In this document: one piece after another, positions 1-64,000 of the stretch
Position numbering within the stretch: position 1 is the first letter of the stretch
Layout: every line of letters begins with the position of its first letter
The notes under the pieces: model-generated
Database searches by the model: none
The model's input: only the letters and a program-made list of their open reading frames with translations
Told to the model about the DNA's origin: nothing
Source: Thiothrix sp.
GTDB taxonomy: Bacteria; Pseudomonadota; Gammaproteobacteria; Thiotrichales; Thiotrichaceae
Assembly (NCBI RefSeq): GCF_028714775.1
Contig: NZ_JAQTLS010000002.1
Coordinates: 1-64,000, forward strand
DNA: 64,000 nucleotides
Reading direction: 5' to 3'
Program-made: the position numbers and the translations under genes

Positions 1-15
1 GTCGTTCAAATCCAT
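1..15 (-). CDS. 5' end of an unidentified gene, cut by the window edge
   Basis: An ATG on the minus strand at 15 opens five codons (M-D-L-N-D) running off the window. A purine-rich ribosome binding site (AGGAGAG) sits a few bases upstream in the reverse complement. Too little is visible to name a product. It is divergent from the small membrane protein genes that follow, so 16-130 probably holds promoters for both directions. Confidence 0.5.
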
Positions 16-130
16 GACACTCTCCTGCTTGGTCGCTGAGAGTGGAGCAGATCCTCGGCGGGCTTTCAACCTTTCAAGGTCAGGCTTATAAAATCAATTG
101 GTTATGGTTTTTGTCGTGTACAGAGCCCGC

Positions 131-511
131 ATGATGAACGTTAAATATGCCTTGGTAGCCATCGCGCTATTCATCGTGGAAGTTATCATTGCCACCAAAC
201 TCAACAACTACCATTTCATCCGCGCCTATTTCGGTGATTTTCTGGTGGTAATCCTGCTGTATTGCCTGTTGAAAGCGGTTTACGACTTCGACCCGAAACG
301 GTTGGCAATCGGTATCTTTGCGTTCTCGGTGGTTGTGGAAGTGGCGCAATATTTTCGCATTGCCGATGTGCTGCAACTGACGGGCTGGGCGCGGGTAGTG
401 GTGGGGACGAGCTTCAGTTTCCACGATGTGCTGATGTATGCGGCGGGATGTGGAGTGGTGTATTGGGTGGATAGTCGCGGGAGAGAGGTCGGTGATAAAT
501 GTGACCGATAA
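131..511 (+). CDS. DUF2809 family small integral membrane protein
   Basis: The roughly 126-residue protein is almost entirely hydrophobic, with about four predicted transmembrane segments. It shows the family's usual features: an IATK loop after the first helix, an RAYFGDFLVV stretch, a VVEVAQYFRIADVLQ segment and a C-terminal HDVLMYAAGC helix. Function is unknown for the family. I chose the ATG at 131 (a second ATG follows at 134) because an upstream ATG at 98 adds residues unlike family N-termini. The last 11 bases overlap the next reading frame, so translation is probably coupled. A second, truncated copy of the 3' end lies at about 2918-3049. Confidence 0.75.
   Translation: MMNVKYALVAIALFIVEVIIATKLNNYHFIRAYFGDFLVVILLYCLLKAVYDFDPKRLAIGIFAFSVVVEVAQYFRIADVLQLTGWARVVVGTSFSFHDVLMYAAGCGVVYWVDSRGREVGDKCDR
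365..472 (+). repeat. Direct repeat, copy 1 (DUF2809 3' region)
   Basis: This stretch matches 2927-3034 in the same orientation, 2562 bases away, with three substitutions over 108 bases by my comparison. It lies inside the intact DUF2809 gene. Recombination between the copies would delete or loop out the genes between 0.5 and 2.9 kb. Confidence 0.85.
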
Positions 512-788
512 GAACGTGATTGCTGACGTAAAACAAACCCGTGAGCACTGGCTGTTGTATTTCACACTGCTACTGGGGTTGTTCCAATGGCTGTTATGGC
601 TAACTGGCTACGCATGGGATAGCACGCTTGCGCAATACCTGTTCCCGCCTGCGGTTGGCATCATTGGGCTGGAAACGTGGGCGCGTTTGCGGAAACACAT
701 GCCGGAGGTGGCTGTAGATGAAACTGTGTTACTGCACTGTTTGCCTGCAATGCTGGCGGGTGTACCTGTGTTATTGCAGGCATGGTGA
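501..788 (+). CDS. Hypothetical small membrane protein (about 95 aa)
   Basis: I do not recognise this protein. It has a soluble start, then about three hydrophobic segments (LLYFTLLLGLFQWLLWLTGY, an AQYLFPPAVGIIGL stretch and a C-terminal helix). A GTG at 501 overlaps the end of the DUF2809 gene and is preceded by a GAGAGAGG ribosome binding site at 481-488; a second GTG at 492 is possible. The stop overlaps the GTG of the next short frame (GTGA), so the three frames look co-translated. Alternatively this frame and the next are two halves of one decayed gene. Confidence 0.5.
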   Translation: MTDKNVIADVKQTREHWLLYFTLLLGLFQWLLWLTGYAWDSTLAQYLFPPAVGIIGLETWARLRKHMPEVAVDETVLLHCLPAMLAGVPVLLQAW

Positions 789-925
789 TATTCGTGGTCA
801 TGCTGTATGAACGGTTTGTCTCTTTGGCTTGGCACGAGGATAACCTTGTGGTGAATGGGGAGGAAATTCCGGTGAAAGCGATTGGCTGGCGTGTACCATC
901 ACCGTTTCAGGATTATGGGCGATAA
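785..925 (+). CDS. Short hypothetical frame (46 aa), possibly a C-terminal fragment
   Basis: The GTG at 785 overlaps the stop of the upstream frame (GTGA). It encodes a hydrophobic start (VIFVVMLYERF) followed by a soluble tail with NGEEIPVKAIGW and a stop at 923-925. It has no independent ribosome binding site. It reads like the cytoplasmic end of the preceding membrane protein, so it could be a coupled small protein or a piece separated by a frameshift. I cannot assign a function. Confidence 0.35.
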   Translation: MIFVVMLYERFVSLAWHEDNLVVNGEEIPVKAIGWRVPSPFQDYGR

Positions 926-936
926 GAGGCTGATGA

Positions 937-1248
937 ATGGAAATCCTGCTGGTTTTGCTCTTTATGGTTGTTTTGATAGCAGTTGGTAGCATCCCTTGCC
1001 TGCTGTTTTGGTGGTTAGCGTGGAAACTGCTGCCCAAGGCTTACGCGCTGCCGCCTTACCGGATGGTAGTACTATGCGTTACCCTATCCATTTTGACAGC
1101 AATGGTGTTAAACCTTGAACTTGAGGTTGGTGTGCTTTCTATCGCACCGCTAACGCTAGTTTTTACCCTGTTATGGTCATTGCTATTACTGCCTATTGGA
1201 ATATTCGCCAAGTATTTTTATGTCAACTATACGGGAAGGAGATCATGA
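937..1248 (+). CDS. Hypothetical three-helix membrane protein
   Basis: The 103-residue protein is dominated by hydrophobic segments at about 3-30, 43-60 and 66-92, with a short basic tail ending in TGRRS. Its family is not recognised. It starts 11 bases after the previous frame and its end overlaps the next ribosome binding site and start codon, consistent with one transcript from about 131 to 1435. No catalytic motif is visible. Confidence 0.5.
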   Translation: MEILLVLLFMVVLIAVGSIPCLLFWWLAWKLLPKAYALPPYRMVVLCVTLSILTAMVLNLELEVGVLSIAPLTLVFTLLWSLLLLPIGIFAKYFYVNYTGRRS

Positions 1249-1435
1249 TCAAAAAAACCTTGCTGACGCAACACTGCCGAAAAAACAAGGTGCAACTTAC
1301 ACCTGCCACGTGATACCAGAACCAGAGTTGGACGAGGAAACTCAAGCAACTGCGGTTAGTGGCGCAACCCACGGCTATGTGATGAAAGGAAAGGTTAGAA
1401 CTCATGGCGAGCTTCGTAAAAAAACGGCACGATAA
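1245..1435 (+). pseudogene. Small soluble protein gene with a likely -1 frameshift at an A7 run
   Basis: A strong ribosome binding site (GGAAGGAG, about 1234-1241) points to the ATG at 1245, but that frame stops after 22 codons. Reading one base back within the run of seven A at 1251-1257 joins M-I-K-K to a longer frame. That frame has protein-like composition, including HVIPEPELDEET and GYVMKGKVRTHGE, and stops at 1433-1435. The same long frame without a shift would have to start inside the upstream gene (1196 or 1220) with no ribosome binding site. The options are a real one-base deletion, slippage at the A run, or a sequencing error. Product unknown. Confidence 0.45.
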
Positions 1436-1499
1436 GGTGCGATGCCATGAATAATCAAACCTATAATATGAGCTTAATTCAACAAGGATAGATAACAAT

Positions 1500-2042
1500 A
1501 TGCAACCGATACGCAGCATCACCCTCGCAATCCTGCTCATTGCTGCCAGCCTGCTTCCCGCTTGCAACAGTACACCGACAAAGCCAGACATTAATTCTGC
1601 CGCTAATCGTGCCCCCTGTCCCATCTTGCAAACCTACAGTAAGGAAGACGAGCAATTCCTCGGCCCGCCGTTGGGTTACGCTATCCGTTCCGGCAAGTTG
1701 GCGGATGCCGAGTGCCTGCTGAAATCCGGCATCAGCCCCAATGCTTACGACCACATGGGAGAAAGCCCGCTGCGTATCGCCATTACCGCCAACAACCCCG
1801 ACATGGTGGCGTTGTTGCTCAAATACGGCGCAACAACCAATCGCCCCAGCAAGGATTTCCAGACACCCGACGGCTGCGGCAATGAAAATCCAGTGGATGT
1901 GGCCAAGGAGGTCGGCAACCCCAAAATCATTGCCCTGCTGCAAGGTGCGGAAACGGCTGGCGAATGCACCAATCGCCCGCTGGAAGAGATGAAACTGATG
2001 GAATCGGTTGACCCGATGCGCCACCCCGAAATGTACCAGTGA
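1500..2042 (+). CDS. Ankyrin-repeat lipoprotein
   Basis: The 180-residue protein begins with a lipoprotein signal peptide ending in a lipobox (LLPAC, Cys22), so it should be lipidated and anchored to a membrane facing the periplasm. Residues about 55-150 carry ankyrin-type repeats: LGYAIRSGKLADAECLLKSG, then GESPLRIAITANNPDMVALL, then NPVDVAKEVGNPKIIALLQG. Such repeats bind other proteins; the partner is unknown. Three or four further Cys residues could form disulfides. An AAGGA ribosome binding site precedes the ATG. The next gene starts 13 bases downstream, suggesting co-transcription. Confidence 0.8.
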   Translation: MQPIRSITLAILLIAASLLPACNSTPTKPDINSAANRAPCPILQTYSKEDEQFLGPPLGYAIRSGKLADAECLLKSGISPNAYDHMGESPLRIAITANNPDMVALLLKYGATTNRPSKDFQTPDGCGNENPVDVAKEVGNPKIIALLQGAETAGECTNRPLEEMKLMESVDPMRHPEMYQ

Positions 2043-2055
2043 AATAGAGTTCACT

Positions 2056-2796
2056 ATGGAAATATACGTCTATCCCATCATCGCTTTGTTATTTATCGGG
2101 ATATTCACCCGCGAAGTCATCGCGCCCGCGTCACGCAACCACTGTGACCGCCGTTGGTTAATTATGGCAAGCTCACTGGGTGTTGCTACGGTTGTTATCA
2201 CTCTGTTCATCGGGTATGTGATGGCAGATGTGATTCGGGAAAATGCGCTCTTCAACGCTAGCGAGGTATTACCCGATGTAATGGTTGGTATTTTAAGTTT
2301 TTTGCTGACCAGTTTTGTATTCTACTGGTGGCATCGGGCAACCCATTACTCTGATCTGCTGTGGCGGGTGTTTCACCAATTGCATCACAGTGCCAGACGG
2401 GTGGAAGCGTTAACCGCATTCTATGCGCACCCACTCGATACCGCAGCGGCAGTGCTGATCAGTGCGTTTTCCAGCTATGTTGTGTTGGGGGCAAGCCCGC
2501 TGGCGGCGGCAATCGCGCTATTGATTACTGGGACATTTGATTTGTTTTTGCATAGTGACATGTGTACTCCACGATGGTTGGGCTATTTCATCCAACGCCC
2601 GGAAATGCACACAGTCCATCACGAACGCGGGCATCATGCGCAAAACTACGGCTTGCCAGTATGGGATGGGTTGTTCGGGACATCGTGCAATCCAGAGGAA
2701 CGGCGACTGGATTTGGGGTTCGATTCCGAAAAAAGCGAGCGGTTAACTGATATGCTGTTATGCCGCGATGTGCATAAAACCAGTGCAGGAAATTAA
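2056..2796 (+). CDS. Fatty acid hydroxylase / sterol desaturase family di-iron membrane protein
   Basis: The 246-residue integral membrane protein has the histidine clusters of the fatty acid hydroxylase superfamily: WWHRATH, FHQLHH and HTVHHERGHHAQN, which bind a di-iron centre used to hydroxylate or desaturate lipids with O2. The spacing, with hydrophobic segments between the second and third cluster, fits the family. I chose the ATG at 2056 because it starts directly on a hydrophobic helix just after the upstream stop. The substrate cannot be deduced; bacterial members act on lipids, carotenoids or sterol-like molecules. Confidence 0.85.
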   Translation: MEIYVYPIIALLFIGIFTREVIAPASRNHCDRRWLIMASSLGVATVVITLFIGYVMADVIRENALFNASEVLPDVMVGILSFLLTSFVFYWWHRATHYSDLLWRVFHQLHHSARRVEALTAFYAHPLDTAAAVLISAFSSYVVLGASPLAAAIALLITGTFDLFLHSDMCTPRWLGYFIQRPEMHTVHHERGHHAQNYGLPVWDGLFGTSCNPEERRLDLGFDSEKSERLTDMLLCRDVHKTSAGN

Positions 2797-2799
2797 TCC

Positions 2800-2917
2800 A
2801 TGACCCTAGTCATCAACCTCGCGAAAAAAGCCAAAATTCCGTTCAAGGTACACGAATAAGCCCACTACGGTCTGTGAAGCAGCGTAAAAACTCGGCCTTC
2901 CGCCCACGCAGTTGTTC
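2800..2917 (+). pseudogene. Remnant of a YbaK-type Cys-tRNA(Pro) deacylase gene
   Basis: The first 19 codons after the ATG at 2800 encode MTLVINLAKKAKIPFKVHE, the typical N-terminus of YbaK/EbsC proteins that hydrolyse mischarged Cys-tRNA(Pro). The frame then hits TAA. Scattered YbaK-like words continue in shifted frames (YGL, EAA, KLGLPPTQLF) up to about 2917. A central part is missing and at least two frame disruptions are present, so no deacylase can be made. At about 2918 the sequence switches to a DUF2809 tail. Confidence 0.65.
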
Positions 2918-3049
2918 CGGCTGGCGGATGTGCTGCAACTGACGGGCTGGGCGCGGGTGGTGGTGGGGACGAGCTTCAGTTTCCACGATGTGCTGGTGTA
3001 TGCGGCGGGATGTGGAGTGGTGTATTGGCTGGATATGCAAGGCGATTAG
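2918..3049 (+). pseudogene. Truncated second copy of the DUF2809 gene 3' end
   Basis: From about 2918 an open frame encodes RLADVLQLTGWARVVVG and continues to a TAG at 3047-3049. This is the C-terminal third of the DUF2809 protein encoded at 131-511. It has no start codon or N-terminal helices. The DNA match to the functional copy is almost perfect over about 108 bases, so the duplication is recent or is kept uniform by gene conversion. It is fused directly to the ybaK remnant. Confidence 0.8.
2927..3034 (+). repeat. Direct repeat, copy 2 (in the chimeric pseudogene)
   Basis: Partner of the repeat at 365-472. The left boundary lies near the junction with the ybaK remnant at about 2918. The right boundary coincides with the divergent last codons of the two DUF2809 frames. 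Confidence 0.85.
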
Positions 3050-3162
3050 CGGGTGTGCCTGCCCAACTACCCATAACTTTTACGGTTCAAGTATGCCATT
3101 ATCGCCGATGATCTGGTTCAATCTGTATTGATAACAATGTTTAACCGAGAAGGAATGTGAAC

Positions 3163-3354
3163 ATGAAATATCTCTTTTCTGGCCTGTTGGCGCTGCTTTT
3201 TTCAACATTGGTAGGTTGTTACGCAAGTAACCCTCTGCCTCCCGGTGGTGGGATTGCTTGCACCCAAGAAGCCAAAATGTGCCCCGATGGCAGTGCGGTA
3301 GGTCGTACTGGCCCACATTGCGAGTTTGCCCCTTGCCCAGCAGCCAAGCCTTGA
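3163..3354 (+). CDS. Small Cys-rich lipoprotein
   Basis: The precursor is about 63 residues. It has a signal peptide ending in a lipobox (TLVGC), so the mature protein is a lipid-anchored peptide of about 44 residues. The mature part holds the short motif CPDGSAVGRTGPHCEFAPCP, which recurs in small proteobacterial exported proteins; three or four Cys residues there could pair. The ATG at 3163 lies 8 bases after a GAGAAGGA ribosome binding site; a GTG at 3157 is in the same frame. Function unknown. Confidence 0.7.
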   Translation: MKYLFSGLLALLFSTLVGCYASNPLPPGGGIACTQEAKMCPDGSAVGRTGPHCEFAPCPAAKP

Positions 3355-3385
3355 TTTGGGCTAACATAACCCGTGAGCCGTTGAT

Positions 3386-3709
3386 ATGCCTGAAAATACT
3401 TATTCCTTGGGTTGGAGCATCGTGTTCTGGCTGTTGTGGTCGGTTGGCGTGCTGGTTTTGCTGCTGTTCGGCGGTTTTCTGCTGCTAACGGCAATGGATG
3501 CGCCGCTGGCTGTTGGCTGGAATGGCTTGGTGGTGCTGGCGGAAGGTTTTCTGCTATTCAAAACCGCGCGGCATTTTGCACGCAAGGATAAACCGGCCTC
3601 CGAACTGCTGTTGTTGGTTGCGGTCGCCGCCATTGGCATTCCGCTGCTGGCAACGGGTGGCTGCATCATGCTCGATAATATGGGTGGTAGTATGCGCATT
3701 GCGGGGTAA
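3386..3709 (+). CDS. Hypothetical membrane protein upstream of the Lgt-like gene
   Basis: The 107-residue protein has three hydrophobic segments (about 9-36, 43-58, 72-94), with a short basic cytoplasmic-type loop (ARKDKPAS) before the last. Its family is not recognised. It ends six bases before the GTG of the Lgt-like gene, so it is probably the first gene of a three-gene unit with the Lgt-like and radical SAM proteins. It may be an accessory membrane subunit of that pair; this is inference from spacing only. Confidence 0.55.
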   Translation: MPENTYSLGWSIVFWLLWSVGVLVLLLFGGFLLLTAMDAPLAVGWNGLVVLAEGFLLFKTARHFARKDKPASELLLLVAVAAIGIPLLATGGCIMLDNMGGSMRIAG

Positions 3710-3715
3710 ACCAGT

Positions 3716-4414
3716 GTGATTATCCACTTTGTGTTTGATTTGCTGGCGCTGGCAAGCAGTGTGCTGGTGAGTTTCTGGTTTCGGCGTAAGGTCGGGCTGG
3801 CACGTCCGGCGGGGATCACGCAGCCATCGCAACACCATTACTACCTGCTGGCTTTGCTGTTCGGGCTGGTGGCGGGTAGCACGCTGTTTGGCACGCTGAA
3901 CCTGCATCTGGCGGGGCAAAGCGGGGTTGCCAAAAGCATGTTGGGCGGCGTATTCGGTGCAATCGTAGCGGCGGAAACCTTCAAGCATTTTGCCGGAATC
4001 CGCCAGTCGACCGGGCTGTATTTTGTCCCCGGCCTGATCATGCTAATTGCGGTCGGGCGTATTGGTTGCTTCCTCGCCGGATTGCCCGATTTTACTTACG
4101 GCACGGAAACCAGCCTGCCGTGGGGTGTGGATTTCGGCGATGGCATTCGACGCCATCCGGTGCAATTGTATGAAACCTTTACCATGTTCGCCCTCCTTGC
4201 CGTGTTGCTGGTCAGTTACCCCCGTCAGCCTGCTTTCTGGCAACGGCAAGGGTTTTACGTGTTCGTGCTGGTGTATGCAGGGCAACGTTTCGCGTGGGAA
4301 TTCATCAAGCCCTATCCACCCGTGCTGGCAGGTCTGAACCTGTTCCAGTGGATCAGTCTGGCGCTGATCGTTTACGCGCTGTTCATGCTCAACCGGAGTC
4401 AGAATCATGGGTAA
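3716..4414 (+). CDS. Lgt-like (prolipoprotein diacylglyceryl transferase family) membrane protein
   Basis: The 232-residue polytopic protein resembles the Lgt superfamily, which moves the diacylglycerol part of phosphatidylglycerol onto acceptors. Visible hallmarks are GRIGCFLAGLPDFTYG (about 116-131), followed by WGVDF and RHPVQLYE (about 147-154), then more helices. The canonical Lgt signature has Asn where this protein has Cys in GRIGC, so it belongs to the divergent Lgt-like branch and may not lipidate lipoproteins. It starts with GTG and overlaps the radical SAM gene by 8 bases, which argues for a shared pathway acting on lipids. Confidence 0.75.
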   Translation: MIIHFVFDLLALASSVLVSFWFRRKVGLARPAGITQPSQHHYYLLALLFGLVAGSTLFGTLNLHLAGQSGVAKSMLGGVFGAIVAAETFKHFAGIRQSTGLYFVPGLIMLIAVGRIGCFLAGLPDFTYGTETSLPWGVDFGDGIRRHPVQLYETFTMFALLAVLLVSYPRQPAFWQRQGFYVFVLVYAGQRFAWEFIKPYPPVLAGLNLFQWISLALIVYALFMLNRSQNHG

Positions 4415-5774
4415 CAAAGCCCGCCCCTACATCTTCTACGGTCAGACCCAATCGCTGTGTGAGGAATGCCTCGCGGTTGTGCCTGCCAAAATCCTGTTCC
4501 AGCACGGCAATGTGTATTACCAGAAACGTTGCGCGGAACACGGCGTGCAAAAGATGCTGATTTCCACCGACATTGCGTATTACAAGCGCTGCAAGGAATA
4601 CCTGAAACCCGGCGACATGCCGCAAGCCTTCCAGACCGAAATCAAGCAAGGTTGCCCGCACGATTGCGGCTTATGCCCCGACCACGAACAGCATTCCTGT
4701 CTGGCGCTGTTTGAAATCATCGACGAATGCAATATGCACTGCCCAGTGTGTTTCGCAAACTCCGCACCCGGCATGGGCAATCCGCGCAGCATGGAAGAGA
4801 TCGAAACTATGCTGCAAACCCTGTTGGCGAGCGAACAGCAACCCGATCTGGTGCAAGTTTCCGGTGGCGAACCGACCTTGCACCCGCAATTGATGGACAT
4901 CCTGCGCCGTCTCAAAGCCAGCCCGATCCGCCACTTGATGCTCAATACCAACGGCATCCGCATTGCCCGCGACCCGCATTTGGTGGAAGAACTCGCGACC
5001 CTCAAACCGGGTTTCGAGGTTTACCTGCAATTCGACTCACTCAAGGTAGAAGCTCTGCAAAACTTGCGCGGGCAGGATATGCGCAAGATTCGTCAGCAAG
5101 CCTTGGAAAAACTGGAGCAGCACAATATTTCCACCACACTAGTGTGCGTGATCCGCAAGGGTGTGAATGACGATGAAATCGGCGAAATTATCCAGTTTGC
5201 CCAGCAATGGAAATGTGTGCGCGGCATTACCTTCCAGCCAGTGCAAGACGCTGGGCGCAACGACGGCGACGAGCCAGTGAATCGGATTACCTTGAGCGAA
5301 ATCCGCACCCGTATTGTCGAAGCGGATAACCCGTTTGGCGATGAAGACATGATCCCGCTGCCCTGTCACCCGGAAAACATTTCCATCGGTTACGGTATCA
5401 AGCTGGGTGGGGAAATTGTGCCCGTGACAGGCTTGTTACCGCGTGAAGAGCTGCTCAAAGGCGTGGATAACACCATTACCTTTGAAAAAAGTGCGGGTCT
5501 GAAAGACGCTTTTCTGAAACTGTTTTCACTGGATGCGTGTAGCGAACAGACTACGGAAAACCTGCAAACCATGCTGTGTTGCCTGCCGCGCATCCAAAGC
5601 GAAGGGCTGACTTACGACAACGTGTTCCGCATCGTGATCATGGCGTTTATGGACAAATACGACTTTGATCTGGGTTCGGTGAAACGTTCTTGCACGCATT
5701 TCGTCGAACCAAACGGGAAAATATACCCGTTTGATACGTGGAATTTGTTCTACCGCGATAAAGTCAGAGGGTAA
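4407..5774 (+). CDS. Radical SAM protein of the MJ0619/tetraether-lipid-synthase (Tes) type
   Basis: The 455-residue protein has an N-terminal Cys pair (CEEC, about 15-18), a second cluster [11 protein letters not shown] (about 79-89), and the radical SAM motif CNMHCPVC (about 107-114) that holds the [4Fe-4S] cluster cleaving S-adenosylmethionine. [10 protein letters not shown] follows as the SAM-binding GGE motif. This arrangement of extra Cys clusters before the radical motif is typical of the MJ0619/Tes group, whose archaeal members couple lipid tails. Many bacterial relatives have unknown substrates. The gene overlaps the Lgt-like gene by 8 bases and its 3' end overlaps purT convergently by 11 bases. 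Confidence 0.8.
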
Positions 5775-6960
5775 CGGGTTTCACGCGGCTTGCTGCTTCC
5801 GCCGCCCGCGCCCGTGCTTCGTCGGTATCTTTGCCGCGAGCCAATGCTACGCCCATGCGCCTGCGGGTGAAGGATTCTGGCTTGCCGAATAAACGGATGT
5901 CTGTTTCCGGCACTTGTAAGGCTTCTGCCACGCCGTCAAAGGCAATGCCCAGCGCATCCGCCCCGCCGTAAATTACCGCACTTGCACCCGTGGAATGCAG
6001 CGCGGTATTGACCGGCAAGCCCAAAATGGCACGGGCGTGTAACTCGAATTCGTTTTGGAACTGGGTTGCCATCGTGACCATGCCGGTGTCGTGCGGGCGT
6101 GGGCTGACTTCTGAGAACCACACGTCATCGCCCTTGACGAACAATTCCACCCCGAACAAACCGCGTCCGCCGAGGTTAGCCGTGATTTTTTCGGCGATGT
6201 CCTGCGCTTTTGCCAATGCGCTGTCGGTCATCGGTTGTGACTGCCAGCTTTCGACATAATCGCCTTTGACCTGCCGATGCCCGATGGGGGCGCAGTAGTG
6301 GGTTTCGATTTCGCCGTTTGCGCCGCGAGCGCGTACCGTCAACAAGGTGATTTCGTAGTCGAAGTGGATGCACTCTTCCACGATCACGCGCCCGTGATTG
6401 ACGCGGCCTGCGGACAGCGCGTATTCCCAAGCGGCTTCTACCTCATCCGCGCTTTTGAGCATGGATTGGCCTTTGCCGGAGGAGGACATCACGGGTTTGA
6501 CGAAACACGGGTAGCCCACGTCGTCTGCCGCCGCTTGCATTTCAGCCAAGCTGGAAGCGAAATGGTAACGCGAAGTCGGTAAACCCAATTCTTCCGCAGC
6601 CAAACGGCGGATGCCTTCGCGGTTCATGGTCAATTGCGCAGCGCGGGCAGTGGGGATCACTTCGGCAAGTCCGGCGGCTTCAATCGCGGCGAGTTCGTCG
6701 GTGGCAATCGCTTCGATTTCCGGCACGATCAACTGCGGTTTTTCGGCTTCCACCAAGGCGCGTAACGCTGCCGGGTCTGCCATGTTGATGCTGTGGAAAC
6801 GGTGCGCAACCTGATGCCCCGGCGCGTTCGGGTAACGGTCAACCGCGATGACTTCCACGCCGAGGCGTTGCAGGGCGATGATGACTTCCTTGCCGAGTTC
6901 ACCGCTGCCGAGCAGCATCACACGGGTGGCGGATGGGGAAAGCGGGGTTCCGATGCGCAT
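5764..6960 (-). CDS. purT: Formate-dependent phosphoribosylglycinamide formyltransferase
   Basis: PurT makes formyl-GAR from GAR, formate and ATP, the folate-independent route for the third step of purine synthesis in the cytoplasm. The 398-residue ATP-grasp protein starts with [20 protein letters not shown] and shows the GSGELGKE and [16 protein letters not shown] segments and a C-terminal [13 protein letters not shown] metal-binding stretch. I chose the ATG at 6960 because it follows a GGAGG site by about 7 bases; the upstream in-frame residues are unlike the family. Length and motifs are complete. Confidence 0.95.
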
Positions 6961-7073
6961 TTGAGTCCTCCGGGGCAACAGGTACGGGAAAATTCTGGAG
7001 AATAGCACAAGCCGCCCCGGCGCGTTAAAATCCAGCCACACAATTATTTACCCTATTTGGAAGGACGACAGGC

Positions 7074-8117
7074 ATGGCTTACACGGTAATAGTACAACCC
7101 TCTGGGCACACATTTCAGGCAGAAGAAAACGAACTCATTCTGGAAGCAGGGCTGCGCCAAGGCGTGGCGTTAACCTACGGTTGCCGGGGCGGATTCTGCG
7201 GTTCGTGCGCTGCCACCGTGCTTAGTGGGGGTGTGTATTACCCCAATGGCGCACCTAAAGGTTTAGCCGCCGCCGATCAGGAAAACGGTAAAACCTTCCT
7301 GTGCATGGCGTGTGCTGACGGCGATGTGACGCTGGATATGCCGCAACTCAGTGCTGCTGCGCCCGACATCGAAGTTAAAGTTTTGCCAACACGGGTGGAA
7401 AAGATGCGCAAGCTGGCGGATGACGTGATGGAACTGACCCTGAAAATGCCGGAATCCGAACGCCTGCGCTTCCTTGCGGGACAATACATCGACATCCTGC
7501 TGAAAGACGGCAAACGGCGTGGTTTCTCGCTGGCGAATGCGCCCAGTGATGACCAGTATCTCGAATTGCATGTCCGTCACGTACCGGGTGGGCAATTTAC
7601 TGGCTACGTGTTCAACGAAATGCAGGAAAAGGCCATCCTGCGCATCGAAGGCCCGTTGGGCAGTTTCTACATCCATGATTCCAAGCGCCCGCTGATTTTG
7701 ATCGGCGGCGGTACGGGCTTTGCCCCATTGAAAGGGATGCTGGAACAACTGATGGCGCAAGGGCTGGATAAGCCGGTACACCTGTATTGGGGCGTGCGGG
7801 CAAAAGAGGACTTGTATATGGATAGTGTGGTGCGTAGCTGGGTTGCCAAGCATCCGCAACTGACTTACGTGCCAGTGTTGTCCGCGCCACACGCCGACGA
7901 CCAGTGGGAAGGGCGCACGGGTTGGGTACATGCCGCTGCTGCTGCCGATTTCCCGGATATGTCTGGCTATGACGTTTACTTGAGTGGCCCGCCGCCAATG
8001 GTGCAAGCCGCCAAAGCCGCGTTTTTGGCACAAGGTTTGCCGGAAGCACAATTGTTTTTCGATTCGTTTGAATACAGCCCCGACACGCTCAAAGTCATGC
8101 AGGAAAACCAGTCATGA
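7074..8117 (+). CDS. Ferredoxin-type NAD(P)H reductase (CDP-6-deoxy-glucoseen reductase-like)
   Basis: The 347-residue protein has an N-terminal plant-type [2Fe-2S] domain with CRGGFCGSC (about 37-45) and a fourth Cys in FLCMAC (near 78). A flavin-binding domain follows with GQYIDI and RGFSLANAP, then a nucleotide-binding domain with LIGGGTGFAPLKGML and a terminal FFDSFEY. It should pass electrons from NAD(P)H through flavin to the iron-sulfur cluster. Gammaproteobacterial copies are often named after CDP-glucoseen reductase without sugar genes nearby, as here, so the true partner is unknown. It overlaps the HIT gene by 4 bases. Confidence 0.85.
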   Translation: MAYTVIVQPSGHTFQAEENELILEAGLRQGVALTYGCRGGFCGSCAATVLSGGVYYPNGAPKGLAAADQENGKTFLCMACADGDVTLDMPQLSAAAPDIEVKVLPTRVEKMRKLADDVMELTLKMPESERLRFLAGQYIDILLKDGKRRGFSLANAPSDDQYLELHVRHVPGGQFTGYVFNEMQEKAILRIEGPLGSFYIHDSKRPLILIGGGTGFAPLKGMLEQLMAQGLDKPVHLYWGVRAKEDLYMDSVVRSWVAKHPQLTYVPVLSAPHADDQWEGRTGWVHAAAAADFPDMSGYDVYLSGPPPMVQAAKAAFLAQGLPEAQLFFDSFEYSPDTLKVMQENQS

Positions 8118-8530
8118 GCGGCACGGGTTTCGTGTTACACCCGCAACTGGCGAAAGACACACATTTCGTCAGTGATTTGCCGCTGTGCAGGGTATTGCTG
8201 ATGGATGAGGCGCGTTACCCGTGGTTTATACTGGTTCCACGCCGGGGGGAAATCCGCGAGATTCATGAGTTAAGTCAAGATGAGCGCAATCAATTGTGGG
8301 TGGAATCAGACCAAATCAGTCGGGCGTTATTACACTTGTATGAGCCTGACAAACTCAATATCGCGTCGCTAGGAAACATGGTTCCGCAGTTGCACTTGCA
8401 TCATATCGCCCGTTTCCAAACGGATGCGGCATGGCCTGCCCCGGTGTGGGGAAAGTTCGTACCTCAAGCGTATGAACCCGCCGTTGCCGCACAACGCCTT
8501 CAAACAATGTGTCAGGTATTACACCGATGA
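8114..8530 (+). CDS. HIT-family nucleotide hydrolase/transferase
   Basis: The 138-residue histidine-triad protein carries the signature QLHLHHIARF (about 95-104), where the His cluster forms a nucleotidyl-enzyme intermediate. It is followed by the WPAPVWG tail typical of a proteobacterial HIT subgroup. Substrates are usually nucleoside monophosphates linked to an amine or a second nucleotide. Its ATG overlaps the stop of the reductase gene (ATGA). The next gene starts within 13 bases, so the three genes form one unit. Confidence 0.85.
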   Translation: MSGTGFVLHPQLAKDTHFVSDLPLCRVLLMDEARYPWFILVPRRGEIREIHELSQDERNQLWVESDQISRALLHLYEPDKLNIASLGNMVPQLHLHHIARFQTDAAWPAPVWGKFVPQAYEPAVAAQRLQTMCQVLHR

Positions 8531-8542
8531 AGGATGGAAAAT

Positions 8543-9094
8543 ATGCAGAAAACCAATTGGTCGCAGGATGCGTACATACAGGCGTGGGACTTTGCGTGCC
8601 TCGCCCATCGCGGGCAGACTTATAAAGGCCCGCAACCCGGTATCGTTTACGAATACAGCAACCACCCCGCTGCGGTGGCGATAGAAGTGATCCACGCTTT
8701 GCAGCATCACCCCGAATATGACGGTGATCTCGCCATCCAGTGCGCTTTGTTGCACGACACGCTGGAAGACACGCCCGTCACTTTCGCGGAATTGGTGGAA
8801 ACTTTCGGGCAGGCGGTGGCGGAAGGTGTCAGTGCGTTGAGTAAGGATAGCACCTTACCAAAAGGGGAGCAGATGGCGGATAGCCTGATGCGCATTTGCC
8901 AGCAACCGCGTGAAGTGTGGCTGGTGAAATTGGCTGACCGCACCAGTAACTTGCAATACGTCCCACCCCACTGGTCGGGAGCGAAAACGCAAGCCTACCG
9001 TACACAGGCATGGATGATTCTGGAAATGCTGGGAACAGCCAGCCCCGCATTAGCGCAGCGGCTGGCAGAACACATTTGGCGTTACGCGCCGTAA
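8543..9094 (+). CDS. MESH1-like HD-domain (p)ppGpp hydrolase family protein
   Basis: This protein of about 183 residues matches the small HD-domain hydrolases related to the hydrolase half of SpoT. Motifs are HRGQTYKG and SNHPAAVAIEV near the N-terminus, LLHDTLEDT (metal-binding HD) in the middle, and VKLADRTSNLQ. There is no synthetase or regulatory domain, so it would only degrade (p)ppGpp or similar pyrophosphates. The ATG at 8543 lies 8 bases after AAGGA; an ATG at 8534 is too close to that site but is possible. It ends directly against the convergent phosphoribulokinase gene. Confidence 0.75.
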   Translation: MQKTNWSQDAYIQAWDFACLAHRGQTYKGPQPGIVYEYSNHPAAVAIEVIHALQHHPEYDGDLAIQCALLHDTLEDTPVTFAELVETFGQAVAEGVSALSKDSTLPKGEQMADSLMRICQQPREVWLVKLADRTSNLQYVPPHWSGAKTQAYRTQAWMILEMLGTASPALAQRLAEHIWRYAP

Positions 9095-10012
9095 TTACAG
9101 CTTGTTTTTCGCCTCGATCATGTCATGGATGATCGGGTTGAGGATCAGTTCCATTGCCAACACCATCTTGCCGCCCGGAACCACAATGCTGTTACGGCGT
9201 GACATGAAGGAATCGTGGATCATCGCCAGCAGGTAAGGGAAATCCACATTGAAGGCTTTCGGGTCAGCGAAACGGATGATCACGAAACTTTCATCCGGTG
9301 AAGGGATGTCGCGTGCGATGAAGGGATTGGACGTATCCACGGTCGGTACACGCTGGAAGTTGATGTGCGTGCGTGAGAACTGCGGGGTGATATGGTTAAT
9401 GTAATCCGGCATCCGGCGCATGATGGTGTCAACGGTTGCTTCCGGTGAATAGCCGCGCTCGGAGTGGTCACGGGCGATTTTCTGGATCCATTCCAAGTTA
9501 ACGCTGGGTACAACCCCGATCCCTAGGTCGACGTACTGTGCCACGTCATAGCCACCGTAGCGCTTGTCTGCGGTGATGTCTTGCACCAGACCGTGCAGAC
9601 CTTCGTAGAACAGGATGTCGGAATTGCTTTCAGTATCTTCCCAAGGGGTGAATTCACCCGAACCTGCTGCACAAGTTACGCCCGCATCTGCCAAACGCTT
9701 TTGGTGGAAAACCGCTTCACTATCATTGTGCAGGTAATAGCGCTTCTTGCCGACCCCGGATTCACCGTAGCTCTTAAACAGGGCTTCAAGTGCGTGGAAA
9801 TCGTTGGCTTCTGGGCCAAAGTGGCTGAAGTTCGGCTCTACGGCAGAGCGTTGCTTGAATTCGCTGCGGGTAACGCCGTGGAAACTGTCGCCTTCGACGA
9901 CCGTTGCAGTGATGTTTTCGCGGTAGAAAATGTGTTCAAACGCACGCTTTACGAACGTCGTGCCCGCCCCGGATGAACCTGTGACAGCAATAACTGGGTG
10001 TTTCTTTGACAT
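9095..10012 (-). CDS. prkB: Phosphoribulokinase
   Basis: Phosphoribulokinase turns ribulose 5-phosphate and ATP into ribulose 1,5-bisphosphate, the CO2 acceptor of the Calvin cycle. The 305-residue bacterial-type enzyme begins MSKKHPVIAVTGSSGAGTTF, containing the P-loop (about 11-18), followed by VVEGDSFH and FYEGLHG (catalytic acidic residues) and a PTVDTSNPFIARD region. The ATG at 10012 is preceded by AGGAGAGG. Its presence with sox genes points to a chemolithoautotroph. No RuBisCO gene lies nearby. The upstream side is the long non-coding region with DnaA boxes. Confidence 0.95.
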   Translation of the reverse strand: MSKKHPVIAVTGSSGAGTTFVKRAFEHIFYRENITATVVEGDSFHGVTRSEFKQRSAVEPNFSHFGPEANDFHALEALFKSYGESGVGKKRYYLHNDSEAVFHQKRLADAGVTCAAGSGEFTPWEDTESNSDILFYEGLHGLVQDITADKRYGGYDVAQYVDLGIGVVPSVNLEWIQKIARDHSERGYSPEATVDTIMRRMPDYINHITPQFSRTHINFQRVPTVDTSNPFIARDIPSPDESFVIIRFADPKAFNVDFPYLLAMIHDSFMSRRNSIVVPGGKMVLAMELILNPIIHDMIEAKNKL

Positions 10013-10162
10013 GGGATCCTCTCCTCTTAGAATCAGAATGTGAATGCGCAATCCAACAACATTCTAACGAATGCAACTTACGGTCTGTATATGCCTTTTG
10101 ATAGGGGCTAGCGGCGGGCAAGGTGGGTCAGAATTTCTGTTGTAATCCACTATTTATGGATT

Positions 10163-10873
10163 TTATCCCCAGTTTCTGTGGATAACTGTGTGGATTGTTT
10201 GCGGAAGAAACGGTAACAAGGCTTGTTTTACAAAGGCTTATCCTAAGTGCACAATAAACAAACAATATTGTTTTTCAATTGAATCAATAGGTTATCTTAA
10301 TTTTGGTGCTTTTTGGCAGTGTGGTTGCGGTGCTGCGTAGCATCTGGTAATAAAACACAAATTGTGGATAAGTGGTGTGGAAAATGCCTTTCCCCATCTA
10401 GATGTTGTGTCGGTGTCTGATACTTGCCCTACTACCCGTAGATTTTTGTTGGATAGAACACATTTATCGTAAAGCTGCCGATCATTCCCGCTTTTCCCCC
10501 AGCCCCGTAAACCCCGCTGACAGATAATCTTGGCTGATGATCCTGTAACTATTTTGTAATCATGCAGTTACTGACTTATGCACAAACTCTGTGGATAAAA
10601 GTGTGCGCAACTGTGTGGAAGGTGCTGCACAGTACCCCACAAACAAGGGCTTAGCCCAGATTGTGCAAATATTAATCTCATTAATTATCCATTGCCAATC
10701 ATGCAGTTACAAAACTCAAGCAGTTTTTTTCAGGGTCAGGCTATTCCTTGACGCAACTGCGTTCCTACATCTAGGGGCATGTGCATAACATTCCTAGCCG
10801 TCAGCAAATGCTTGACACAAGATGTAGTGTGGTTGGGGGTATTTCACACTATGGGCATATTTCTTGTGGATAA
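10163..10873. other. Candidate replication origin: DnaA-box cluster in a long non-coding region
   Basis: About 900 bases separate prkB and rimO, which point away from each other. Six exact matches to the DnaA box TTATNCACA lie here: plus strand at 10576-10584, and minus strand at 10177-10185, 10363-10371, 10590-10598, 10780-10788 and 10865-10873. A near match (TTATCCCCA) is at 10163-10171. AT-rich stretches, notably about 10255-10305, could serve as the unwinding element. No convincing gene was found in this interval. The last box overlaps the leader of rimO. An origin is the simplest reading; a DnaA-titrating site is the alternative. No dnaA or dnaN is in the window. Confidence 0.55.
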
Positions 10874-10915
10874 GCTATGATTAACCCCCTTTGTAGCTTA
10901 TGTACCCTTTCCTGT

Positions 10916-12229
10916 ATGAAACAAGTCCAGCCCCGTGTCGGTTTTGTCAGTCTCGGTTGCCCTAAGGCACTGGTTGATTCCGAGCGCATCCTTACCCAAC
11001 TGCGTGCCGAAGGTTATGCCATCAGCAGCAGTTACGACGAAGCCGATTTGGTGGTGGTCAACACCTGCGGTTTTATTGATTCGGCGGTAGAAGAATCGCT
11101 GGAAGCCATCGGCGAAGCGCTGGATGAAAACGGCAAAGTGATTGTCACGGGTTGTCTGGGCGCAAACGCTGCCACGGTACTGGACGCTTATCCCAATGTC
11201 TTGGCTGTCACCGGCCCTCATGCTTATGAGGCGGTGATGCAATCTGTCCATGCGCATTTACCGCCGCTGCATGACCCGTACAGCGACCTGATCCCGCCGC
11301 AAGGGGTACGCCTGACCCCGCGCCATTACGCTTACCTGAAGATTTCGGAAGGCTGTAACCACCGCTGCTCGTTCTGCATCATCCCTTCACTGCGCGGTGA
11401 TCTGGTGTCGCGCCCGATTGGCGATGTATTGCAGGAAGCCGAAAATCTGGTGAATGCCGGGGTGCGCGAATTGTTGGTGATTTCGCAAGACACCAGCGCT
11501 TACGGTATTGATGTGAAATACCGCACGGGTTTCTGGAAGGGGCGTCCGGTGAAAACCCATTCCCAGCAGTTGGCGGAAGCCTTGGGCGAAATGGGCGTGT
11601 GGACGCGCCTGCATTACGTTTACCCCTACCCGCACGTGGACAACCTGATTCCACTGATGGCGGAAGGCAAAATCCTGCCGTATTTGGACATACCTTTCCA
11701 ACACGCCAGCCCTTCCGTATTAAAGGACATGCGCCGCCCCGCACATGCCGAAAAAGTGCTGGAACGTCTGCAAAGTTGGCGGGAAACCTGCCCGGATATT
11801 GCTGTGCGCAGTACCTTCATCGTCGGCTTCCCCGGTGAAACCGAAGAGGACTTTGAAACCCTGCTGGATTTCCTGCAAGAAGCCGAACTCGACCGCGTGG
11901 GCGCATTCACTTACTCCGCCGTCAATGGCGCGGAAGCCAATGCCTTGCCCGGTGCAGTGCCCGAAGACGAAAAGGAAGAGCGGCTGGAACGTTTCATGGA
12001 AGTGCAAGCCGAAATCAGTGCCGCTAAACTCAGCCACATGATTGGCAAAACCCTAACCGTGCTGGTGGATGAAGCCGACGAAGGCCAAAGCATTGCCCGC
12101 AGCTACCGCGATGCGCCCGAAATCGACGGGCAGGTCATCATTGAAGGCACGGAACTGCCAGTTGGCGAATTTGCCAAGGTGCGCATTACCCACGCGGATG
12201 AGCATGATTTGTGGGGCGAGGTAGTGTAA
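10916..12229 (+). CDS. rimO: Ribosomal protein S12 (aspartate) methylthiotransferase
   Basis: RimO adds a methylthio group to an aspartate of ribosomal protein S12 using SAM and two iron-sulfur clusters. The protein of about 437 residues has the N-terminal UPF0004 Cys ligands ([22 protein letters not shown]), the radical SAM motif [18 protein letters not shown], and a C-terminal TRAM domain with [10 protein letters not shown] prefer the ATG at 10916 ([15 protein letters not shown]), matching family N-termini; an in-frame ATG at 10877 would add 13 unusual residues. Its leader runs back into the DnaA-box region. Confidence 0.93.
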
Positions 12230-12329
12230 CCATTAGATGACATGGCTTGCGTCAGCGGGCAAACGGCATTGGCGGAAGAGGATTTTCCTTGTGCTATGAT
12301 TCCTATACCGCGAGCATTTAGGAACAGCC

Positions 12330-14018
12330 ATGAAACTCCCCTACGGTGAAAGCAATTTCAAAAAGGTGATAACCCAAGGTTACACCTACATCGACAAGAC
12401 GGATTACATCGCCAAGCTGGAAGCAGCAGGCAGCTACCAGATGTTGCTGCGCCCGCGCCGTTTCGGGAAAAGCCTGTTCCTATCGACGCTGTGGCACTAT
12501 TACGACGTGCAGCACCGTGATGACTTTGATGCGCTGTTTGGCAACTTGCACATTGGGCAGCACCCGACCCCGCTCAAAAACAGCTACCCCGTGCTGTTCA
12601 TGGAATTCAGCGGGATTGCCACCGATTCCCCTGAAAGTATTTACCATTCGTTCAGCCACAAGGTCGGGCTGGCCTTGCAGCGCACCTTGGAAAAATATGC
12701 CTACCCACCCGCAGCCATCACCAGCATCAGCCAAGTGTCCGCCCCTCATGAGAAAATGGAAACATTCTTTAACATTGTGGACGGGCAAAAAATCCTGCTG
12801 CTGATCGACGAATACGACCACTTCGCTAATGCCATCCTCCCGCACGACCTCAAGCTGTTCCAAAGTGTGGTCGGCAAAGGTGGCTTTGTACGCAGCTTCT
12901 ATGAAACCATTAAGACTGCGACCCTGACGGGTACGGTAGACCGTTTCTTCATCACCGGGGTCACGCCGCTAATGCTCGACAGCATGACCAGCGGCTTCAA
13001 CATCAGCGAAAACATTTCCCTGCACGAAGATTTCAACAGCGTGATGGGTTTCACCCCAAGCGAGGTGGAAATGTTGTTACAACCGCTGGTGAAGTCTTGC
13101 CAGCTTGATGGCGATGTTCTGATGGCGGATGTGCGGCGCTGGTACAACGGCTACCGTTTCAACGCACGGGCGGCAGAAACCATGTACAACCCCAATATGG
13201 TGCTGTATTTCCTGAAGAATTTCCGTATAGGGGATTGCAGTTACCCCAAGCGGATGCTGGATGAAAATATCGCCTCGGATTACGGCAAGATCATGGGGCT
13301 GTTCGGCATCGGCGACCGTGACAACAATTTTGCGGTCTTGGATGAAATCATCAACACCGGCGAAGTGACCGCCACGCAACGCCGCAAATTCGACTTCGAC
13401 AAAGGTTTTGACCGTGACGACTTTATCAGTCTGTTAGCCTACATGGGCTTTGTCTCATTGCAGGGCGATACCTTGTCCGGCGAAGTGTTCGGCATCCCCA
13501 ACCACGCCATCCAAGAACTGTACTTCCAGTATTTTAAGGTCGAGTTGGAGCGCCGCAACGAGGTCAGCATCCCCGACCGTGCCTTGTTGCAAGCGGTGGA
13601 AGCCTTGGCTCTGCATGATGACATCCAGCCCTTGGCAACCGAAATGCAACGGGTGCTGCCATTGCTGTCGAACCGCGATTTCATGAAGATGGACGAAAAG
13701 CACATCAAAACCTTGGTGTTGACGCTGCTGTACCAATCCCCGGTGTACTTCATCCAAAGCGAGCGGGAAATGCACCATAAATACCCCGACATTCTGCTGA
13801 TGGAGCGCAGCCCCTATGCGGTCAAACACCAACACCTGATCGAACTGAAATACGCCAAGAAAGGCGAGGGGGAAAAGGCTTGGGAAGCCAAACGGCAAGA
13901 AGGCATCGGGCAGGTGCAAGGCTATTTGCAGCTACCGGAAATTGCCGTACTGCCCAAGCTCAGTGCGTGGGTGCTGATAGCGGATGGGGAGCGGGTTGAG
14001 GTCGTGAAAATACAGTAG
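12330..14018 (+). CDS. AAA-ATPase-like protein with C-terminal PD-(D/E)XK nuclease domain (DUF1703 type)
   Basis: The 562-residue protein opens with MKLPYGESNFKKVITQGYTY and a P-loop-like RPRRFGKSLFLS (about 44-55). A Walker B-like LLLIDEYDH (about 154-162) follows. The C-terminus carries PDILLME ... LIELKYAK (about 489-512), the D and E-x-K of the PD-(D/E)XK nuclease fold. Members occur in many copies in bacteria and Bacteroidetes-like genomes and are suspected mobile or defence genes, but their role is unproven. It borders the phosphorothioation island and is convergent with it. The gene is complete. Confidence 0.85.
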   Translation: MKLPYGESNFKKVITQGYTYIDKTDYIAKLEAAGSYQMLLRPRRFGKSLFLSTLWHYYDVQHRDDFDALFGNLHIGQHPTPLKNSYPVLFMEFSGIATDSPESIYHSFSHKVGLALQRTLEKYAYPPAAITSISQVSAPHEKMETFFNIVDGQKILLLIDEYDHFANAILPHDLKLFQSVVGKGGFVRSFYETIKTATLTGTVDRFFITGVTPLMLDSMTSGFNISENISLHEDFNSVMGFTPSEVEMLLQPLVKSCQLDGDVLMADVRRWYNGYRFNARAAETMYNPNMVLYFLKNFRIGDCSYPKRMLDENIASDYGKIMGLFGIGDRDNNFAVLDEIINTGEVTATQRRKFDFDKGFDRDDFISLLAYMGFVSLQGDTLSGEVFGIPNHAIQELYFQYFKVELERRNEVSIPDRALLQAVEALALHDDIQPLATEMQRVLPLLSNRDFMKMDEKHIKTLVLTLLYQSPVYFIQSEREMHHKYPDILLMERSPYAVKHQHLIELKYAKKGEGEKAWEAKRQEGIGQVQGYLQLPEIAVLPKLSAWVLIADGERVEVVKIQ

Positions 14019-14046
14019 TGTCACCGGCGCAACCGCATAAGCCGTT

Positions 14047-16632
14047 TTAGCGCGATGGTATTAATAGGAATGTACTTATTGGGATTACCTTCGGCACTAA
14101 CCGCCCACTTTTTCCCGGCAACATCAAGACAATTGCCCCGCTGTGTTCTTCGCCGTAGCTGACGTGTAGCGGTTTGTCGTTGCCGTAGAAATACAGGCGG
14201 TCGAACGGGGTGTTTTGCACAATCCATTGCGCCACTTCCAGCATGTTCTCATCCGGCACAATAAAGTCACAAGCTGCACCTTTGCGTTCACAAATCAGGT
14301 TGCCACGGGAATTGAGTTCGTGGGCAGCGTGTTGGTCGCGTTTGGGGTCAATTCTGCCGTTTATGTGTTTGGCTAATTCAGGTGAACAAAAGCCGTAAGT
14401 AAGTTCGATACCACCGAAGTAATCCATTACCGGGTCAACGACTTGCAGGGCAAGTGCGGCTAAAGCGTTATAGGTTTCGGTTTGCTTCGGCAGGTTAGGT
14501 AAGCCTGTTTTGGCTTGGGTTTCACCGCATTCGATGAAGTCACGGAAGGTGTGATATTGACCGCAAGGGGCATCCAACGTTGGTGTGTGGTGTGAGGTTT
14601 GCAGCTCAAATCCCACCACTTCTAAGCGCAAGCGTTGCAAGGTCGCATCAAACTGTTCGGGAGGCATTCCATAACCTTCTAAATCAAACTCAGGGTGTGC
14701 TGATAAAGCTTGGTCAAAAGCGACTTGTTCAGCGTAATGTGGATAATCCGACGTGAGGAAACGCGCTTTCAGGTAGAGATAGGTCGGCGCGTAGGTTTCC
14801 CCGTATTTGTAATACTCAAAACGCTGGTTGACGAGGCTGATTTTGATACGCTCCAACAAGCGCGGTAAAGCTAGCCCTTCAAAGTCGTCGTATTTCATCA
14901 GCGACAGCTTGCCGGATTCAGCATGGATTTTCAGTAAATCAGCAGAAGTCACGTCACCAAAGACAAAAGTGGCGCAACTGATGTAAACGCGCAGGATCGG
15001 CGGCAACAACACTACCTGTGAGGTGTGGAAGGTCAGTGAACCTTCAGCATCTAAATAACCGTAACCTTGGTTCGCAGCTTGTTGGCACATCTGGCGAATT
15101 AGCGTTGGGTTGCCTGCGGAAAATAGCAAACGTTCGCCTTCGGTTTGGGCAAGCGGGTAGCTATTGAAAAAGGCTTTCACGTCCCGTTTGAGGCTTTCGG
15201 GTAAATGACGGTAAACGCGCTGCTGATCGAAACGGCGCATGGCAAAATAAACGGTCAGGTCTTCGCGGCGGCTATCGAAGGCAAGTTTCAGGGTGTCATT
15301 GCCGTGGAAACGTTGCAAGAAGTTCAAGCCGCGTTGCCATGTGCCGAATAGCTCTTTTACAGCGGCAATTTGTGAAAACTCATCTTCTTGAGGTGGGCGA
15401 CCGAGTTCAAGCCAACACAACCATAAGGCATCTAGCAAGTCGGCGTGTTGCTGGTAAAACGCCTGTTCTTTTTCTGTTTTGGTCGGGCGTGCCGCTTTCG
15501 GCGCTTTGGGGGCTTTTGGAATTTGGCTGATCAGGCGATTAGCCGTACTGCGGTTGCGGTAACGGCGTTCCAGAAATGCCTGTTCTGCGTCTTTGTCTTT
15601 GAACACGAAAAACACGCCGGGGCCGACGGCTACCGGGTCTTCGTCGAGGACGCGGCGCAGGTATTCGCGGAATTCTTCCTGTGAGTAATAGCGCTGGAAG
15701 GTGTTACGGCTGGTGAGTACGCCATCGCGGAACAAACGCCCGCGTTCAGTGGATTGTTCGCCCAACATGACCGCAGCGCACAGGAATTGGGTGCAAAGTT
15801 GGTATGCGCCTAACACGGCTTCCATGCGTTCGGTTTTGTCTTCGATCACGTTGATGACGAAACCGAGGTTGACAATATCAGCGGTGTGTTTGGGGTTGTC
15901 GGGGCAGAAATGCGGATCCCAACCGTTGGCGATGAGGTTGTTTTGCCGCAGGATGTCTACGTCGCTACCTTTGCCACAGCCGTAGTCGAAAATCGTGTGT
16001 TGGCCTTCCAGAAAGTCATGCTTGGCGAGGAGTTGCATGGGTTTGGAGAGGGCGTAGCGGGTTAGCGCGGTGCGGTGGCGTTCGACGGTTTTGGAAGTTT
16101 TTTCTATGACTTCGGGCGGCGCTATTTCACTTCCATCAAGCCTAACTAGCTGGTGATCAACGACTTTGTAGCCTGCATTGCGGAGGCGTTCTTCCCATTG
16201 TTTTTTATAGCCGATTTTGCGGGAGTCTTTAAAAAGTCCGGCATCTTCGAGTTGCTTGGTAAGCGCGGCGAATTTGGGAATGTCGGGGTGATCGGGGGGG
16301 AGAAGGAGTTCTTTGCGGTGGAGGATGGGGGGGTTGTTATTATAATTGCACAAAGAGTTATTGAAATTATTCAAGTTTAACTTGATAGATTTTTTAAGTT
16401 CTGGAAAATGGTTCTTTTCAAAATCATCATATTCTAGCAAAGAAAAATATTCATCAATCAAGCTGACTTTAATGACATTAGGGTTCACTCCCTTTATATT
16501 TGCAACAAAAGAAAAAAACTTTATTTTATCTTTTAAAGACGAGAAGTTAATGAGATTTATATGGAAATAAACCTCATTATTAACTCGTTTTCCTTGGATT
16601 GATCTTAAAGCATTCAGATCAAAAATATTCAT
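14047..16632 (-). CDS. DNA phosphorothioation-associated putative methyltransferase
   Basis: The 861-residue protein matches the methyltransferase family found beside dnd/ssp phosphorothioation genes. A Rossmann methyltransferase motif I, FDYGCGKGSDVD, lies at about 215-226, with GWDPHFCP as the acidic loop. The N-terminal about 110 residues end in PPILHRKELLLP, a family hallmark. A word like LLEYDDFEKNHFPEL (about 65-79) recurs weakly as LMKYDDFEGLALPRL further on. Its biochemical target is not established. It is the last gene of the ssp operon, six bases after sspE. The 5' third-kilobase is clearly more AT-rich than the rest, suggesting a recombination junction near 16.33 kb. Confidence 0.85.
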   Translation of the reverse strand: MNIFDLNALRSIQGKRVNNEVYFHINLINFSSLKDKIKFFSFVANIKGVNPNVIKVSLIDEYFSLLEYDDFEKNHFPELKKSIKLNLNNFNNSLCNYNNNPPILHRKELLLPPDHPDIPKFAALTKQLEDAGLFKDSRKIGYKKQWEERLRNAGYKVVDHQLVRLDGSEIAPPEVIEKTSKTVERHRTALTRYALSKPMQLLAKHDFLEGQHTIFDYGCGKGSDVDILRQNNLIANGWDPHFCPDNPKHTADIVNLGFVINVIEDKTERMEAVLGAYQLCTQFLCAAVMLGEQSTERGRLFRDGVLTSRNTFQRYYSQEEFREYLRRVLDEDPVAVGPGVFFVFKDKDAEQAFLERRYRNRSTANRLISQIPKAPKAPKAARPTKTEKEQAFYQQHADLLDALWLCWLELGRPPQEDEFSQIAAVKELFGTWQRGLNFLQRFHGNDTLKLAFDSRREDLTVYFAMRRFDQQRVYRHLPESLKRDVKAFFNSYPLAQTEGERLLFSAGNPTLIRQMCQQAANQGYGYLDAEGSLTFHTSQVVLLPPILRVYISCATFVFGDVTSADLLKIHAESGKLSLMKYDDFEGLALPRLLERIKISLVNQRFEYYKYGETYAPTYLYLKARFLTSDYPHYAEQVAFDQALSAHPEFDLEGYGMPPEQFDATLQRLRLEVVGFELQTSHHTPTLDAPCGQYHTFRDFIECGETQAKTGLPNLPKQTETYNALAALALQVVDPVMDYFGGIELTYGFCSPELAKHINGRIDPKRDQHAAHELNSRGNLICERKGAACDFIVPDENMLEVAQWIVQNTPFDRLYFYGNDKPLHVSYGEEHSGAIVLMLPGKSGRLVPKVIPISTFLLIPSR

Positions 16633-16638
16633 TGCAAA

Positions 16639-18957
16639 TCAAACTTCAATATCTAACCAAGGAGCAATGCGTTGCCATGCTAAATCAGCAATTCTAACTG
16701 TTCTACTTTCGATGATTTCTTTTGTCCAATCACCATCAACATTAGCAACTGATTTCACCATCGGCAAATGACTTGAGTTTTCTAGTAGTTTTTCTGTTAA
16801 TCCTGAAATGTTAACTCCATCTAACTTGGCTTTAGCAAGCAATTGATTTAGATCATCTAACGTATCCGCAGACAATACCTTATAGAATAATTTCTTTTTC
16901 TGCCAAGAACCATTTCCTAAAGATGAGTTTTCTGAAGGTGGGAGCAAGGTTAAATTACCTAGTTTATTTATAGTATCAGGGTCTTCATAAATACTATCTA
17001 ACCAACCCTCATTTTTTGTTTGTGGAGCAATATGCTCAACTGTTTGCGAAGATTCGTCATCCCATGTTCTTAAATTAAACAATGGAAGAACACCTTGTTT
17101 TCCTATTATAGTTAATCCTGGATTTTCCTTGTCCACTACATTATCATGTGCTGATGCCAATAATAAAAATCTTGCAACTATTCCTTTTGTAGAATAAATG
17201 GGAATCCGTAATATTTTCTTTATCCATTCTTCTTTGCAAATTATTCCACCATTTTCTTTCAATTTATCAACTAAAGCTTTTTTTAGCAAATGAGATTTAG
17301 GTAAATCACAACTATTTCTACATCTTGCAAGTGGTTTTAGTATCACTCCATTATTGGTATTTTCATATCCAGAATACATTAACTCTCGATAAATTGAATC
17401 GATTCCTTCCGTGGTTTTTCTGGAGGAACGCCATAAAATAGAAAATGCTGTTACGGCTTTTGTTACAGAAATAAATTCACTAATGGCCTCATTTCTGCAT
17501 TCTGAAGTTGAACTTAAAACTTCAGAATAATACCTGGCCAATATTCCTATGGTAATAGTGTGGTTTAATTTTTTAAGAAAGTCTACACAAAGAGATGTTT
17601 TGTCATCGCTAATCGGAGAAAGATCAGGTTTTTCTTTTTTATCACCAGTCCAAACTTTTTTCATAAAAATAGCACTATGAGATAAATGCCGAAGAAAGTT
17701 TCTTCTCTCGTTGCTATCAATACAGTCGATTTCTTCATAAGAGTCTTTTAGAAATCGACGTTGCTCACTTAGTCTTTTTGATAGCCCTTTGCCTCTTTCT
17801 GCCAGCTCAAAAGAAATTATGAGGCGACTTGTTGCATCTTGCTTATCTTTTGATTCAGAGAAGCTTTCAAGGTAATTTTCAATTTGTTCTATATAATTAT
17901 ATGATGGAGTGTTTTTATATTCTGATAATTTTTCAGAATATACAACTCTTGGTTTAAAAGTTTCAAATGCCGTGAGTGGCTCACCCGTTGTATTTAAAGA
18001 TTCAAACATATCAAATGCGTAATCTTCATTTTTTGCTGTTACTATGGTAATAGCAATTCTATCTAACACAAAATTAGCAAAAAATACTATTCTTAAAAGC
18101 TCTTCATATGATTTATCACTTTCAGACTCTAATATTTTCTGAGCGGCTTCTGGGATTTCCGCATTAAGAAGAGTATTTTGAAAGTTAGTTGACTTTATAA
18201 TAGATTCAAATTTTGGAATTTCTAGTTTTTCATCACTTTTGGTATTTTTTGCTATTATCTTAATAATTTTCTGAATAGATAATCGAGCATTTTTTAACAA
18301 ATCATACTTAACTTGTTCAGCACTTGCAATCGGTGCTAAATACTTGAATCTGTTGTTGTTATTGTTGCGGGAATAATTGCCATATTCATGAAGATAATAG
18401 CCAACTGGAGAAATATAAGAAGCTGTTTTTTGTCTTCTTGACCAAGAATCAACATAAGCTCGGATCATTCTAGGGTAAAATTTAAATAAATCATCTCCAA
18501 GATTTGTGTCTTCCTCGAAAGTTTTCCCTAATCGAGTAACAACTTTTATACATTCCTCATAAAGCCAATACTGAGCATCATCTTCTTTATTTAGTTTATT
18601 AGCGGCTAGTTTTATTTCTTCATGCAACACAGTGTTAATAAGCAAAATAGTCGACAAACGTTGTTGACCATCAATTATAGTCATAACTTTTGCGGGAACT
18701 TCACCTTTAACTGCTGGCTCAACAGTTGATAGACCTGTATCATGAATAGCAATTATTGTTCCAATAAATGTTATTGCATCAGCACGCTCAACTAACATAG
18801 AAAAGCCATGACAAGCATCTTCCATCAATCGAGATATTTTGTTTTTATCCCAAGAATAATGTCTTTGATATGCGGGAATATACAGTCCTAATCCAGGCTC
18901 GCATAAATATTCCCATACGCTCTTTGGTTGAGCACTGAATACATCTTTAATATCCAC
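16639..18957 (-). CDS. sspE: SspE-like phosphorothioation-sensing restriction protein (DUF262 + DUF1524)
   Basis: The 772-residue protein has an N-terminal DUF262 domain with IPAYQRHYSW (about 27-36) and the nucleotide-binding DGQQR (96-100). A C-terminal DUF1524 HNH-type nuclease has TVEHIAPQ and NKLGNLTLLPPSENSSLGN. In the Ssp defence system SspE senses phosphorothioate-modified DNA and nicks invading DNA. Its placement straight after sspD supports this over a GmrSD-type modified-base enzyme, which shares the same two domains. It is markedly AT-rich with poly-Asn/Lys codon use, pointing to separate acquisition from its neighbours. Confidence 0.8.
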   Translation of the reverse strand: MDIKDVFSAQPKSVWEYLCEPGLGLYIPAYQRHYSWDKNKISRLMEDACHGFSMLVERADAITFIGTIIAIHDTGLSTVEPAVKGEVPAKVMTIIDGQQRLSTILLINTVLHEEIKLAANKLNKEDDAQYWLYEECIKVVTRLGKTFEEDTNLGDDLFKFYPRMIRAYVDSWSRRQKTASYISPVGYYLHEYGNYSRNNNNNRFKYLAPIASAEQVKYDLLKNARLSIQKIIKIIAKNTKSDEKLEIPKFESIIKSTNFQNTLLNAEIPEAAQKILESESDKSYEELLRIVFFANFVLDRIAITIVTAKNEDYAFDMFESLNTTGEPLTAFETFKPRVVYSEKLSEYKNTPSYNYIEQIENYLESFSESKDKQDATSRLIISFELAERGKGLSKRLSEQRRFLKDSYEEIDCIDSNERRNFLRHLSHSAIFMKKVWTGDKKEKPDLSPISDDKTSLCVDFLKKLNHTITIGILARYYSEVLSSTSECRNEAISEFISVTKAVTAFSILWRSSRKTTEGIDSIYRELMYSGYENTNNGVILKPLARCRNSCDLPKSHLLKKALVDKLKENGGIICKEEWIKKILRIPIYSTKGIVARFLLLASAHDNVVDKENPGLTIIGKQGVLPLFNLRTWDDESSQTVEHIAPQTKNEGWLDSIYEDPDTINKLGNLTLLPPSENSSLGNGSWQKKKLFYKVLSADTLDDLNQLLAKAKLDGVNISGLTEKLLENSSHLPMVKSVANVDGDWTKEIIESRTVRIADLAWQRIAPWLDIEV

Positions 18958-18976
18958 TATTACTATTCCTGTGAAA

Positions 18977-19804
18977 TTATAAACTACAAATCATACAAGC
19001 CTGATCTTCGGGATCATCATCTTCTTGATCTCTCAAAGCATCTTGCCATTTTATTGTGTGAACACTCTTAGCATTACGATTTGAAGTGCGTGCTCCTTCT
19101 GTTTTTTCAGCATGGGCAACTACTTCTTCAAGCGTCTTACCTTGTACCCATGTATAACCTTGTCCTGATTCCTTTTCGATGCGAACAGCCTCGGCAAATA
19201 AGTCAGGATGTTCGCGCTTTAACCCTAACCATTCATCTTGACGTTGAAAGAAGCAGAAGTAGCAACCTGAACGACTACGCCACCGATAATATTCTGGAAT
19301 ACCAACAGTATTTTCCAAAATTCGGAAAATATCTGATCGAATCAATCCATCTTCCATAAAAGGAAAAACTGCTTGAATATTTTCTTTCTGGCTAATATAA
19401 CCTTCTCTATTTTCATCTGCACGAATACCGATATAGGTAACAACCGGATCATTACCAACGAACTTCTCAAAGGGTTTGATCTTCATCATTGATGTACACC
19501 AACGCTGTCGAGGCGATGGCAGATAGTTGTTGTGTATTTTTAACCAATGTTCAAAATCTCGCTCAGGACTCAGTTTTTTAATTTCTTTGCCTAAGTAAGC
19601 TTCTAATTTGTCGAGAAAATCATAAACTTCCTGAAGTTCAGCACCCGTGTCAGTAAAGAAATATTCAACCCGGTTATGAATATCTGGGTAGTGATCTCGG
19701 AGATATATGGCGAGAGCAGCACTATCCTTACCGCCGGATAATCCGAGGACATGGCGTGAATCTTCAAGTTCTGAAGCTTCTTGTAGCGTCAAATGCTTAG
19801 TCAT
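18977..19804 (-). CDS. sspD: SspD/DndC-like PAPS-reductase-family sulfurtransferase
   Basis: The 275-residue protein carries the PP-loop ATP pyrophosphatase motif GLSGGKDSAAL (21-31) of PAPS reductases. Cys residues suited to an iron-sulfur cluster are in RWCTSMMK, CYFCFFQ (about 180-186) and the C-terminal CMIC. In phosphorothioation systems this protein activates the DNA phosphate and delivers sulfur. It starts inside the end of sspC (8-base overlap) and is followed 19 bases later by sspE. DndC is the alternative name; the neighbours (DUF4007 protein, large ATPase, DUF262 protein) make it the Ssp version. Confidence 0.85.
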   Translation of the reverse strand: MTKHLTLQEASELEDSRHVLGLSGGKDSAALAIYLRDHYPDIHNRVEYFFTDTGAELQEVYDFLDKLEAYLGKEIKKLSPERDFEHWLKIHNNYLPSPRQRWCTSMMKIKPFEKFVGNDPVVTYIGIRADENREGYISQKENIQAVFPFMEDGLIRSDIFRILENTVGIPEYYRWRSRSGCYFCFFQRQDEWLGLKREHPDLFAEAVRIEKESGQGYTWVQGKTLEEVVAHAEKTEGARTSNRNAKSVHTIKWQDALRDQEDDDPEDQACMICSL

Positions 19805-22800
19805 GTTTAATCTTACTCAATTGCTTGGATGCAACTACTTTGGGGTGTTGAGTTGTCTGATAATCACGCAAGAAATCATCCACTAATTCAGCTAGTACTG
19901 CAAGTTGCAATTCTTTATCCGCCCCAGATAATTGATCATTTAATCGACTTTTTAGCTCATCTGCGGCTTCTCGCTGCATTTTACTTATCGCAACAGGCTG
20001 TTGACGCTCTTTTTCACCTTTTTTTATTGATTTCAATAAGATGACATCAAATTCATCTTGGGTATTTTGCCTTTTTTGATCATGAATGCGTAAAGCCTCA
20101 AGATCAAGCATACGTCGAGAATATTCACTCAATCGCATATCTGCTTGTGCTTTATCGCCATCAAGCCATTTTTCCGGTGATTTCTTGCCAAGAAACATAA
20201 GGATGCTGATAAACCAATCGTGATCAACTTTATCCGAATTGGTCAGTCGGTTGATGAATGCTTTCAATCCGTCGGTATCTACCGTATATGTATCAAGTCC
20301 CACATAACGCCCTGTAATGCGTCGCATCTCAGGAATCGTAGCATTAGCTTTCAGGCGTAAAGCTTGTGCTAAGAGCTTTTGTTGATCATCTAACATCTTA
20401 GAGTAAGCATGTTTCAATGCACTTAGTGTGTCCTTGAGCCTTTCAACATAACCATCGAATTTGGTTTGTTCGGTTGCTCTTATATCGAAACCTAGTGCTT
20501 GGGGTATTCCCTCAAACAGTAATTGTTCGGGTGATTTAGATAAGTGGAATGCATTGCGGAATGCTTTGGCGTGTTCAGGTAAGTCACTAGTCTTTTGTGT
20601 GTATTCATTTAAACCTCCCACAAATGTAGCTAGTGGTTTGATAGCTTGAACTACCGTCCGAGTCTTACCATCGGTGAATAATGCGGTCATGTATTCTTTG
20701 AAGATGGTGGCGCGGATACCTTCAATTCTAAACAGTTGTACCTTGAACAGTTCCGGTGTTTTCACAAAACGCTCTAAGACATCTTTACTGAGTGTCGGGA
20801 GGTACTGACCATCTTCGTATAAAGCTAATTCATCTTGATGTACAAAGTAAGCCGCCAAATACAATACAGGCAACACACCATTTTTTAGACCAAACGGTGT
20901 CGAAGTTAAGATGCCATCCAGATCACTGAAAGGTCGAGCTTTCTGCTCAGTTGAATTCAGAAATTCCTCAATCTCTGCCCAAGTTGCTTGTATAGAATGA
21001 CCGCTGGTAGGTGCAAAAAATCCCCATTTACCTGTGTCATCCTGCCGATGAATGCTGGACTCACGCAATAACGCAAGATACATAGCTTTCTCAGGCGGAA
21101 ATTTTTCAATTCCTAAAGCTTCTTCATCTGGATGCAAAAGCATCATTTCAAGCAGTTTGTTACGCCCTGCGGCTGCTTGGCTAGATGGTTTGTCGCGGTT
21201 GATCAGTTCATTTTTGATCGTTGGGATTCTGCAATATAAGCTACCTAATATGTCAGATAGTTTGTTTTGAAACGCCCGTTTACCATCAATCTGAACAGGT
21301 TTACCTTGCCAATACCATTGGCTACGTTGAGGCTGCTCTAACAGCAGGTGAACTTGAGTTTCTTCCGCCTGTAGTGCCGATTGGTAGTAATCTCGGAACT
21401 CCCGCTGTGCGACCGGATCAGAATGCAGTTCTTGGGATTTGTTTTGCACGGCTTCTAATGCCAATACATCTGCAACTACATCACGTAGCGTTGCTGCATG
21501 AGGATATTTCACTAATACATCAAGCGGAGATGCATTAGAAACCACTTGCTTGATGAAGGTTTCATCGTCCTGCTGATCTTCAGCGAGATAGAAAACAATA
21601 CGTGGAACACCTGCACTTTCGCCAAGTTGACTTACTGAACTAGCATCAATAAAAGCCGTCGTGAAATAGTGCATTGCTCCTTTTTGAATGGAGAATTTAC
21701 GTGCAACAATCGGCATTCCACCATGTTGCTTACTGAGACGTTCTGCAAGGCTGAATACACCTAATTTGCCGCGTTCTTCCTGCAAACGAAGTTCCAAGTC
21801 AAAGTCACTACCTTGCCATACACGATACTCGTTGTTGTACTTGCGCAATTGTAGAACCGCACGCTTCTGCAAAACTTCCAATGCACTTGTGATAGCATCA
21901 GGGTCATGCAAACAATAATTTAGGATTTCCTTAGATGCTTTTAAACCTGCTTGTGCTCCGATGAGATTCAACAAACCTACGGTTTTCAGAACTTTTACAG
22001 CATCAGGATTGTCATCACCCAAACGCTCTAATGCAGTGACAACTTCTGTCCAACGGCGATGTGTAAGATGGTCAACAACAGCCGCAGGTTGGTTGCTGAT
22101 AAAGTAATCGTAAATTTCCCAAGGGTAAATCCAATCACCAAGATGTTCTAAACGCTTGAGACTATCCTGAAACCCAAACGCTTCCGTGCTTCCCAAATAG
22201 TTAAATAAGGTGCGTTCATTTTGAGCCACTTTTTGGCAAAGTAGTGGTAACAACAATGCGCTGATAGGGTGTAACGGATAGCATTGTTGGAACAATTGAC
22301 TCGCAGAATGCTTATCTAGTGTATTTGGTAAAGCCAGCCACTTGCTTAATAAAGCAGACAATTGTTCTGTTTCTTTTGTAATTGTTTTTGGCAGTTTTTT
22401 AGGTTGTTCAACTGCTTTACTGACAATCCGTAAAGTTTGCTCAGCAGATTCTAGGAAAGGGATAACTTCAAAACGTCCTTGAACTTTTGCCCATTCATTA
22501 CGTTGAACCCGACCTAATCCACGCGCATATTGTTCAAACGATTGATGCAGCAACACGAACACTGACAGAATTGCACCGCGCTCATCCTCACAGCCTGTGT
22601 ATGCCTGCTCTGCTAATGCTTGTAACAGGTAAATGTCGTTCGCTTCAGGATGGCGAGCTTCATACTCTAGGAACTTACCTAGCTCATCAATCACAATCAA
22701 AACACCGTAGCCTCCTGCACTAGCTACTGCTTCTTGTAACTGGTTGATCGTATCAATCGTTTCCGTAACAGTGATGTGATCTTGTGCAGATAATTGAGCT

Positions 22801-23273
22801 AATTGTTCAAGTACTAGCGGATACTGCCGTTCTTCACGAGAGAAGAAAGCCGTAGCTCCCTCATGTAATGATTTAGCAAGTCGTTTACTTAGTGGCTCAG
22901 GGCTGCCGGTCAAGAAAACCCTGCAATGCTCTAATGATTTCCCGTTTTCATCCCAAAATTGGTCAATAACCATCTCATTGCAACGTGCTAGGACTGCTTG
23001 AGCCGCATCTGTGGCTACATCATCTGCTGCGCCTAATAAGTGGGAAAGAAATACGGCAAAAGATGATTTTCCCGAACCATATGGCCCCATTAGTGTCCAT
23101 GCGCGGGGCATACTTCTGACTGCTGTAATGGTTTCGCCAACACGCGCCAACGTATCCAATGCACGAGTGGTTGGAATATAGGCATTAACAACAGCTAGTG
23201 AGTCGGCATCGCGCTCAAGATTAATTGAACGGGTGTAGTTTGTATTGACTTGTATTTGTCCGGCCAAGCTCAT
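19797..23273 (-). CDS. sspC: SspC-like large ATPase of the phosphorothioation system
   Basis: The 1158-residue protein has a P-loop GPYGSGKSSF (63-72) and a Walker B segment VLIVIDELGKF (near 193-203), typical of P-loop ATPases that load or remodel DNA complexes. The rest is long and has no other motif I can name. In Ssp systems SspC is the ATPase required with SspB and SspD to insert the sulfur. It overlaps sspB by 4 bases and sspD by 8, so these three are tightly coupled. The identification rests mainly on gene order, size and the P-loop. Confidence 0.75.
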   Translation of the reverse strand: MSLAGQIQVNTNYTRSINLERDADSLAVVNAYIPTTRALDTLARVGETITAVRSMPRAWTLMGPYGSGKSSFAVFLSHLLGAADDVATDAAQAVLARCNEMVIDQFWDENGKSLEHCRVFLTGSPEPLSKRLAKSLHEGATAFFSREERQYPLVLEQLAQLSAQDHITVTETIDTINQLQEAVASAGGYGVLIVIDELGKFLEYEARHPEANDIYLLQALAEQAYTGCEDERGAILSVFVLLHQSFEQYARGLGRVQRNEWAKVQGRFEVIPFLESAEQTLRIVSKAVEQPKKLPKTITKETEQLSALLSKWLALPNTLDKHSASQLFQQCYPLHPISALLLPLLCQKVAQNERTLFNYLGSTEAFGFQDSLKRLEHLGDWIYPWEIYDYFISNQPAAVVDHLTHRRWTEVVTALERLGDDNPDAVKVLKTVGLLNLIGAQAGLKASKEILNYCLHDPDAITSALEVLQKRAVLQLRKYNNEYRVWQGSDFDLELRLQEERGKLGVFSLAERLSKQHGGMPIVARKFSIQKGAMHYFTTAFIDASSVSQLGESAGVPRIVFYLAEDQQDDETFIKQVVSNASPLDVLVKYPHAATLRDVVADVLALEAVQNKSQELHSDPVAQREFRDYYQSALQAEETQVHLLLEQPQRSQWYWQGKPVQIDGKRAFQNKLSDILGSLYCRIPTIKNELINRDKPSSQAAAGRNKLLEMMLLHPDEEALGIEKFPPEKAMYLALLRESSIHRQDDTGKWGFFAPTSGHSIQATWAEIEEFLNSTEQKARPFSDLDGILTSTPFGLKNGVLPVLYLAAYFVHQDELALYEDGQYLPTLSKDVLERFVKTPELFKVQLFRIEGIRATIFKEYMTALFTDGKTRTVVQAIKPLATFVGGLNEYTQKTSDLPEHAKAFRNAFHLSKSPEQLLFEGIPQALGFDIRATEQTKFDGYVERLKDTLSALKHAYSKMLDDQQKLLAQALRLKANATIPEMRRITGRYVGLDTYTVDTDGLKAFINRLTNSDKVDHDWFISILMFLGKKSPEKWLDGDKAQADMRLSEYSRRMLDLEALRIHDQKRQNTQDEFDVILLKSIKKGEKERQQPVAISKMQREAADELKSRLNDQLSGADKELQLAVLAELVDDFLRDYQTTQHPKVVASKQLSKIKHD

Positions 23274-24202
23274 GCTGCTGCCTCAAGAAAATTCGATTGT
23301 TCGTAGTAACTGCGTAAGTAGCTCATAGGCTCAAGTTGGACATCGCTTGTTCTGAAAAGCACCCTGACTCCTGCTGTTTCCTGAAACCTGAATGGGGTAT
23401 CTTTTCTCTGCTCTAGTTTTTCTAACTTGTAGAGAAAAGCACTTTCAGTCAGACAGAAAACTGCTCCCGGTGCTGGATAGTCATTTTTGCCATACATCAA
23501 ATCTTCGATAGCCAACGCCTTTTCTCCTGTTGCATTGAACAGCGATGCAACTGCATAAGCAAGGACCTCGATAGGCAAGTGACCATGATCGCCCACCTGT
23601 ACCTTGTATGTTTTGTTGTCAGGCAATAATGATAAGAGTTTGATGGACGCAAACGGTGTATCTAAAAACTCGTCTGAAAACTGTTTGGCTTTCGGGCGAG
23701 CATCCGAATACATACGCAAAGCCACAGCGACATCATTTTTAAGCGTATTTTTAGATGGTTTTGTATGACTGTTCTGTCTTACAAAATCTATCAAAGAATC
23801 AATGGCTTGTTCCGATGTGAATTCTGGTTTGTGATAACGGTTGTACATCCAATAGGCACAAGTTGCCTGCTCAGGATTGCTTGCCATGTGCCAATGTAAT
23901 AACCAAATTGTAGCTTCATCCTCAAGATAAGGATCGACACCTTCGTTTTCGTCAAAGATGAAATCACCTAGTTTTGTCGGTTGGTAGCCTGTTTCTGTTT
24001 TTTCGATGATTTGGGTAGCTTGCACCCAATAACGAATAGCATTGACCATATTTTTGCCAACGCCAAGTCTAACAGTCGCGTCATCTGCATCAAATACTGA
24101 CGGGTCAACCACAACCTCTTGGTAGGCTTTGGTTAGCCAACTGTAACGCAAGGGAAATGTTTCATGCCTACCAAAAGACATTCTTTTAGGATTGAATTTC
24201 AT
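23270..24202 (-). CDS. sspB: SspB-like DUF4007 DNA-nicking protein
   Basis: The 310-residue protein begins MKFNPKRMSFGRHETFPLRY, the usual opening of DUF4007 proteins, followed by LGVGKNMVNAIRYWV and DEATIWLLHWHMA. In the characterised single-strand phosphorothioation system the DUF4007 protein SspB nicks DNA so that sulfur can be inserted. Its ATG overlaps the stop of the small upstream gene (ATGA) and its stop overlaps the sspC start. No cysteine desulfurase gene (sspA) precedes it, which is where one is usually found. Confidence 0.85.
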   Translation of the reverse strand: MKFNPKRMSFGRHETFPLRYSWLTKAYQEVVVDPSVFDADDATVRLGVGKNMVNAIRYWVQATQIIEKTETGYQPTKLGDFIFDENEGVDPYLEDEATIWLLHWHMASNPEQATCAYWMYNRYHKPEFTSEQAIDSLIDFVRQNSHTKPSKNTLKNDVAVALRMYSDARPKAKQFSDEFLDTPFASIKLLSLLPDNKTYKVQVGDHGHLPIEVLAYAVASLFNATGEKALAIEDLMYGKNDYPAPGAVFCLTESAFLYKLEKLEQRKDTPFRFQETAGVRVLFRTSDVQLEPMSYLRSYYEQSNFLEAAA

Positions 24203-24414
24203 GCAATCACTCGCTTCTTAGTTGTGTTTTCTTCGTGATGCACCGATGTGGCAAGGGATAGTGAAAGTTGTTGTTTGCCTTTGAGGAAAGATTCAACATT
24301 CTCCAAAAACCAGCTTTTCAAACTGACATTATTCATCATAAGCTGTTCATATAGTTCTTGTTTTGTTTCGGGGTTTATTTCAATGACAATCCTGCCACTC
24401 ACGCCTCTTGCCAT
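24199..24414 (-). CDS. Ribbon-helix-helix-like small protein at the head of the ssp operon
   Basis: The protein is about 71 residues. The segment GRIVIEINPETKQELYEQL followed by SLKSWFLENVESFL has the beta-strand plus two-helix pattern of ribbon-helix-helix DNA-binding proteins. I chose the ATG at 24414 with GGAG 9 bases upstream; ATGs at 24429 and 24450 are in frame, the last lying inside the palindromes described next. It is co-transcribed with sspB (ATGA overlap). A role as repressor of the operon is inferred from its fold and position. It could instead be a DNA-binding subunit of the modification machinery. Confidence 0.6.
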   Translation of the reverse strand: MARGVSGRIVIEINPETKQELYEQLMMNNVSLKSWFLENVESFLKGKQQLSLSLATSVHHEENTTKKRVIA

Positions 24415-24437
24415 ACCATTTTGCTCCATTGGCACTA

Positions 24438-24469
24438 TGTTACATAACATGTTAAGTGTAACATTACAC
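24438..24469. promoter_or_regulatory. Palindromic operator candidate in the divergent ssp / sulfur-binding-gene promoter region
   Basis: Between the two divergent genes lie three nested dyads. A perfect 10-base palindrome TAACATGTTA is at 24445-24454. An outer pair TGTTACA/TGTAACA is at 24438-24444 and 24457-24463. A further inverted repeat GTGTAA-CA-TTACAC is at 24456-24469. Such tandem dyads fit dimeric repressors of the ribbon-helix-helix type. They sit where both transcripts must start, so one regulator could control both modification genes and the reader gene. Confidence 0.5.
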
Positions 24470-24534
24470 GGATGAGAGTAACATTCAAATTAGCTGATTT
24501 TTTGACAGTAAATAAAGGTGATAAGGCGAAGCTC

Positions 24535-25038
24535 ATGATTCCTCAAAGACTTCTTCAGCATTTTTTCGACTTGAACGTATGGTATTCCGATGGGCGACGT
24601 AGACCCCAGAAACCATTGCTGTTGTTGCTGGCTCTAGCACGGGTTCAAGCTGGAAAGCCCCGTATGATTGCCTTTGATGAAATTGAGGAGAAACTCGAAC
24701 AGGTCATTGAGGACTTTTCCCCCAGTCGCCAACCTCATCCAGAATACCCATTTTGGCACTTACGCTCAGAAAAAATTTGGGAAGTCCCACAAAGCCACAC
24801 CATCCCTACAACATCATCTGGCGATGCAGACAGAAAATACCTCCGCGATCACAAGATACAAGGTGGTTTTAGCCAAGAAGCGTTTGCCTTGCTCTCATCC
24901 CATTCCGACCTGCTGGAACGAGCGGCGATGATCTTGCTGGACGACAATTTCCCCTCATCCATTCACCAAGACGTGTTGGATGGTGTCGGGCTGGAAATAG
25001 ACGTGACATCAAGCATCATTCAATACAAGCACGGCTAA
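24535..25038 (+). CDS. Stand-alone sulfur-binding-domain (ScoMcrA-type) protein
   Basis: The protein of about 167 residues matches the sulfur-binding domain that recognises phosphorothioated DNA in ScoMcrA-type restriction enzymes. Visible are RRRPQKPLLLLLALAR (about 21-36), then HPEYPFWHL and IWEV, and a C-terminal FPSSIHQDVLDGVGLEID. Full enzymes continue into an HNH nuclease; this frame stops right after the domain, and 12 bases later the abiEii gene ends on the other strand. I chose the ATG at 24535 (8 bases after AAGG). The ATG at 24472 would add 21 residues but lacks a ribosome binding site. It may be a sensor or a truncated restriction gene. Confidence 0.75.
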   Translation: MIPQRLLQHFFDLNVWYSDGRRRPQKPLLLLLALARVQAGKPRMIAFDEIEEKLEQVIEDFSPSRQPHPEYPFWHLRSEKIWEVPQSHTIPTTSSGDADRKYLRDHKIQGGFSQEAFALLSSHSDLLERAAMILLDDNFPSSIHQDVLDGVGLEIDVTSSIIQYKHG

Positions 25039-25049
25039 TCCCAATTGCC

Positions 25050-25901
25050 TCATGCGCCACCTGCGTTTAAAGCAGCAAGCCGATTAGCCAGTTGCAGAAA
25101 GTAGTCTGTTGACCAGATGTTGAGTACTTTGGCATCAGGTATGAATTTCACAACATCCTGCTTGGCGCTGTCAAAATCTACTGCCATGATGCGCTGGTGT
25201 AACCGTACTTGTAGTTCAGTTTCTGACACAACTTCTTGGCGAATAGCACCGCTTTCATAAGCTCGTCTGGCGAAATGCGCCAGATTGGGTGAGACGTTAT
25301 GGCGTATATACCACTCAAAATCGAACCAATCACGCCCCTTCACCCGATTTTTCCATTGACGGAATAGCAGTGCGTGTAACTTTCCGGCAAAAAGATCGGG
25401 CAGGGAAAAGCACTTGACGTAAAAAGAAAACGGTTGGAGTAGCAGCTTTTCTTCCGTAGCGAAACCCAGCGGTGGCAAGGTATCCACCTCAAACTTGATT
25501 TTGACCTTGCGGGCGCTGCTAATGTTCAGGCTGAACACTTGGGTGTTGTTCTTCAAAAAGGCTGATTCTATCTGGCTGTCCGTGGTCTTTTGTTTGGTCG
25601 TAATCTCTACATCCAAACCCAATGCCTTAAATTCAGCGATCACCGCTTTGAAGTACGGTTGCAAAGAAAATTCAGCATCCGGTTGCAACAGTGAAAAATC
25701 CAAGTCTTCAGAGAAGCGTGGCAAACCATGAAAAATCCGCAGGCAAGTGCCACCGTAAAAAGCGGCTTGCTCAAAAAAGCCTGCGCGGTTGAGACCTGCC
25801 AATGCTACTTCCTGCATGACTTCGCGAAGTGCTTGATCGTGTTGCTCGACATTGACCAATGGATAGCGGTTCAACATCTGTTCCAGCAAATTCACTGCCA
25901 T
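25050..25901 (-). CDS. abiEii: AbiEii-type nucleotidyltransferase toxin
   Basis: The 283-residue protein has the AbiEii/AbiGii nucleotidyltransferase core: FYGGTCLRIFHGLPRFSEDLDFSL at about 48-71, written here in parts as FYGGTCLRIFHG and RFSEDLDF. A Lys-containing segment FAGKLHALLFR and KGRDWFDF follow. AbiE toxins modify tRNAs with nucleotides and stop growth during phage infection (type IV toxin-antitoxin). It overlaps the antitoxin gene by 10 bases, the classic arrangement. It is placed tail-to-tail with the sulfur-binding-domain gene, whose HNH part may have been lost when this module arrived. Confidence 0.9.
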   Translation of the reverse strand: MAVNLLEQMLNRYPLVNVEQHDQALREVMQEVALAGLNRAGFFEQAAFYGGTCLRIFHGLPRFSEDLDFSLLQPDAEFSLQPYFKAVIAEFKALGLDVEITTKQKTTDSQIESAFLKNNTQVFSLNISSARKVKIKFEVDTLPPLGFATEEKLLLQPFSFYVKCFSLPDLFAGKLHALLFRQWKNRVKGRDWFDFEWYIRHNVSPNLAHFARRAYESGAIRQEVVSETELQVRLHQRIMAVDFDSAKQDVVKFIPDAKVLNIWSTDYFLQLANRLAALNAGGA

Positions 25902-26536
25902 TGTTTGATAGCCTCGTACAAATTGCCCAGCAATGCGGTTTTATGCCCTGATTGCCGATAGGCTGCGATGATTTCCAAGTTAATCATGCCTGATTCATCA
26001 GCATCAAAGCGCAGGTCATCCAGCAAGAAATATTGCATGGATTTGACAGAATGCACCCGTAAGTTGCGGCTCAGTACCAGTCTGTCACACAAAGCCTTGG
26101 CAGGTGCGGCAAGTAAGCAATAACCACCGCCTTCCACCGCCACTGATTCTAGGCCGATAGGGTACAGCCCGTCTGGCAGGTGTTGGTAGGAAAAGCGCCC
26201 CACATCCGTTTCGAGCGTTTGGCTTCGCCGCGTTGTCACTGAGGTGACTTCCAGCACCTTTTCGGGGATTAGTCCGTGATGCCATAAGGCGTAGTCCAGT
26301 GATACACAGGAAGGCCCATACAGCAGGTTGGCGACCAGCAGGCGCACAATTGGTTTCCCCGTCAATTCAGGTGAAACCACATACATACCGCGTTTCACGG
26401 GTAGTAGGACGCCTTCCTCCAGCCAGCGGGAAATCTTGTTATTGGGGGTTTTGTAGCCGTTGAGTACTGACAACAACGTTTGATGCATAACAGGAATGTT
26501 GCCAAAAGACTTAAGCTGTAACTCGGCATTTCGCAT
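25892..26536 (-). CDS. abiEi: AbiEi-type antitoxin
   Basis: The 214-residue protein has an N-terminal winged-helix segment (about 15-55, with NNKISRWLEEGVLLPVKRGMY) followed by the AbiEi domain with YGPSCVSLDYALWHHGLIPE and VTSVTTRRSQ. It should counteract AbiEii and repress its own promoter. The gene precedes abiEii with a 10-base overlap. A strong palindrome 29 bases upstream of the ATG is the likely operator. Confidence 0.9.
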   Translation of the reverse strand: MRNAELQLKSFGNIPVMHQTLLSVLNGYKTPNNKISRWLEEGVLLPVKRGMYVVSPELTGKPIVRLLVANLLYGPSCVSLDYALWHHGLIPEKVLEVTSVTTRRSQTLETDVGRFSYQHLPDGLYPIGLESVAVEGGGYCLLAAPAKALCDRLVLSRNLRVHSVKSMQYFLLDDLRFDADESGMINLEIIAAYRQSGHKTALLGNLYEAIKQWQ

Positions 26537-26564
26537 GACATAACCGTTGAAAATGTTTACTTGA

Positions 26565-26579
26565 TTTGATTAAATCAAA
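26565..26579. promoter_or_regulatory. Inverted repeat upstream of abiEi, likely AbiEi operator
   Basis: TTTGATTAAATCAAA is a perfect dyad with 7-base arms around one base, in an AT-rich stretch upstream of abiEi. AbiEi antitoxins are known to bind inverted repeats in their own promoter. Position and symmetry support autoregulation; the exact promoter boxes cannot be assigned. Confidence 0.55.
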
Positions 26580-26640
26580 CTAAGCATGAGAAATCAACGT
26601 ATGTTGCTAGGTTCTGAAACTACAGTAAGACCACATAAGC

Positions 26641-26667
26641 GCCGCCCTAATCAATGAAAAGGGCGGC
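26641..26667. terminator. GC-rich hairpin downstream of dacB
   Basis: GCCGCCCT at 26641-26648 pairs perfectly with AGGGCGGC at 26660-26667 around an 11-base loop. It lies about 55-80 bases past the dacB stop. No clear T-run follows on either strand, so it may be a weak or factor-dependent terminator, or an RNA-stabilising hairpin. Confidence 0.4.
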
Positions 26668-26719
26668 TCGTATGTAAAAACGAAGTTCTACTTCAAATGC
26701 GGGAGTGGGCAATCAACAC

Positions 26720-28174
26720 TTAGCGCGAAGCAAAATTATTGCTGCTGCCGAAGTAAACCCATTCCACCAAGTCATCGTGTATGTCCCGTGCACCGGGCGC
26801 ACCGGGGTCATTGTGCAAAATGCTCACTACATACGGCAAGCCATTGGCGGCGGTGATAAAGCCTGCCAGCGCCTTCACATTTTTCAATGTGCCTGTTTTG
26901 AACTTGCCACGGCCTGCCAAGTTGGTCATGCGTTTCTTGACCGTGCCTTCCATGCCGATGGTTGCCATTGAATTCAGCATATCGCTACGGAAAGGGCTGT
27001 TATAAATGTCGATCAGCATTTCACCCATTTCACGGGCGGAAATGCGTTCCACACGGCTAAGGCCAGAGCCGTTTTCAATCCGTAAGTTCGAGAAGCGCAA
27101 ACCACGGCTTTCCAACCATTGACCGACAGCCGCAGCACCTTTTTGGGTGGTTCCCGGTGCGCCAAGCTGTTTTGCGCCAACCGACAGGAGCAACTGGCGA
27201 GCCATGACGTTGTTACTGTCTTTGTTGATTTCCATGATGATTTCACGCAAAGGCGCGGACAGGTGGGTTTGCACCAATTGCGCCCCGGACGGCGTTGTGC
27301 CGATTTGCAGGCCACCGCCTAAGTTGCCGCCCATTTCAGCATTCCAGATACGCCAGAAGTCAGCGAACAGGTTGGCATTCAAATCGCGTGTATTGCGCGG
27401 TGCGAGGCGGCAAATGCGCTGGACTTGCCCAGCCTTACCCGGCATGTTGTAGCAACTGCCCCACTCACCGTACAGCAAAGCTTCGGGTTCAGCGTTATAG
27501 GCTGCACCTTCCGCACCATCAATCGTACCTTGGTTTTGCACATTGAAATAGGTTTTGTCGATGACGAAATTACCCGCGATATTGCGTACACCCCGCGCCC
27601 GCAGTGCTTGCAGCAATTGACGGAAGCCAGCTTCACGGAAATCGGGGTCGCCGTAACCTTTGATGATGACATCACCTTGCAGGGTATCGCCCGCCAGATT
27701 CCCGGTGGTATAGATTTCAGTCGGCCAACGGTAGTCAGCGCCCAATACGCCCAAGGCCGTATACGTTGTCACCAGTTTCATGGTGGAAGCGGGGTTACGT
27801 GGGGTGTCAGCATACGCAGTCAGGATCGGTTGCCCGCCATTTACCGGGCGGACATAAGCCCCCATGTTCTGCTCAGCCAAACCACGCAAGCGCAAGCTGC
27901 TGGCAATGCTATCCGGTAACTGGTTAAGCTTGCCCGGCCCACGATAAGCTTTGTCCCCGCCCGCAGAGGGCAGGTTAGTCGGTGATGCATCGCCACGCGG
28001 TGCGTGAGAGGCGTAACTTTGGTTGTGAGGCCGACCCTGTGGTCGGTAGGGAGCTACGTCATTGATGTATGACGAGTCAGCCGAAGCGCCAGAATCCTGT
28101 GGCGTCGGTTGTGAACTGCACGCTATAACAGAAATGGATAAAACGGTCATCGCCGCGATACGCCAATTCAGCAT
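26720..28174 (-). CDS. dacB: D-alanyl-D-alanine carboxypeptidase/endopeptidase (PBP4, S13 family), lipoprotein-like signal
   Basis: PBP4-type enzymes cleave D-Ala-D-Ala ends and peptide cross-links in peptidoglycan in the periplasm. The protein of about 484 residues starts with MLNWRIAAMTVLSISVIACS, a lipobox-like signal, followed by a Ser/Pro-rich linker to about residue 80. The active-site motifs are SxxK in NPASTMKLV, SxN in DSNNVMARQ and KTG in FKTGTLKNV. The ATG at 28174 follows a GGGGGAG site. The upstream in-frame extension is not convincing. Confidence 0.9.
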   Translation of the reverse strand: MLNWRIAAMTVLSISVIACSSQPTPQDSGASADSSYINDVAPYRPQGRPHNQSYASHAPRGDASPTNLPSAGGDKAYRGPGKLNQLPDSIASSLRLRGLAEQNMGAYVRPVNGGQPILTAYADTPRNPASTMKLVTTYTALGVLGADYRWPTEIYTTGNLAGDTLQGDVIIKGYGDPDFREAGFRQLLQALRARGVRNIAGNFVIDKTYFNVQNQGTIDGAEGAAYNAEPEALLYGEWGSCYNMPGKAGQVQRICRLAPRNTRDLNANLFADFWRIWNAEMGGNLGGGLQIGTTPSGAQLVQTHLSAPLREIIMEINKDSNNVMARQLLLSVGAKQLGAPGTTQKGAAAVGQWLESRGLRFSNLRIENGSGLSRVERISAREMGEMLIDIYNSPFRSDMLNSMATIGMEGTVKKRMTNLAGRGKFKTGTLKNVKALAGFITAANGLPYVVSILHNDPGAPGARDIHDDLVEWVYFGSSNNFASR

Positions 28175-28425
28175 AAATCTCCCCCTGCTTAATCCTGTCA
28201 AAAAACCATAGCCTAGCGTAGAAGCAGACGCGCTAAAACTCAAGCCTATATGGCTTCCGCGCGAAAAATTATCCTCTCCGCTCGTCAGCGGGTTGCTTAA
28301 ATTCTATAAAAATGTTCCCTCAAAGCGACAAACGTTGTGAATAAACAACGTTCTGAGACAGTAGACAAACAAATCGGGCGTGCTATTCTTGCGAAAAATT
28401 AACGTTATCCGTTTGGAGTATGAGG

Positions 28426-29289
28426 ATGAAACCATCCACGACTGAGCTCATGAACCCGATAAAACGTTTGGGGCTGGGCATATTATTGGGGCTATCAATC
28501 TGTGCAAGTAACTTTCCTACCGACGCGGTAGCCAAGGGGAAGGTCACGGAAAAAACACAGACTAGCAAGAAAACCAAACACACCGTCAAAAAGTCTGAGG
28601 ATAAAAAGGCCGAGAAGTCATCAAGCAAGGGCAAAGTGAAGTTGGCTAGCAAGTCTAGCAAACACAAGACCGATAAGGCTGACGCAGCGGATAAGCCATC
28701 AAGCAAGGGCAAAGCAAAGTTGGCGAGTAAATCTGCCAAACACAAGGCCGACAAAGCCGAGGAAGACAACAAGACAGCGAAAAAAGACAAAACCAGCAGG
28801 CACGCCAAACTTGCCAAGAAATACAAAAAATCATCAAAAGTTGCTGAAGTAAAAGCAACGCACAAGACCAAAACTTCCCGTAAAAGCACGGCTACCAAGC
28901 ACAAGCTTGTCCGCACCCCGCCGACAAACCAGTACAACATCACTTTCGTTCCAGAAGGCACTGCTGAAGAAGCAGATACCCAAGCACAGGGGCGCTTGCT
29001 TCAGGTCGGTACTGCTTCCTATTACGGCGATGCCTTTGATGGTGGGCGTACCGCTAGCGGCGAACGTTTCGACCAAGACAAGTTAACTTGCGCCCACGGC
29101 AGCTTGCCGTTTGGTTGCAAAATCCGTGTCACTAACTTGCGCAACAACAAGTCAGTCCAAGTAAAAGTGAATGACCGGGGCGGTTTCGCCAAACACGGGC
29201 GCGTGCTCGACCTTTCCAAAGCGGCAGCGCGGGAAATTGGCATGGTCAATACCGGTACTGCCAAAGTCAAAATTGAAGTGCTGGAATAA
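28426..29289 (+). CDS. RlpA-like double-psi beta-barrel protein with Lys-rich repeats
   Basis: The protein of about 287 residues has an N-terminal hydrophobic signal, a very Lys/Ala/Ser-rich region at about 35-165, and a C-terminal RlpA domain with GTASYYGDAFDGGRTASGE, LTCAHGSLPFGC, VNDRGGFAKHGRVLDLS. RlpA proteins act on peptidoglycan at the septum, some as lytic transglycosylases cutting naked glycan strands. The basic linker probably binds the cell wall or DNA-like polyanions. The ATG at 28426 lies 7 bases after GGAG; one at 28420 is also in frame. It is divergent from dacB, another wall enzyme. Confidence 0.8.
   Translation: MKPSTTELMNPIKRLGLGILLGLSICASNFPTDAVAKGKVTEKTQTSKKTKHTVKKSEDKKAEKSSSKGKVKLASKSSKHKTDKADAADKPSSKGKAKLASKSAKHKADKAEEDNKTAKKDKTSRHAKLAKKYKKSSKVAEVKATHKTKTSRKSTATKHKLVRTPPTNQYNITFVPEGTAEEADTQAQGRLLQVGTASYYGDAFDGGRTASGERFDQDKLTCAHGSLPFGCKIRVTNLRNNKSVQVKVNDRGGFAKHGRVLDLSKAAAREIGMVNTGTAKVKIEVLE
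28621..28776 (+). repeat. Tandem 78-base (26-residue) repeat inside the RlpA-like gene
   Basis: Two successive units start with SSKGKVKLASKSSKHK (28621) and SSKGKAKLASKSAKHK (28699), giving a period of 78 bases. They lie in the Lys-rich linker. The copies differ at several positions, so the repeat is not brand new. Unequal exchange could change linker length between strains. Confidence 0.7.
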
Positions 29290-29296
29290 GCCTCAC

Positions 29297-30649
29297 TTAC
29301 AGGAAGCGGCTGACTAAGATCATGTCGCTTTCCACCCCTTGCGGTAGCGGGATGCGCACTTTATGCCCGCTGCCGGGGGCGGTTTCCATCGGAATGCCAT
29401 CAAGGTTTTCCATGCTTTCCAAGGTAGTTTCACGGTTGCCTTCCGGCAGTACCAGTTCCAAGCGGTCGCCGACGCTGAAACGGTTTTTCACATCCAGTTC
29501 AATCCAACCCTGTTCCTTATCCACGCTGATTGCTTCGGCAACGAATTGCTGCTGATGCCCGAGGGATGCGCCTTGCATGTAGTTTTGGTATTCGTGGGTA
29601 TGGTGGCGTTCGTAAAAGCCGTCGGTGTAACCCCTGTTCGCCAAGTTTTCCAGCACGCCCAGCAGTTTGGGGTCGAAACTGCGTCCCGCTAGCGCATCGT
29701 CAATCGCTTGTTTATAGGTTTGCGCGGTGCGGGCAACGTAGTAGTGCGACTTGGTGCGGCCTTCGATTTTAAGGCAATCCACGCCGATTTCCGTGAGTTT
29801 CTGGACGTGTTCGATGGCACGTAAGTCTTTGGAATTCATGATGTACGTGCCGTGTTCGTCTTCCATCACGGGCATCAGTTCGCCGGGGCGGTTGGTTTCT
29901 TCGAGGAAATACACCTTGTCGGCGAGCGGGTGGCGTTCTTGCCCCCCCATCCCCAGCCCTTCCCCCGCACGCAGGGCATCCATTGGCAGGATGGCTTCCT
30001 TCGGTACAAATTTACCTTCCGCTGCTTCCACCGCTTCGGTGGTTTTGTATTCCCAGCGGCAAGCATTGGTGCAAGTGCCTTGGTTGGGGTCGCGGTGGTT
30101 GAAATACCCCGACAGCAGGCAACGCCCGGAATAGGCAATGCACAACGCGCCATGCACGAACACTTCCAATTCCATGTCAGGGCATTGCTGGCGGATTTCG
30201 GCGATTTCGTCCAGCGACAATTCGCGGGAAAGGATCACGCGGGTCAGGCCAATGCTCTGCCAAAATTTCACGGTGGCGTAGTTGACCGTATTGGCTTGCA
30301 CGGAAAGGTGTACCGGCATTTCAGGCCATTTTTCGCGCACCAACATGATCAGGCCGGGGTCAGCCATGATCAGCGCATCCGGTTGCATTGCAATCACTGG
30401 GGCAATGTCGGCGAGGAATGTGCCAATCTTGCTGTTGTGCGGGGAAATGTTCGCGGCGACGAAAAACTGCTTGCCCTGCGAATGCGCTTCCGCAATCCCT
30501 AACGCCAACACTTCGTTTTTGAAGTCGTTATTGCGTACCCGCAGGGAATAGCGTGGCTGGCCTGCATAGACCGCATCCGCACCGTAGGCGAAGGCGTGGC
30601 GCATGGCTTTTAATGTCCCGGCGGGGGCGAGCAGTTCAGGGCGTTTCAT
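29297..30649 (-). CDS. trhP: Peptidase U32 family tRNA uridine 5-hydroxylation protein
   Basis: The 450-residue protein starts MKRPELLAPAGTLKAMRHAF, typical of the U32 family, and has the Cys cluster HGALCIAYSGRC ... GTCTNACRW expected to hold an iron-sulfur cluster. Length and the AGEGLGMGG insert match YegQ/TrhP, which uses prephenate to hydroxylate uridine 34 of certain tRNAs. It is not RlhA, which is longer. It is convergent with the RlpA-like gene, 7 bases apart. Confidence 0.85.
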   Translation of the reverse strand: MKRPELLAPAGTLKAMRHAFAYGADAVYAGQPRYSLRVRNNDFKNEVLALGIAEAHSQGKQFFVAANISPHNSKIGTFLADIAPVIAMQPDALIMADPGLIMLVREKWPEMPVHLSVQANTVNYATVKFWQSIGLTRVILSRELSLDEIAEIRQQCPDMELEVFVHGALCIAYSGRCLLSGYFNHRDPNQGTCTNACRWEYKTTEAVEAAEGKFVPKEAILPMDALRAGEGLGMGGQERHPLADKVYFLEETNRPGELMPVMEDEHGTYIMNSKDLRAIEHVQKLTEIGVDCLKIEGRTKSHYYVARTAQTYKQAIDDALAGRSFDPKLLGVLENLANRGYTDGFYERHHTHEYQNYMQGASLGHQQQFVAEAISVDKEQGWIELDVKNRFSVGDRLELVLPEGNRETTLESMENLDGIPMETAPGSGHKVRIPLPQGVESDMILVSRFL

Positions 30650-30727
30650 GGGGCGAAATCCAATCCGTTACGTTAAGGCCGGGATTATATTCCCAAGCGG
30701 TGCGCTAGGCGAATGCCCTTGTTGCCA

Positions 30728-32713
30728 TTAAAACGTCACGACCAACGGTGAATCTTGCACCTCCCATTGCCCCTTCGCCACATTTTCCCCCGTGCCGCTG
30801 TTGAACAGTAGGTAACTGTACTTGCCGTAATGCGGTAGTTTGGCAAGCATCCTATCCAATCCGTCAGGGGTGGAAGCATCCAGCAGCACCATATTTTGTT
30901 GCCCTGCCCGCAATGCCAGTGCCAGCGTGTGCAAGCCGCAGGTGTAATTGACACTGTTGAGGGTGTAGGCCGCATCCGTCAGGCGGAAGGGTTCCTTTGC
31001 CCGCTCCAGCAAGCCTTGCAAGGCAAGATTGTCACCGCCGAGCAAGATAACCGTGCCAGTATCGGGCAAAGGCTGGTCGTCATACTGCACCCGTAAGGTT
31101 TTATCGTGGGCTTTCAGCGCGTCCAACCAGCTTTCCCACGCGACTTGCATCGCGGCATCGGTTTTGCGTGACAGCACGTAAGTCTTGGTTTCCTTGCCAT
31201 ACAGCACGCCGATGGAGGCTGGCAATTCCGCCGGATCAGGCAGGCGGAACAGGTCGAAATCCGGGTCAAGTGCCAAACGCTTGGGTTTTGCAGGCAGTTT
31301 CAGGGTAAACGTCTGCTTGGCTTGGGTCATGTGCAAGGTTTCACGCTGTTCGGGCTGCTTGCTGTCGGTAAATTGCAGGCGGGCGGGAATATCCAGCGGA
31401 AAGGCTTTGCCCGCCTGCGTTTGTTCCAACGTCAGTTCAAGCTGGTAGTCGGAAGCGGCGGGTTTGAGCGTATGGCTGGCGATTTTCAGTTGCGGTGCAC
31501 CTGTGGTTTCGAGCCATTCATGCTGGAAACTGGCATCCACCTGCAAGGCCGCGAGCAAATCACCGAACGTGGCGGGGCGGAAACGGAAGTCGCGGTAAAA
31601 CCCCTTCAATCCAGTGAATAACTTTTCATCACCCAACTGGCGGCGTAGCATGTGGAACAACATCAGCGACTTGTCGTAACCGATGGCTTGGGTGGTGGCA
31701 TCATGGCGGCTGCGGAAGCTGGCAAGTGGGAAATCGGCTTGTTCCCCAACGAACGTGGCGTACTTTTGCAAGGCAGCGCGGCGGTATTCAATACCTTCGC
31801 CCTGTTGCTCCTTGATGCGCTGGTCAGCCAGATAGGCGGTTAAGCCTTCCGACCAATTGCCGTGGCTGGCATCAACGTAGACCCCATTGCCCCACCAGTT
31901 GTGCAAAATTTCGTGCGGAAATGCACTGTCCAAAATGAACGGTAAACGCATCACACGCGACCCAAGTAAGGTAAACGATGGCATACCCCAGCCCGTTTCC
32001 CAAAAACTTTCTACCGTAGCGAACTTTGCATAAGGGTAATCCCCCAGTAATGCCGAATAACTGTCGATGTATTTTTGGCTGGTTTGCAGGTAACGTTTGG
32101 CTAAGGTTTCATCCGCTGTTTGTAAATACACCATTGCCGTGGCGTGCTTGCCGGATTGTTGGTAAACGTGAAACTTGCCTGCAATCAAGTGGATGCTGTC
32201 CTGCGGGTGGGTTTCACGCCAGCCTTGTGCGGTTTGTTCGCCTTGGCTGAGGCTGACCCAACCTTCCGGTAAGCGCATTTGTAAGTCGAAAGTATGCAGC
32301 GCGTCGGTAACTTGTGGATACCATTGGCTATTGCCATCAAGATACACGCCGCGTTCGTTGAGTAGCACGCACGTTTGGGTCAGCCATGCGCAATCCGGTG
32401 TTGAGGCCAACTTACCGCTGTACGTGAGGGTAATAGCCTGCTGTTCGGGCGGAAGTGTAATACTATAGCGGTTAGGGGCAAGCGTTTGGGTGCGGGGGCT
32501 GTTCAAGCTGAATGCTGACCCTAGCGTAAAGGCAAATTGCCCGTCGTGGCGCAGGGTGTCTGGTACTGTCAGCGTGTCTTCCACCTGTAAGGAACCCGTT
32601 TTGACATCAGGCATGACACGTAAGACATGATGCAACACCGGCAAGTTATCCGCTGCTACCGGAACCGGCAGGGATAAAATCATCAGGATAAAAAGATGTT
32701 TCAGAATCCACAT
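30728..32713 (-). CDS. M1-family zinc aminopeptidase-like periplasmic protein
   Basis: The protein of about 661 residues starts with a signal peptide (MWILKHLFILMILSLPVPVA) ending near residue 22. A metal site of the M1 peptidase family follows: HEILHNWWGNG, then the third ligand Glu in NWSEGLTAYL. The N-terminal part is beta-rich and the C-terminal about 250 residues are a non-catalytic domain. It should trim peptides in the periplasm; substrate unknown. I chose the ATG at 32713 to put the signal at the N-terminus. It is divergent from the ChaN gene with only 15 bases between starts, so at least one promoter lies inside the other gene. Confidence 0.8.
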   Translation of the reverse strand: MWILKHLFILMILSLPVPVAADNLPVLHHVLRVMPDVKTGSLQVEDTLTVPDTLRHDGQFAFTLGSAFSLNSPRTQTLAPNRYSITLPPEQQAITLTYSGKLASTPDCAWLTQTCVLLNERGVYLDGNSQWYPQVTDALHTFDLQMRLPEGWVSLSQGEQTAQGWRETHPQDSIHLIAGKFHVYQQSGKHATAMVYLQTADETLAKRYLQTSQKYIDSYSALLGDYPYAKFATVESFWETGWGMPSFTLLGSRVMRLPFILDSAFPHEILHNWWGNGVYVDASHGNWSEGLTAYLADQRIKEQQGEGIEYRRAALQKYATFVGEQADFPLASFRSRHDATTQAIGYDKSLMLFHMLRRQLGDEKLFTGLKGFYRDFRFRPATFGDLLAALQVDASFQHEWLETTGAPQLKIASHTLKPAASDYQLELTLEQTQAGKAFPLDIPARLQFTDSKQPEQRETLHMTQAKQTFTLKLPAKPKRLALDPDFDLFRLPDPAELPASIGVLYGKETKTYVLSRKTDAAMQVAWESWLDALKAHDKTLRVQYDDQPLPDTGTVILLGGDNLALQGLLERAKEPFRLTDAAYTLNSVNYTCGLHTLALALRAGQQNMVLLDASTPDGLDRMLAKLPHYGKYSYLLFNSGTGENVAKGQWEVQDSPLVVTF

Positions 32714-32728
32714 AGATTGTTGACCAAA

Positions 32729-33880
32729 ATGATGAACCATAAGTTATTGGTGGCCTGTTGCCTTGGCTTTACCCTGTTTGCTGCCAGCGGGCAAGCGGCG
32801 ATGTTGGAACACCGTAGCCAGCCGGAAGTCCTCGCGTGGTTGGGGAACTACCAGCCGGAAGTCGTCAGTGCGGATAAGCGTTTACCTTTTCCTGCCCTGA
32901 TGGATGCATTGGGTCATAACCGCGTGGTTTTTGTCGGTGAAACCCACGACCGTTACGACCATCACCTCAACCAGCTTGCCATTCTACAAGCATTGCACCA
33001 GAGAAACCCGCGACTTGCCATTGGGGTGGAGTGGTTCCAGCAGCCTTTCCAGCCAGTGGTCGATGATTTTCTCGCGGGCAAAATCGACGAAAATGAATTG
33101 CTGCGCCGCACGGCTTACTTTGACCGCTGGCGTTACGACTACCGCATGTTGCGCCCGATCATGGAATACGCCAAGGCCAACCATTTGCCGGTGATTGCGT
33201 TGAATGCCCCGGCGGAGTTGACCCGCAAGGTTTCCCACGGCGGTTTGCAAGCCCTGAGTCCGGCGGAACGGGCGCAGTTACCCGCCAGCATCAGCCCACC
33301 CGATGAGGCTTACCGCTCACGGTTGGCAAAAATTTTTGCGGAACATTCCGGTAAGCAGCAACTGGAGAATTTCGTGCAGGTGCAGCGGATTTGGGATGAA
33401 ACCATGGCACAAAACATCAGCCGTTTCCTGCAACCCAATCCGGCGTGGCAGATGGTGGTGTTTTCCGGTTCCGGGCATATCAGCCACGGCGCAGGCATCC
33501 CCCAAGACGTGGCGCAACAAATGCCGGACATCAAGCTGGCAACCGTGGTCAGCAGTGATATGCGCGACATCCAACCGGACATGGCGGATTATTTTATCCT
33601 GACGCGCCCCTATTCCTTGCCGCCGACCGGCAAGTTGGGGGTATGGCTAAATACCATCGGTAAAACCGTGCAGATTGGTGAAATGGCGGCAGGCAGCGCG
33701 GCTCAGAAAGCCGGGCTGCAAACCGGCGACCGATTGGCAAGCCTAGATGGCATCGCCATTACTAGCATGACCGACCTGATGCTGACACTGGCGCAATATA
33801 AGCCGGGGCAGCAGGTGCAGGTGCAGGTGGCGCGTGCGGGTGAGACGAATTTGTCCGCCTATGCTGTGACCTTGCAGTAA
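32729..33880 (+). CDS. ChaN-family haem-binding protein with C-terminal PDZ domain
   Basis: The protein of about 383 residues has a signal peptide (LLVACCLGFTLFAASGQA) and a ChaN domain with VVFVGETHDRYDHHLNQL and AIGVEWFQQPFQ. It ends with a PDZ domain at about 305-383 (GEMAAGSAAQKAGLQTGDRL). ChaN proteins bind haem and are linked to iron uptake; the PDZ addition suggests docking to another exported protein. The Cys residues in the signal lack a clear lipobox. Start ATGs at 32729 and 32732 are both possible. Its 3' end overlaps the convergent nitrilase-like gene by 119 bases. Confidence 0.8.
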   Translation: MMNHKLLVACCLGFTLFAASGQAAMLEHRSQPEVLAWLGNYQPEVVSADKRLPFPALMDALGHNRVVFVGETHDRYDHHLNQLAILQALHQRNPRLAIGVEWFQQPFQPVVDDFLAGKIDENELLRRTAYFDRWRYDYRMLRPIMEYAKANHLPVIALNAPAELTRKVSHGGLQALSPAERAQLPASISPPDEAYRSRLAKIFAEHSGKQQLENFVQVQRIWDETMAQNISRFLQPNPAWQMVVFSGSGHISHGAGIPQDVAQQMPDIKLATVVSSDMRDIQPDMADYFILTRPYSLPPTGKLGVWLNTIGKTVQIGEMAAGSAAQKAGLQTGDRLASLDGIAITSMTDLMLTLAQYKPGQQVQVQVARAGETNLSAYAVTLQ

Positions 33881-34772
33881 AAATACTGGCTGGCGCGGAA
33901 GTGGCGAAATCCAGCGACCACGCAGGGCGCACGTCGGGTGTTTGCCTTTCCCGCAGCTTGTCCGGTTGCAGGTCAGCGACCACTAGCATTTCGCTATTGG
34001 CAGTACCTTCGCTGAGGATGCCTTCGTGGGAATAGGTGAAATCGCACGCACTCAAGATGGCATTTTGTGCGTACTGGCTGCCCATGCCCGCCACACCTTG
34101 CAAATGCCCCACATTGCCACATAGCGCAACATACACTTCATTTTCCATCGCCCGTGCTTGTGCCGCTTGGCGGATACGCAAATATTGGGTGCGTAATGCC
34201 GTGCTGAATGGGGTGAAAAATACCCTTGCCCCTTGGTTTGCCAACCGCCGCGCCAGTTCTGGGCTTTCAACGTCTTGCCCGATAAGGATGCCGACCGTGC
34301 CGCAATCGGTTTCAATAGCGTGGGCAAAGTTGCCGGAACAGGTGCTCCACGCTTGGCTTTCGTGTTGCGGAATCTGGATTTTGGATTGGCGGTGCAAGCT
34401 GCCGTCACGCAGCGCCACGAGGCAGACGTTTTCCACTTGCCCATTGGGGCGGCTGATCAGATGTGTGCCGCCGATAATATTGACACGGTGTTGGGTCGCT
34501 AGCCTGCGCAGGCTTTTTTCGATCTTGAAGGTATAATGGTGCAAGATGGCGAGCGCTTCACCGACAGTGAGCTTGCGGTGTTGCAGGGTGAGGAGCTGCA
34601 AGGTGAATAATTCCGGCAGTACGATGAAATCAGCCTGTTGTTCCGCTGCGGTAACAACCCAGTGCCCAAGCTGGTTGCTGAAATCCTCAAACGTGCTGAG
34701 TGGTTGTTGCCTATACTGCACACTTGCCACCCGTACATTCTCAGGAAAATGGGAAAGGTTTGCGCCACCCAT
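33762..34772 (-). CDS. Nitrilase-superfamily protein lacking the catalytic cysteine
   Basis: The protein of about 336 residues follows the carbon-nitrogen hydrolase fold: the Glu in VLPELFTLQ and the Lys in QSKIQIPQHE are present. The third catalytic position, normally the Cys of ICYDVEFPE, reads IGQDVESPE (GGG CAA codons). By known chemistry it should be unable to hydrolyse amides or nitriles. The last about 40 residues (SSHPHAPPAPAPAAP and so on) are low-complexity and antisense to the chaN 3' end, suggesting loss of the original stop. The ATG at 34772 follows GGGGGT by 7 bases; a TTG at 34793 is weaker. Confidence 0.8.
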   Translation of the reverse strand: MGGANLSHFPENVRVASVQYRQQPLSTFEDFSNQLGHWVVTAAEQQADFIVLPELFTLQLLTLQHRKLTVGEALAILHHYTFKIEKSLRRLATQHRVNIIGGTHLISRPNGQVENVCLVALRDGSLHRQSKIQIPQHESQAWSTCSGNFAHAIETDCGTVGILIGQDVESPELARRLANQGARVFFTPFSTALRTQYLRIRQAAQARAMENEVYVALCGNVGHLQGVAGMGSQYAQNAILSACDFTYSHEGILSEGTANSEMLVVADLQPDKLRERQTPDVRPAWSLDFATSAPASIFTARSQHRRTNSSHPHAPPAPAPAAPAYIAPVSASGRSC

Positions 34773-34917
34773 AGATTTACCCCCAATTATCAAACGATTG
34801 ATGATATTGAACGACTGTCAGTCTACACAGGTTGTTGTGGTAAATATAAGACAAAGTTTTTTAACCCCCATAAGCAGAATTACTGTACCGCCCGTCGGGT
34901 TTTCCTTGGAGGACAAT

Positions 34918-35574
34918 ATGCAAGCAGATTTTTGGCTAGAACGTTGGGAACAGAACCAAATCGGTTTCCATCAGGATGACTTTAACAACCACTTACAGGC
35001 TTTCTGGCACAAGCTGAATGTGCCTGCGGGCGGTCAAATTTTCGTGCCGCTGTGTGGCAAAAGCCGCGATATGTTGTGGCTGCGAGCGCAAGGTTTTCAA
35101 GTAACAGGGGTGGAACTTAGCCCGATTGCGGTACAGGATTTCTTTGCTGAAAACCGGCTGGAAGCGCAGGTGACGCAACAGGGCAAATTGGAACGCTGGG
35201 AAGCGGACGGTTTGGTCATCCTCTTGGGTGATTTTTTCAACCTGACAGCGGCGGATGTGGCGGATTGTGCCGGAGTCTTCGACCGTGCCTCACTGATCGC
35301 GTTACCACCGGAAATGCGGGCGCGTTATGCACAACATTTCAGCGCGATTTTGCCACCCCATGTACAAACCTTGCTGGTCACGTTGGAGTACGCGCAAACC
35401 GAAATGAAAGGCCCACCGTTTGCCGTGCATGAGGCAGAGGTGCGCAACGCTTATGAGGCAGCTTTCCGCGTCGAAAAGTTGTTTGAAACCAGTGTACTGG
35501 ATGAAAGCCCCAGCTTCCGCCAACGGGGGCTGACGTGCTTGGATGAAAAGGTGTATTTACTGATGCCGCGCTGA
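34918..35574 (+). CDS. tpm: Thiopurine S-methyltransferase family protein
   Basis: This 218-residue SAM-dependent methyltransferase starts MQADFWLERWEQNQIGFHQ and has the motif I variant FVPLCGKSRDMLWL and VTGVELSPIAV. It is the typical bacterial TPMT, able to methylate thiopurines, selenium or tellurium compounds. The ATG at 34918 follows TTGGAGG. An open frame continues upstream to 34546 but runs antisense to the nitrilase-like gene and is not family-like. Its neighbour is convergent yidD, 5 bases away. Confidence 0.92.
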   Translation: MQADFWLERWEQNQIGFHQDDFNNHLQAFWHKLNVPAGGQIFVPLCGKSRDMLWLRAQGFQVTGVELSPIAVQDFFAENRLEAQVTQQGKLERWEADGLVILLGDFFNLTAADVADCAGVFDRASLIALPPEMRARYAQHFSAILPPHVQTLLVTLEYAQTEMKGPPFAVHEAEVRNAYEAAFRVEKLFETSVLDESPSFRQRGLTCLDEKVYLLMPR

Positions 35575-35579
35575 AACGT

Positions 35580-35840
35580 TTAACGTTTATCACATTGGTC
35601 GGAACCGCATTGGCAGGAGGGTTTGCCCGGTTCCGGCACTAAATCCACCCCACCTTCGTGCCACGGGTTGCAGCGCCCAATACGGCGGATCGCCAGCCAT
35701 GAGCCTTTCAACGCACCGTGTTTTTCGATGGCTTCTTTCGCGTAGTGCGAACAGGTGGGGTAAAAACGGCAGTTACTGCCCAGCATCGGGCTGATGAAAA
35801 ACTGGTAGAAGCGGATGAGGAGCAGGAATGGGTATTTCAT
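35580..35840 (-). CDS. yidD: YidD membrane protein insertion efficiency factor
   Basis: The 86-residue protein has the family sequence [23 protein letters not shown] (shown in parts: [23 protein letters not shown]) and [12 protein letters not shown]. YidD sits at the inner membrane and helps YidC insert proteins. It usually lies between rnpA and yidC, but neither is present here, so it has moved. The ATG at 35840 gives the standard N-terminus. Confidence 0.92.
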
Positions 35841-35911
35841 TGCGCCATTATAGCAACAATGCGAAACTCCGCCCAACACACAGTTAGTCCATCACAAAGA
35901 GCTTGCACCAC

Positions 35912-38900
35912 ATGAATATGGAACAATCGCTAGGTCTGGGCAAAAAGCACCATGACCCAGCGGCGGAACGCCGTCGCCTACAGCTTTACATCAACCTCAA
36001 ACTTTCCTCGACCGGGCAGCCACCCGCGAATGCTGGCGATAACGAATTTCTCTCGATTGCCCACGATTTGCTGCAAAGTTACCGTGAGAAAAATCGCCTG
36101 CTGACTGGCTACTTATGCCCGGCTGACCAGCGTATCCAAAGTTTCCTCGACAGCTATTTGGAAGATTGTGGGGCGGAAGGCAAGGTACGCCTGCCCGGCA
36201 ATAGCGTCGTGCTTGACCGCTACGGCGTGGCGCGGGAACTTTCTTTGCCGTCTGACAGCGACGAATTCAAGTCCGACATCATTTCCAGCTACCGCGTAAA
36301 ACAGGGCATTTTGCACAATCCGGCGAATGACCGCCGCACCACCAAAGGCTCGTTCCACATTGCCGAAGGCGGTTTGCCGGTTCCCGGCGACAAAAAAGCC
36401 GTGCCGAAACTGGCGTTTGCGCGGATGTTGGCGCACGCCATGAACCCGCCGGATACCTTGTTGCAACTGCCATTCACTGCCAACGAAGCGCAACAGGCCA
36501 AGCTGTTCGTTTCCTTGCTGCTACGCCCGGTGGTCTGCCCGGAAATCCCCGGTGTGGAAGCGGAAAAAAGCATGGAAATCCGCTTTTTTGCCCCCGGCAA
36601 TCTGGTCAGTAACCTCGATTTCGTCGAAAGCATTTTCGGCAATGCGGGCAACCCTTACCTGCCTGCACAAGATGCCGCGCTGGATGTGGATCATTGGACG
36701 GGGCATACCGGCTGCGTCATCCTTGCCCCGCACCTCACGCGCTTGACCAAAAAAGAGCTGGGTTTGCCGCACTACGACCAAGCCACGGAACGCCAACGCA
36801 AAGATGGCATGTGCTGGCAGGAGGCGGGCGAGCTTTACAACGACGGCAGTTCTTTCAAAGTCACTGCCCGCGACACACGCGGGGTGATTGTCACCATCCT
36901 CGCCGACAACTATTACGGCTACTGCAAGAAAGAAGTCAAAACCCAGATCAGTTACGCAGCCAACCTGTTCGGGCTGGCGGAGGAAGAACATGCGGGGGGC
37001 GCACTGGCTTTCCAACGCCGCAACCACGGTGAGGAATACGGCGCGGATAGCCGTACCCGCAAACGCCCGGAAATTTACAATTTTGAGCGCATGGTGGCGG
37101 AATACGGTGCACGCATGGATGTGCAGCCGGAAGGTTACGCCATCGACAAAGCGCACCCCGACCTGATTTATCTGCCGCTCGACATCCGCATGGATTTGCG
37201 CACCCAAACCATCCGCTGGAAAAATGCCACGGGCGAACACTGCATCAAGCTGCGCCCCGGCAAGGTTTACATGCAGCCCAACGGTTACAAAACCGAGATG
37301 CAGAAACACCCTTCTGCCCCTAGCTGGCGCATTATCGGCACGGATGCGGAAGGCACGTTCTGCCACAAGCCGTGCACCGTTTCCGGCGGCGGCAAATCGG
37401 AAATTTCCAAGTCGCTGAATGACGCAGTAATCTACGGCCCAGTATTCGTGCAGGATTTCGAGGATGACATGGATCAGGTCGAAATCATTTTCAACCACGA
37501 TTACACCCAGCGCCTCAAGCCGGAATTCGCCGACGAAGACAGCGACCCAACCCGCCAGCCGCTTAGCCCGGAACGCAGCCTCGGTTCGGTGATCAAGCTG
37601 CTTACCCCTTCGCCCAGCAATACCGACGAATACAACTCGTGGCTGGCGAGCATCCCTCCACGCATCCTTTCGCAAGCCTTCATCATCAAGCGCATGTATA
37701 AACCGGGGTCGGGCAGCAACTGGCGCAAGCATTTCTCGGTGGATGTGATTAACGGAATGCCGGGCAATGCGCTGAAACACAACGGGCGCGAACTGGTCGC
37801 CTCTTACCTGCGTGTCGGCTTGGATAAGGCGGGTAACTGGCACACCTACAAAGTCCGCCAAGATTTCATCGCCACCGAAAAAGTGCAGATGGAAGACGAC
37901 ATCAGCGCGTCGGTGGTGGTGAGTGGCGACGTATTGCCCAACCGTTCACCGAAATCATCCAATTCCAGCGTCAAACTGGTGAAAAACTGCGAATACCGCC
38001 TGTTCCAGCGCCCGGATGAAGCCATCCATCGCGGTTTCGACAAGCAAACCGAACACGATATGGCGCAACCGGACAATTTCATTGCCAACTTTGAGCCGTT
38101 GAAAGGCGACTCACTCACTGAAATCGTTGAGGATGTGGTCGAATTCCAGCAATACACCGACCCGATGCGTAACTTGCTGCAAACGGCGAATGAGTCCGGC
38201 GAATACGTGGTGTCTTCCGCCAACCCGCGTTTGGTGAATGGCAAACCCAGCCAGAATCCGCGTTACCTGCAAATCCGCCCTGACCTGCAACAGCCCCTAC
38301 GTAAGTATGTCGCGGAAATGGGGGCGCGTTTCCTGCGGCGTGTGCCGCTGAACCAACCGCTGATGACGCCGGTTGATGCGGTGCTGACCGGGCGGCGTAA
38401 CAACCCGCCGGAAAAGGGCATCCGTCCTCTGGCGGTGTTTAACCCGATCCATTATCAGGAATTGCCGGAACTGTTCATGGATTTCATTTGCAGCGTGACC
38501 GGCAAATCGCCCTCCACCACGGGTGCGGGCAGCGAAGGCGCATTGACCAAAGGGCCTTTCAACGCTTTGCGCACCACCGCTGACCTGAACAATGCGCTGG
38601 TGTCGTTCATCATCAGCGGTTACGCGGGTTTTTCCAGTGCGGCTGGGTATATCGGTGCAAACCTGCGCGTTGACCACGACATCAGTTTGCTGATCCCGGA
38701 AATCTGGGCGCGGCTGCGTGAACACGAGCGTGATCCGCGTTACCTGATTGAACATGGCTATTTGGAAAAGCTGGAAGATTTCGAGTACCAAGGCCAACCC
38801 GTGCTGGCAAGCCGTTTGGGCTACCGCATTACCGACCGTTTTGTTGCCACGTTTATGGGTAAAATCTTCGACAATCCGGCGGTGGTATTCGGCGAAAACA

Positions 38901-39370
38901 CCCTCAAGCCAGAAACGCAGGGCATGGATGTGTTCGTGGATGGCATCAACAATATCGTCGAAGCGCAGCAACACGTCGCGCAAGCCTATCTGGATGACGG
39001 CAGCATCGAAGACGCTTGCCCGCCGCTGCAAGCTTTGTTGCACATCATGGCAACTGGCAGTTATCAGGGGAAAAATGCGCACCATCCCGACATCCGCGCC
39101 CTGTTTACCCGCGATGTCATGCTGAATTCCCGCTGGTATCAGCAACGTTTGCTGACCAAACAGCAGCGCGATATTGCTTTGTGGGAACGCCATTGCCACG
39201 ACCTGCAAGCGTTTCTTGGCAAGGAAACCCATCAGGATGTGGCGGAAAAGATGGACATTGCCGGACGTTTGCAGCACGCACAGGCCAAGCTGGCGCATAT
39301 CTGTACCCCGGAATACTTGCGCAGTTTGGAAGGGACGATTGGCGCGGATTTGTTGGGGGGCTACGCTTAG
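35912..39370 (+). CDS. PPi-dependent phosphoenolpyruvate carboxykinase
   Basis: The protein of about 1152 residues matches, along its length, the large PPi-type PEPCK described from Propionibacterium and Entamoeba, which converts oxaloacetate and PPi (or the reverse) to PEP, CO2 and phosphate without ATP or GTP. Recognised stretches are DRRTTKGSFHIAEGGLP, NLDFVESIFGNAGNPYLP, DHWTGHTGCVILAPHL, DNYYGYCKKEVKTQISY and a P-loop-like SGGGKSEISKS. It has no relationship to the usual PEPCK in size. The ATG at 35912 has only a weak ribosome binding site (AAAGAG); a TTG at 35903 is possible. It stands alone, without obvious operon partners. Confidence 0.85.
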   Translation: MNMEQSLGLGKKHHDPAAERRRLQLYINLKLSSTGQPPANAGDNEFLSIAHDLLQSYREKNRLLTGYLCPADQRIQSFLDSYLEDCGAEGKVRLPGNSVVLDRYGVARELSLPSDSDEFKSDIISSYRVKQGILHNPANDRRTTKGSFHIAEGGLPVPGDKKAVPKLAFARMLAHAMNPPDTLLQLPFTANEAQQAKLFVSLLLRPVVCPEIPGVEAEKSMEIRFFAPGNLVSNLDFVESIFGNAGNPYLPAQDAALDVDHWTGHTGCVILAPHLTRLTKKELGLPHYDQATERQRKDGMCWQEAGELYNDGSSFKVTARDTRGVIVTILADNYYGYCKKEVKTQISYAANLFGLAEEEHAGGALAFQRRNHGEEYGADSRTRKRPEIYNFERMVAEYGARMDVQPEGYAIDKAHPDLIYLPLDIRMDLRTQTIRWKNATGEHCIKLRPGKVYMQPNGYKTEMQKHPSAPSWRIIGTDAEGTFCHKPCTVSGGGKSEISKSLNDAVIYGPVFVQDFEDDMDQVEIIFNHDYTQRLKPEFADEDSDPTRQPLSPERSLGSVIKLLTPSPSNTDEYNSWLASIPPRILSQAFIIKRMYKPGSGSNWRKHFSVDVINGMPGNALKHNGRELVASYLRVGLDKAGNWHTYKVRQDFIATEKVQMEDDISASVVVSGDVLPNRSPKSSNSSVKLVKNCEYRLFQRPDEAIHRGFDKQTEHDMAQPDNFIANFEPLKGDSLTEIVEDVVEFQQYTDPMRNLLQTANESGEYVVSSANPRLVNGKPSQNPRYLQIRPDLQQPLRKYVAEMGARFLRRVPLNQPLMTPVDAVLTGRRNNPPEKGIRPLAVFNPIHYQELPELFMDFICSVTGKSPSTTGAGSEGALTKGPFNALRTTADLNNALVSFIISGYAGFSSAAGYIGANLRVDHDISLLIPEIWARLREHERDPRYLIEHGYLEKLEDFEYQGQPVLASRLGYRITDRFVATFMGKIFDNPAVVFGENTLKPETQGMDVFVDGINNIVEAQQHVAQAYLDDGSIEDACPPLQALLHIMATGSYQGKNAHHPDIRALFTRDVMLNSRWYQQRLLTKQQRDIALWERHCHDLQAFLGKETHQDVAEKMDIAGRLQHAQAKLAHICTPEYLRSLEGTIGADLLGGYA

Positions 39371-39683
39371 GCGTTAACCGAGCATCGCAAACAACGCTGC
39401 CAGTAAAGCGCGGTCAGGGGCGTTACCCAGCGATTGCTCAGCCGCGTGCAATACTTGGGTGCTCATGCGGTTACCGCTGGGCTATCGAAGCCTTGCAGCG
39501 CGGCTAGCTGGTGTTGTTGGGTGTCCGGCACGGTCGCCCGTTCTGGCAACGTTGGGGGCTTGACGTTCGACCGTGGCTTAAGTGTAGTAATCCTTCGGAC
39601 AGTTTACACAGCAAGCGCCCCTACGCGGAACGTGCATAATCCGTTATGCTGTCTCCTTTAATACGTACAACGACGAAGTATTC
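39371..39683. other. Intergenic region with possible gene debris
   Basis: This 313-base gap has no convincing gene. On the minus strand, two short frames overlap as ATGA. One has a tail ending ALQGFDSPAVTA with no visible start, closing at about 39463. The other is a 30-codon frame (MSTQVLHAAEQSLGNAPDRA...) from 39466 to 39374. They have protein-like composition but no family I know. The rest should contain the helicase promoter. Confidence 0.35.
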
Positions 39684-40934
39684 ATGCAGACCACCCCATC
39701 TTTTGCCGATTTTGCCCTCGCTGAACCGCTGTTACAGGCGGTACAAAAAATGGGGTTTACCCAGCCTACCAGCGTGCAACGCGAGGCAATCCCCCGCGCC
39801 CTGATGCGCCGTGACTTGCTGGTCAGTGCTGAAACGGGCAGCGGTAAAACTGCCGCGTTTTTGCTGCCCACCCTGCATCATCTGCTCAGCCAGCCTTCCG
39901 ACGAATACGGTACTCGTGCTTTGGTGCTGGTTCCGACCCGCGAGTTAGCGAAGCAAATTTTCCAGCAATGCCAGCAGTTGTTGGAGTTCTGCAATTTGCA
40001 GGTGGGGGTTATTACGGGTGGTGCAGATTTCCGCCAACAGCAGAATATGTTGCGTAAAAATACCGAAATCGTGATCGCCACCCCCGGTCGCTTACTGGAA
40101 TTGATGGCAGAACAAACCCCCGATTTTTCCCATCTGGAAGTGCTGGTTTTGGATGAGGCTGACCGGATGCTGGAAATGGGGTTCAGTAAAGAGCTGCAAG
40201 CCATTGCCGCGCAGTGCAATAAACAACGCCAAACCCTGTTGTTTTCCGCCACCTTAAACCACGAAGGCATCATTAAAATCGCCGAAAGGGTGTTAAACGC
40301 GCCTGAAATGGTGGGGCTGAACACCCTGCGCGACCAACATAAAAACATTGAGCAGCAAGTCGTCCTCGCCGATGACACCGCGCACAAGCAACGTTTGCTG
40401 GCATGGTTGCTGCTGAATGAAAATTTCACCAAAGCCTTGGTGTTCACCAATAGCCGGGCGCAAGCGGATAGTCTAAGCGGTACATTGCAAGCACAAGGCG
40501 TGCGTTGCGGGGTGCTGCACGGCGATATGGATCAAAAAAACCGTAACCGCATCATGGCACTGTTCCGCGACGGCGTGATCAGCACTTTACTTGCGACTGA
40601 TCTTGCCGCACGCGGCTTGGACATCCCCGGTGTGGAATTGGTGGTCAATTTTGACGTGCCCCGCACGGGCATCCATTACATCCACCGCATCGGACGTACT
40701 GGGCGCGGCGATACACCGGGTTTGACCATTGCCTTGGTCAAGAGCACCGAATGGAATTTGATGGTCGGTATCGAGCGGTTTTTGCGTCAAAATTTCAAAC
40801 ATCGTACTATTGAAGGCTTGGAAGGCCAGTATACCGGCCCCAAAAAACTCAAAGCCTCCGGTAAAGCGGCGGGCAGCAAAAAGAAAAAACTTGCCAAAAA
40901 AGCGGCAGCAACCAAAAAAGGGAAGAAGCGTTAA
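39684..40934 (+). CDS. DEAD-box RNA helicase (SrmB/RhlE-like)
   Basis: The 416-residue ATP-dependent RNA helicase has all DEAD-box motifs in order: Q motif region [20 protein letters not shown] (motif I), [26 protein letters not shown] and HRIGRTGR. The C-terminus is a Lys/Ala-rich tail ([17 protein letters not shown]) expected to bind RNA. Such enzymes unwind structured RNA in ribosome assembly or decay. It ends 2 bases before nadA, so they may share a transcript. I cannot separate SrmB from RhlE by motifs alone. Confidence 0.88.
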
Positions 40935-40936
40935 TC

Positions 40937-41983
40937 ATGTCTAAACCCATCAACATCCCCATCATCAAAGTCCCGCCCACCGCGCTGATTGAGTCGCTGA
41001 ACCCGCATTACACGCCCGAACAAAAAGTGGTGGTGAAGGACAAAATCAAACGCCTGCTCAAAGAGCAAGATGCAGTGCTGGTGGCGCATTACTACGTCGA
41101 ACGCGATTTGCAGGAGTTGGCGGAAGAAACTGGCGGTTACGTTTCCGACTCGCTGGATATGGCGAAATTCGGCAACGAACACCCTGCGACTACGTTGATT
41201 GTTGCGGGGGTGCGTTTCATGGGCGAAACCGCGAAGATTTTGAACCCCGAAAAGCGCGTATTGATGCCAACGCTGGAAGCCGAATGTTCGCTCGATTTGG
41301 AATGCCCCGCCGACCAATTCATCCCGTTTTGCGACGAAAATCCTGACCGCACCGTCGTGGTGTATTCCAATACCAGTGCGGAAGTGAAGGCGCGTGCCGA
41401 TTACGTCGTGACCTCCAGCATTGCGGTGGAGTTGGTGACATGGCTGGATGAACAGGGCAAGAAAATCCTCTGGGCGCCTGACAAACATTTGGGCAACTAC
41501 ATCCAGCGCCTTACCGGGGCGGATATGTTGCGCTGGCAAGCCGCTTGCGTGGTGCATGACGAATTCAAATCCCGCGCTTTGGGTAAGTTGATTGAGGAAT
41601 ACCCCGACGCAGGCGTGCTGGTTCACCCCGAATCGCCGGAAGAAATCATCAAGCTGGCAGATGCAGTCGGTTCCACCACCCAAATCATCAAAGCAGCGCA
41701 AACCTTGCCCAATAAGCGTTTCATCGTGGCGACCGACAGCGGCATTTTCTACAAAATGCAGCAAGCCGCACCGGACAAGGAATTTATCGCCGCGCCGACC
41801 ATGGGCGAGGGTGCTACCTGCCGCAGTTGTGCGCACTGCCCATGGATGGCAATGAACGGTTTGCACAACTTGCTGAAAGTGTTGGAAACGGGTGAAAACG
41901 AGATTTTCGTAGATGAAGACATCCGCGTGAAAGCCTTACGCTCTACACAGCGGATGTTGGATTTCGCCAAGATGCGGCGTTAA
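40937..41983 (+). CDS. nadA: Quinolinate synthase
   Basis: NadA condenses iminoaspartate and dihydroxyacetone phosphate into quinolinate for NAD synthesis, using a [4Fe-4S] cluster. The 348-residue protein has [20 protein letters not shown], a Cys in [12 protein letters not shown], one in [10 protein letters not shown] and the C-terminal cluster [20 protein letters not shown]. The ATG follows the helicase stop by 2 bases. Its 3' end overlaps convergent purD by 4 bases. Confidence 0.95.
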
Positions 41984-43266
41984 GCCTGTTCCCGCGCTAT
42001 CGCCCGATGCCCGATGTCGGTGCGGTAGTAAACGCCATCCCACTGGATTTCATGCACCAGTGCATAGGCGTTAGCTTGCGCTTCGGTAACGGTGTTGCCC
42101 AAACCGACGGCGCACAGCACGCGCCCACCGTTGGTGACGACTTGCCCATCCTGCTCTGACGTTCCTGCATGGAATACTTTGCCGTCGAGCTTCGCCGCTG
42201 CATCTAACCCGTTGATCACGTCGCCTTTACGGTAAGTGTCTGGGTAACCACCTGCTGCCAATACCACGCCTAAAGAAGCGCGGCTGTCCCATTGTGTCGT
42301 GACCTGATCCAGCCGTTCATCCAGTGCCGCTTCCAATAAATCGACGAAATCGGATTGCAAACGCACCATGATCGGTTGGGTTTCTGGGTCGCCGAAACGG
42401 CAATTGAATTCCAGCACTTTCGGCACGCCTTGCGGGTTGATCATCACGCCTGCGTACAAAAAGCCCGTGTAGGGGATGCCATCTGCTGCCATGCCGCGCA
42501 CGGTGGGGTAAATCACTTCCTGCATGATGCGCTCGTGCATCGCGGGTGTGACCACTGGCGCGGGGGAATACGCACCCATGCCGCCGGTATTTGGCCCTTT
42601 GTCGCCGTTGTCGCGGGCTTTGTGGTCTTGGGAACTTGCCATCGCCAGTACGTGTTCGCCATCCACCATCACGATGAAACTGGCTTCCTCGCCGAGCAGG
42701 AATTCCTCAATCACCACGCGGCTACCCGCAGCACCGAAAGCATTGCCTGCCAGCATGTCATTGACCGCTGCAATGGCTTCATCTTCCGTTTGCGCCAGAA
42801 TCACGCCTTTGCCCGCCGCCAAACCATCAGCTTTCACCACAATCGGTGCACCCATCTTGCGGATATACGCTACGGCGGGTTCGATCTCGGTGAAATTGGC
42901 ATAATCAGCGGTAGAAATCTGATGTCGTGCGAGGAAGTCTTTGGCAAACGCTTTGGAAGATTCCAGTTGCGCCGCTTGTTGGGTAGGGCCGAAACAACGC
43001 AAACCCGCCGCACGGAATTTATCCACGATACCTTTGGAAAGCGGGGCTTCGGGGCCGACCACGGTCAAACCGATACTGTTTGCTTGCGCGTATTGCACCA
43101 GCGCATCCACGTCTTCCGCTGCAATTGGCAGGTTGCGCATGTTCGGTTCCAGCGCAGTGCCTGCATTGCCGGGGGCTACCAGCACTTCGCTTACGCGCCC
43201 GGATTGGGCAATTTTCCACGCCAGCGCATGTTCGCGCCCACCGCCACCGACTACCAGAACTTTCAT
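41980..43266 (-). CDS. purD: Phosphoribosylamine-glycine ligase
   Basis: PurD joins phosphoribosylamine and glycine with ATP in the second step of purine synthesis. The 428-residue ATP-grasp enzyme begins [20 protein letters not shown] and has [21 protein letters not shown] and [13 protein letters not shown], the metal-binding signature. It is complete. It overlaps nadA tail-to-tail. No purH precedes it, although purT is 36 kb away. Confidence 0.95.
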
Positions 43267-43388
43267 GTTTGCTCCCTAAATCCTGAAAAACGCACCATTA
43301 AAGCGGGATTAGGTAGCTGTTTCAATAGCTCATGCGTTAAATGTCAGGATGTGTTCAAGCCGGAAATGGATTCGTCCGGGAGTTAGAA

Positions 43389-43721
43389 ATGTACTATTGT
43401 GGAATTTTACTGGTAGCCGCCTTGTTAGGCGGGTGCAAAAATGAGACCTCTCCCCCGCAAGTGGCGGAGCTTCCGCCTGCACGGGTGGTGGCGACGGTTT
43501 ATGCTGTGCATTCAGACACGGGTAATACCGCGTGCTACCGTGCGCCGGATGCGGCCTCACCCCTTGTCAGCACGCTCAGTAATGGACAACTGGCGGATTT
43601 GGTATCCATGCAGGAGGGTGTCATCAAAAATGGCAACGATTACTGGTTGCACATTTACCCGCGCCTCGGGCATCGGCCCAGTTGCTATATCAACATCAAC
43701 CAGCTTGTGCCGGTTTCGTAA
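43389..43721 (+). CDS. Small lipoprotein with SH3-like domain
   Basis: The precursor of about 110 residues has a lipoprotein signal (MYYCGILLVAALLGGC) whose lipobox Cys is followed by a Pro/Ala-rich spacer. The rest resembles a bacterial SH3 fold (about 45-110): TACYRAPDAASPLVSTLSNG, DLVSMQEGV and DYWLHIY. SH3-like domains bind peptidoglycan or proteins. I picked the ATG at 43389 so that the signal starts at the N-terminus; a longer frame opens at 43341. Function unknown. Confidence 0.6.
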   Translation: MYYCGILLVAALLGGCKNETSPPQVAELPPARVVATVYAVHSDTGNTACYRAPDAASPLVSTLSNGQLADLVSMQEGVIKNGNDYWLHIYPRLGHRPSCYININQLVPVS

Positions 43722-43767
43722 AAGCTTTGTTATGCTGTCAGCCTTAGTTACACACACATGATAAGCA

Positions 43768-45147
43768 ATGAGCAAAATGATACAGGCTGACAGCCAAATC
43801 CGCTGGCGCTACCAACTGTTCCTCGCTGACGGCTATTTGGTCGAAGCAAGCACAGACCCGCAAGGTGACATCCTGCAATTGGGGCAGGGTGACATGCACC
43901 CCAACATTGAAGCGGCATTGCTGGGCTTGCCAGAGGGAGAAAATACCCGTCTGATCATGATGGCATCGGAAGCTTTTGGCACACCCGACCCCGACGCGAT
44001 CCAAACCGTGCCGCGTGACGATTTCCCACCAGAACTGGGTTTGCAGCAAGGGCAAATCATCAGTTTCGCACTCCCTTCTGGGCAAGAGATTCCGGGGAAA
44101 ATATTGGGCATTGGGGATGCGGGTGTGCAGGTCGATTTCAATCACCCGCTAGCAGGGCATAATATCCGCCTTGATCTGGAAATCGTTGAGATAGTAGGAA
44201 AACCAACCATGCAAGCCATCCTCGCCAACCCTCGCGGCTTTTGTGCCGGTGTTGACCGCGCCATTGAAATTGTTGACCGGGCGCTGGAAGTGCTTGGCGC
44301 TCCCGTGTACGTGCGCCATGAAGTGGTGCATAACCGTTTTGTGGTGAATAACTTGCGTGATAAAGGCGCGATTTTTGTGCAGGAATTGGATGAAATCCCC
44401 GATGATGCCACCGTCATTTTCAGCGCCCACGGGGTTTCGCGGGCAGTGCAGGAAGAGGCTAAACGGCGCGGTTTGAAAGTATTCGATGCCACCTGTCCGC
44501 TGGTGACAAAGGTGCATATCGAAGTGGCACGTTACAGCCGTGAAGGGCGCGAAACCATCCTCATCGGGCACAAAAACCACCCAGAAGTGGAAGGCACGAT
44601 GGGGCAATACGACACTTCCCATGGCGGCGCAGTTTACCGGGTCGATTCCCCGCAAGAAGTAGCGGAACTACAGGTCAAGAATCCAGAAAAACTCGCTTTC
44701 GTCACCCAAACCACGCTGTCGGTGGACGATGCTTCCATCGTGATTGATGCCTTGCGCAGCCGCTTCCCCGCTATTATCGGGCCGAAAAAAGACGACATCT
44801 GTTACGCCACCCAAAACCGCCAAGATGCGCTGAAACGTTTGGCAGATGAAAGCGATTTGATTCTCGTGGTCGGTTCGCCCAACAGTTCCAATTCCAACCG
44901 TTTGCGCGAAATTGCCGAAAAGCGCGGTACACCCGCCCACCTGATCGACGGCGCAGAAGACATCCGTGCTGAATGGTTGCTGGGCAAAAGCAGCATCGGT
45001 GTCACCGCTGGCGCATCTGCCCCGGAAGTGCTGGTGGAAGGCGTGATTGCCTACCTGCAAGCGCAAGGGGCAAACGTCAAGGTACAGGATTCTGGCATTA
45101 CCGAAAACGTTTCCTTTGTGTTGCCTAAAGAGTTACGCGCAGATTAA
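43768..45147 (+). CDS. ispH: Fusion of FkpB-type peptidyl-prolyl isomerase and IspH
   Basis: Residues 1-147 form an FKBP of the SlpA/FkpB type ([33 protein letters not shown]). Residues 148-459 are a full IspH, the iron-sulfur enzyme that reduces HMBPP to IPP and DMAPP in the last step of the MEP isoprenoid route. Its Cys ligands lie in [14 protein letters not shown] (Cys159), [11 protein letters not shown] and [11 protein letters not shown]. In E. coli the two are adjacent separate genes. Here they are one frame without a stop. An ATG at 44209 with AGGA upstream matches the normal IspH start and could give free IspH as well. Confidence 0.9.
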
Positions 45148-45725
45148 TCATCTTCAGGCGCAGTGCAATGCGGGTTCCCCACCTTACAGGAGCTGATCCG
45201 CCCCGTTGTGGTTGCCATCGTGACCTTGTAACGGGTGCTGGAACTCGTTATCACGCTCAACGTACCGCCATTGGATACTTTCCCGCTTGGTTGGTAGTTG
45301 ATCAGCCGTGGGGTTGAGCTATTGCTGGTGATCGTAACGTTGGTGGCGCTAGGTACGGTATCTTGCAAAATGGTGTCTGGTGTATCCGCAGTGCCGTTAC
45401 CATCGGTATCGCAGGTATTGCCAGTATCGACTGCACCATCGGCATCGCAATCGACGAAGACGATCCAGCCACTATCAAAACCACCGGAGCTTGCGCAGCC
45501 TGACCCGCCACTGTTACGCACACACATGGCAGCGTTATAGTTGCGTTTGACGGCTTCGCCACGGGTGTAATTGATGGCTGAAACGAGCTGGTTGTTGAGG
45601 GCGGTTAGGCGGTTGTTTTCCATCATGCTGCTCAATGAGGGGGCGGCGACTGATGCCACGATGGCGACAACTGATAGCGTTACCATTAGCTCAATGAGCG
45701 TCATACCTTGCTGTTTATTGTTCAT
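45144..45725 (-). CDS. GspH/FimT-type pseudopilin
   Basis: The protein of about 193 residues has a short basic leader and the prepilin peptidase site [15 protein letters not shown], then a hydrophobic helix used to polymerise into pilus fibres. The rest is a pilin-like globular domain rich in Ser/Thr/Gly, with [20 protein letters not shown], a possible calcium-binding loop. It is likely a minor pilin of a type IV pilus. The ATG at 45725 follows GGAAAG; an ATG at 45737 is in frame. It overlaps the ispH 3' end by 4 bases. No other pilus genes are near. Confidence 0.8.
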
Positions 45726-45878
45726 GATGCTTTCCATTTCAGGTATGTTATTTTTAGGATTCTTAGAAAGTGAAGGCGTCCATGCCAAGCACGTACTTCC
45801 TTGAGGCATCAGTATACAAACATCACCGTGTATCGGCGGGCGCTAAAAGACAGACGGCTTACCAAGCCAGACCGCCCG

Positions 45879-47330
45879 CTATTTACGCCAAAAAGCCGGG
45901 GTTAAAAGTACCAACACTGTCATCAGTTCCAGCCGCCCCATGATCATGCACAGGCTCAGCCACCATTTGGAAAAGTCACTCAGCGGGGCGAAATTGGTTG
46001 AAACTTTCCCCAAGCCCAAGCCCATGTTGTTGATGGTCGCGGCTACTGCTGAAAATGCCGTGACTTGATCTTCGCCATCCGCCATCAGCCCCAGCATGAA
46101 AACCATGAAGACGAAGACGTAAATGAAGAAGAATCCCCAAACGCCCTTCACCACACTTTCTTCAACTACCTGTCCGTTGACTTTGATGGGGATTTGCGCA
46201 CGAGGATGCACCAGTAAGTTGATCTCGCGGATAGCTTGCTTAATGAGCAGTAACACGCGGATGTCTTTCATCCCACCTCCCGTTGAACCTGCGCAACCCC
46301 CGATAATGCTCAACATGGTGATCATGAGTGGCAAGAAATAAGGCCATGTGGAATGGTCGCCCAGAAATATCCCAGTACACGTCATTACCGACACTACATG
46401 CACGGAAGCGTAGCGCAATGCTTCAAATGCATCAGGATATTTTCCGTCAAAATACAGGATGGCAGCGGTCAACCCAATCGCAGACAACATGACCAAGATG
46501 TAAAAACGGAATTCCGAGTCTTCCAAATAAACGCTCAGGCTAGTTGCACGCCAAGCCATGAAATGCAGGCCGAAATTTGCACCCGCCAAAAACATGAATA
46601 GCACGGCGATATAATCAATGACGGGGTTATTAAAAAAGGCAAGGCTGGAATCGTAGTTGGAAAATCCGCCCGTCCCCATCACCGAGAAACTGTGCCCAAC
46701 CGCATCAAACCAAGACATTCCGGCAAGGCGGAAAGCCAGCACGCAGGCAATCGTCAAGGAAAGGTAGGTGTACCACAGCAGTTTCGCCGTGGTTGCAATG
46801 CGGGGTTCGAGTTTGGAATCTTTGACCGGGCCGGGCGATTCAGCTTTGTAGATTTGCATCCCCCCGACGCCCAACATTGGCAGGATCGCAACCGCAAGCA
46901 CAATGATCCCCATGCCCCCCAGCCAATGCAGTTCCGTGCGCCAAAATAAAATGGAACGTGGGAACCCATCCAGCCCGATAAAAACCGTGGCTCCGGTGGT
47001 GGTCAAACCGGATGTTGTTTCAAACACCGCATTGGCAAAACTTGAGTTTATCGAATCTGAAAAAACGAAAGGCAATGCGCCTGCCAGACTCAGTACCACC
47101 CAAAACAGGGTGACAATCAGGAAGCCGTCACGGGTGCGTAAGTTTGCCCTGACCCGCCTGACGGGCAACCACAATGCCGCACCTGCAACAAACAGTATGC
47201 CTCCGGCTTCCGCAAAAGGTGATACTTCGGGGTCATTCATCAACCAACCGACCAGAATCGGGGGTAACATGGTCAGGCTGAAAACCATCAGCAACAGACC
47301 CAAAATACGCTGGATGACACTGAGTTGCAT
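45879..47330 (-). CDS. trkH: TrkH potassium channel subunit
   Basis: TrkH forms the ion path of the Trk K+ uptake system in the inner membrane, gated by TrkA. The 483-residue polytopic protein has the selectivity-filter-like repeats TTSGLTTTGATVF, SVMGTGGFSNYDSS, VVSVMTCTGIFLG and a final MNN-type loop (INNMGLGLGKVS). It is the last gene of the def-to-trkH operon and lies 3 bases after trkA. Length is normal. Confidence 0.93.
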   Translation of the reverse strand: MQLSVIQRILGLLLMVFSLTMLPPILVGWLMNDPEVSPFAEAGGILFVAGAALWLPVRRVRANLRTRDGFLIVTLFWVVLSLAGALPFVFSDSINSSFANAVFETTSGLTTTGATVFIGLDGFPRSILFWRTELHWLGGMGIIVLAVAILPMLGVGGMQIYKAESPGPVKDSKLEPRIATTAKLLWYTYLSLTIACVLAFRLAGMSWFDAVGHSFSVMGTGGFSNYDSSLAFFNNPVIDYIAVLFMFLAGANFGLHFMAWRATSLSVYLEDSEFRFYILVMLSAIGLTAAILYFDGKYPDAFEALRYASVHVVSVMTCTGIFLGDHSTWPYFLPLMITMLSIIGGCAGSTGGGMKDIRVLLLIKQAIREINLLVHPRAQIPIKVNGQVVEESVVKGVWGFFFIYVFVFMVFMLGLMADGEDQVTAFSAVAATINNMGLGLGKVSTNFAPLSDFSKWWLSLCMIMGRLELMTVLVLLTPAFWRK

Positions 47331-47333
47331 AGG

Positions 47334-48707
47334 TCAGAAGTAGTTGATGCCGACCTGGAACAGTTTTTCAACCACAGGTACGTAGCGTTTGTCGGTAACG
47401 AACATGATGACGTGATCATTGGCTTCGATCAGGATATTTTCCATCGCCATCAGGACTTCCTCCTTGCGTACCAGTGCGCAAATGCTTGTGCCGGGTGGCA
47501 GCTTGATTTCTTCCAAACGCCTGCCGACCACGCGGGAGGTTTTGCGGTCGCCGTGGGCAATGATTTCAATGGCTTCCGCAGAGCCACGGCGTAAGGCATG
47601 GACAGCCACGATGTCGCCGCGCCGGATGTGGGTCAGCAGCGCCCCAATGGTCACTTGTTGCGGGGAAATGGCAAGGTCGATGGTATTTTCCACCAGATCG
47701 ACATAACTGGGGCGGTTGATCAGGCTGATGACCCGTTTCGCCCCCAGCCGTTTTGCCAGCATGGAGGAAAGGATATTGGCTTCATCGTCGTTGGTGGTGG
47801 CAATGAAAACATCGGTATTCTCGATATTTTCTTCCAACAGCAAGTCTTCATCGGCAGCGTCGCCTTCCAGCACGATGGCTTTGTCTAAGCGTTCGGCAAG
47901 TTTGGCGGCGCGGTCATTGTCTTTCTCAATGATTTTGACCTGATAACGCGAATCTTCCAGCAAGCGGGCAAGGCGGTTGCCGATGTTGCCACCACCCGCC
48001 AAAATGATGCGTTTGTAAGGCTTATCGAGCTTACGCAATTCACTGATGATGGCGCGGATGTGTTTGGGGCTGGCGATGAAAAATAGCTCATCATCCACCT
48101 CGACAATGGTTGCTTCGGTGGGGGTGATGGCCTTACCTCGGCGGAAAATAGCGGCAACCCGAGCTTTGAGGCCGGGCATGTGTTCACGCATTTCGCTCAG
48201 GTGATGCCCCACGAGTGGGCCACCGTGCAATGCCTTGATCGCCACCATCTGTATCTTACCCCCGGCAAAATCCAGCACCTGTAAGGCTCCCGGATGAGCC
48301 AGCAGGCGGAAAATGTACTCCGTCACCAGTTGTTCGGGGTTAATCAGCACATCAATCGGTACGGCTTCGGGGGTGAACAGTTCCTTGCGGTCAAGGTAAT
48401 GGGAGGAGCGGATACGGGCAATTTTGGTGGGGGTGCGGTACAGGGTGTGGGCAATTTGGCAGGCAACCATATTGATTTCATCGCTGTTCGTCACCGCAAT
48501 CAGCATGTCGGCGTCTTCGATCCCGGCGCGTTCCAGCACCCGTGGGTAGGAGGCTTGCCCCACTTCCACCCGTACATCCTGCTTTTCACGCAACTCCCGC
48601 AGGGCAGCGGCATTGGTATCGACGATGGTAATATCGTTGTCTTCGTGTGCCAGCGCCCCAGCGACTGAACGCCCCACTTGCCCCGCACCCAGAATCAGGA
48701 TTTTCAT
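47334..48707 (-). CDS. trkA: TrkA NAD-binding potassium uptake regulator
   Basis: The 457-residue peripheral membrane protein has two RCK units: the first starts with [20 protein letters not shown], the second with [18 protein letters not shown] near residue 233, each with a nucleotide-binding Gly motif followed by TrkA-C segments. It binds NAD(H)/ATP and gates TrkH. It sits between ntrX and trkH with 3-8 base gaps, so potassium uptake is co-transcribed with the NtrYX regulators. Confidence 0.95.
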
Positions 48708-48715
48708 GCTGGTTT

Positions 48716-50098
48716 CTAACGTCCGTATTTTTTCGGATCAACATTGAGGGAACGCATTTTGCGGTACAGGTGGGTACGCTCCATTTTGACCTGATCGGCC
48801 AGTTTGCTGACGTTGCCATCGGCTTGCTTGAGTTGGTAAATCAGGTAATCGTGCTCAAACTGTTCGCGGGCTTGGCGCAGTGGCAACTCGAACAGGCTTT
48901 CGGGAATATGCCCCAGCCCTTCGCTAAATACCGGGATGCGCGTACCGATGGAATCTTCCACTTCGTCCAGCGACACTTCGGTTTCTGTACCCAAAATCAG
49001 CAAGCGTTGAACTAGGTTGCGCAGTTCGCGGATATTGCCGGGCCAAGTATGGTTACGCAGGAAATTTTGCGCCGACAGGGAAATGTGGCGGTAAGGCAGG
49101 CCGTCCTGCGCGGTAAGGGCATCCACGTAATGGTTGAGTAATTCCGGCACATCTTCCGGGTGTTCGCGCAAGGGTGGGAGCATCAGCGGAACCACGTTCA
49201 GCAGGTAATACAGTTCCTCGTTGAATTTCCCGCCGACCACATCGTCTTGCAGGTCGTGGGTGGAAGAGGCCATCAGGGTCACGTCGAGGTCAACCCATTC
49301 GTGCCCGCCAGTGCGCATGAAGCGGTTTTCTTTGAGCGCATTCAACAGGCGGATTTGCGCGTCGCTTTCCAGTTCGTAAATTTCTGCCAAATACAGCACG
49401 CCGCCATTGGCTTCGTCGAGCAGGCCGTATTGGATTTTGCCGTTTTCTTCCGCGCCGAACAGCAGTTTGCCGACGATGCTGCCCGAATTGTTCCCAGCAG
49501 ACAGTGCTGCACGTACAAACGGGCGATCTTTGCGGGCGCTGCGCGAGTGGATGTAACGCGCAAACGATTCCTTACCAACCCCCGGTTCGCCGTAGAGCAA
49601 TACGCGGGTATCGTGCTGGGCAATGCGCTTGGCCTGTTCGCGTAAGCGCTGCATGGCTTGGCTGGAACCTACCGGGTCTGGTGAACTTGCCACCTGTTTG
49701 CGCAATCCCCGGTTTTCCTGCTCCAGTTGGCTGGCACGCAGGCCGTTGTTGATGGTCAGCAGCATTTTTGCCATCGACAAGGGCTTTTCGATGAAATCGT
49801 AAGCGCCGAGTTTGGTGGCTTCCACCGCCGTTTCAATCGTGCCGTGACCGGACATCATGATTACCGGGCAGCACAGGCTATCGCTTTCACGCCATTCTTT
49901 GAGCAGGGAAATGCCATCTTGCCCCGGCATCCAAATGTCGAGCAGGATCAGGTCAGGTTTGCGGCTGCGGTGCAGTTCGCGTGCTTTCGCGGCATTTTCG
50001 GCGGTAACAACCCGATAGCCTTCGTCTTCGAGGATTTCGCTGACCAGTTGGCGAATATCTGGCTCGTCGTCCACGACCATGATGTATTGTGCTGTCAT
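48716..50098 (-). CDS. ntrX: NtrX-type response regulator without the GAFTGA loop
   Basis: The 460-residue regulator has a receiver domain (phospho-acceptor Asp54 in LLLDIWMPG), an AAA+ domain with a P-loop [13 protein letters not shown], and a C-terminal Fis-type helix-turn-helix ([20 protein letters not shown]). The sigma-54-contacting GAFTGA loop is missing: after KLLFGAE the sequence runs [16 protein letters not shown]. It is therefore unlikely to activate sigma-54 promoters and may act as a repressor or sigma-70 regulator, as reported for other NtrX proteins. It is 18 bases after its kinase gene ntrY. Confidence 0.85.
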
Positions 50099-50116
50099 AT
50101 TCCCTGCTCCTTGTCC

Positions 50117-52285
50117 TTAATTCAGCGGAAAACGTATGCTAAGCATAGCGCCTCCGGCCTCGTGATTCCGCGCTGTCAGATGCCCGGCGTGCTCTTCCAC
50201 GATTTTTTTCACAATTGCCAAACCTAATCCTGTGCCTTTGTGCTTGCTGGTGACATACGGCTCAAACAAGCGTGGCAGTAATTCCGCCGGGATGCCAGCA
50301 CCGTTGTCTTGCATGCACAGGGAAACTTGGTTGGCATCTGCCCAGTACGTGGTGGTGATGGTAATGACACCTGCCGCCGTTTGGCTTTCCTCAAGCGCTT
50401 CCAAACCATTCTTGATCAGGTTGACCAGTAGCTGGCGGATGCGGTTTACATCCAAACGCAGTGGCGGGATACCCTCGCCCAGTTGCAGTTTGATGCTGAT
50501 ACGGGCTTCGTTCTGGCGGTACAACTCTGCCACTTCCTGCACCAGTGCATTCAGTTCAACCCGTTGCAAATGCAAGCTGGGGGCGCGGGCGTATTCACTG
50601 AAAGCATTCACCATCAACTTGAGGTTATCAACTTGTTGAATGATAGTATTAGTCATGCGTTTAAGGAAGCTGGCAGAATCTTCACTCAACTCGCCTGACA
50701 GTTTACGGGTCAAACGTTCGGCAGAAAGCTGGATCGGCGTCAGCGGATTTTTGATTTCATGCGCCAAGCGCCGCGCCACTTCGCCCCATGCAGCATCGTG
50801 TTCGGCTTGGATCAGGTCGGTGACATCATCGAATACCAGTACCGAGCCGCGTTGCCCCGAAGCATCCGCAGGCAGCGACGCACCCCGGCAAACCAGCAAT
50901 TGGCGTCCGCTTTCGCGTGTCAGGTTGATTTCAGATTGCCATTCGCTTTCGGTCGCCAGATTCTGCAAATGGGGCTGCACCACTTCGCAGAACGGTAGCA
51001 GGTCAGGCACGGAACTGCTGATTTCTTTCATCGCTTGCCCAACGTGATCCAGTAACGGTTGGCGCAGGATATTGGTGGCGGCGCTGTTGACGCGGCGGAT
51101 AATGCCGCTTTCGTCCAAAGTAATAACGCCGGAGGATAAGTGTTCCAACACCACGTGCAGGTAATCGTGTTCTTGTTGGAGTTGGCGGCGGGCTTGTTCG
51201 CGTTCCTGTTGGGCATCTGACAGGCGCTTGGTCATGGTGTTGAAAGAACGTGCCAATAAGCTGAAATCATCCTTTTCCTCGACGGGCAATTTCTTTTGCA
51301 AATCACCCGCAGCAACCGCCAATGTGCCTTCCACCAATGTGCGCACCGGGCTGGTGAGGCGGCGGGAAAAAATAAAGGCGGCCCACAGCGCAAACATGAC
51401 GGTCAACACCATGATCACGAGAATCATCAGGCGAAACGCATCTTTGATGGCATTACGCTGGAAATTAAGCAGCTTGTATTCGTTACGGGCGGCACTCACG
51501 CTGTCTGACAGGCTTTGCTCGCGTTCGGAAATTGGGAACAGCGCGGTAAGGATGCCTTCTTGCTGGTTATCAATCCCGTATTGCACGCGCATGGCAACCC
51601 GCGAAAATAGGTTTTTAGTCCCCACCGGCTCCAGCTTGTAATAATAATCGCGGACTTGCAGGGCTTGGAACAGGCTGCGGTCAGGCATCCGAGGGATCAA
51701 TGTCCCTGCGTCTGCCACGCCCACCGCCACCATATTATGGGAGTTGTCCAGCAGGAACACTTCCCGCGCCCCCATCTGTAAAAACTGATCCAATAAGGTG
51801 GCTATTTCACTGCGCCCCAAGCCCGCGATGGCATTTTTGAGCCGTTCCAGCTCCGCCAGATGTTGGCGGTTGCGGGTGGCTAGGGCAATTTCGCTCAAAT
51901 CGAGGGAGTCATCCAGCGCGTGTTCCACGGGTACGGAAAACCAACGGTCAATACGTTCCCCGATCAGGTTGATGGAAAACACAGAAACGATCAGTACCGG
52001 CAATAAGCTCAAGACCAAAAATCCCGTCATCAGCCGCAAGGTGAAACGCGACCCCGCTTGCCCGGTGCGCCACTGGTGAAAAACCCTGACCAAGTTGATC
52101 AGAATGACCAAACTCAACAGCAGCAGGATCGCAGCACTCAGGTAAAGATGCCAATCGCCGTAACGCGCGGCTTTTTCCGGGCTAATGGTCGCCATGTTCA
52201 GCAGCGACAGCGATACCACCAGCAGCGCAGAAATCATCGCTACCGGCAACCATTGCCAGATTGTTTTTTTCAGGGTATCGGCCAC
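50117..52285 (-). CDS. ntrY: NtrY-type membrane sensor histidine kinase
   Basis: The 722-residue kinase has N-terminal transmembrane helices (about 13-30, 48-66, 86-108) with a periplasmic region, a further helix, a HAMP linker, a PAS domain (LEHLSSGVITLDESGIIRRV) and a kinase core with HEIKNPLTPIQLSAERL (phospho-His), NLIKNGLEALEE and GTGLGLAIVKKIVEEHAG. It should phosphorylate NtrX; the signal is unknown, with nitrogen, redox and envelope status proposed elsewhere. Its start overlaps the DUF4390 gene by 16 bases. Confidence 0.93.
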   Translation of the reverse strand: MADTLKKTIWQWLPVAMISALLVVSLSLLNMATISPEKAARYGDWHLYLSAAILLLLSLVILINLVRVFHQWRTGQAGSRFTLRLMTGFLVLSLLPVLIVSVFSINLIGERIDRWFSVPVEHALDDSLDLSEIALATRNRQHLAELERLKNAIAGLGRSEIATLLDQFLQMGAREVFLLDNSHNMVAVGVADAGTLIPRMPDRSLFQALQVRDYYYKLEPVGTKNLFSRVAMRVQYGIDNQQEGILTALFPISEREQSLSDSVSAARNEYKLLNFQRNAIKDAFRLMILVIMVLTVMFALWAAFIFSRRLTSPVRTLVEGTLAVAAGDLQKKLPVEEKDDFSLLARSFNTMTKRLSDAQQEREQARRQLQQEHDYLHVVLEHLSSGVITLDESGIIRRVNSAATNILRQPLLDHVGQAMKEISSSVPDLLPFCEVVQPHLQNLATESEWQSEINLTRESGRQLLVCRGASLPADASGQRGSVLVFDDVTDLIQAEHDAAWGEVARRLAHEIKNPLTPIQLSAERLTRKLSGELSEDSASFLKRMTNTIIQQVDNLKLMVNAFSEYARAPSLHLQRVELNALVQEVAELYRQNEARISIKLQLGEGIPPLRLDVNRIRQLLVNLIKNGLEALEESQTAAGVITITTTYWADANQVSLCMQDNGAGIPAELLPRLFEPYVTSKHKGTGLGLAIVKKIVEEHAGHLTARNHEAGGAMLSIRFPLN

Positions 52286-52854
52286 ATCACTCCTTCACTT
52301 TCCAGTGAATAGCGGTCGGAAAACAGCGCTTGGACTTTCAACGGCAAGTTCAAGCTTTTGGGGCTGAGTTTTGCCGTTACGAAGATCGACGCATCATTGT
52401 TATAGGCGTTTTGAGGCAAGGCAGGCAAGGGGGAATCTTCCAGTGTTCCCATTTTCTCCAGTGCTGCAATCAGCGTCGGGAAGCTCCAATTCTCACCCGT
52501 ATCCAGCCGCACCAATTGGTATTGCTGGCTCAAGGGGTGGTAATTCAGTTCCGCCTTGATGGTTTGCAGGCGGCGTTGGGTATTCCACCACCACGTATTG
52601 TGCCACTCCAGATTGAAGCGGATTTCATTTTGCAACGTCATACCGTTGAGCAAGCCTTCACGCAGGTAATCGCTTAATTGGTAATCCAGCTTCACGTTGC
52701 TGAGCAAGGACTTGGGCTGTTCGCCGGGATAAACCGAAAACTCACGGAAGTGGATGCTGGCTTCCTCAGCTACCGCTTGCCCCAGCAACAGCGCCAGTAA
52801 TAGCCCGAGCAGTAATTGGCGCAATCCACGAAATGTCATAGCTGCCACATTCAT
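52270..52854 (-). CDS. DUF4390 periplasmic protein
   Basis: The protein of about 194 residues has a signal peptide (GLRQLLLGLLLALLLGQAVA) and a single beta-rich domain of the DUF4390 family with a Trp-rich LEWHNTWWWNTQRR and an LYQLV-like strand. The family occurs before ntrY in many gammaproteobacteria, which suggests a part in signal sensing; no function is proven. Its ATG (52854) overlaps the rsmB stop as ATGA and its 3' end overlaps ntrY. An internal ATG at 52839 is an alternative. Confidence 0.85.
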   Translation of the reverse strand: MNVAAMTFRGLRQLLLGLLLALLLGQAVAEEASIHFREFSVYPGEQPKSLLSNVKLDYQLSDYLREGLLNGMTLQNEIRFNLEWHNTWWWNTQRRLQTIKAELNYHPLSQQYQLVRLDTGENWSFPTLIAALEKMGTLEDSPLPALPQNAYNNDASIFVTAKLSPKSLNLPLKVQALFSDRYSLESEGVMWPIP

Positions 52855-54158
52855 TGTTTCCCACACCGCTTTTCCAGCAATGCATAATAAAACCCATCCA
52901 TGCCCGTATTCCCCGGCAGGATTTGTCGTCCCATTGGCAATGCACGTCCCCATCCGTCCCCGATGGTTTGATGCACCGCATCGTGTTGTTCCGCCACAAA
53001 TGCCGCGATTTGCTGGCTGTTTTCATCCGGTAAAATCGAACAGGTGGCGTATAGCAATTTGCCGCCCGGTTTCAAGGTTTGCCAAAGCGCCCGCAATAAC
53101 CGCGCCTGTTCCTGTTGTAAGGCTGGAATGTCGCTATCACGGCGCAATACCTTGATGTCGGGATGGCGGCGGATAACCCCGGTCGCGGAACAAGGTGCAT
53201 CCAGCAGGATACGGTCAAACAATTGCCCATCCCACCACGCGGCAATATTCCCGGCATCGGCAGCGACCACTTGCGCTTGTAACTGCAAACGCTGGAGGTT
53301 TTCCGTTACCCGCTGCAAACGGCTAGCGCTGCTATCCAACGCGATTACCTGTAAATCTAGCGTCTTTTCCAGCAAATGACTGGTTTTTCCACCCGGTGCG
53401 GCGCAAGCATCCAATACCCGCATTCCCGGTTGGCAATCCAGCAGGAAAGCTGCCAGTTGCGCCGCTGAATCCTGTACGGAAACCGCCCCAGCCGCAAAGC
53501 CCGGTAACTGTTCGACGCCCGCTGCTTTATGCAAGTTCAAGGCGCTGGCAACGTGAGGCACGGTTTCAGCCGCCAAGCCGCTATTTTCCAGTAATGCTAA
53601 GTAAGCGGCAGTGGTGTACTGGCGTTGGTTGACCCGCAACGTCATGGCAGCGTGGGTATTGCTGGCTTGCAGGATGGCTTCCCAATCATCAGGCCATGCG
53701 GTGCGGATACGCGCTAGTAACCAGTTGGGGAAGGCGTAACGCGCACTGTCCTGTTGGTCAGCTTGCGCCAGTAAAGCATCACGTTCACGTAGGAAGCGGC
53801 GTAACACGCCATTGACCAGCTTTTCCGCCCACGCTTTGCGCAGCTTTTTCACCGATTTGACCGTTTCATTGACGGCGGCGTGGTCGGGAGTGCGTTGGTA
53901 AATCAGTTGGTACAAGCCGACCCGCAGCAGGCATTCAACATCTTTGTCGGCGGCTTTGAGCGGCTTACCCAGCAATTGCGCCAATACGGCACTCAAACGT
54001 TCGTGCCAACGCAAACTGCCAAAACACAGGTCACGCAGTAATGGCTGTTCGGTGGCGGGCAACGCTTGGGCGACAGGTTGCTGCAAGACTTCGGTCAGGG
54101 AATCCCCGCCGTAAATGACTTGCTGCACAATGCGGGCAGCCGCAGCGCGGGTGCTCAA
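52851..54158 (-). CDS. rsmB: 16S rRNA (cytosine-967, C5) methyltransferase
   Basis: RsmB methylates C967 of 16S rRNA with SAM. The 435-residue protein has an N-terminal NusB-like RNA-binding domain (about 1-135) and a methyltransferase domain with DACAAPGGKTSHLLE, LDAPCSATGVIRRHPD and ATCSILPDEN, the two catalytic Cys motifs of this family. It overlaps fmt by 4 bases and the DUF4390 gene by 4. It is complete. Confidence 0.95.
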   Translation of the reverse strand: MSTRAAAARIVQQVIYGGDSLTEVLQQPVAQALPATEQPLLRDLCFGSLRWHERLSAVLAQLLGKPLKAADKDVECLLRVGLYQLIYQRTPDHAAVNETVKSVKKLRKAWAEKLVNGVLRRFLRERDALLAQADQQDSARYAFPNWLLARIRTAWPDDWEAILQASNTHAAMTLRVNQRQYTTAAYLALLENSGLAAETVPHVASALNLHKAAGVEQLPGFAAGAVSVQDSAAQLAAFLLDCQPGMRVLDACAAPGGKTSHLLEKTLDLQVIALDSSASRLQRVTENLQRLQLQAQVVAADAGNIAAWWDGQLFDRILLDAPCSATGVIRRHPDIKVLRRDSDIPALQQEQARLLRALWQTLKPGGKLLYATCSILPDENSQQIAAFVAEQHDAVHQTIGDGWGRALPMGRQILPGNTGMDGFYYALLEKRCGKQ

Positions 54159-55084
54159 AACTGTTCCCCTAACAGGGAACGCCCATTGAGGAATTCGGCG
54201 GCTGACAAGCGCTTTCCCCCCGGCAATTGCAGGGTCAAAATGCGCACCAGGCCATCGCCCGTAGCAATGTCGATACCTTCGCGGCTTTCTGCCAGCACTT
54301 CACCGGGATTGCCATTACCAGCAACAATGCGGGAGGCAAAGAATCGCAACGGTTGTCCGTGATACAGCGTGTAAGCCGTTGGGTAAGCATCAAACGCGCG
54401 GATCATGCGGTCGATTTCCACCGCTGGCTTCGTCCAGTCGATTACTGCCTCGGCCTTGCTCAGCTTGTGGGCGTAATTGCTCAGCGTTTCATCCTGCACT
54501 TGTGGTTGTAGCTTGCCTTCGCAGAGTAAATCTAATGTGTGCAGCAGCGCGGTAGCACCTTCCGTCGCCAGCTTGTCGTGGATGCTTTGCCCTCCGTCTT
54601 GCGGGGTAATTGGGCAAACCACTTTGTACAGCATGTCGCCTGTATCCAAGCCCAAGGCCATCTGCATGATGGTTACGCCCGTTTCCGCATCGCCTGTTTG
54701 GATCGCCCGTTGGATGGGCGCAGCCCCACGCCAACGCGGTAATAACGAACCGTGGATATTCAGGCAGCCGTAACGCGGAATGTCCAGCACCACTTGCGGC
54801 AGGATTAGCCCATATGCCGCCACAATCATCACATCCGGCGCATAAGCCCGTAGCTTGTCCTGCTCTTCGGGCGCTCTCAAAGAAAGTGGCTGTTCTACCG
54901 GAATGCCTGCGTTTACTGCGACTTGTTTGACCGGGCCAAAGGTTAGCTTGCGCCCACGACCAGCAGGGCGGTCAGGTTGGCAATACACTGCCACCACTTC
55001 ATGGCGCGACCCCAGCAGGGCTTGCAGGGCGGGTACGGCAAAATCCGGTGTACCTGCGTAGACGATCCGCAACGCTTGGCTCAT
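54155..55084 (-). CDS. fmt: Methionyl-tRNA formyltransferase
   Basis: Fmt formylates initiator Met-tRNA using 10-formyl-tetrahydrofolate. The 309-residue enzyme has [14 protein letters not shown] at the start, the catalytic [19 protein letters not shown] and ALDTGDML, plus a C-terminal OB-like domain. It overlaps def and rsmB by 4 bases each, the common arrangement for the translation-start gene set. Confidence 0.95.
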
Positions 55085-55623
55085 CCTGCCGCCACCTTGT
55101 CAGTTTGTTTGCTGGGCGGTTTGGCGCGTTCCTTTTCCCACTTTTCCATCTTTTTGCGTACCCGTTGTTGCTTGAGGGTGGAAAGGTAATCAACAAACAG
55201 TTTGCCTTGCAGGTGATCCATTTCATGCTGGATGCAGATCGCCATCAGGTCATCGGCATCCATTTCAAACACTTTGCCATCGCGGTCTAAAGCGCGTACC
55301 CGGATGCGTTCAGCGCGGGTCACATTGTCGTAATAGTCGGGAACTGACAGGCAGCCTTCCTCATGCTCAACGCTGCCCTCTTTGCTGATGATTTCAGGGT
55401 TGATCAGGCAGAGTTGCCCATCTTTCTTTTCAGAAATGTCGATGGTGATGATGCGCTGATGGATATTAACTTGGGTTGCTGCCAAGCCGATGCCTTGATT
55501 GGCATACATGGTTTCAAACATGTCATCAATAAGCTGACGGATAGCGGCATCCACGGTGGCTACCGGGGCGGCTTTCTTGCGTAAACGTGGGTCTGGATGG
55601 TGTAAAATGTTTAACAATGCCAT
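55081..55623 (-). CDS. def: Peptide deformylase
   Basis: Def removes the formyl group from new proteins. The protein of about 180 residues has the three metal-site motifs [16 protein letters not shown] and QHEMDHLQG. It ends in a long Lys-rich tail ([15 protein letters not shown]) common in gammaproteobacteria. I chose the ATG at 55623 ([14 protein letters not shown]), the standard start; a longer frame extends upstream into the leader of the divergent LysM gene. First gene of the operon reaching to trkH. Confidence 0.95.
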
Positions 55624-55721
55624 TGTAAATACCGAAAATCTAAAAGTTCTGAACGTTCTTCGTGACCGTAGTTTATTATAAACCGCAACGTCCAACACAT
55701 AATAACCACAAGGATACCACC

Positions 55722-56828
55722 ATGCGGCATTCTTCATCTTTTTTCTGGCGAGCTTTGCTGATTGGCACGGCTTCCGTGGCGCTTAACGGCTCGGCAGGTG
55801 CTGCCCCGACCCATGATTCCTATGACAGTTACTACGGTCAGCCTGATGCGCCATCAAGGGATGTTAGCCAAACTGCGGATATTACCGTCAATCCTGCTGC
55901 GCCGCGTACCTATACCGTGCAAAAGGGCGATACCTTGTGGGGCATTGCGCGTAAATTTCTCAATACCCCGTGGTACTGGCCGGAAGTTTGGGACAAGAAC
56001 CAAAGCATTCAGAACCCGCACTTGATTTACCCCGGCGATGTGCTGAGTTTGGATTACGTGCAAGGTGGTGGCAACCAGTTGCTTCCGCGCATCCGTGTTG
56101 ACCGGCGTGGTTCTGGGGAGCCGATTTCCAGCCTGATCCCGTTCATGGCTTGGCCTCGTGTATTGGATGAAGCAACCATCAAGAATGCCCCCTATATTTT
56201 GGCGTCGCAGGATGACCATCACCTGATCAGTGAGGGTGAAACCATTTATGTCAGGAACCTGCGCAATGCCGCAGAAGGTACGCGCTGTGCGATCTTCCAC
56301 CCCAATAAAGCGCTGAAAGACCCACAAACCGGAGCAACTTTGGGCTATGAGGTCACTTACGGTGGTTACAGCCGGGTGGAACGTGTTGGTAATCCATCAA
56401 CCGCTACCATACTGGATGCCAAACGCGAAATCCGTGTTGGCGACCGCCTGTTCTTGCCGGTGGATGAAACCAGTGGTTTGAATGCCCCGATCCACGCGCC
56501 GGATTTCAAAGTCCGTGCTGACATCATTTCCCTCTACGATGCTGAAGCGATCAGCGGCAATTACATGATTGCCACCATCAACAAGGGGCAGCGTGACCAC
56601 ATACAAGTCGGGCATACACTGGGCATTTACGCTGAGGGCAAGACTGTTACCGACCCTTACCTGCGCCAGCAAACCCGTTACGGTACAGGGTTGCCCGTCG
56701 AAACCCAGCTTCCACCCGAAAAAGCTGCCAATTTAGTCATTTATAAAGTGACCGATAAGGTCAGTTACGGCTTGATACTGGATGCCACCCGCGAAGTTAG
56801 GAATGGCTATAGAATAGGCAATCCATAG
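55722..56828 (+). CDS. LysM-domain exported protein
   Basis: The protein of about 368 residues has a signal peptide ([17 protein letters not shown]) and a LysM peptidoglycan-binding domain at about 65-115 ([40 protein letters not shown]). The C-terminal 250 residues have no named motif. The family commonly stands divergent to def, as here, and its role is in the envelope. The ATG at 55722 follows AAGGA. It is probably monocistronic; a terminator lies about 180 bases downstream. Confidence 0.88.
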
Positions 56829-56951
56829 CGAAATACCTCCCAAGCTTGACAGGGAATCCCTTGCCAATAAGAAAATAAGTTTTTCATCATATACTTATAT
56901 ATTGATGATTTAGTTATGTTTTTTTGCGTGCAGGAAGGTAATCAGTTAAGC

Positions 56952-56985
56952 TGCGCACTGAGATGTTGATATATCTCAATGCGCA
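56952..56985. other. Long hairpin in the LysM-to-transporter gap
   Basis: TGCGCACTGAGAT (56952-56964) pairs with ATCTCAATGCGCA (56973-56985) in a 13-base stem with one mismatch and an 8-base loop. No T-run follows directly. It may be an operator, an RNA-stabilising hairpin or part of a double terminator with the next element. The rest of 56829-57123 shows no gene. Confidence 0.45.
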
Positions 56986-57004
56986 AGGGGGCGTTCTATG
57001 TACG

Positions 57005-57029
57005 AAACCCGGCACTGTCGGGTTTTTTT
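57005..57029 (+). terminator. Rho-independent terminator before the transporter gene
   Basis: AAACCCG (57005-57011) pairs with CGGGTTT (57019-57025) around a 7-base loop, and the right arm runs into seven T (57023-57029). This is a classic intrinsic terminator for the LysM transcript, so the sox-region genes that follow need their own promoter between about 57030 and 57120. Confidence 0.8.
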
Positions 57030-57123
57030 ATGCCCCAAGGGCAAGAAAAACGGAATATTTGGCTGGCCTCTTCCATCATGATTTCTAATTGACGGGTATT
57101 GAGAGTAATAAGGACAGCGAAAA

Positions 57124-58395
57124 ATGATGACATTTGAGACATTTGCATCCGCACAGTTAGCACTTTTGATGGCTGGTTTTGCCATCGCTTTTATCATGGG
57201 CGCCGCCGCACAAAAAACCCATTTTTGCACCATGGGCGCGGTTTCAGACTGGGTGAACATGAGCCACACGGGACGCTTGCGGGCTTGGGGCTTGGCAATT
57301 GCGGTCGCCACTTTGGGCGTCGTTGTATTGGAACTGATCGGTTGGGTGAAAGCCGATGCTTCATTCCCCCCTTACCGGGGCGGCTCGTTGGCGTGGATTG
57401 AAAACTTGTTGGGTGGCTTGCTGTTCGGGGTTGGCATGACCTTGGCAGGCGGTTGCGGCAACAAGTGTCTGGTACGGATTGGCGGGGGCAACCTCAAATC
57501 CATCTTTGTTTTGTTGATGGTGGGCGTGATTGCTTATTTCATGGTGACACCATTCCCCGGCACGGACAAAACCTTGTACTCCCTCTTATTTTACCCGTGG
57601 ACAAACCATCTGGCGGTGAATGTTGGGGCCGCGCAGGATTTAGGGACGTTGCTGGCAGGTGCTGAAAAGGCGGCGTGGGTACGTTTTGCACTGGGCGGCA
57701 TTTTTTCCCTATGGCTGATCTGGTTGGCGTTCAAGTCCAGTGACTTCCGTAGCAATATTGACTTCGCTCTGGGCGGCATCATTGTCGGTTTATGTGTGCT
57801 CGCCGCATGGTATGTCACCAGCAATATCGCAGTGAATGTGGATGGGGAAAGTTACCCGCTCAGCCAATACTACGGCGAATGGGATATGTTGGCGGAATCC
57901 GAAGACGGCAAACCCGCACAGGGCGCAACCCTTAGCCCGCAGTCATTCACGTTCGTTAACCCCATGGGGCAAGCTGTAGGTTATGCTAGCAGCGGTTTCA
58001 GCAGCACTGTCCTGACCTTTGGCATCATGGCGGTGTTTGGGATAATTGCAGGTTCTTTTGTTTGGGCATTGCTCAGCCGTGCTTTCCGTATTGAGTGGTT
58101 CGCCTCCGTCAGCGATTTTGTCAATCATGTGATTGGTGCAACGTTGATGGGCTTCGGCGGTATTTTGGCGATGGGTTGCACCATCGGGCAGGGTATTACG
58201 GGGGTTTCCACCCTCGCACTTGGCTCTTTCATCGCGTTGGGGGGAATTATCCTCGGCAGCGCCCTCACCATGAAAGTGCAACTGTACAAAATGATTTACG
58301 AAGATGAAGCCAGTTTCGGCAGTGCTTTAGTTACTGGGTTGGTTGACCTGAAACTGTTGCCCGAAAGTTTGCGCAAACTGGAACGGGTTGATTAA
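57124..58395 (+). CDS. YeeE/YedE-family (thiosulfate) transporter
   Basis: The 423-residue polytopic protein has two YeeE/YedE repeats with the Cys motifs expected to hand thiosulfate through the membrane: HFCTMGAVSDW, GGCGNKCLVRIGGG (about 114-127) and MGCTIGQGITG (about 352-362). Related TsuA proteins import thiosulfate. It directly precedes the sox genes, 26 bases before the soxK-like gene. The physiological cargo could also be another sulfur compound, or selenium-related. Confidence 0.85.
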   Translation: MMTFETFASAQLALLMAGFAIAFIMGAAAQKTHFCTMGAVSDWVNMSHTGRLRAWGLAIAVATLGVVVLELIGWVKADASFPPYRGGSLAWIENLLGGLLFGVGMTLAGGCGNKCLVRIGGGNLKSIFVLLMVGVIAYFMVTPFPGTDKTLYSLLFYPWTNHLAVNVGAAQDLGTLLAGAEKAAWVRFALGGIFSLWLIWLAFKSSDFRSNIDFALGGIIVGLCVLAAWYVTSNIAVNVDGESYPLSQYYGEWDMLAESEDGKPAQGATLSPQSFTFVNPMGQAVGYASSGFSSTVLTFGIMAVFGIIAGSFVWALLSRAFRIEWFASVSDFVNHVIGATLMGFGGILAMGCTIGQGITGVSTLALGSFIALGGIILGSALTMKVQLYKMIYEDEASFGSALVTGLVDLKLLPESLRKLERVD

Positions 58396-58421
58396 GTTTT
58401 TTTGAGGAGAGGAGGAAGACG

Positions 58422-58802
58422 ATGTTGTTGAAAGCATTATTCATAAGTGTGGCATTGGTTGTTAGCGCATCGCCCAGCTTTGCGGCTGAGCCAGCGAAAG
58501 CCGATGCTGCTCCTGCCGCAGCAGCTAAAAAAGTTGAGAAGGTTGAGTTAAAAGCCGATGCAGCACCTGAGGTTAAAGCTGCGCTTGAAGCCGCAGGAAC
58601 TGCAAACCAAGCCGTCGTAAAAGCCGGTTTCGAGTGGTTCATGAAGGAAAAATCCATGTCGGATTTGCTGCAAGACGCCATTAAATTAGCTAACGAAGAC
58701 AAAACTGAAGATGCATTGAAACTGGCAAAAACCATTTCAAAAGCTGCTGAGGCAGGCATGAAACAGGCAGAAGCGGCTAAAACGGTTGCCCCACGTCTGT
58801 GA
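58422..58802 (+). CDS. SoxK-like SoxXA-binding protein
   Basis: The 126-residue exported protein has a signal peptide ending at ASPSFAA, an Ala/Lys-rich linker to about 55, and a helical domain (AGFEWFMKEKSMSDLLQDAIKLANE ... AAEAGMKQAEA), matching in pattern the small SoxXA-binding proteins (SAXB/SoxK) that stimulate SoxXA. It sits between the transporter and soxX, where soxK is found in other sulfur oxidisers. It follows a good ribosome binding site (GGAGGAAG). Identification rests on size, composition and place rather than a firm motif. Confidence 0.6.
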   Translation: MLLKALFISVALVVSASPSFAAEPAKADAAPAAAAKKVEKVELKADAAPEVKAALEAAGTANQAVVKAGFEWFMKEKSMSDLLQDAIKLANEDKTEDALKLAKTISKAAEAGMKQAEAAKTVAPRL

Positions 58803-58854
58803 GTAAGGCCGTTAATGGTCAATGAATAGGATTCTGTTTAGAGAGGAGGTAAAC

Positions 58855-59331
58855 ATGCGAAAACTTTTTCGCAATCTGGCGATGTCGGCAGTTGTTTCTG
58901 TATTGGCATTAAGTACCAGTGTTCCGTCTGCTTATGCAGCAGATGATGCTAAAAAAGCCGATGAAGCCAAAGCAGCGGATGTGGCAGCTAAGCCCGCAGA
59001 CGCAGCTAAACCAGCGGATGCGGCAGCTAAACCCGCCGATGCTGCTAAGACAGAGGAGAAAAAGGAAGTAACGGGTAAAGACCTGGCTTTCGACCGCGCT
59101 AAAGGTAACTGCCTTGCTTGCCATATCATCGCTGGCGGGGATTTGCCGGGTAATATCGGCCCACCACTGGCGGGCGTTTCCCAACGTATCCCTGACAAAG
59201 CCAAGCTGCGTGCTCAAGTCTACGATGCACGTGTTGCCAATCCCGACACCATCATGATCCCGTTCGGTCCTATGGGTGTCATGAACGACGAAGAGATCGA
59301 CAAAGTCGTGGAATTCATATCAACACTGTAA
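58855..59331 (+). CDS. soxX: SoxX monohaem cytochrome c
   Basis: SoxX pairs with SoxA to oxidise thiosulfate and attach it to SoxY in the periplasm. The protein of about 158 residues has a signal peptide (to YAA), a low-complexity linker with repeated AKPADAA units, and a class I cytochrome c domain with the haem motif CLACH and the axial Met in PFGPMGVM. The ATG at 58855 follows GAGAGGAGG by 5 bases. The linker is unusual and probably gives flexibility. Confidence 0.9.
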   Translation: MRKLFRNLAMSAVVSVLALSTSVPSAYAADDAKKADEAKAADVAAKPADAAKPADAAAKPADAAKTEEKKEVTGKDLAFDRAKGNCLACHIIAGGDLPGNIGPPLAGVSQRIPDKAKLRAQVYDARVANPDTIMIPFGPMGVMNDEEIDKVVEFISTL

Positions 59332-59360
59332 TAGTTGCCAAGTTTCTGGAGAGAGGAATT

Positions 59361-59816
59361 ATGAAACGTAGAACATTTTTGCAAGGCACATTGGCAGCGG
59401 GAGCGGCTGGCTTGGCAGTCAGTGCAGGCTTGCTGACCCCGCGTATGGTCATGGCGGAAGGCGGCGGCGCATTTGACGCAAAAACCTTGGATGACGCGCT
59501 GAAAGCCATGGCGCTGACCCCGGAAGAATCCAAAGACATCACCATCAAAGCCCCTGAAATTGCTGAAAACGGTGCGGTAGTCCCGGTTGAAATTACCACC
59601 ACCATCGCAGATGCCAAAGAGATCAGCATTTTGGTTGAAAACAACCCGACCCCACTGGCAGCCACCTTCATCCTCGGCGAAGGCGCCACTGCTGGTGCAT
59701 CTACCCGTATCAAAATGGGCAAAACGTCCAACGTGGTAGCGGTGGTCAAGGCAGGCGACAAAGCCTATTCAGCCAAACAAGAAGTCAAAGTCACCATCGG
59801 CGGCTGCGGCGGCTAA
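59361..59816 (+). CDS. soxY: SoxY sulfur-carrier protein, copy 1
   Basis: SoxY carries sulfur intermediates on a C-terminal Cys and works as a dimer with SoxZ. The 151-residue precursor has a Tat-type signal (KRRTFLQGTLAAG) and ends in VTIGGCGG; the Cys at 149 is the carrier. It follows a GAGAGAGG site. A nearly identical second copy is at 61103-61558; the copies differ in only two residues that I see (in the signal region and near residue 130). Confidence 0.97.
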   Translation: MKRRTFLQGTLAAGAAGLAVSAGLLTPRMVMAEGGGAFDAKTLDDALKAMALTPEESKDITIKAPEIAENGAVVPVEITTTIADAKEISILVENNPTPLAATFILGEGATAGASTRIKMGKTSNVVAVVKAGDKAYSAKQEVKVTIGGCGG

Positions 59817-59834
59817 TTACGGGAGCAATCAATC

Positions 59835-60143
59835 ATGTCAAGCATCAAACTGAAAGCCAAAGTTGAAGGCGATACCGTCGAAGTCAAAGCACTGATAACC
59901 CACCCAATGGAAACCGGGCAACGCAAGGACAAAAAAACCGGCGAACTGGTTCCCGCACATTGGATCAAGGAAATCATCGTCAGCGCAGGCGACAAAACCG
60001 TGATGACCGCCAACTGGGGCGCATCCGTATCCAAGAACCCATACCTTGCATTCAACTACAAAGGTAAGGCCGGGGACAAGATCAAACTGTCTTGGACTGA
60101 TAGCAAAGGCGAAAAAGATTCTGCGGAAGCAGATGCCGCTTAA
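59835..60143 (+). CDS. soxZ: SoxZ sulfur-carrier partner, copy 1
   Basis: The 102-residue SoxZ holds SoxY in the SoxYZ complex and lets it visit each Sox enzyme. Stretches such as ALITHPMETGQRKDKKTG, PAHWIKEI, and NPYLAFNYKG are typical. There is no signal peptide; it is exported together with SoxY. The gene starts 18 bases after soxY. A second copy at 61577-61885 differs at about five to six residues. Confidence 0.97.
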   Translation: MSSIKLKAKVEGDTVEVKALITHPMETGQRKDKKTGELVPAHWIKEIIVSAGDKTVMTANWGASVSKNPYLAFNYKGKAGDKIKLSWTDSKGEKDSAEADAA

Positions 60144-60159
60144 TTACGAGGAGGTTCTC

Positions 60160-61014
60160 ATGAAAAAAGCATTTACAGCCGTAGCAATTGTCGTGGCTTT
60201 GGCAGCTTCCTCATTTAGCACAGCCCAAGCAGGCCCTGCGGAAGACTTGGCAGCATTCCAAGGTTATTACGCCAAGCTGTTTCCGAATGTTCCCGCCGCT
60301 GACTTTAAAGATGGTGCGTATGCACTGGATGCGGCATTGAAGGAACAATGGCAAACCATGGAGGAGTTTCCCCCTTACGAACCTGACGTGGATGCAGGTA
60401 AGAAAATGTGGGAAACCCCTTTCAAGGATGGCAAAACTTACGCAGATTGCATGGGTGATGTGAAAGCCGTCCGTGGTAAGTTTCCGCACTATGACGCAGA
60501 AAAAGACACCATTGCCACACTGGAGGGCGCATTAAACGCCTGCAAAACTGCGGGTGATGGTGAAGGTTTCATGGATAAAGAGGGCAAGCCGCTGCTGAAC
60601 AAGGGCAAGATTGCCCAATTGGCTGCTTACATTGCGATGGAAGGTCGTGGTGGCAAAATTGACATCCCCACGCCAGAAGGCAAAGCTGTAGCATGGTATG
60701 ACAAAGGCAAAAACTTCTACTACGCTAAACGTGGTCAGTTGAATATGTCTTGCGCGGACTGCCATACTTACAACGCGGGTAAAAAGATCCGTGCTGACTT
60801 GCTCAGCCCTGCAATCGGTCACGTTACCCACTGGCCTACTTACCGTTCTGCGGATGGTGAAATCACCACCTTGCACAACCGTTTTATGGGTTGCAACACC
60901 ATGGTGCGTGCCAACAAGTTCAAGGCGCAAGGCGACGAATATAAGGCATTGGAATATTTCCTGACTTATATGTCCAACGGCCAAGAATGGAATGGCCCCG
61001 GTTCACGTAAGTAA
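60160..61014 (+). CDS. soxA: SoxA cytochrome c subunit
   Basis: SoxA with SoxX makes the thiosulfate-oxidising, SoxY-loading enzyme. The protein of about 284 residues has a signal peptide (to TAQA), a Cys pair in YADCMGD and NACKTAG where other SoxA carry a first haem, and one c-type haem motif CADCH with the active-site Cys in MGCNTM. It is therefore of the single-haem type. The ATG at 60160 follows GAGGAGG. It is followed by a strong hairpin and then the second soxYZ. Confidence 0.95.
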   Translation: MKKAFTAVAIVVALAASSFSTAQAGPAEDLAAFQGYYAKLFPNVPAADFKDGAYALDAALKEQWQTMEEFPPYEPDVDAGKKMWETPFKDGKTYADCMGDVKAVRGKFPHYDAEKDTIATLEGALNACKTAGDGEGFMDKEGKPLLNKGKIAQLAAYIAMEGRGGKIDIPTPEGKAVAWYDKGKNFYYAKRGQLNMSCADCHTYNAGKKIRADLLSPAIGHVTHWPTYRSADGEITTLHNRFMGCNTMVRANKFKAQGDEYKALEYFLTYMSNGQEWNGPGSRK

Positions 61015-61037
61015 CAACCGACGTTCGATCTGACAAT

Positions 61038-61073
61038 CGCAGAAAAGCCCGGCTCATGTCGGGCTTTTCTGCG
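61038..61073. terminator. Perfect 14-base-pair hairpin after soxA
   Basis: CGCAGAAAAGCCCG (61038-61051) pairs fully with CGGGCTTTTCTGCG (61060-61073) around an 8-base loop. The stem itself contains A4/T4 tracts that could act as a U-run in either direction. It ends only 29 bases before the second soxY, leaving little room for a promoter, so it may attenuate rather than stop transcription or protect the 3' end of the soxA message. Confidence 0.75.
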
Positions 61074-61102
61074 ATGTTGAAGTTTTTATTGAGAGAGGAA
61101 TT

Positions 61103-61558
61103 ATGAAACGTAGAACATTTTTGCAAGGCACATTGGCAGCGGGAGTGGCTGGCTTGGCAGTCAGTGCAGGCTTGCTGACCCCGCGTATGGTCATGGCGGA
61201 AGGCGGCGGCGCATTTGACGCGAAAACCTTGGACGACGCGCTGAAAGCCATGGCGCTGACCCCGGAAGAATCCAAAGACATCACCATCAAAGCCCCTGAA
61301 ATTGCTGAAAACGGCGCGGTAGTCCCGGTTGAAATCACCACCACCATCGCAGACGCCAAAGAGATCAGCATCTTGGTTGAAAACAACCCGACCCCATTGG
61401 CAGCCACCTTCATCCTTGGCGAAGGTGCTACCGCTGGCGCATCTACCCGTATCAAAATGGGCAAAACGTCCAACGTGGTAGCGCTGGTCAAGGCAGGCGA
61501 CAAAGCCTATTCAGCCAAACAAGAAGTCAAAGTCACCATCGGCGGCTGCGGCGGCTAA
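61103..61558 (+). CDS. soxY: SoxY sulfur-carrier protein, copy 2
   Basis: Nearly identical to copy 1, with the same Tat-type signal and the GGCGG end holding the carrier Cys. Two residues differ (a Val for Ala in the signal, a Leu for Val near residue 130). The start, ribosome binding site and spacing are copied too. It follows the hairpin at 61038-61073. It may raise SoxYZ dosage or serve other partners, since SoxYZ is used in several steps. Confidence 0.96.
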   Translation: MKRRTFLQGTLAAGVAGLAVSAGLLTPRMVMAEGGGAFDAKTLDDALKAMALTPEESKDITIKAPEIAENGAVVPVEITTTIADAKEISILVENNPTPLAATFILGEGATAGASTRIKMGKTSNVVALVKAGDKAYSAKQEVKVTIGGCGG

Positions 61559-61576
61559 TTACGGGAGCAATCAATC

Positions 61577-61885
61577 ATGTCAAGCATCAAACTGAAAGCC
61601 AAAGTTGAAGGCGATACCGTCGAAGTCAAAGCACTGATGACCCACCCAATGGAAACCGGGCAACGCAAGGACAAAAAGACCGGCGAACTGGTTCCCGCGC
61701 ATTGGATCAAGGAAATCATCGTCACCGCAGGCGACAAAACCGTGATGACCGCCAACTGGGGCGCATCCGTATCCAAGAACCCATACCTTGCGTTCAGCTA
61801 CAAAGGTAAGGCCGGGGACAAGATCAAACTGTCTTGGACTGATAGCAAAGGCGAAAAAGACGCAGCGGAAGTCGATGCCGCTTAA
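61577..61885 (+). CDS. soxZ: SoxZ sulfur-carrier partner, copy 2
   Basis: Copy of the first soxZ with scattered changes (ALMTHP, IIVTAG, AFSYKG and the acidic tail KDAAEVDAA). All core features are kept. It ends the second soxYZ unit; a hairpin lies 26 bases downstream. No soxB or soxCD follow in the window. Confidence 0.96.
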   Translation: MSSIKLKAKVEGDTVEVKALMTHPMETGQRKDKKTGELVPAHWIKEIIVTAGDKTVMTANWGASVSKNPYLAFSYKGKAGDKIKLSWTDSKGEKDAAEVDAA

Positions 61886-61910
61886 CGCGCTATTCCCGCC
61901 TTAACCGTTG

Positions 61911-61947
61911 GCTTTATCTTTCCGGTATGTGGCTGGAAAGATAAAGC
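61911..61947. terminator. Hairpin after the second soxZ
   Basis: GCTTTATCTTTCC (61911-61923) pairs perfectly with GGAAAGATAAAGC (61935-61947), leaving an 11-base loop that can close further by a G-U and G-C pair. No long T-run follows. It most likely marks the 3' end of the sox transcript. Confidence 0.65.
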
Positions 61948-62050
61948 GCTATATCCCCTCCACTATTTTTCTGAGTCCCCTGCACGTTTCCTGCAAACGC
62001 TTTACCTACACTGGCGCGGTATCATTTCCTCGAAGCATAAAGGTACTGCC

Positions 62051-63073
62051 ATGTTTCATGCGATTTTGCGGCGCGTATTCCGTCAAGTGTTGCTGCTTTT
62101 CTTGCTGCTAGCCACGGTTGTATTGGCTGGGGCAAGCTGGATCGACGGGGAAATCTTTTCGCCGCCACGCCGCGCTTTGCAGAGCTACCATCTGGAACGC
62201 CTCCAGCACCCAGCCGCGTTTGGCTTGAAAATCCGCAGTTACGCTTGTTTGGCAGGTAAAGTACCGTGCCTGCTGGTGGAGCCGGATGCGCAAGCTGGAG
62301 CGGGAGAACGTGGACGAAAACTCCGTCAGCAACTTGCCGACAAAGGCATTACCCCGCCTGCTTACGGGCAAGTGCGTGGCACGATGGTACTGCTGCACGG
62401 TCGGAACATGCGTAAGGAAGACCTGCTGCCCGTGGCAGAGCGCTTCGTTGCTGCTGGTTTCCGCTGCCTGATTCCCGACCTACCTGCACATGGCGATAGC
62501 CCGCTGTTGACGGTGGCGTTTGGTGGGAGTGCGTTTGAACGCAGCTTGCCACGTAAAATATTGGCGGATGCGCGGCAACATTTCGCCTTGCCTGCCGAAC
62601 CCGCAGCCTTATGGGGCATGTCGATGGGGGGCGCATTTGCCGTGAGTGCCGCTAACGAATCGCCGCAAACGTGGGATGCGCTGATCGTGGTCAGCAGTTT
62701 CGGTACGTTGGAACAGGTGATGGATGTGCAGGTTCCACGCCGCTGGAAAACGCTGGTAAGCAAGCTGTTCCCGGCGCTGGATGCTGCCCAGCAATTGCGT
62801 GGACAACCTGCGGTCAGCCATCTCAACCCGCAGGAATGGGCGCAAGGCGTACATACCCCAGCGCTGGTCGTGCATGGAACCCGTGATGCTTTCATCCCCT
62901 TGGTGCAAGGGCGTAAGTTGTACGATGCGCTCGCCAGCCCGCACAAACGCTGGCTTACGGTAGATGGTGGTGGGCACACGAATGTACTGGGGACAGCGAT
63001 GCCGTTGTATGCGGAAATGGGAGGCTGGCTGTTGCAGACCATCCCGCCACAATCTCTTGCTAACAACCGCTAG
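62051..63073 (+). CDS. Alpha/beta hydrolase with N-terminal membrane anchor
   Basis: The 340-residue protein has an uncleaved signal or anchor (VLLLFLLLATVVLAGAS) and an alpha/beta-hydrolase domain: oxyanion region TMVLLHGRNM, nucleophile Ser in WGMSMGGAF, acid Asp in VHGTRDAFIP and His in DGGGHTNVLG. It resembles serine esterase/lipase-type enzymes working at the periplasmic face; substrate unknown. It is not obviously linked to the sox genes apart from position. Confidence 0.82.
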   Translation: MFHAILRRVFRQVLLLFLLLATVVLAGASWIDGEIFSPPRRALQSYHLERLQHPAAFGLKIRSYACLAGKVPCLLVEPDAQAGAGERGRKLRQQLADKGITPPAYGQVRGTMVLLHGRNMRKEDLLPVAERFVAAGFRCLIPDLPAHGDSPLLTVAFGGSAFERSLPRKILADARQHFALPAEPAALWGMSMGGAFAVSAANESPQTWDALIVVSSFGTLEQVMDVQVPRRWKTLVSKLFPALDAAQQLRGQPAVSHLNPQEWAQGVHTPALVVHGTRDAFIPLVQGRKLYDALASPHKRWLTVDGGGHTNVLGTAMPLYAEMGGWLLQTIPPQSLANNR

Positions 63074-63154
63074 CGGCTGGAGTAAACAATTGGCTTGCAA
63101 ACCTTTTTGCAGTGCCATAATCTCATTGGCATCCACCCTCAGGAGCTTATCATA

Positions 63155-64000
63155 ATGAAAACAGTCGGCTTACTCGCACTTACCTTACTCTTCTCGCCAC
63201 TGGCTGCGTTTGCCGCCATTCAGGCTGATTCCAGCATCAGCACCGTTACCGTTTACCCAGACAGTGCCCGCGTTACGCGCATCGCCAAAATTGCCCTGCC
63301 TGCCGGTGAGAACCAAGTCCTGCTGCCTAATTTGCCGCTGAGTTTGGATGAAGCTTCCCTGAGGGTTTCGGGGGAAAGTGCCGAATCGGTGGCCTTGGGC
63401 AGTGTGCAACTGGAACAAGCAGTTTCCGCCGATGCGGTGCAGGCGCGTGAAAAGCAGTTACACGACGAAATCGACGACTGGAAGCGCAAACGCCAAGAAG
63501 TGCTTGATGCCAAAACCCGCGCCGAACAGCAAATTGAATTCATCCGCGCTGCCGGTGGCTTAGGTGTTGCTGCTGCCCCTGCCGAAGACGGTGCACCCGC
63601 ACCTGCCGCGCCTGCTGCCAAACCGTTGCCAATGGATCAGTGGCAGGCGGCATGGCAAACCCTTGAAGCCGCCACGGCTACGGCGCAAACCAAAGTCCGC
63701 GATGCTGACAAAACCATTGCCGAATTCGACAAAGGCATTGCCCAATTGGAAGCCCAGCTCGCGCAAGTCGCGACGGGTAACACCACTTCACGCACAGCCA
63801 CCTTACACGTCAAAAGCGACAAACCCACCGAACTCAACCTGACCTTGCTTTATCAGATTCCGCAAGCGGGTTGGAAGCCGGTTTACGATGCGGAACTTAA
63901 TAGCGAAGATGGCAAGCTCAACCTGAAAACCCAAGCTGAAATCCGCCAAACTACCGGGGAAGACTGGTCGAATGTCGCAGTTACCCTTTCTACCTTGCGC
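63155..64000 (+). CDS. MuiA-family (DUF4139/DUF4140) protein, 3' end beyond the window
   Basis: An open frame from the ATG at 63155, 3 bases after AGGAGC-type signals, runs to the window end (282 codons). It has a signal peptide (MKTVGLLALTLLFSPLAAFA), then the DUF4140 start STVTVYPDSARVTRIAKIALPAGE, a coiled-coil (about 95-130 and 165-200) and the beginning of DUF4139 (WKPVYDAELN, TGEDWSNVAVTLST). Members are called mucoidy inhibitor A-like; function is not established. The Ala/Pro-rich linker (about 138-158) splits the coiled-coil. Confidence 0.85.
   Translation, partial: MKTVGLLALTLLFSPLAAFAAIQADSSISTVTVYPDSARVTRIAKIALPAGENQVLLPNLPLSLDEASLRVSGESAESVALGSVQLEQAVSADAVQAREKQLHDEIDDWKRKRQEVLDAKTRAEQQIEFIRAAGGLGVAAAPAEDGAPAPAAPAAKPLPMDQWQAAWQTLEAATATAQTKVRDADKTIAEFDKGIAQLEAQLAQVATGNTTSRTATLHVKSDKPTELNLTLLYQIPQAGWKPVYDAELNSEDGKLNLKTQAEIRQTTGEDWSNVAVTLSTLR

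Follow-up and report, generated by a model that had tools for sequence, protein, structure and literature searches.

Does an Ssp operon that lacks sspA still encode a phosphorothioation (PT) system, and what sets such a locus apart? The question was raised by a locus of Thiothrix sp. (GCF_028714775.1, contig NZ_JAQTLS010000002.1), which we analyzed within positions 1–64,000 of the contig; this whole stretch of 64,000 nucleotides is referred to as the window. An initial annotation had placed an Ssp gene order at 14047–24429, with sspA absent, all junctions overlapping or shorter than 20 bases, and a PT-associated methyltransferase at the end. Matches to PADLOC, Pfam, and TIGR04096 profiles confirmed the gene order and positions, on the minus strand. 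Six packed genes occupy 14047–24414 on the minus strand, and their junctions measure, in order, −4, −4, −8, +19, and +6 bp; sspA was found neither in the operon nor nearby. The six genes, together with a divergent gene encoding a stand-alone sulfur-binding domain (SBD), are as follows:

24199–24414, minus strand: first operon gene, encoding a small ribbon-helix-helix (RHH)-like putative regulator of 71 aa (open reading frame with a conserved Met-Ala-Arg-Gly start)
23270–24202, minus strand: sspB, DUF4007 protein (PF13182, E = 1.9e-81; PADLOC SspB, 295 bits; PDB 6juf, E = 5.4e-32)
19797–23273, minus strand: sspC, P-loop ATPase (PADLOC SspC, 1549 bits; Walker A and Walker B-like motifs)
18977–19804, minus strand: sspD, PP-loop, PAPS-reductase-like sulfurtransferase (PADLOC SspD, 357.7 bits; PF01507; SGGKDS at residue 23)
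16639–18957, minus strand: sspE, PT-stimulated GTPase (DUF262) and HNH-type nickase (DUF1524) (PADLOC SspE, 1039.7 bits; both Pfam domains)
14047–16632, minus strand: PT-associated putative methyltransferase of 861 aa (TIGR04096, 567.9 bits; curated cut-off, 150)
24535–25038, plus strand: stand-alone SBD protein of 167 aa, divergent from the operon and without the HNH half (NF045808 match)

All four Ssp proteins matched Ssp profiles. SspC carries the Walker A motif GPYGSGKSS at residue 63 and the Walker B-like motif LIVIDE at residue 192. SspE was matched closely by the E. coli-type SspE structure (20yv, E = 5.7e-287), and its Y30 and R100 are the conserved counterparts of EcSspE Y63 (the PT-pocket tyrosine) and R133 (the GTPase arginine). 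With every Ssp protein matching its own profile far above any rival, the predicted identity of the locus as an SspBCD–SspE PT system is strongly supported, for a class whose criteria include PT at CCA-type genomic sites and phage restriction and in which an adjacent sspA is canonical, not obligatory. That the operon is instead a type 4 BREX system or a Dnd relative deserves practically no credence: SspC does score against BrxC (NF033441, 53.9 bits) and SspD weakly against DndC (TIGR03183, 26.4 bits), but these values, far under the cut-offs of 400 and 290.4 bits, refute such a class, the Ssp profiles gave scores in the hundreds of bits, SspE closely resembles its E. coli counterpart, and the BREX type 4 markers PglZ and BrxL are not among the operon's genes.

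The missing sspA is an ordinary and already known feature, and we rejected it as a novelty. sspBCD is a typical three-gene operon and IscS is able to replace SspA (PMC8092258); the same layout is known in E. coli 3234/A, where sspBCDE lacks sspA and host IscS is the sulfur source (PMC13251355). The window SspE belongs to the same subtype as that of 3234/A (957 bits), with the key tyrosine and arginine kept. Unlike 3234/A, the Thiothrix locus adds the RHH-like gene before sspB, the divergent SBD-only gene, and the terminal TIGR04096 methyltransferase, and no similar sspC DNA was found in 5,426 E. coli genomes. Vibrio cyclitrophicus FF75 SspABCD–SspE shares the writer and effector families, but it has its own sspA, the loss of which abolished PT despite the presence of iscS (PMC7188994).

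The initial annotation had reasoned that sulfur must come from a housekeeping desulfurase. Searching the genome revealed IscS (TIGR02006, 726 bits; cut-off, 643) and NifS, both encoded elsewhere, and no desulfurase in the genome scored above the DndA cut-off. The candidate donors thus exist, but such replacement is not a given: because iscS failed to replace sspA in V. cyclitrophicus FF75, use of IscS here is something that we infer. The accompanying argument from richness in sulfane sulfur found no support.

The same annotation had the RHH-like gene taking the place of sspA. It does stand first in the operon, but it is no substitute for sspA; rather, it heads an sspA-less Ssp lineage. Two Ssp lineages were distinguished in the family: one led by SspA with an SspFGH-like set (G305 and G379), and one RHH-led and sspA-less, found in at least three genera. 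In G305 and G379, the SspA-led set includes an SBD-fused SspF, an SspG-like protein, and a DndH/SspH-like protein, and a member of the same methyltransferase family comes after them. The writer of SspABCD–SspFGH systems (PMC8092258) is the same as that in the window, but the window has SspE, no SspA, and an SBD as a separate protein. SspF-like proteins with a fused N-terminal SBD were located at 618–3035 of L062 and 15760–18174 of L063.

The RHH-like gene probably starts at 24414, as judged from the Met-Ala-Arg-Gly start, which is conserved in Thiothrix eikelboomii. Its product shows 54–83% identity among Thiothrix relatives and returned no family match in profile searches. The structural model was poor (pLDDT 54.7), with a strand-like N-terminus followed by two helices; the RHH assignment is therefore plausible but unproven. 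Two operator-like sites lie upstream of this gene:

24438–24449: operator-like 12-mer TGTTATGTAACA
24457–24468: operator-like 12-mer TGTAATGTTACA

They are spaced 19 bp start to start. When up to one mismatch was allowed, the 12-mer matched twice in 64 kb, both times exactly, against 0.92 matches expected. TGTAATGTTACA is invariant in six Thiothrix loci, including that of T. eikelboomii, despite divergence of the flanking sequence there; in another genus (G389), a pair of similar sites lies ahead of the RHH gene. The conserved pair fits autoregulation by the putative RHH protein. The open-access literature searched gave no report of Ssp regulation by an RHH protein.

While the Ssp system itself is ordinary, the modular exchange locus in which it lies is the notable part. 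DNA homology with the relatives G377, G375, G369, and G383 ends at 18977–18987 and restarts inside the methyltransferase gene at 16336–16345, the latter scored where that part of the methyltransferase was aligned. Outside these limits, homology spans sspBCD, plus the SBD gene where it is present. Two features were delimited at this place:

16340–18987, minus strand: exchanged cassette, reaching from the sspD end to roughly methyltransferase codon 100 (sspE and the methyltransferase N-part), defined by homology breakpoints
16327–16333, minus strand: C7 homopolymer at the cassette/methyltransferase junction

Between the same flanks, the window and T. eikelboomii carry sspE alone. In G377, G369, and G383, this interval contains a divergent sspE (SspE') and genes for an SF2 helicase, a HATPase (MzaB-like) protein, and a 218-aa protein; in Thiothrix fructosivorans (G375, locus L073), it encodes PbeA and PbeC, each followed by a further protein (of 72 and 151 aa, respectively). 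Three further Thiothrix genomes have Dnd genes in front of the same methyltransferase, with DndC in two of the three. The methyltransferase N-part, encoded by its first ~100 codons, follows the cassette, with 83% identity within and 27% between cassette types (permutation p = 0.00045, from nine non-independent genomes); the remainder (C-part) retains 80–96% DNA identity throughout, across cassette types. The methyltransferase gene is accordingly a mosaic, its GC content rising from about 0.25 over the initial 300 bp to about 0.5 thereafter. In the relative G369, the junction homopolymer is C6 and the methyltransferase is frameshifted; slippage (phase variation) and assembly error are both possible sources of this difference.

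Could fast evolution under vertical descent, without any exchange, account for the restriction genes and the N-terminus of the methyltransferase? The N-part does vary more than any other region of the family: outside Thiothrix, it shows 35% mean pairwise identity, compared with 54–56% for the neighboring region and the core. However, this explanation is very improbable, because gene content differs wholly between the same anchors, GC jumps at the cassette boundary, and relationships change within the locus. G369 is G375-like up to sspD and G377-like from sspD on, so that it changes partner within sspD. Between the window and G369, dS is 2.2 for sspC, 0.68 for sspD, and 0.75 for the methyltransferase C-part, an about three-fold difference between sspC and sspD for one genome pair. 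Moreover, the N-parts of G369 and G377 are identical despite an sspC dS of 2.0 between the two.

The anchors themselves carry a further signal. Identity in the methyltransferase anchor is 0.90–0.94 in the first ~0.7 kb after the junction versus about 0.78 beyond; at the other end, comparisons between lineages gave mostly 0.79–0.90 in and around sspD versus 0.69–0.76 in most of sspBC. Such homogenized anchors are the trace expected if homologous recombination had passed repeatedly through sspD and the methyltransferase gene, and they support this process. Sequence comparison, covering about nine non-independent genomes from a single genus, thus shows that the restriction genes between the constant anchors, sspBCD and the methyltransferase, have been exchanged among Thiothrix by recombination, a finding that is new. 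Since the N-part is merely more variable outside Thiothrix, sharp exchange is shown for this one genus. The Pbe genes of T. fructosivorans connect the locus to a known system (PbeABCD/CxC ABC-ATPase), described earlier with Dnd or CxC–DndE systems (PMC10853773): PbeA and PbeC are joined here to the shared anchors, sspBCD and the methyltransferase, but Pbe is absent from the window itself.

Given exchange of the cassettes, the N-part might be functionally matched to its effectors as a specificity or docking element instead of hitchhiking with them. Across nine genomes, its co-segregation with the four cassette types is complete, and the swapped segment lies within R1, a domain of the methyltransferase that is duplicated as R2. 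On the other hand, physical linkage predicts the same pattern, and the catalytic core looks like those of enzymes that methylate small molecules or tRNA, and not like that of a DNA base methyltransferase. We therefore consider functional matching rather unlikely; the association of N-part and cassette may be plain linkage.

The methyltransferase comprises R1 (residues 12–165), a class I core (~181–346), a helical part, R2 (~528–680), and an M15-peptidase-like C-terminal domain (~684–850). R1 was recognized as a second match to positions 323–477 of the TIGR04096 model, and R2 is a copy of the same domain. Because R1 is standard in long TIGR04096 members, an annotation artefact or gene fusion was rejected as the origin of the N-terminal extension. 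In the AF2 model (pLDDT 87.4), the SAM core lay nearest in fold to methyltransferases of the small-molecule, tRNA, and similar types (best Z 14.1, rmsd 2.7, 147 aligned). The SAM domain lacks the [DNS]PP[YFW] motif of DNA amino-methyltransferases (N6A/N4C), the only resembling sequence being an NPPI at residue 100, which is not part of the core; a DNA base methyltransferase is supported neither by motif nor by fold. In the C-terminal domain (14050–14595, minus strand), H768, D789, and H823 are invariant, possible counterparts of the H, D, and H that act as Zn ligands in M15 peptidases. The domain bears a weak resemblance to Peptidase_M15_3, with a best E of 0.002 (5 of 25 members) and 0.27 for the window protein, below the cut-off. 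PDB profile searches with R1 and the C-terminal domain gave nothing useful. By tblastn, the C-terminal domain alone was matched in Aeromonas caviae and Geminocystis records.

The methyltransferase family recurs with Ssp as well as with Dnd. In neighborhoods of METHYLTRANSFERASE (TIGR04096) from 80 named genomes, Ssp writer genes occurred in roughly 20 and DndB/DndC in roughly 16, by our reading of neighborhoods seeded at E ≤ 1e-6, with many contigs truncated. This uncharacterized methyltransferase therefore stands beside Ssp, not Dnd alone.

On the other side of the operon, the SBD protein matched NF045808 with 135.4 bits over model positions 3–156 of 284, below the cut-off of 180, and also matched the PDB SBDs 7cc9 and 5zmo. 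Its gene starts at the second methionine, as fixed by in-frame stops just upstream in relatives, and the SBD-only proteins of three species end at nearly the same residue. It thus shares its sulfur-binding domain with the SBD-HNH PT-dependent restriction endonucleases (ScoMcrA, SprMcrA; NF045808), including the K/Y/P pocket residues, but it has no HNH nuclease half and adjoins a PT writer. At the positions of ScoMcrA H116, R117, Y164, and P165, the window protein has Q, K, Y, and P, and the G377 protein has H at the equivalent of 116; in the ScoMcrA sulfur-pocket comparison, most homologues have lysine at 117 (PMC6224610). Over 160 codons, dN/dS of the SBD gene was 0.09–0.12, similar to that of sspB, which disfavors random truncation. 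An intact PT pocket, the absence of the HNH half, and purifying selection together point to a probable reader of PT DNA that makes no cut. The gene is dispensable, because no match was found beside the RHH gene in G383 and none near the T. eikelboomii operon, and the G375 copy is frameshifted. No report of stand-alone SBD proteins was found in the open-access literature searched, and PHROGs yielded no matches for the RHH-like, SBD, and methyltransferase proteins.

The SBD-only gene might alternatively be decaying and without function, left over from a PT-cutting SBD-HNH nuclease that turned lethal once the PT writer arrived. Full-length SBD-HNH genes do occur in four genus members without PT sulfurtransferase (G370, G371, G374, and G382), in two cases at a comparable site, and the frameshift in T. 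fructosivorans is in keeping with decay. The low dN/dS, the intact pocket, and the near-identical end point in three species do not fit a dying gene. Nor was incompatibility between SBD-HNH and the PT writer significant in 16 genomes of the genus (Fisher p = 0.28 for full-length and 0.08 for SBD-only genes), so that avoidance of full-length SBD-HNH by PT-writer genomes is suggestive only, and G379 carries a full-length SBD-HNH together with SspA-led Ssp. The remnant explanation is consequently a doubtful one, and the reader role remains our preferred interpretation.

Two relatives without a PT sulfurtransferase have related arrangements. At 10502–14932 of L175 (G371), an intact SBD-HNH gene is divergent from a truncated methyltransferase gene with no PT writer between them, and this looks like an emptied exchange locus. 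In G370 (L174/L179), an intact SBD-HNH gene lies beside a Dnd-type remnant without DndC, and the methyltransferase is broken.

We are fairly confident that the window holds an sspA-less, RHH-led SspBCD–SspE defense system within an exchange locus, working along the following lines. Sulfur would pass from IscS or NifS to SspD, and SspB, SspC, and SspD would write single-strand PT marks on host DNA. By analogy with close homologues, the GTPase domain of SspE would sense PT and its HNH domain would nick unmarked phage DNA. The RHH protein would bind the paired operators and control the divergent promoters, and the SBD protein, with its pocket in place, may read PT DNA without cutting. Across Thiothrix species, as sequence comparison shows, homologous recombination inside the two conserved anchors replaces the restriction genes that lie between sspD and methyltransferase codon ~100. 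As effector cassettes are swapped between the anchors, the same PT writer would therefore be coupled to different effectors.

About 84% of sspBCD loci have neither SspE nor SspFGH, and further restriction partners have been asked about (PMC8092258). The same anchors with three effector sets in one genus name candidate partners, namely PbeA/PbeC and the SF2 helicase with the HATPase protein, and the locus also offers a candidate nuclease-less PT reader. More speculatively, the locus may be dedicated to the exchange of PT immunity, with sspBCD and the methyltransferase as anchors, the cassettes (SspE, SspE–helicase–HATPase, Pbe) or a Dnd module swapped between them, the N-part matched to the cassette, and the SBD protein a PT reader; we hold this broader interpretation only tentatively.

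The locus is bordered on both sides by other genes. An AAA-ATPase-like and PDDEXK_9 protein is encoded at 12330–14018 on the plus strand, convergent with the methyltransferase gene. An AbiEii-type toxin gene and its partner (25050–26536, minus strand) adjoin the SBD gene, and this pair recurs, about 85% identical, inside the SspFGH-type cluster of G379 (L063, 12587–14061).
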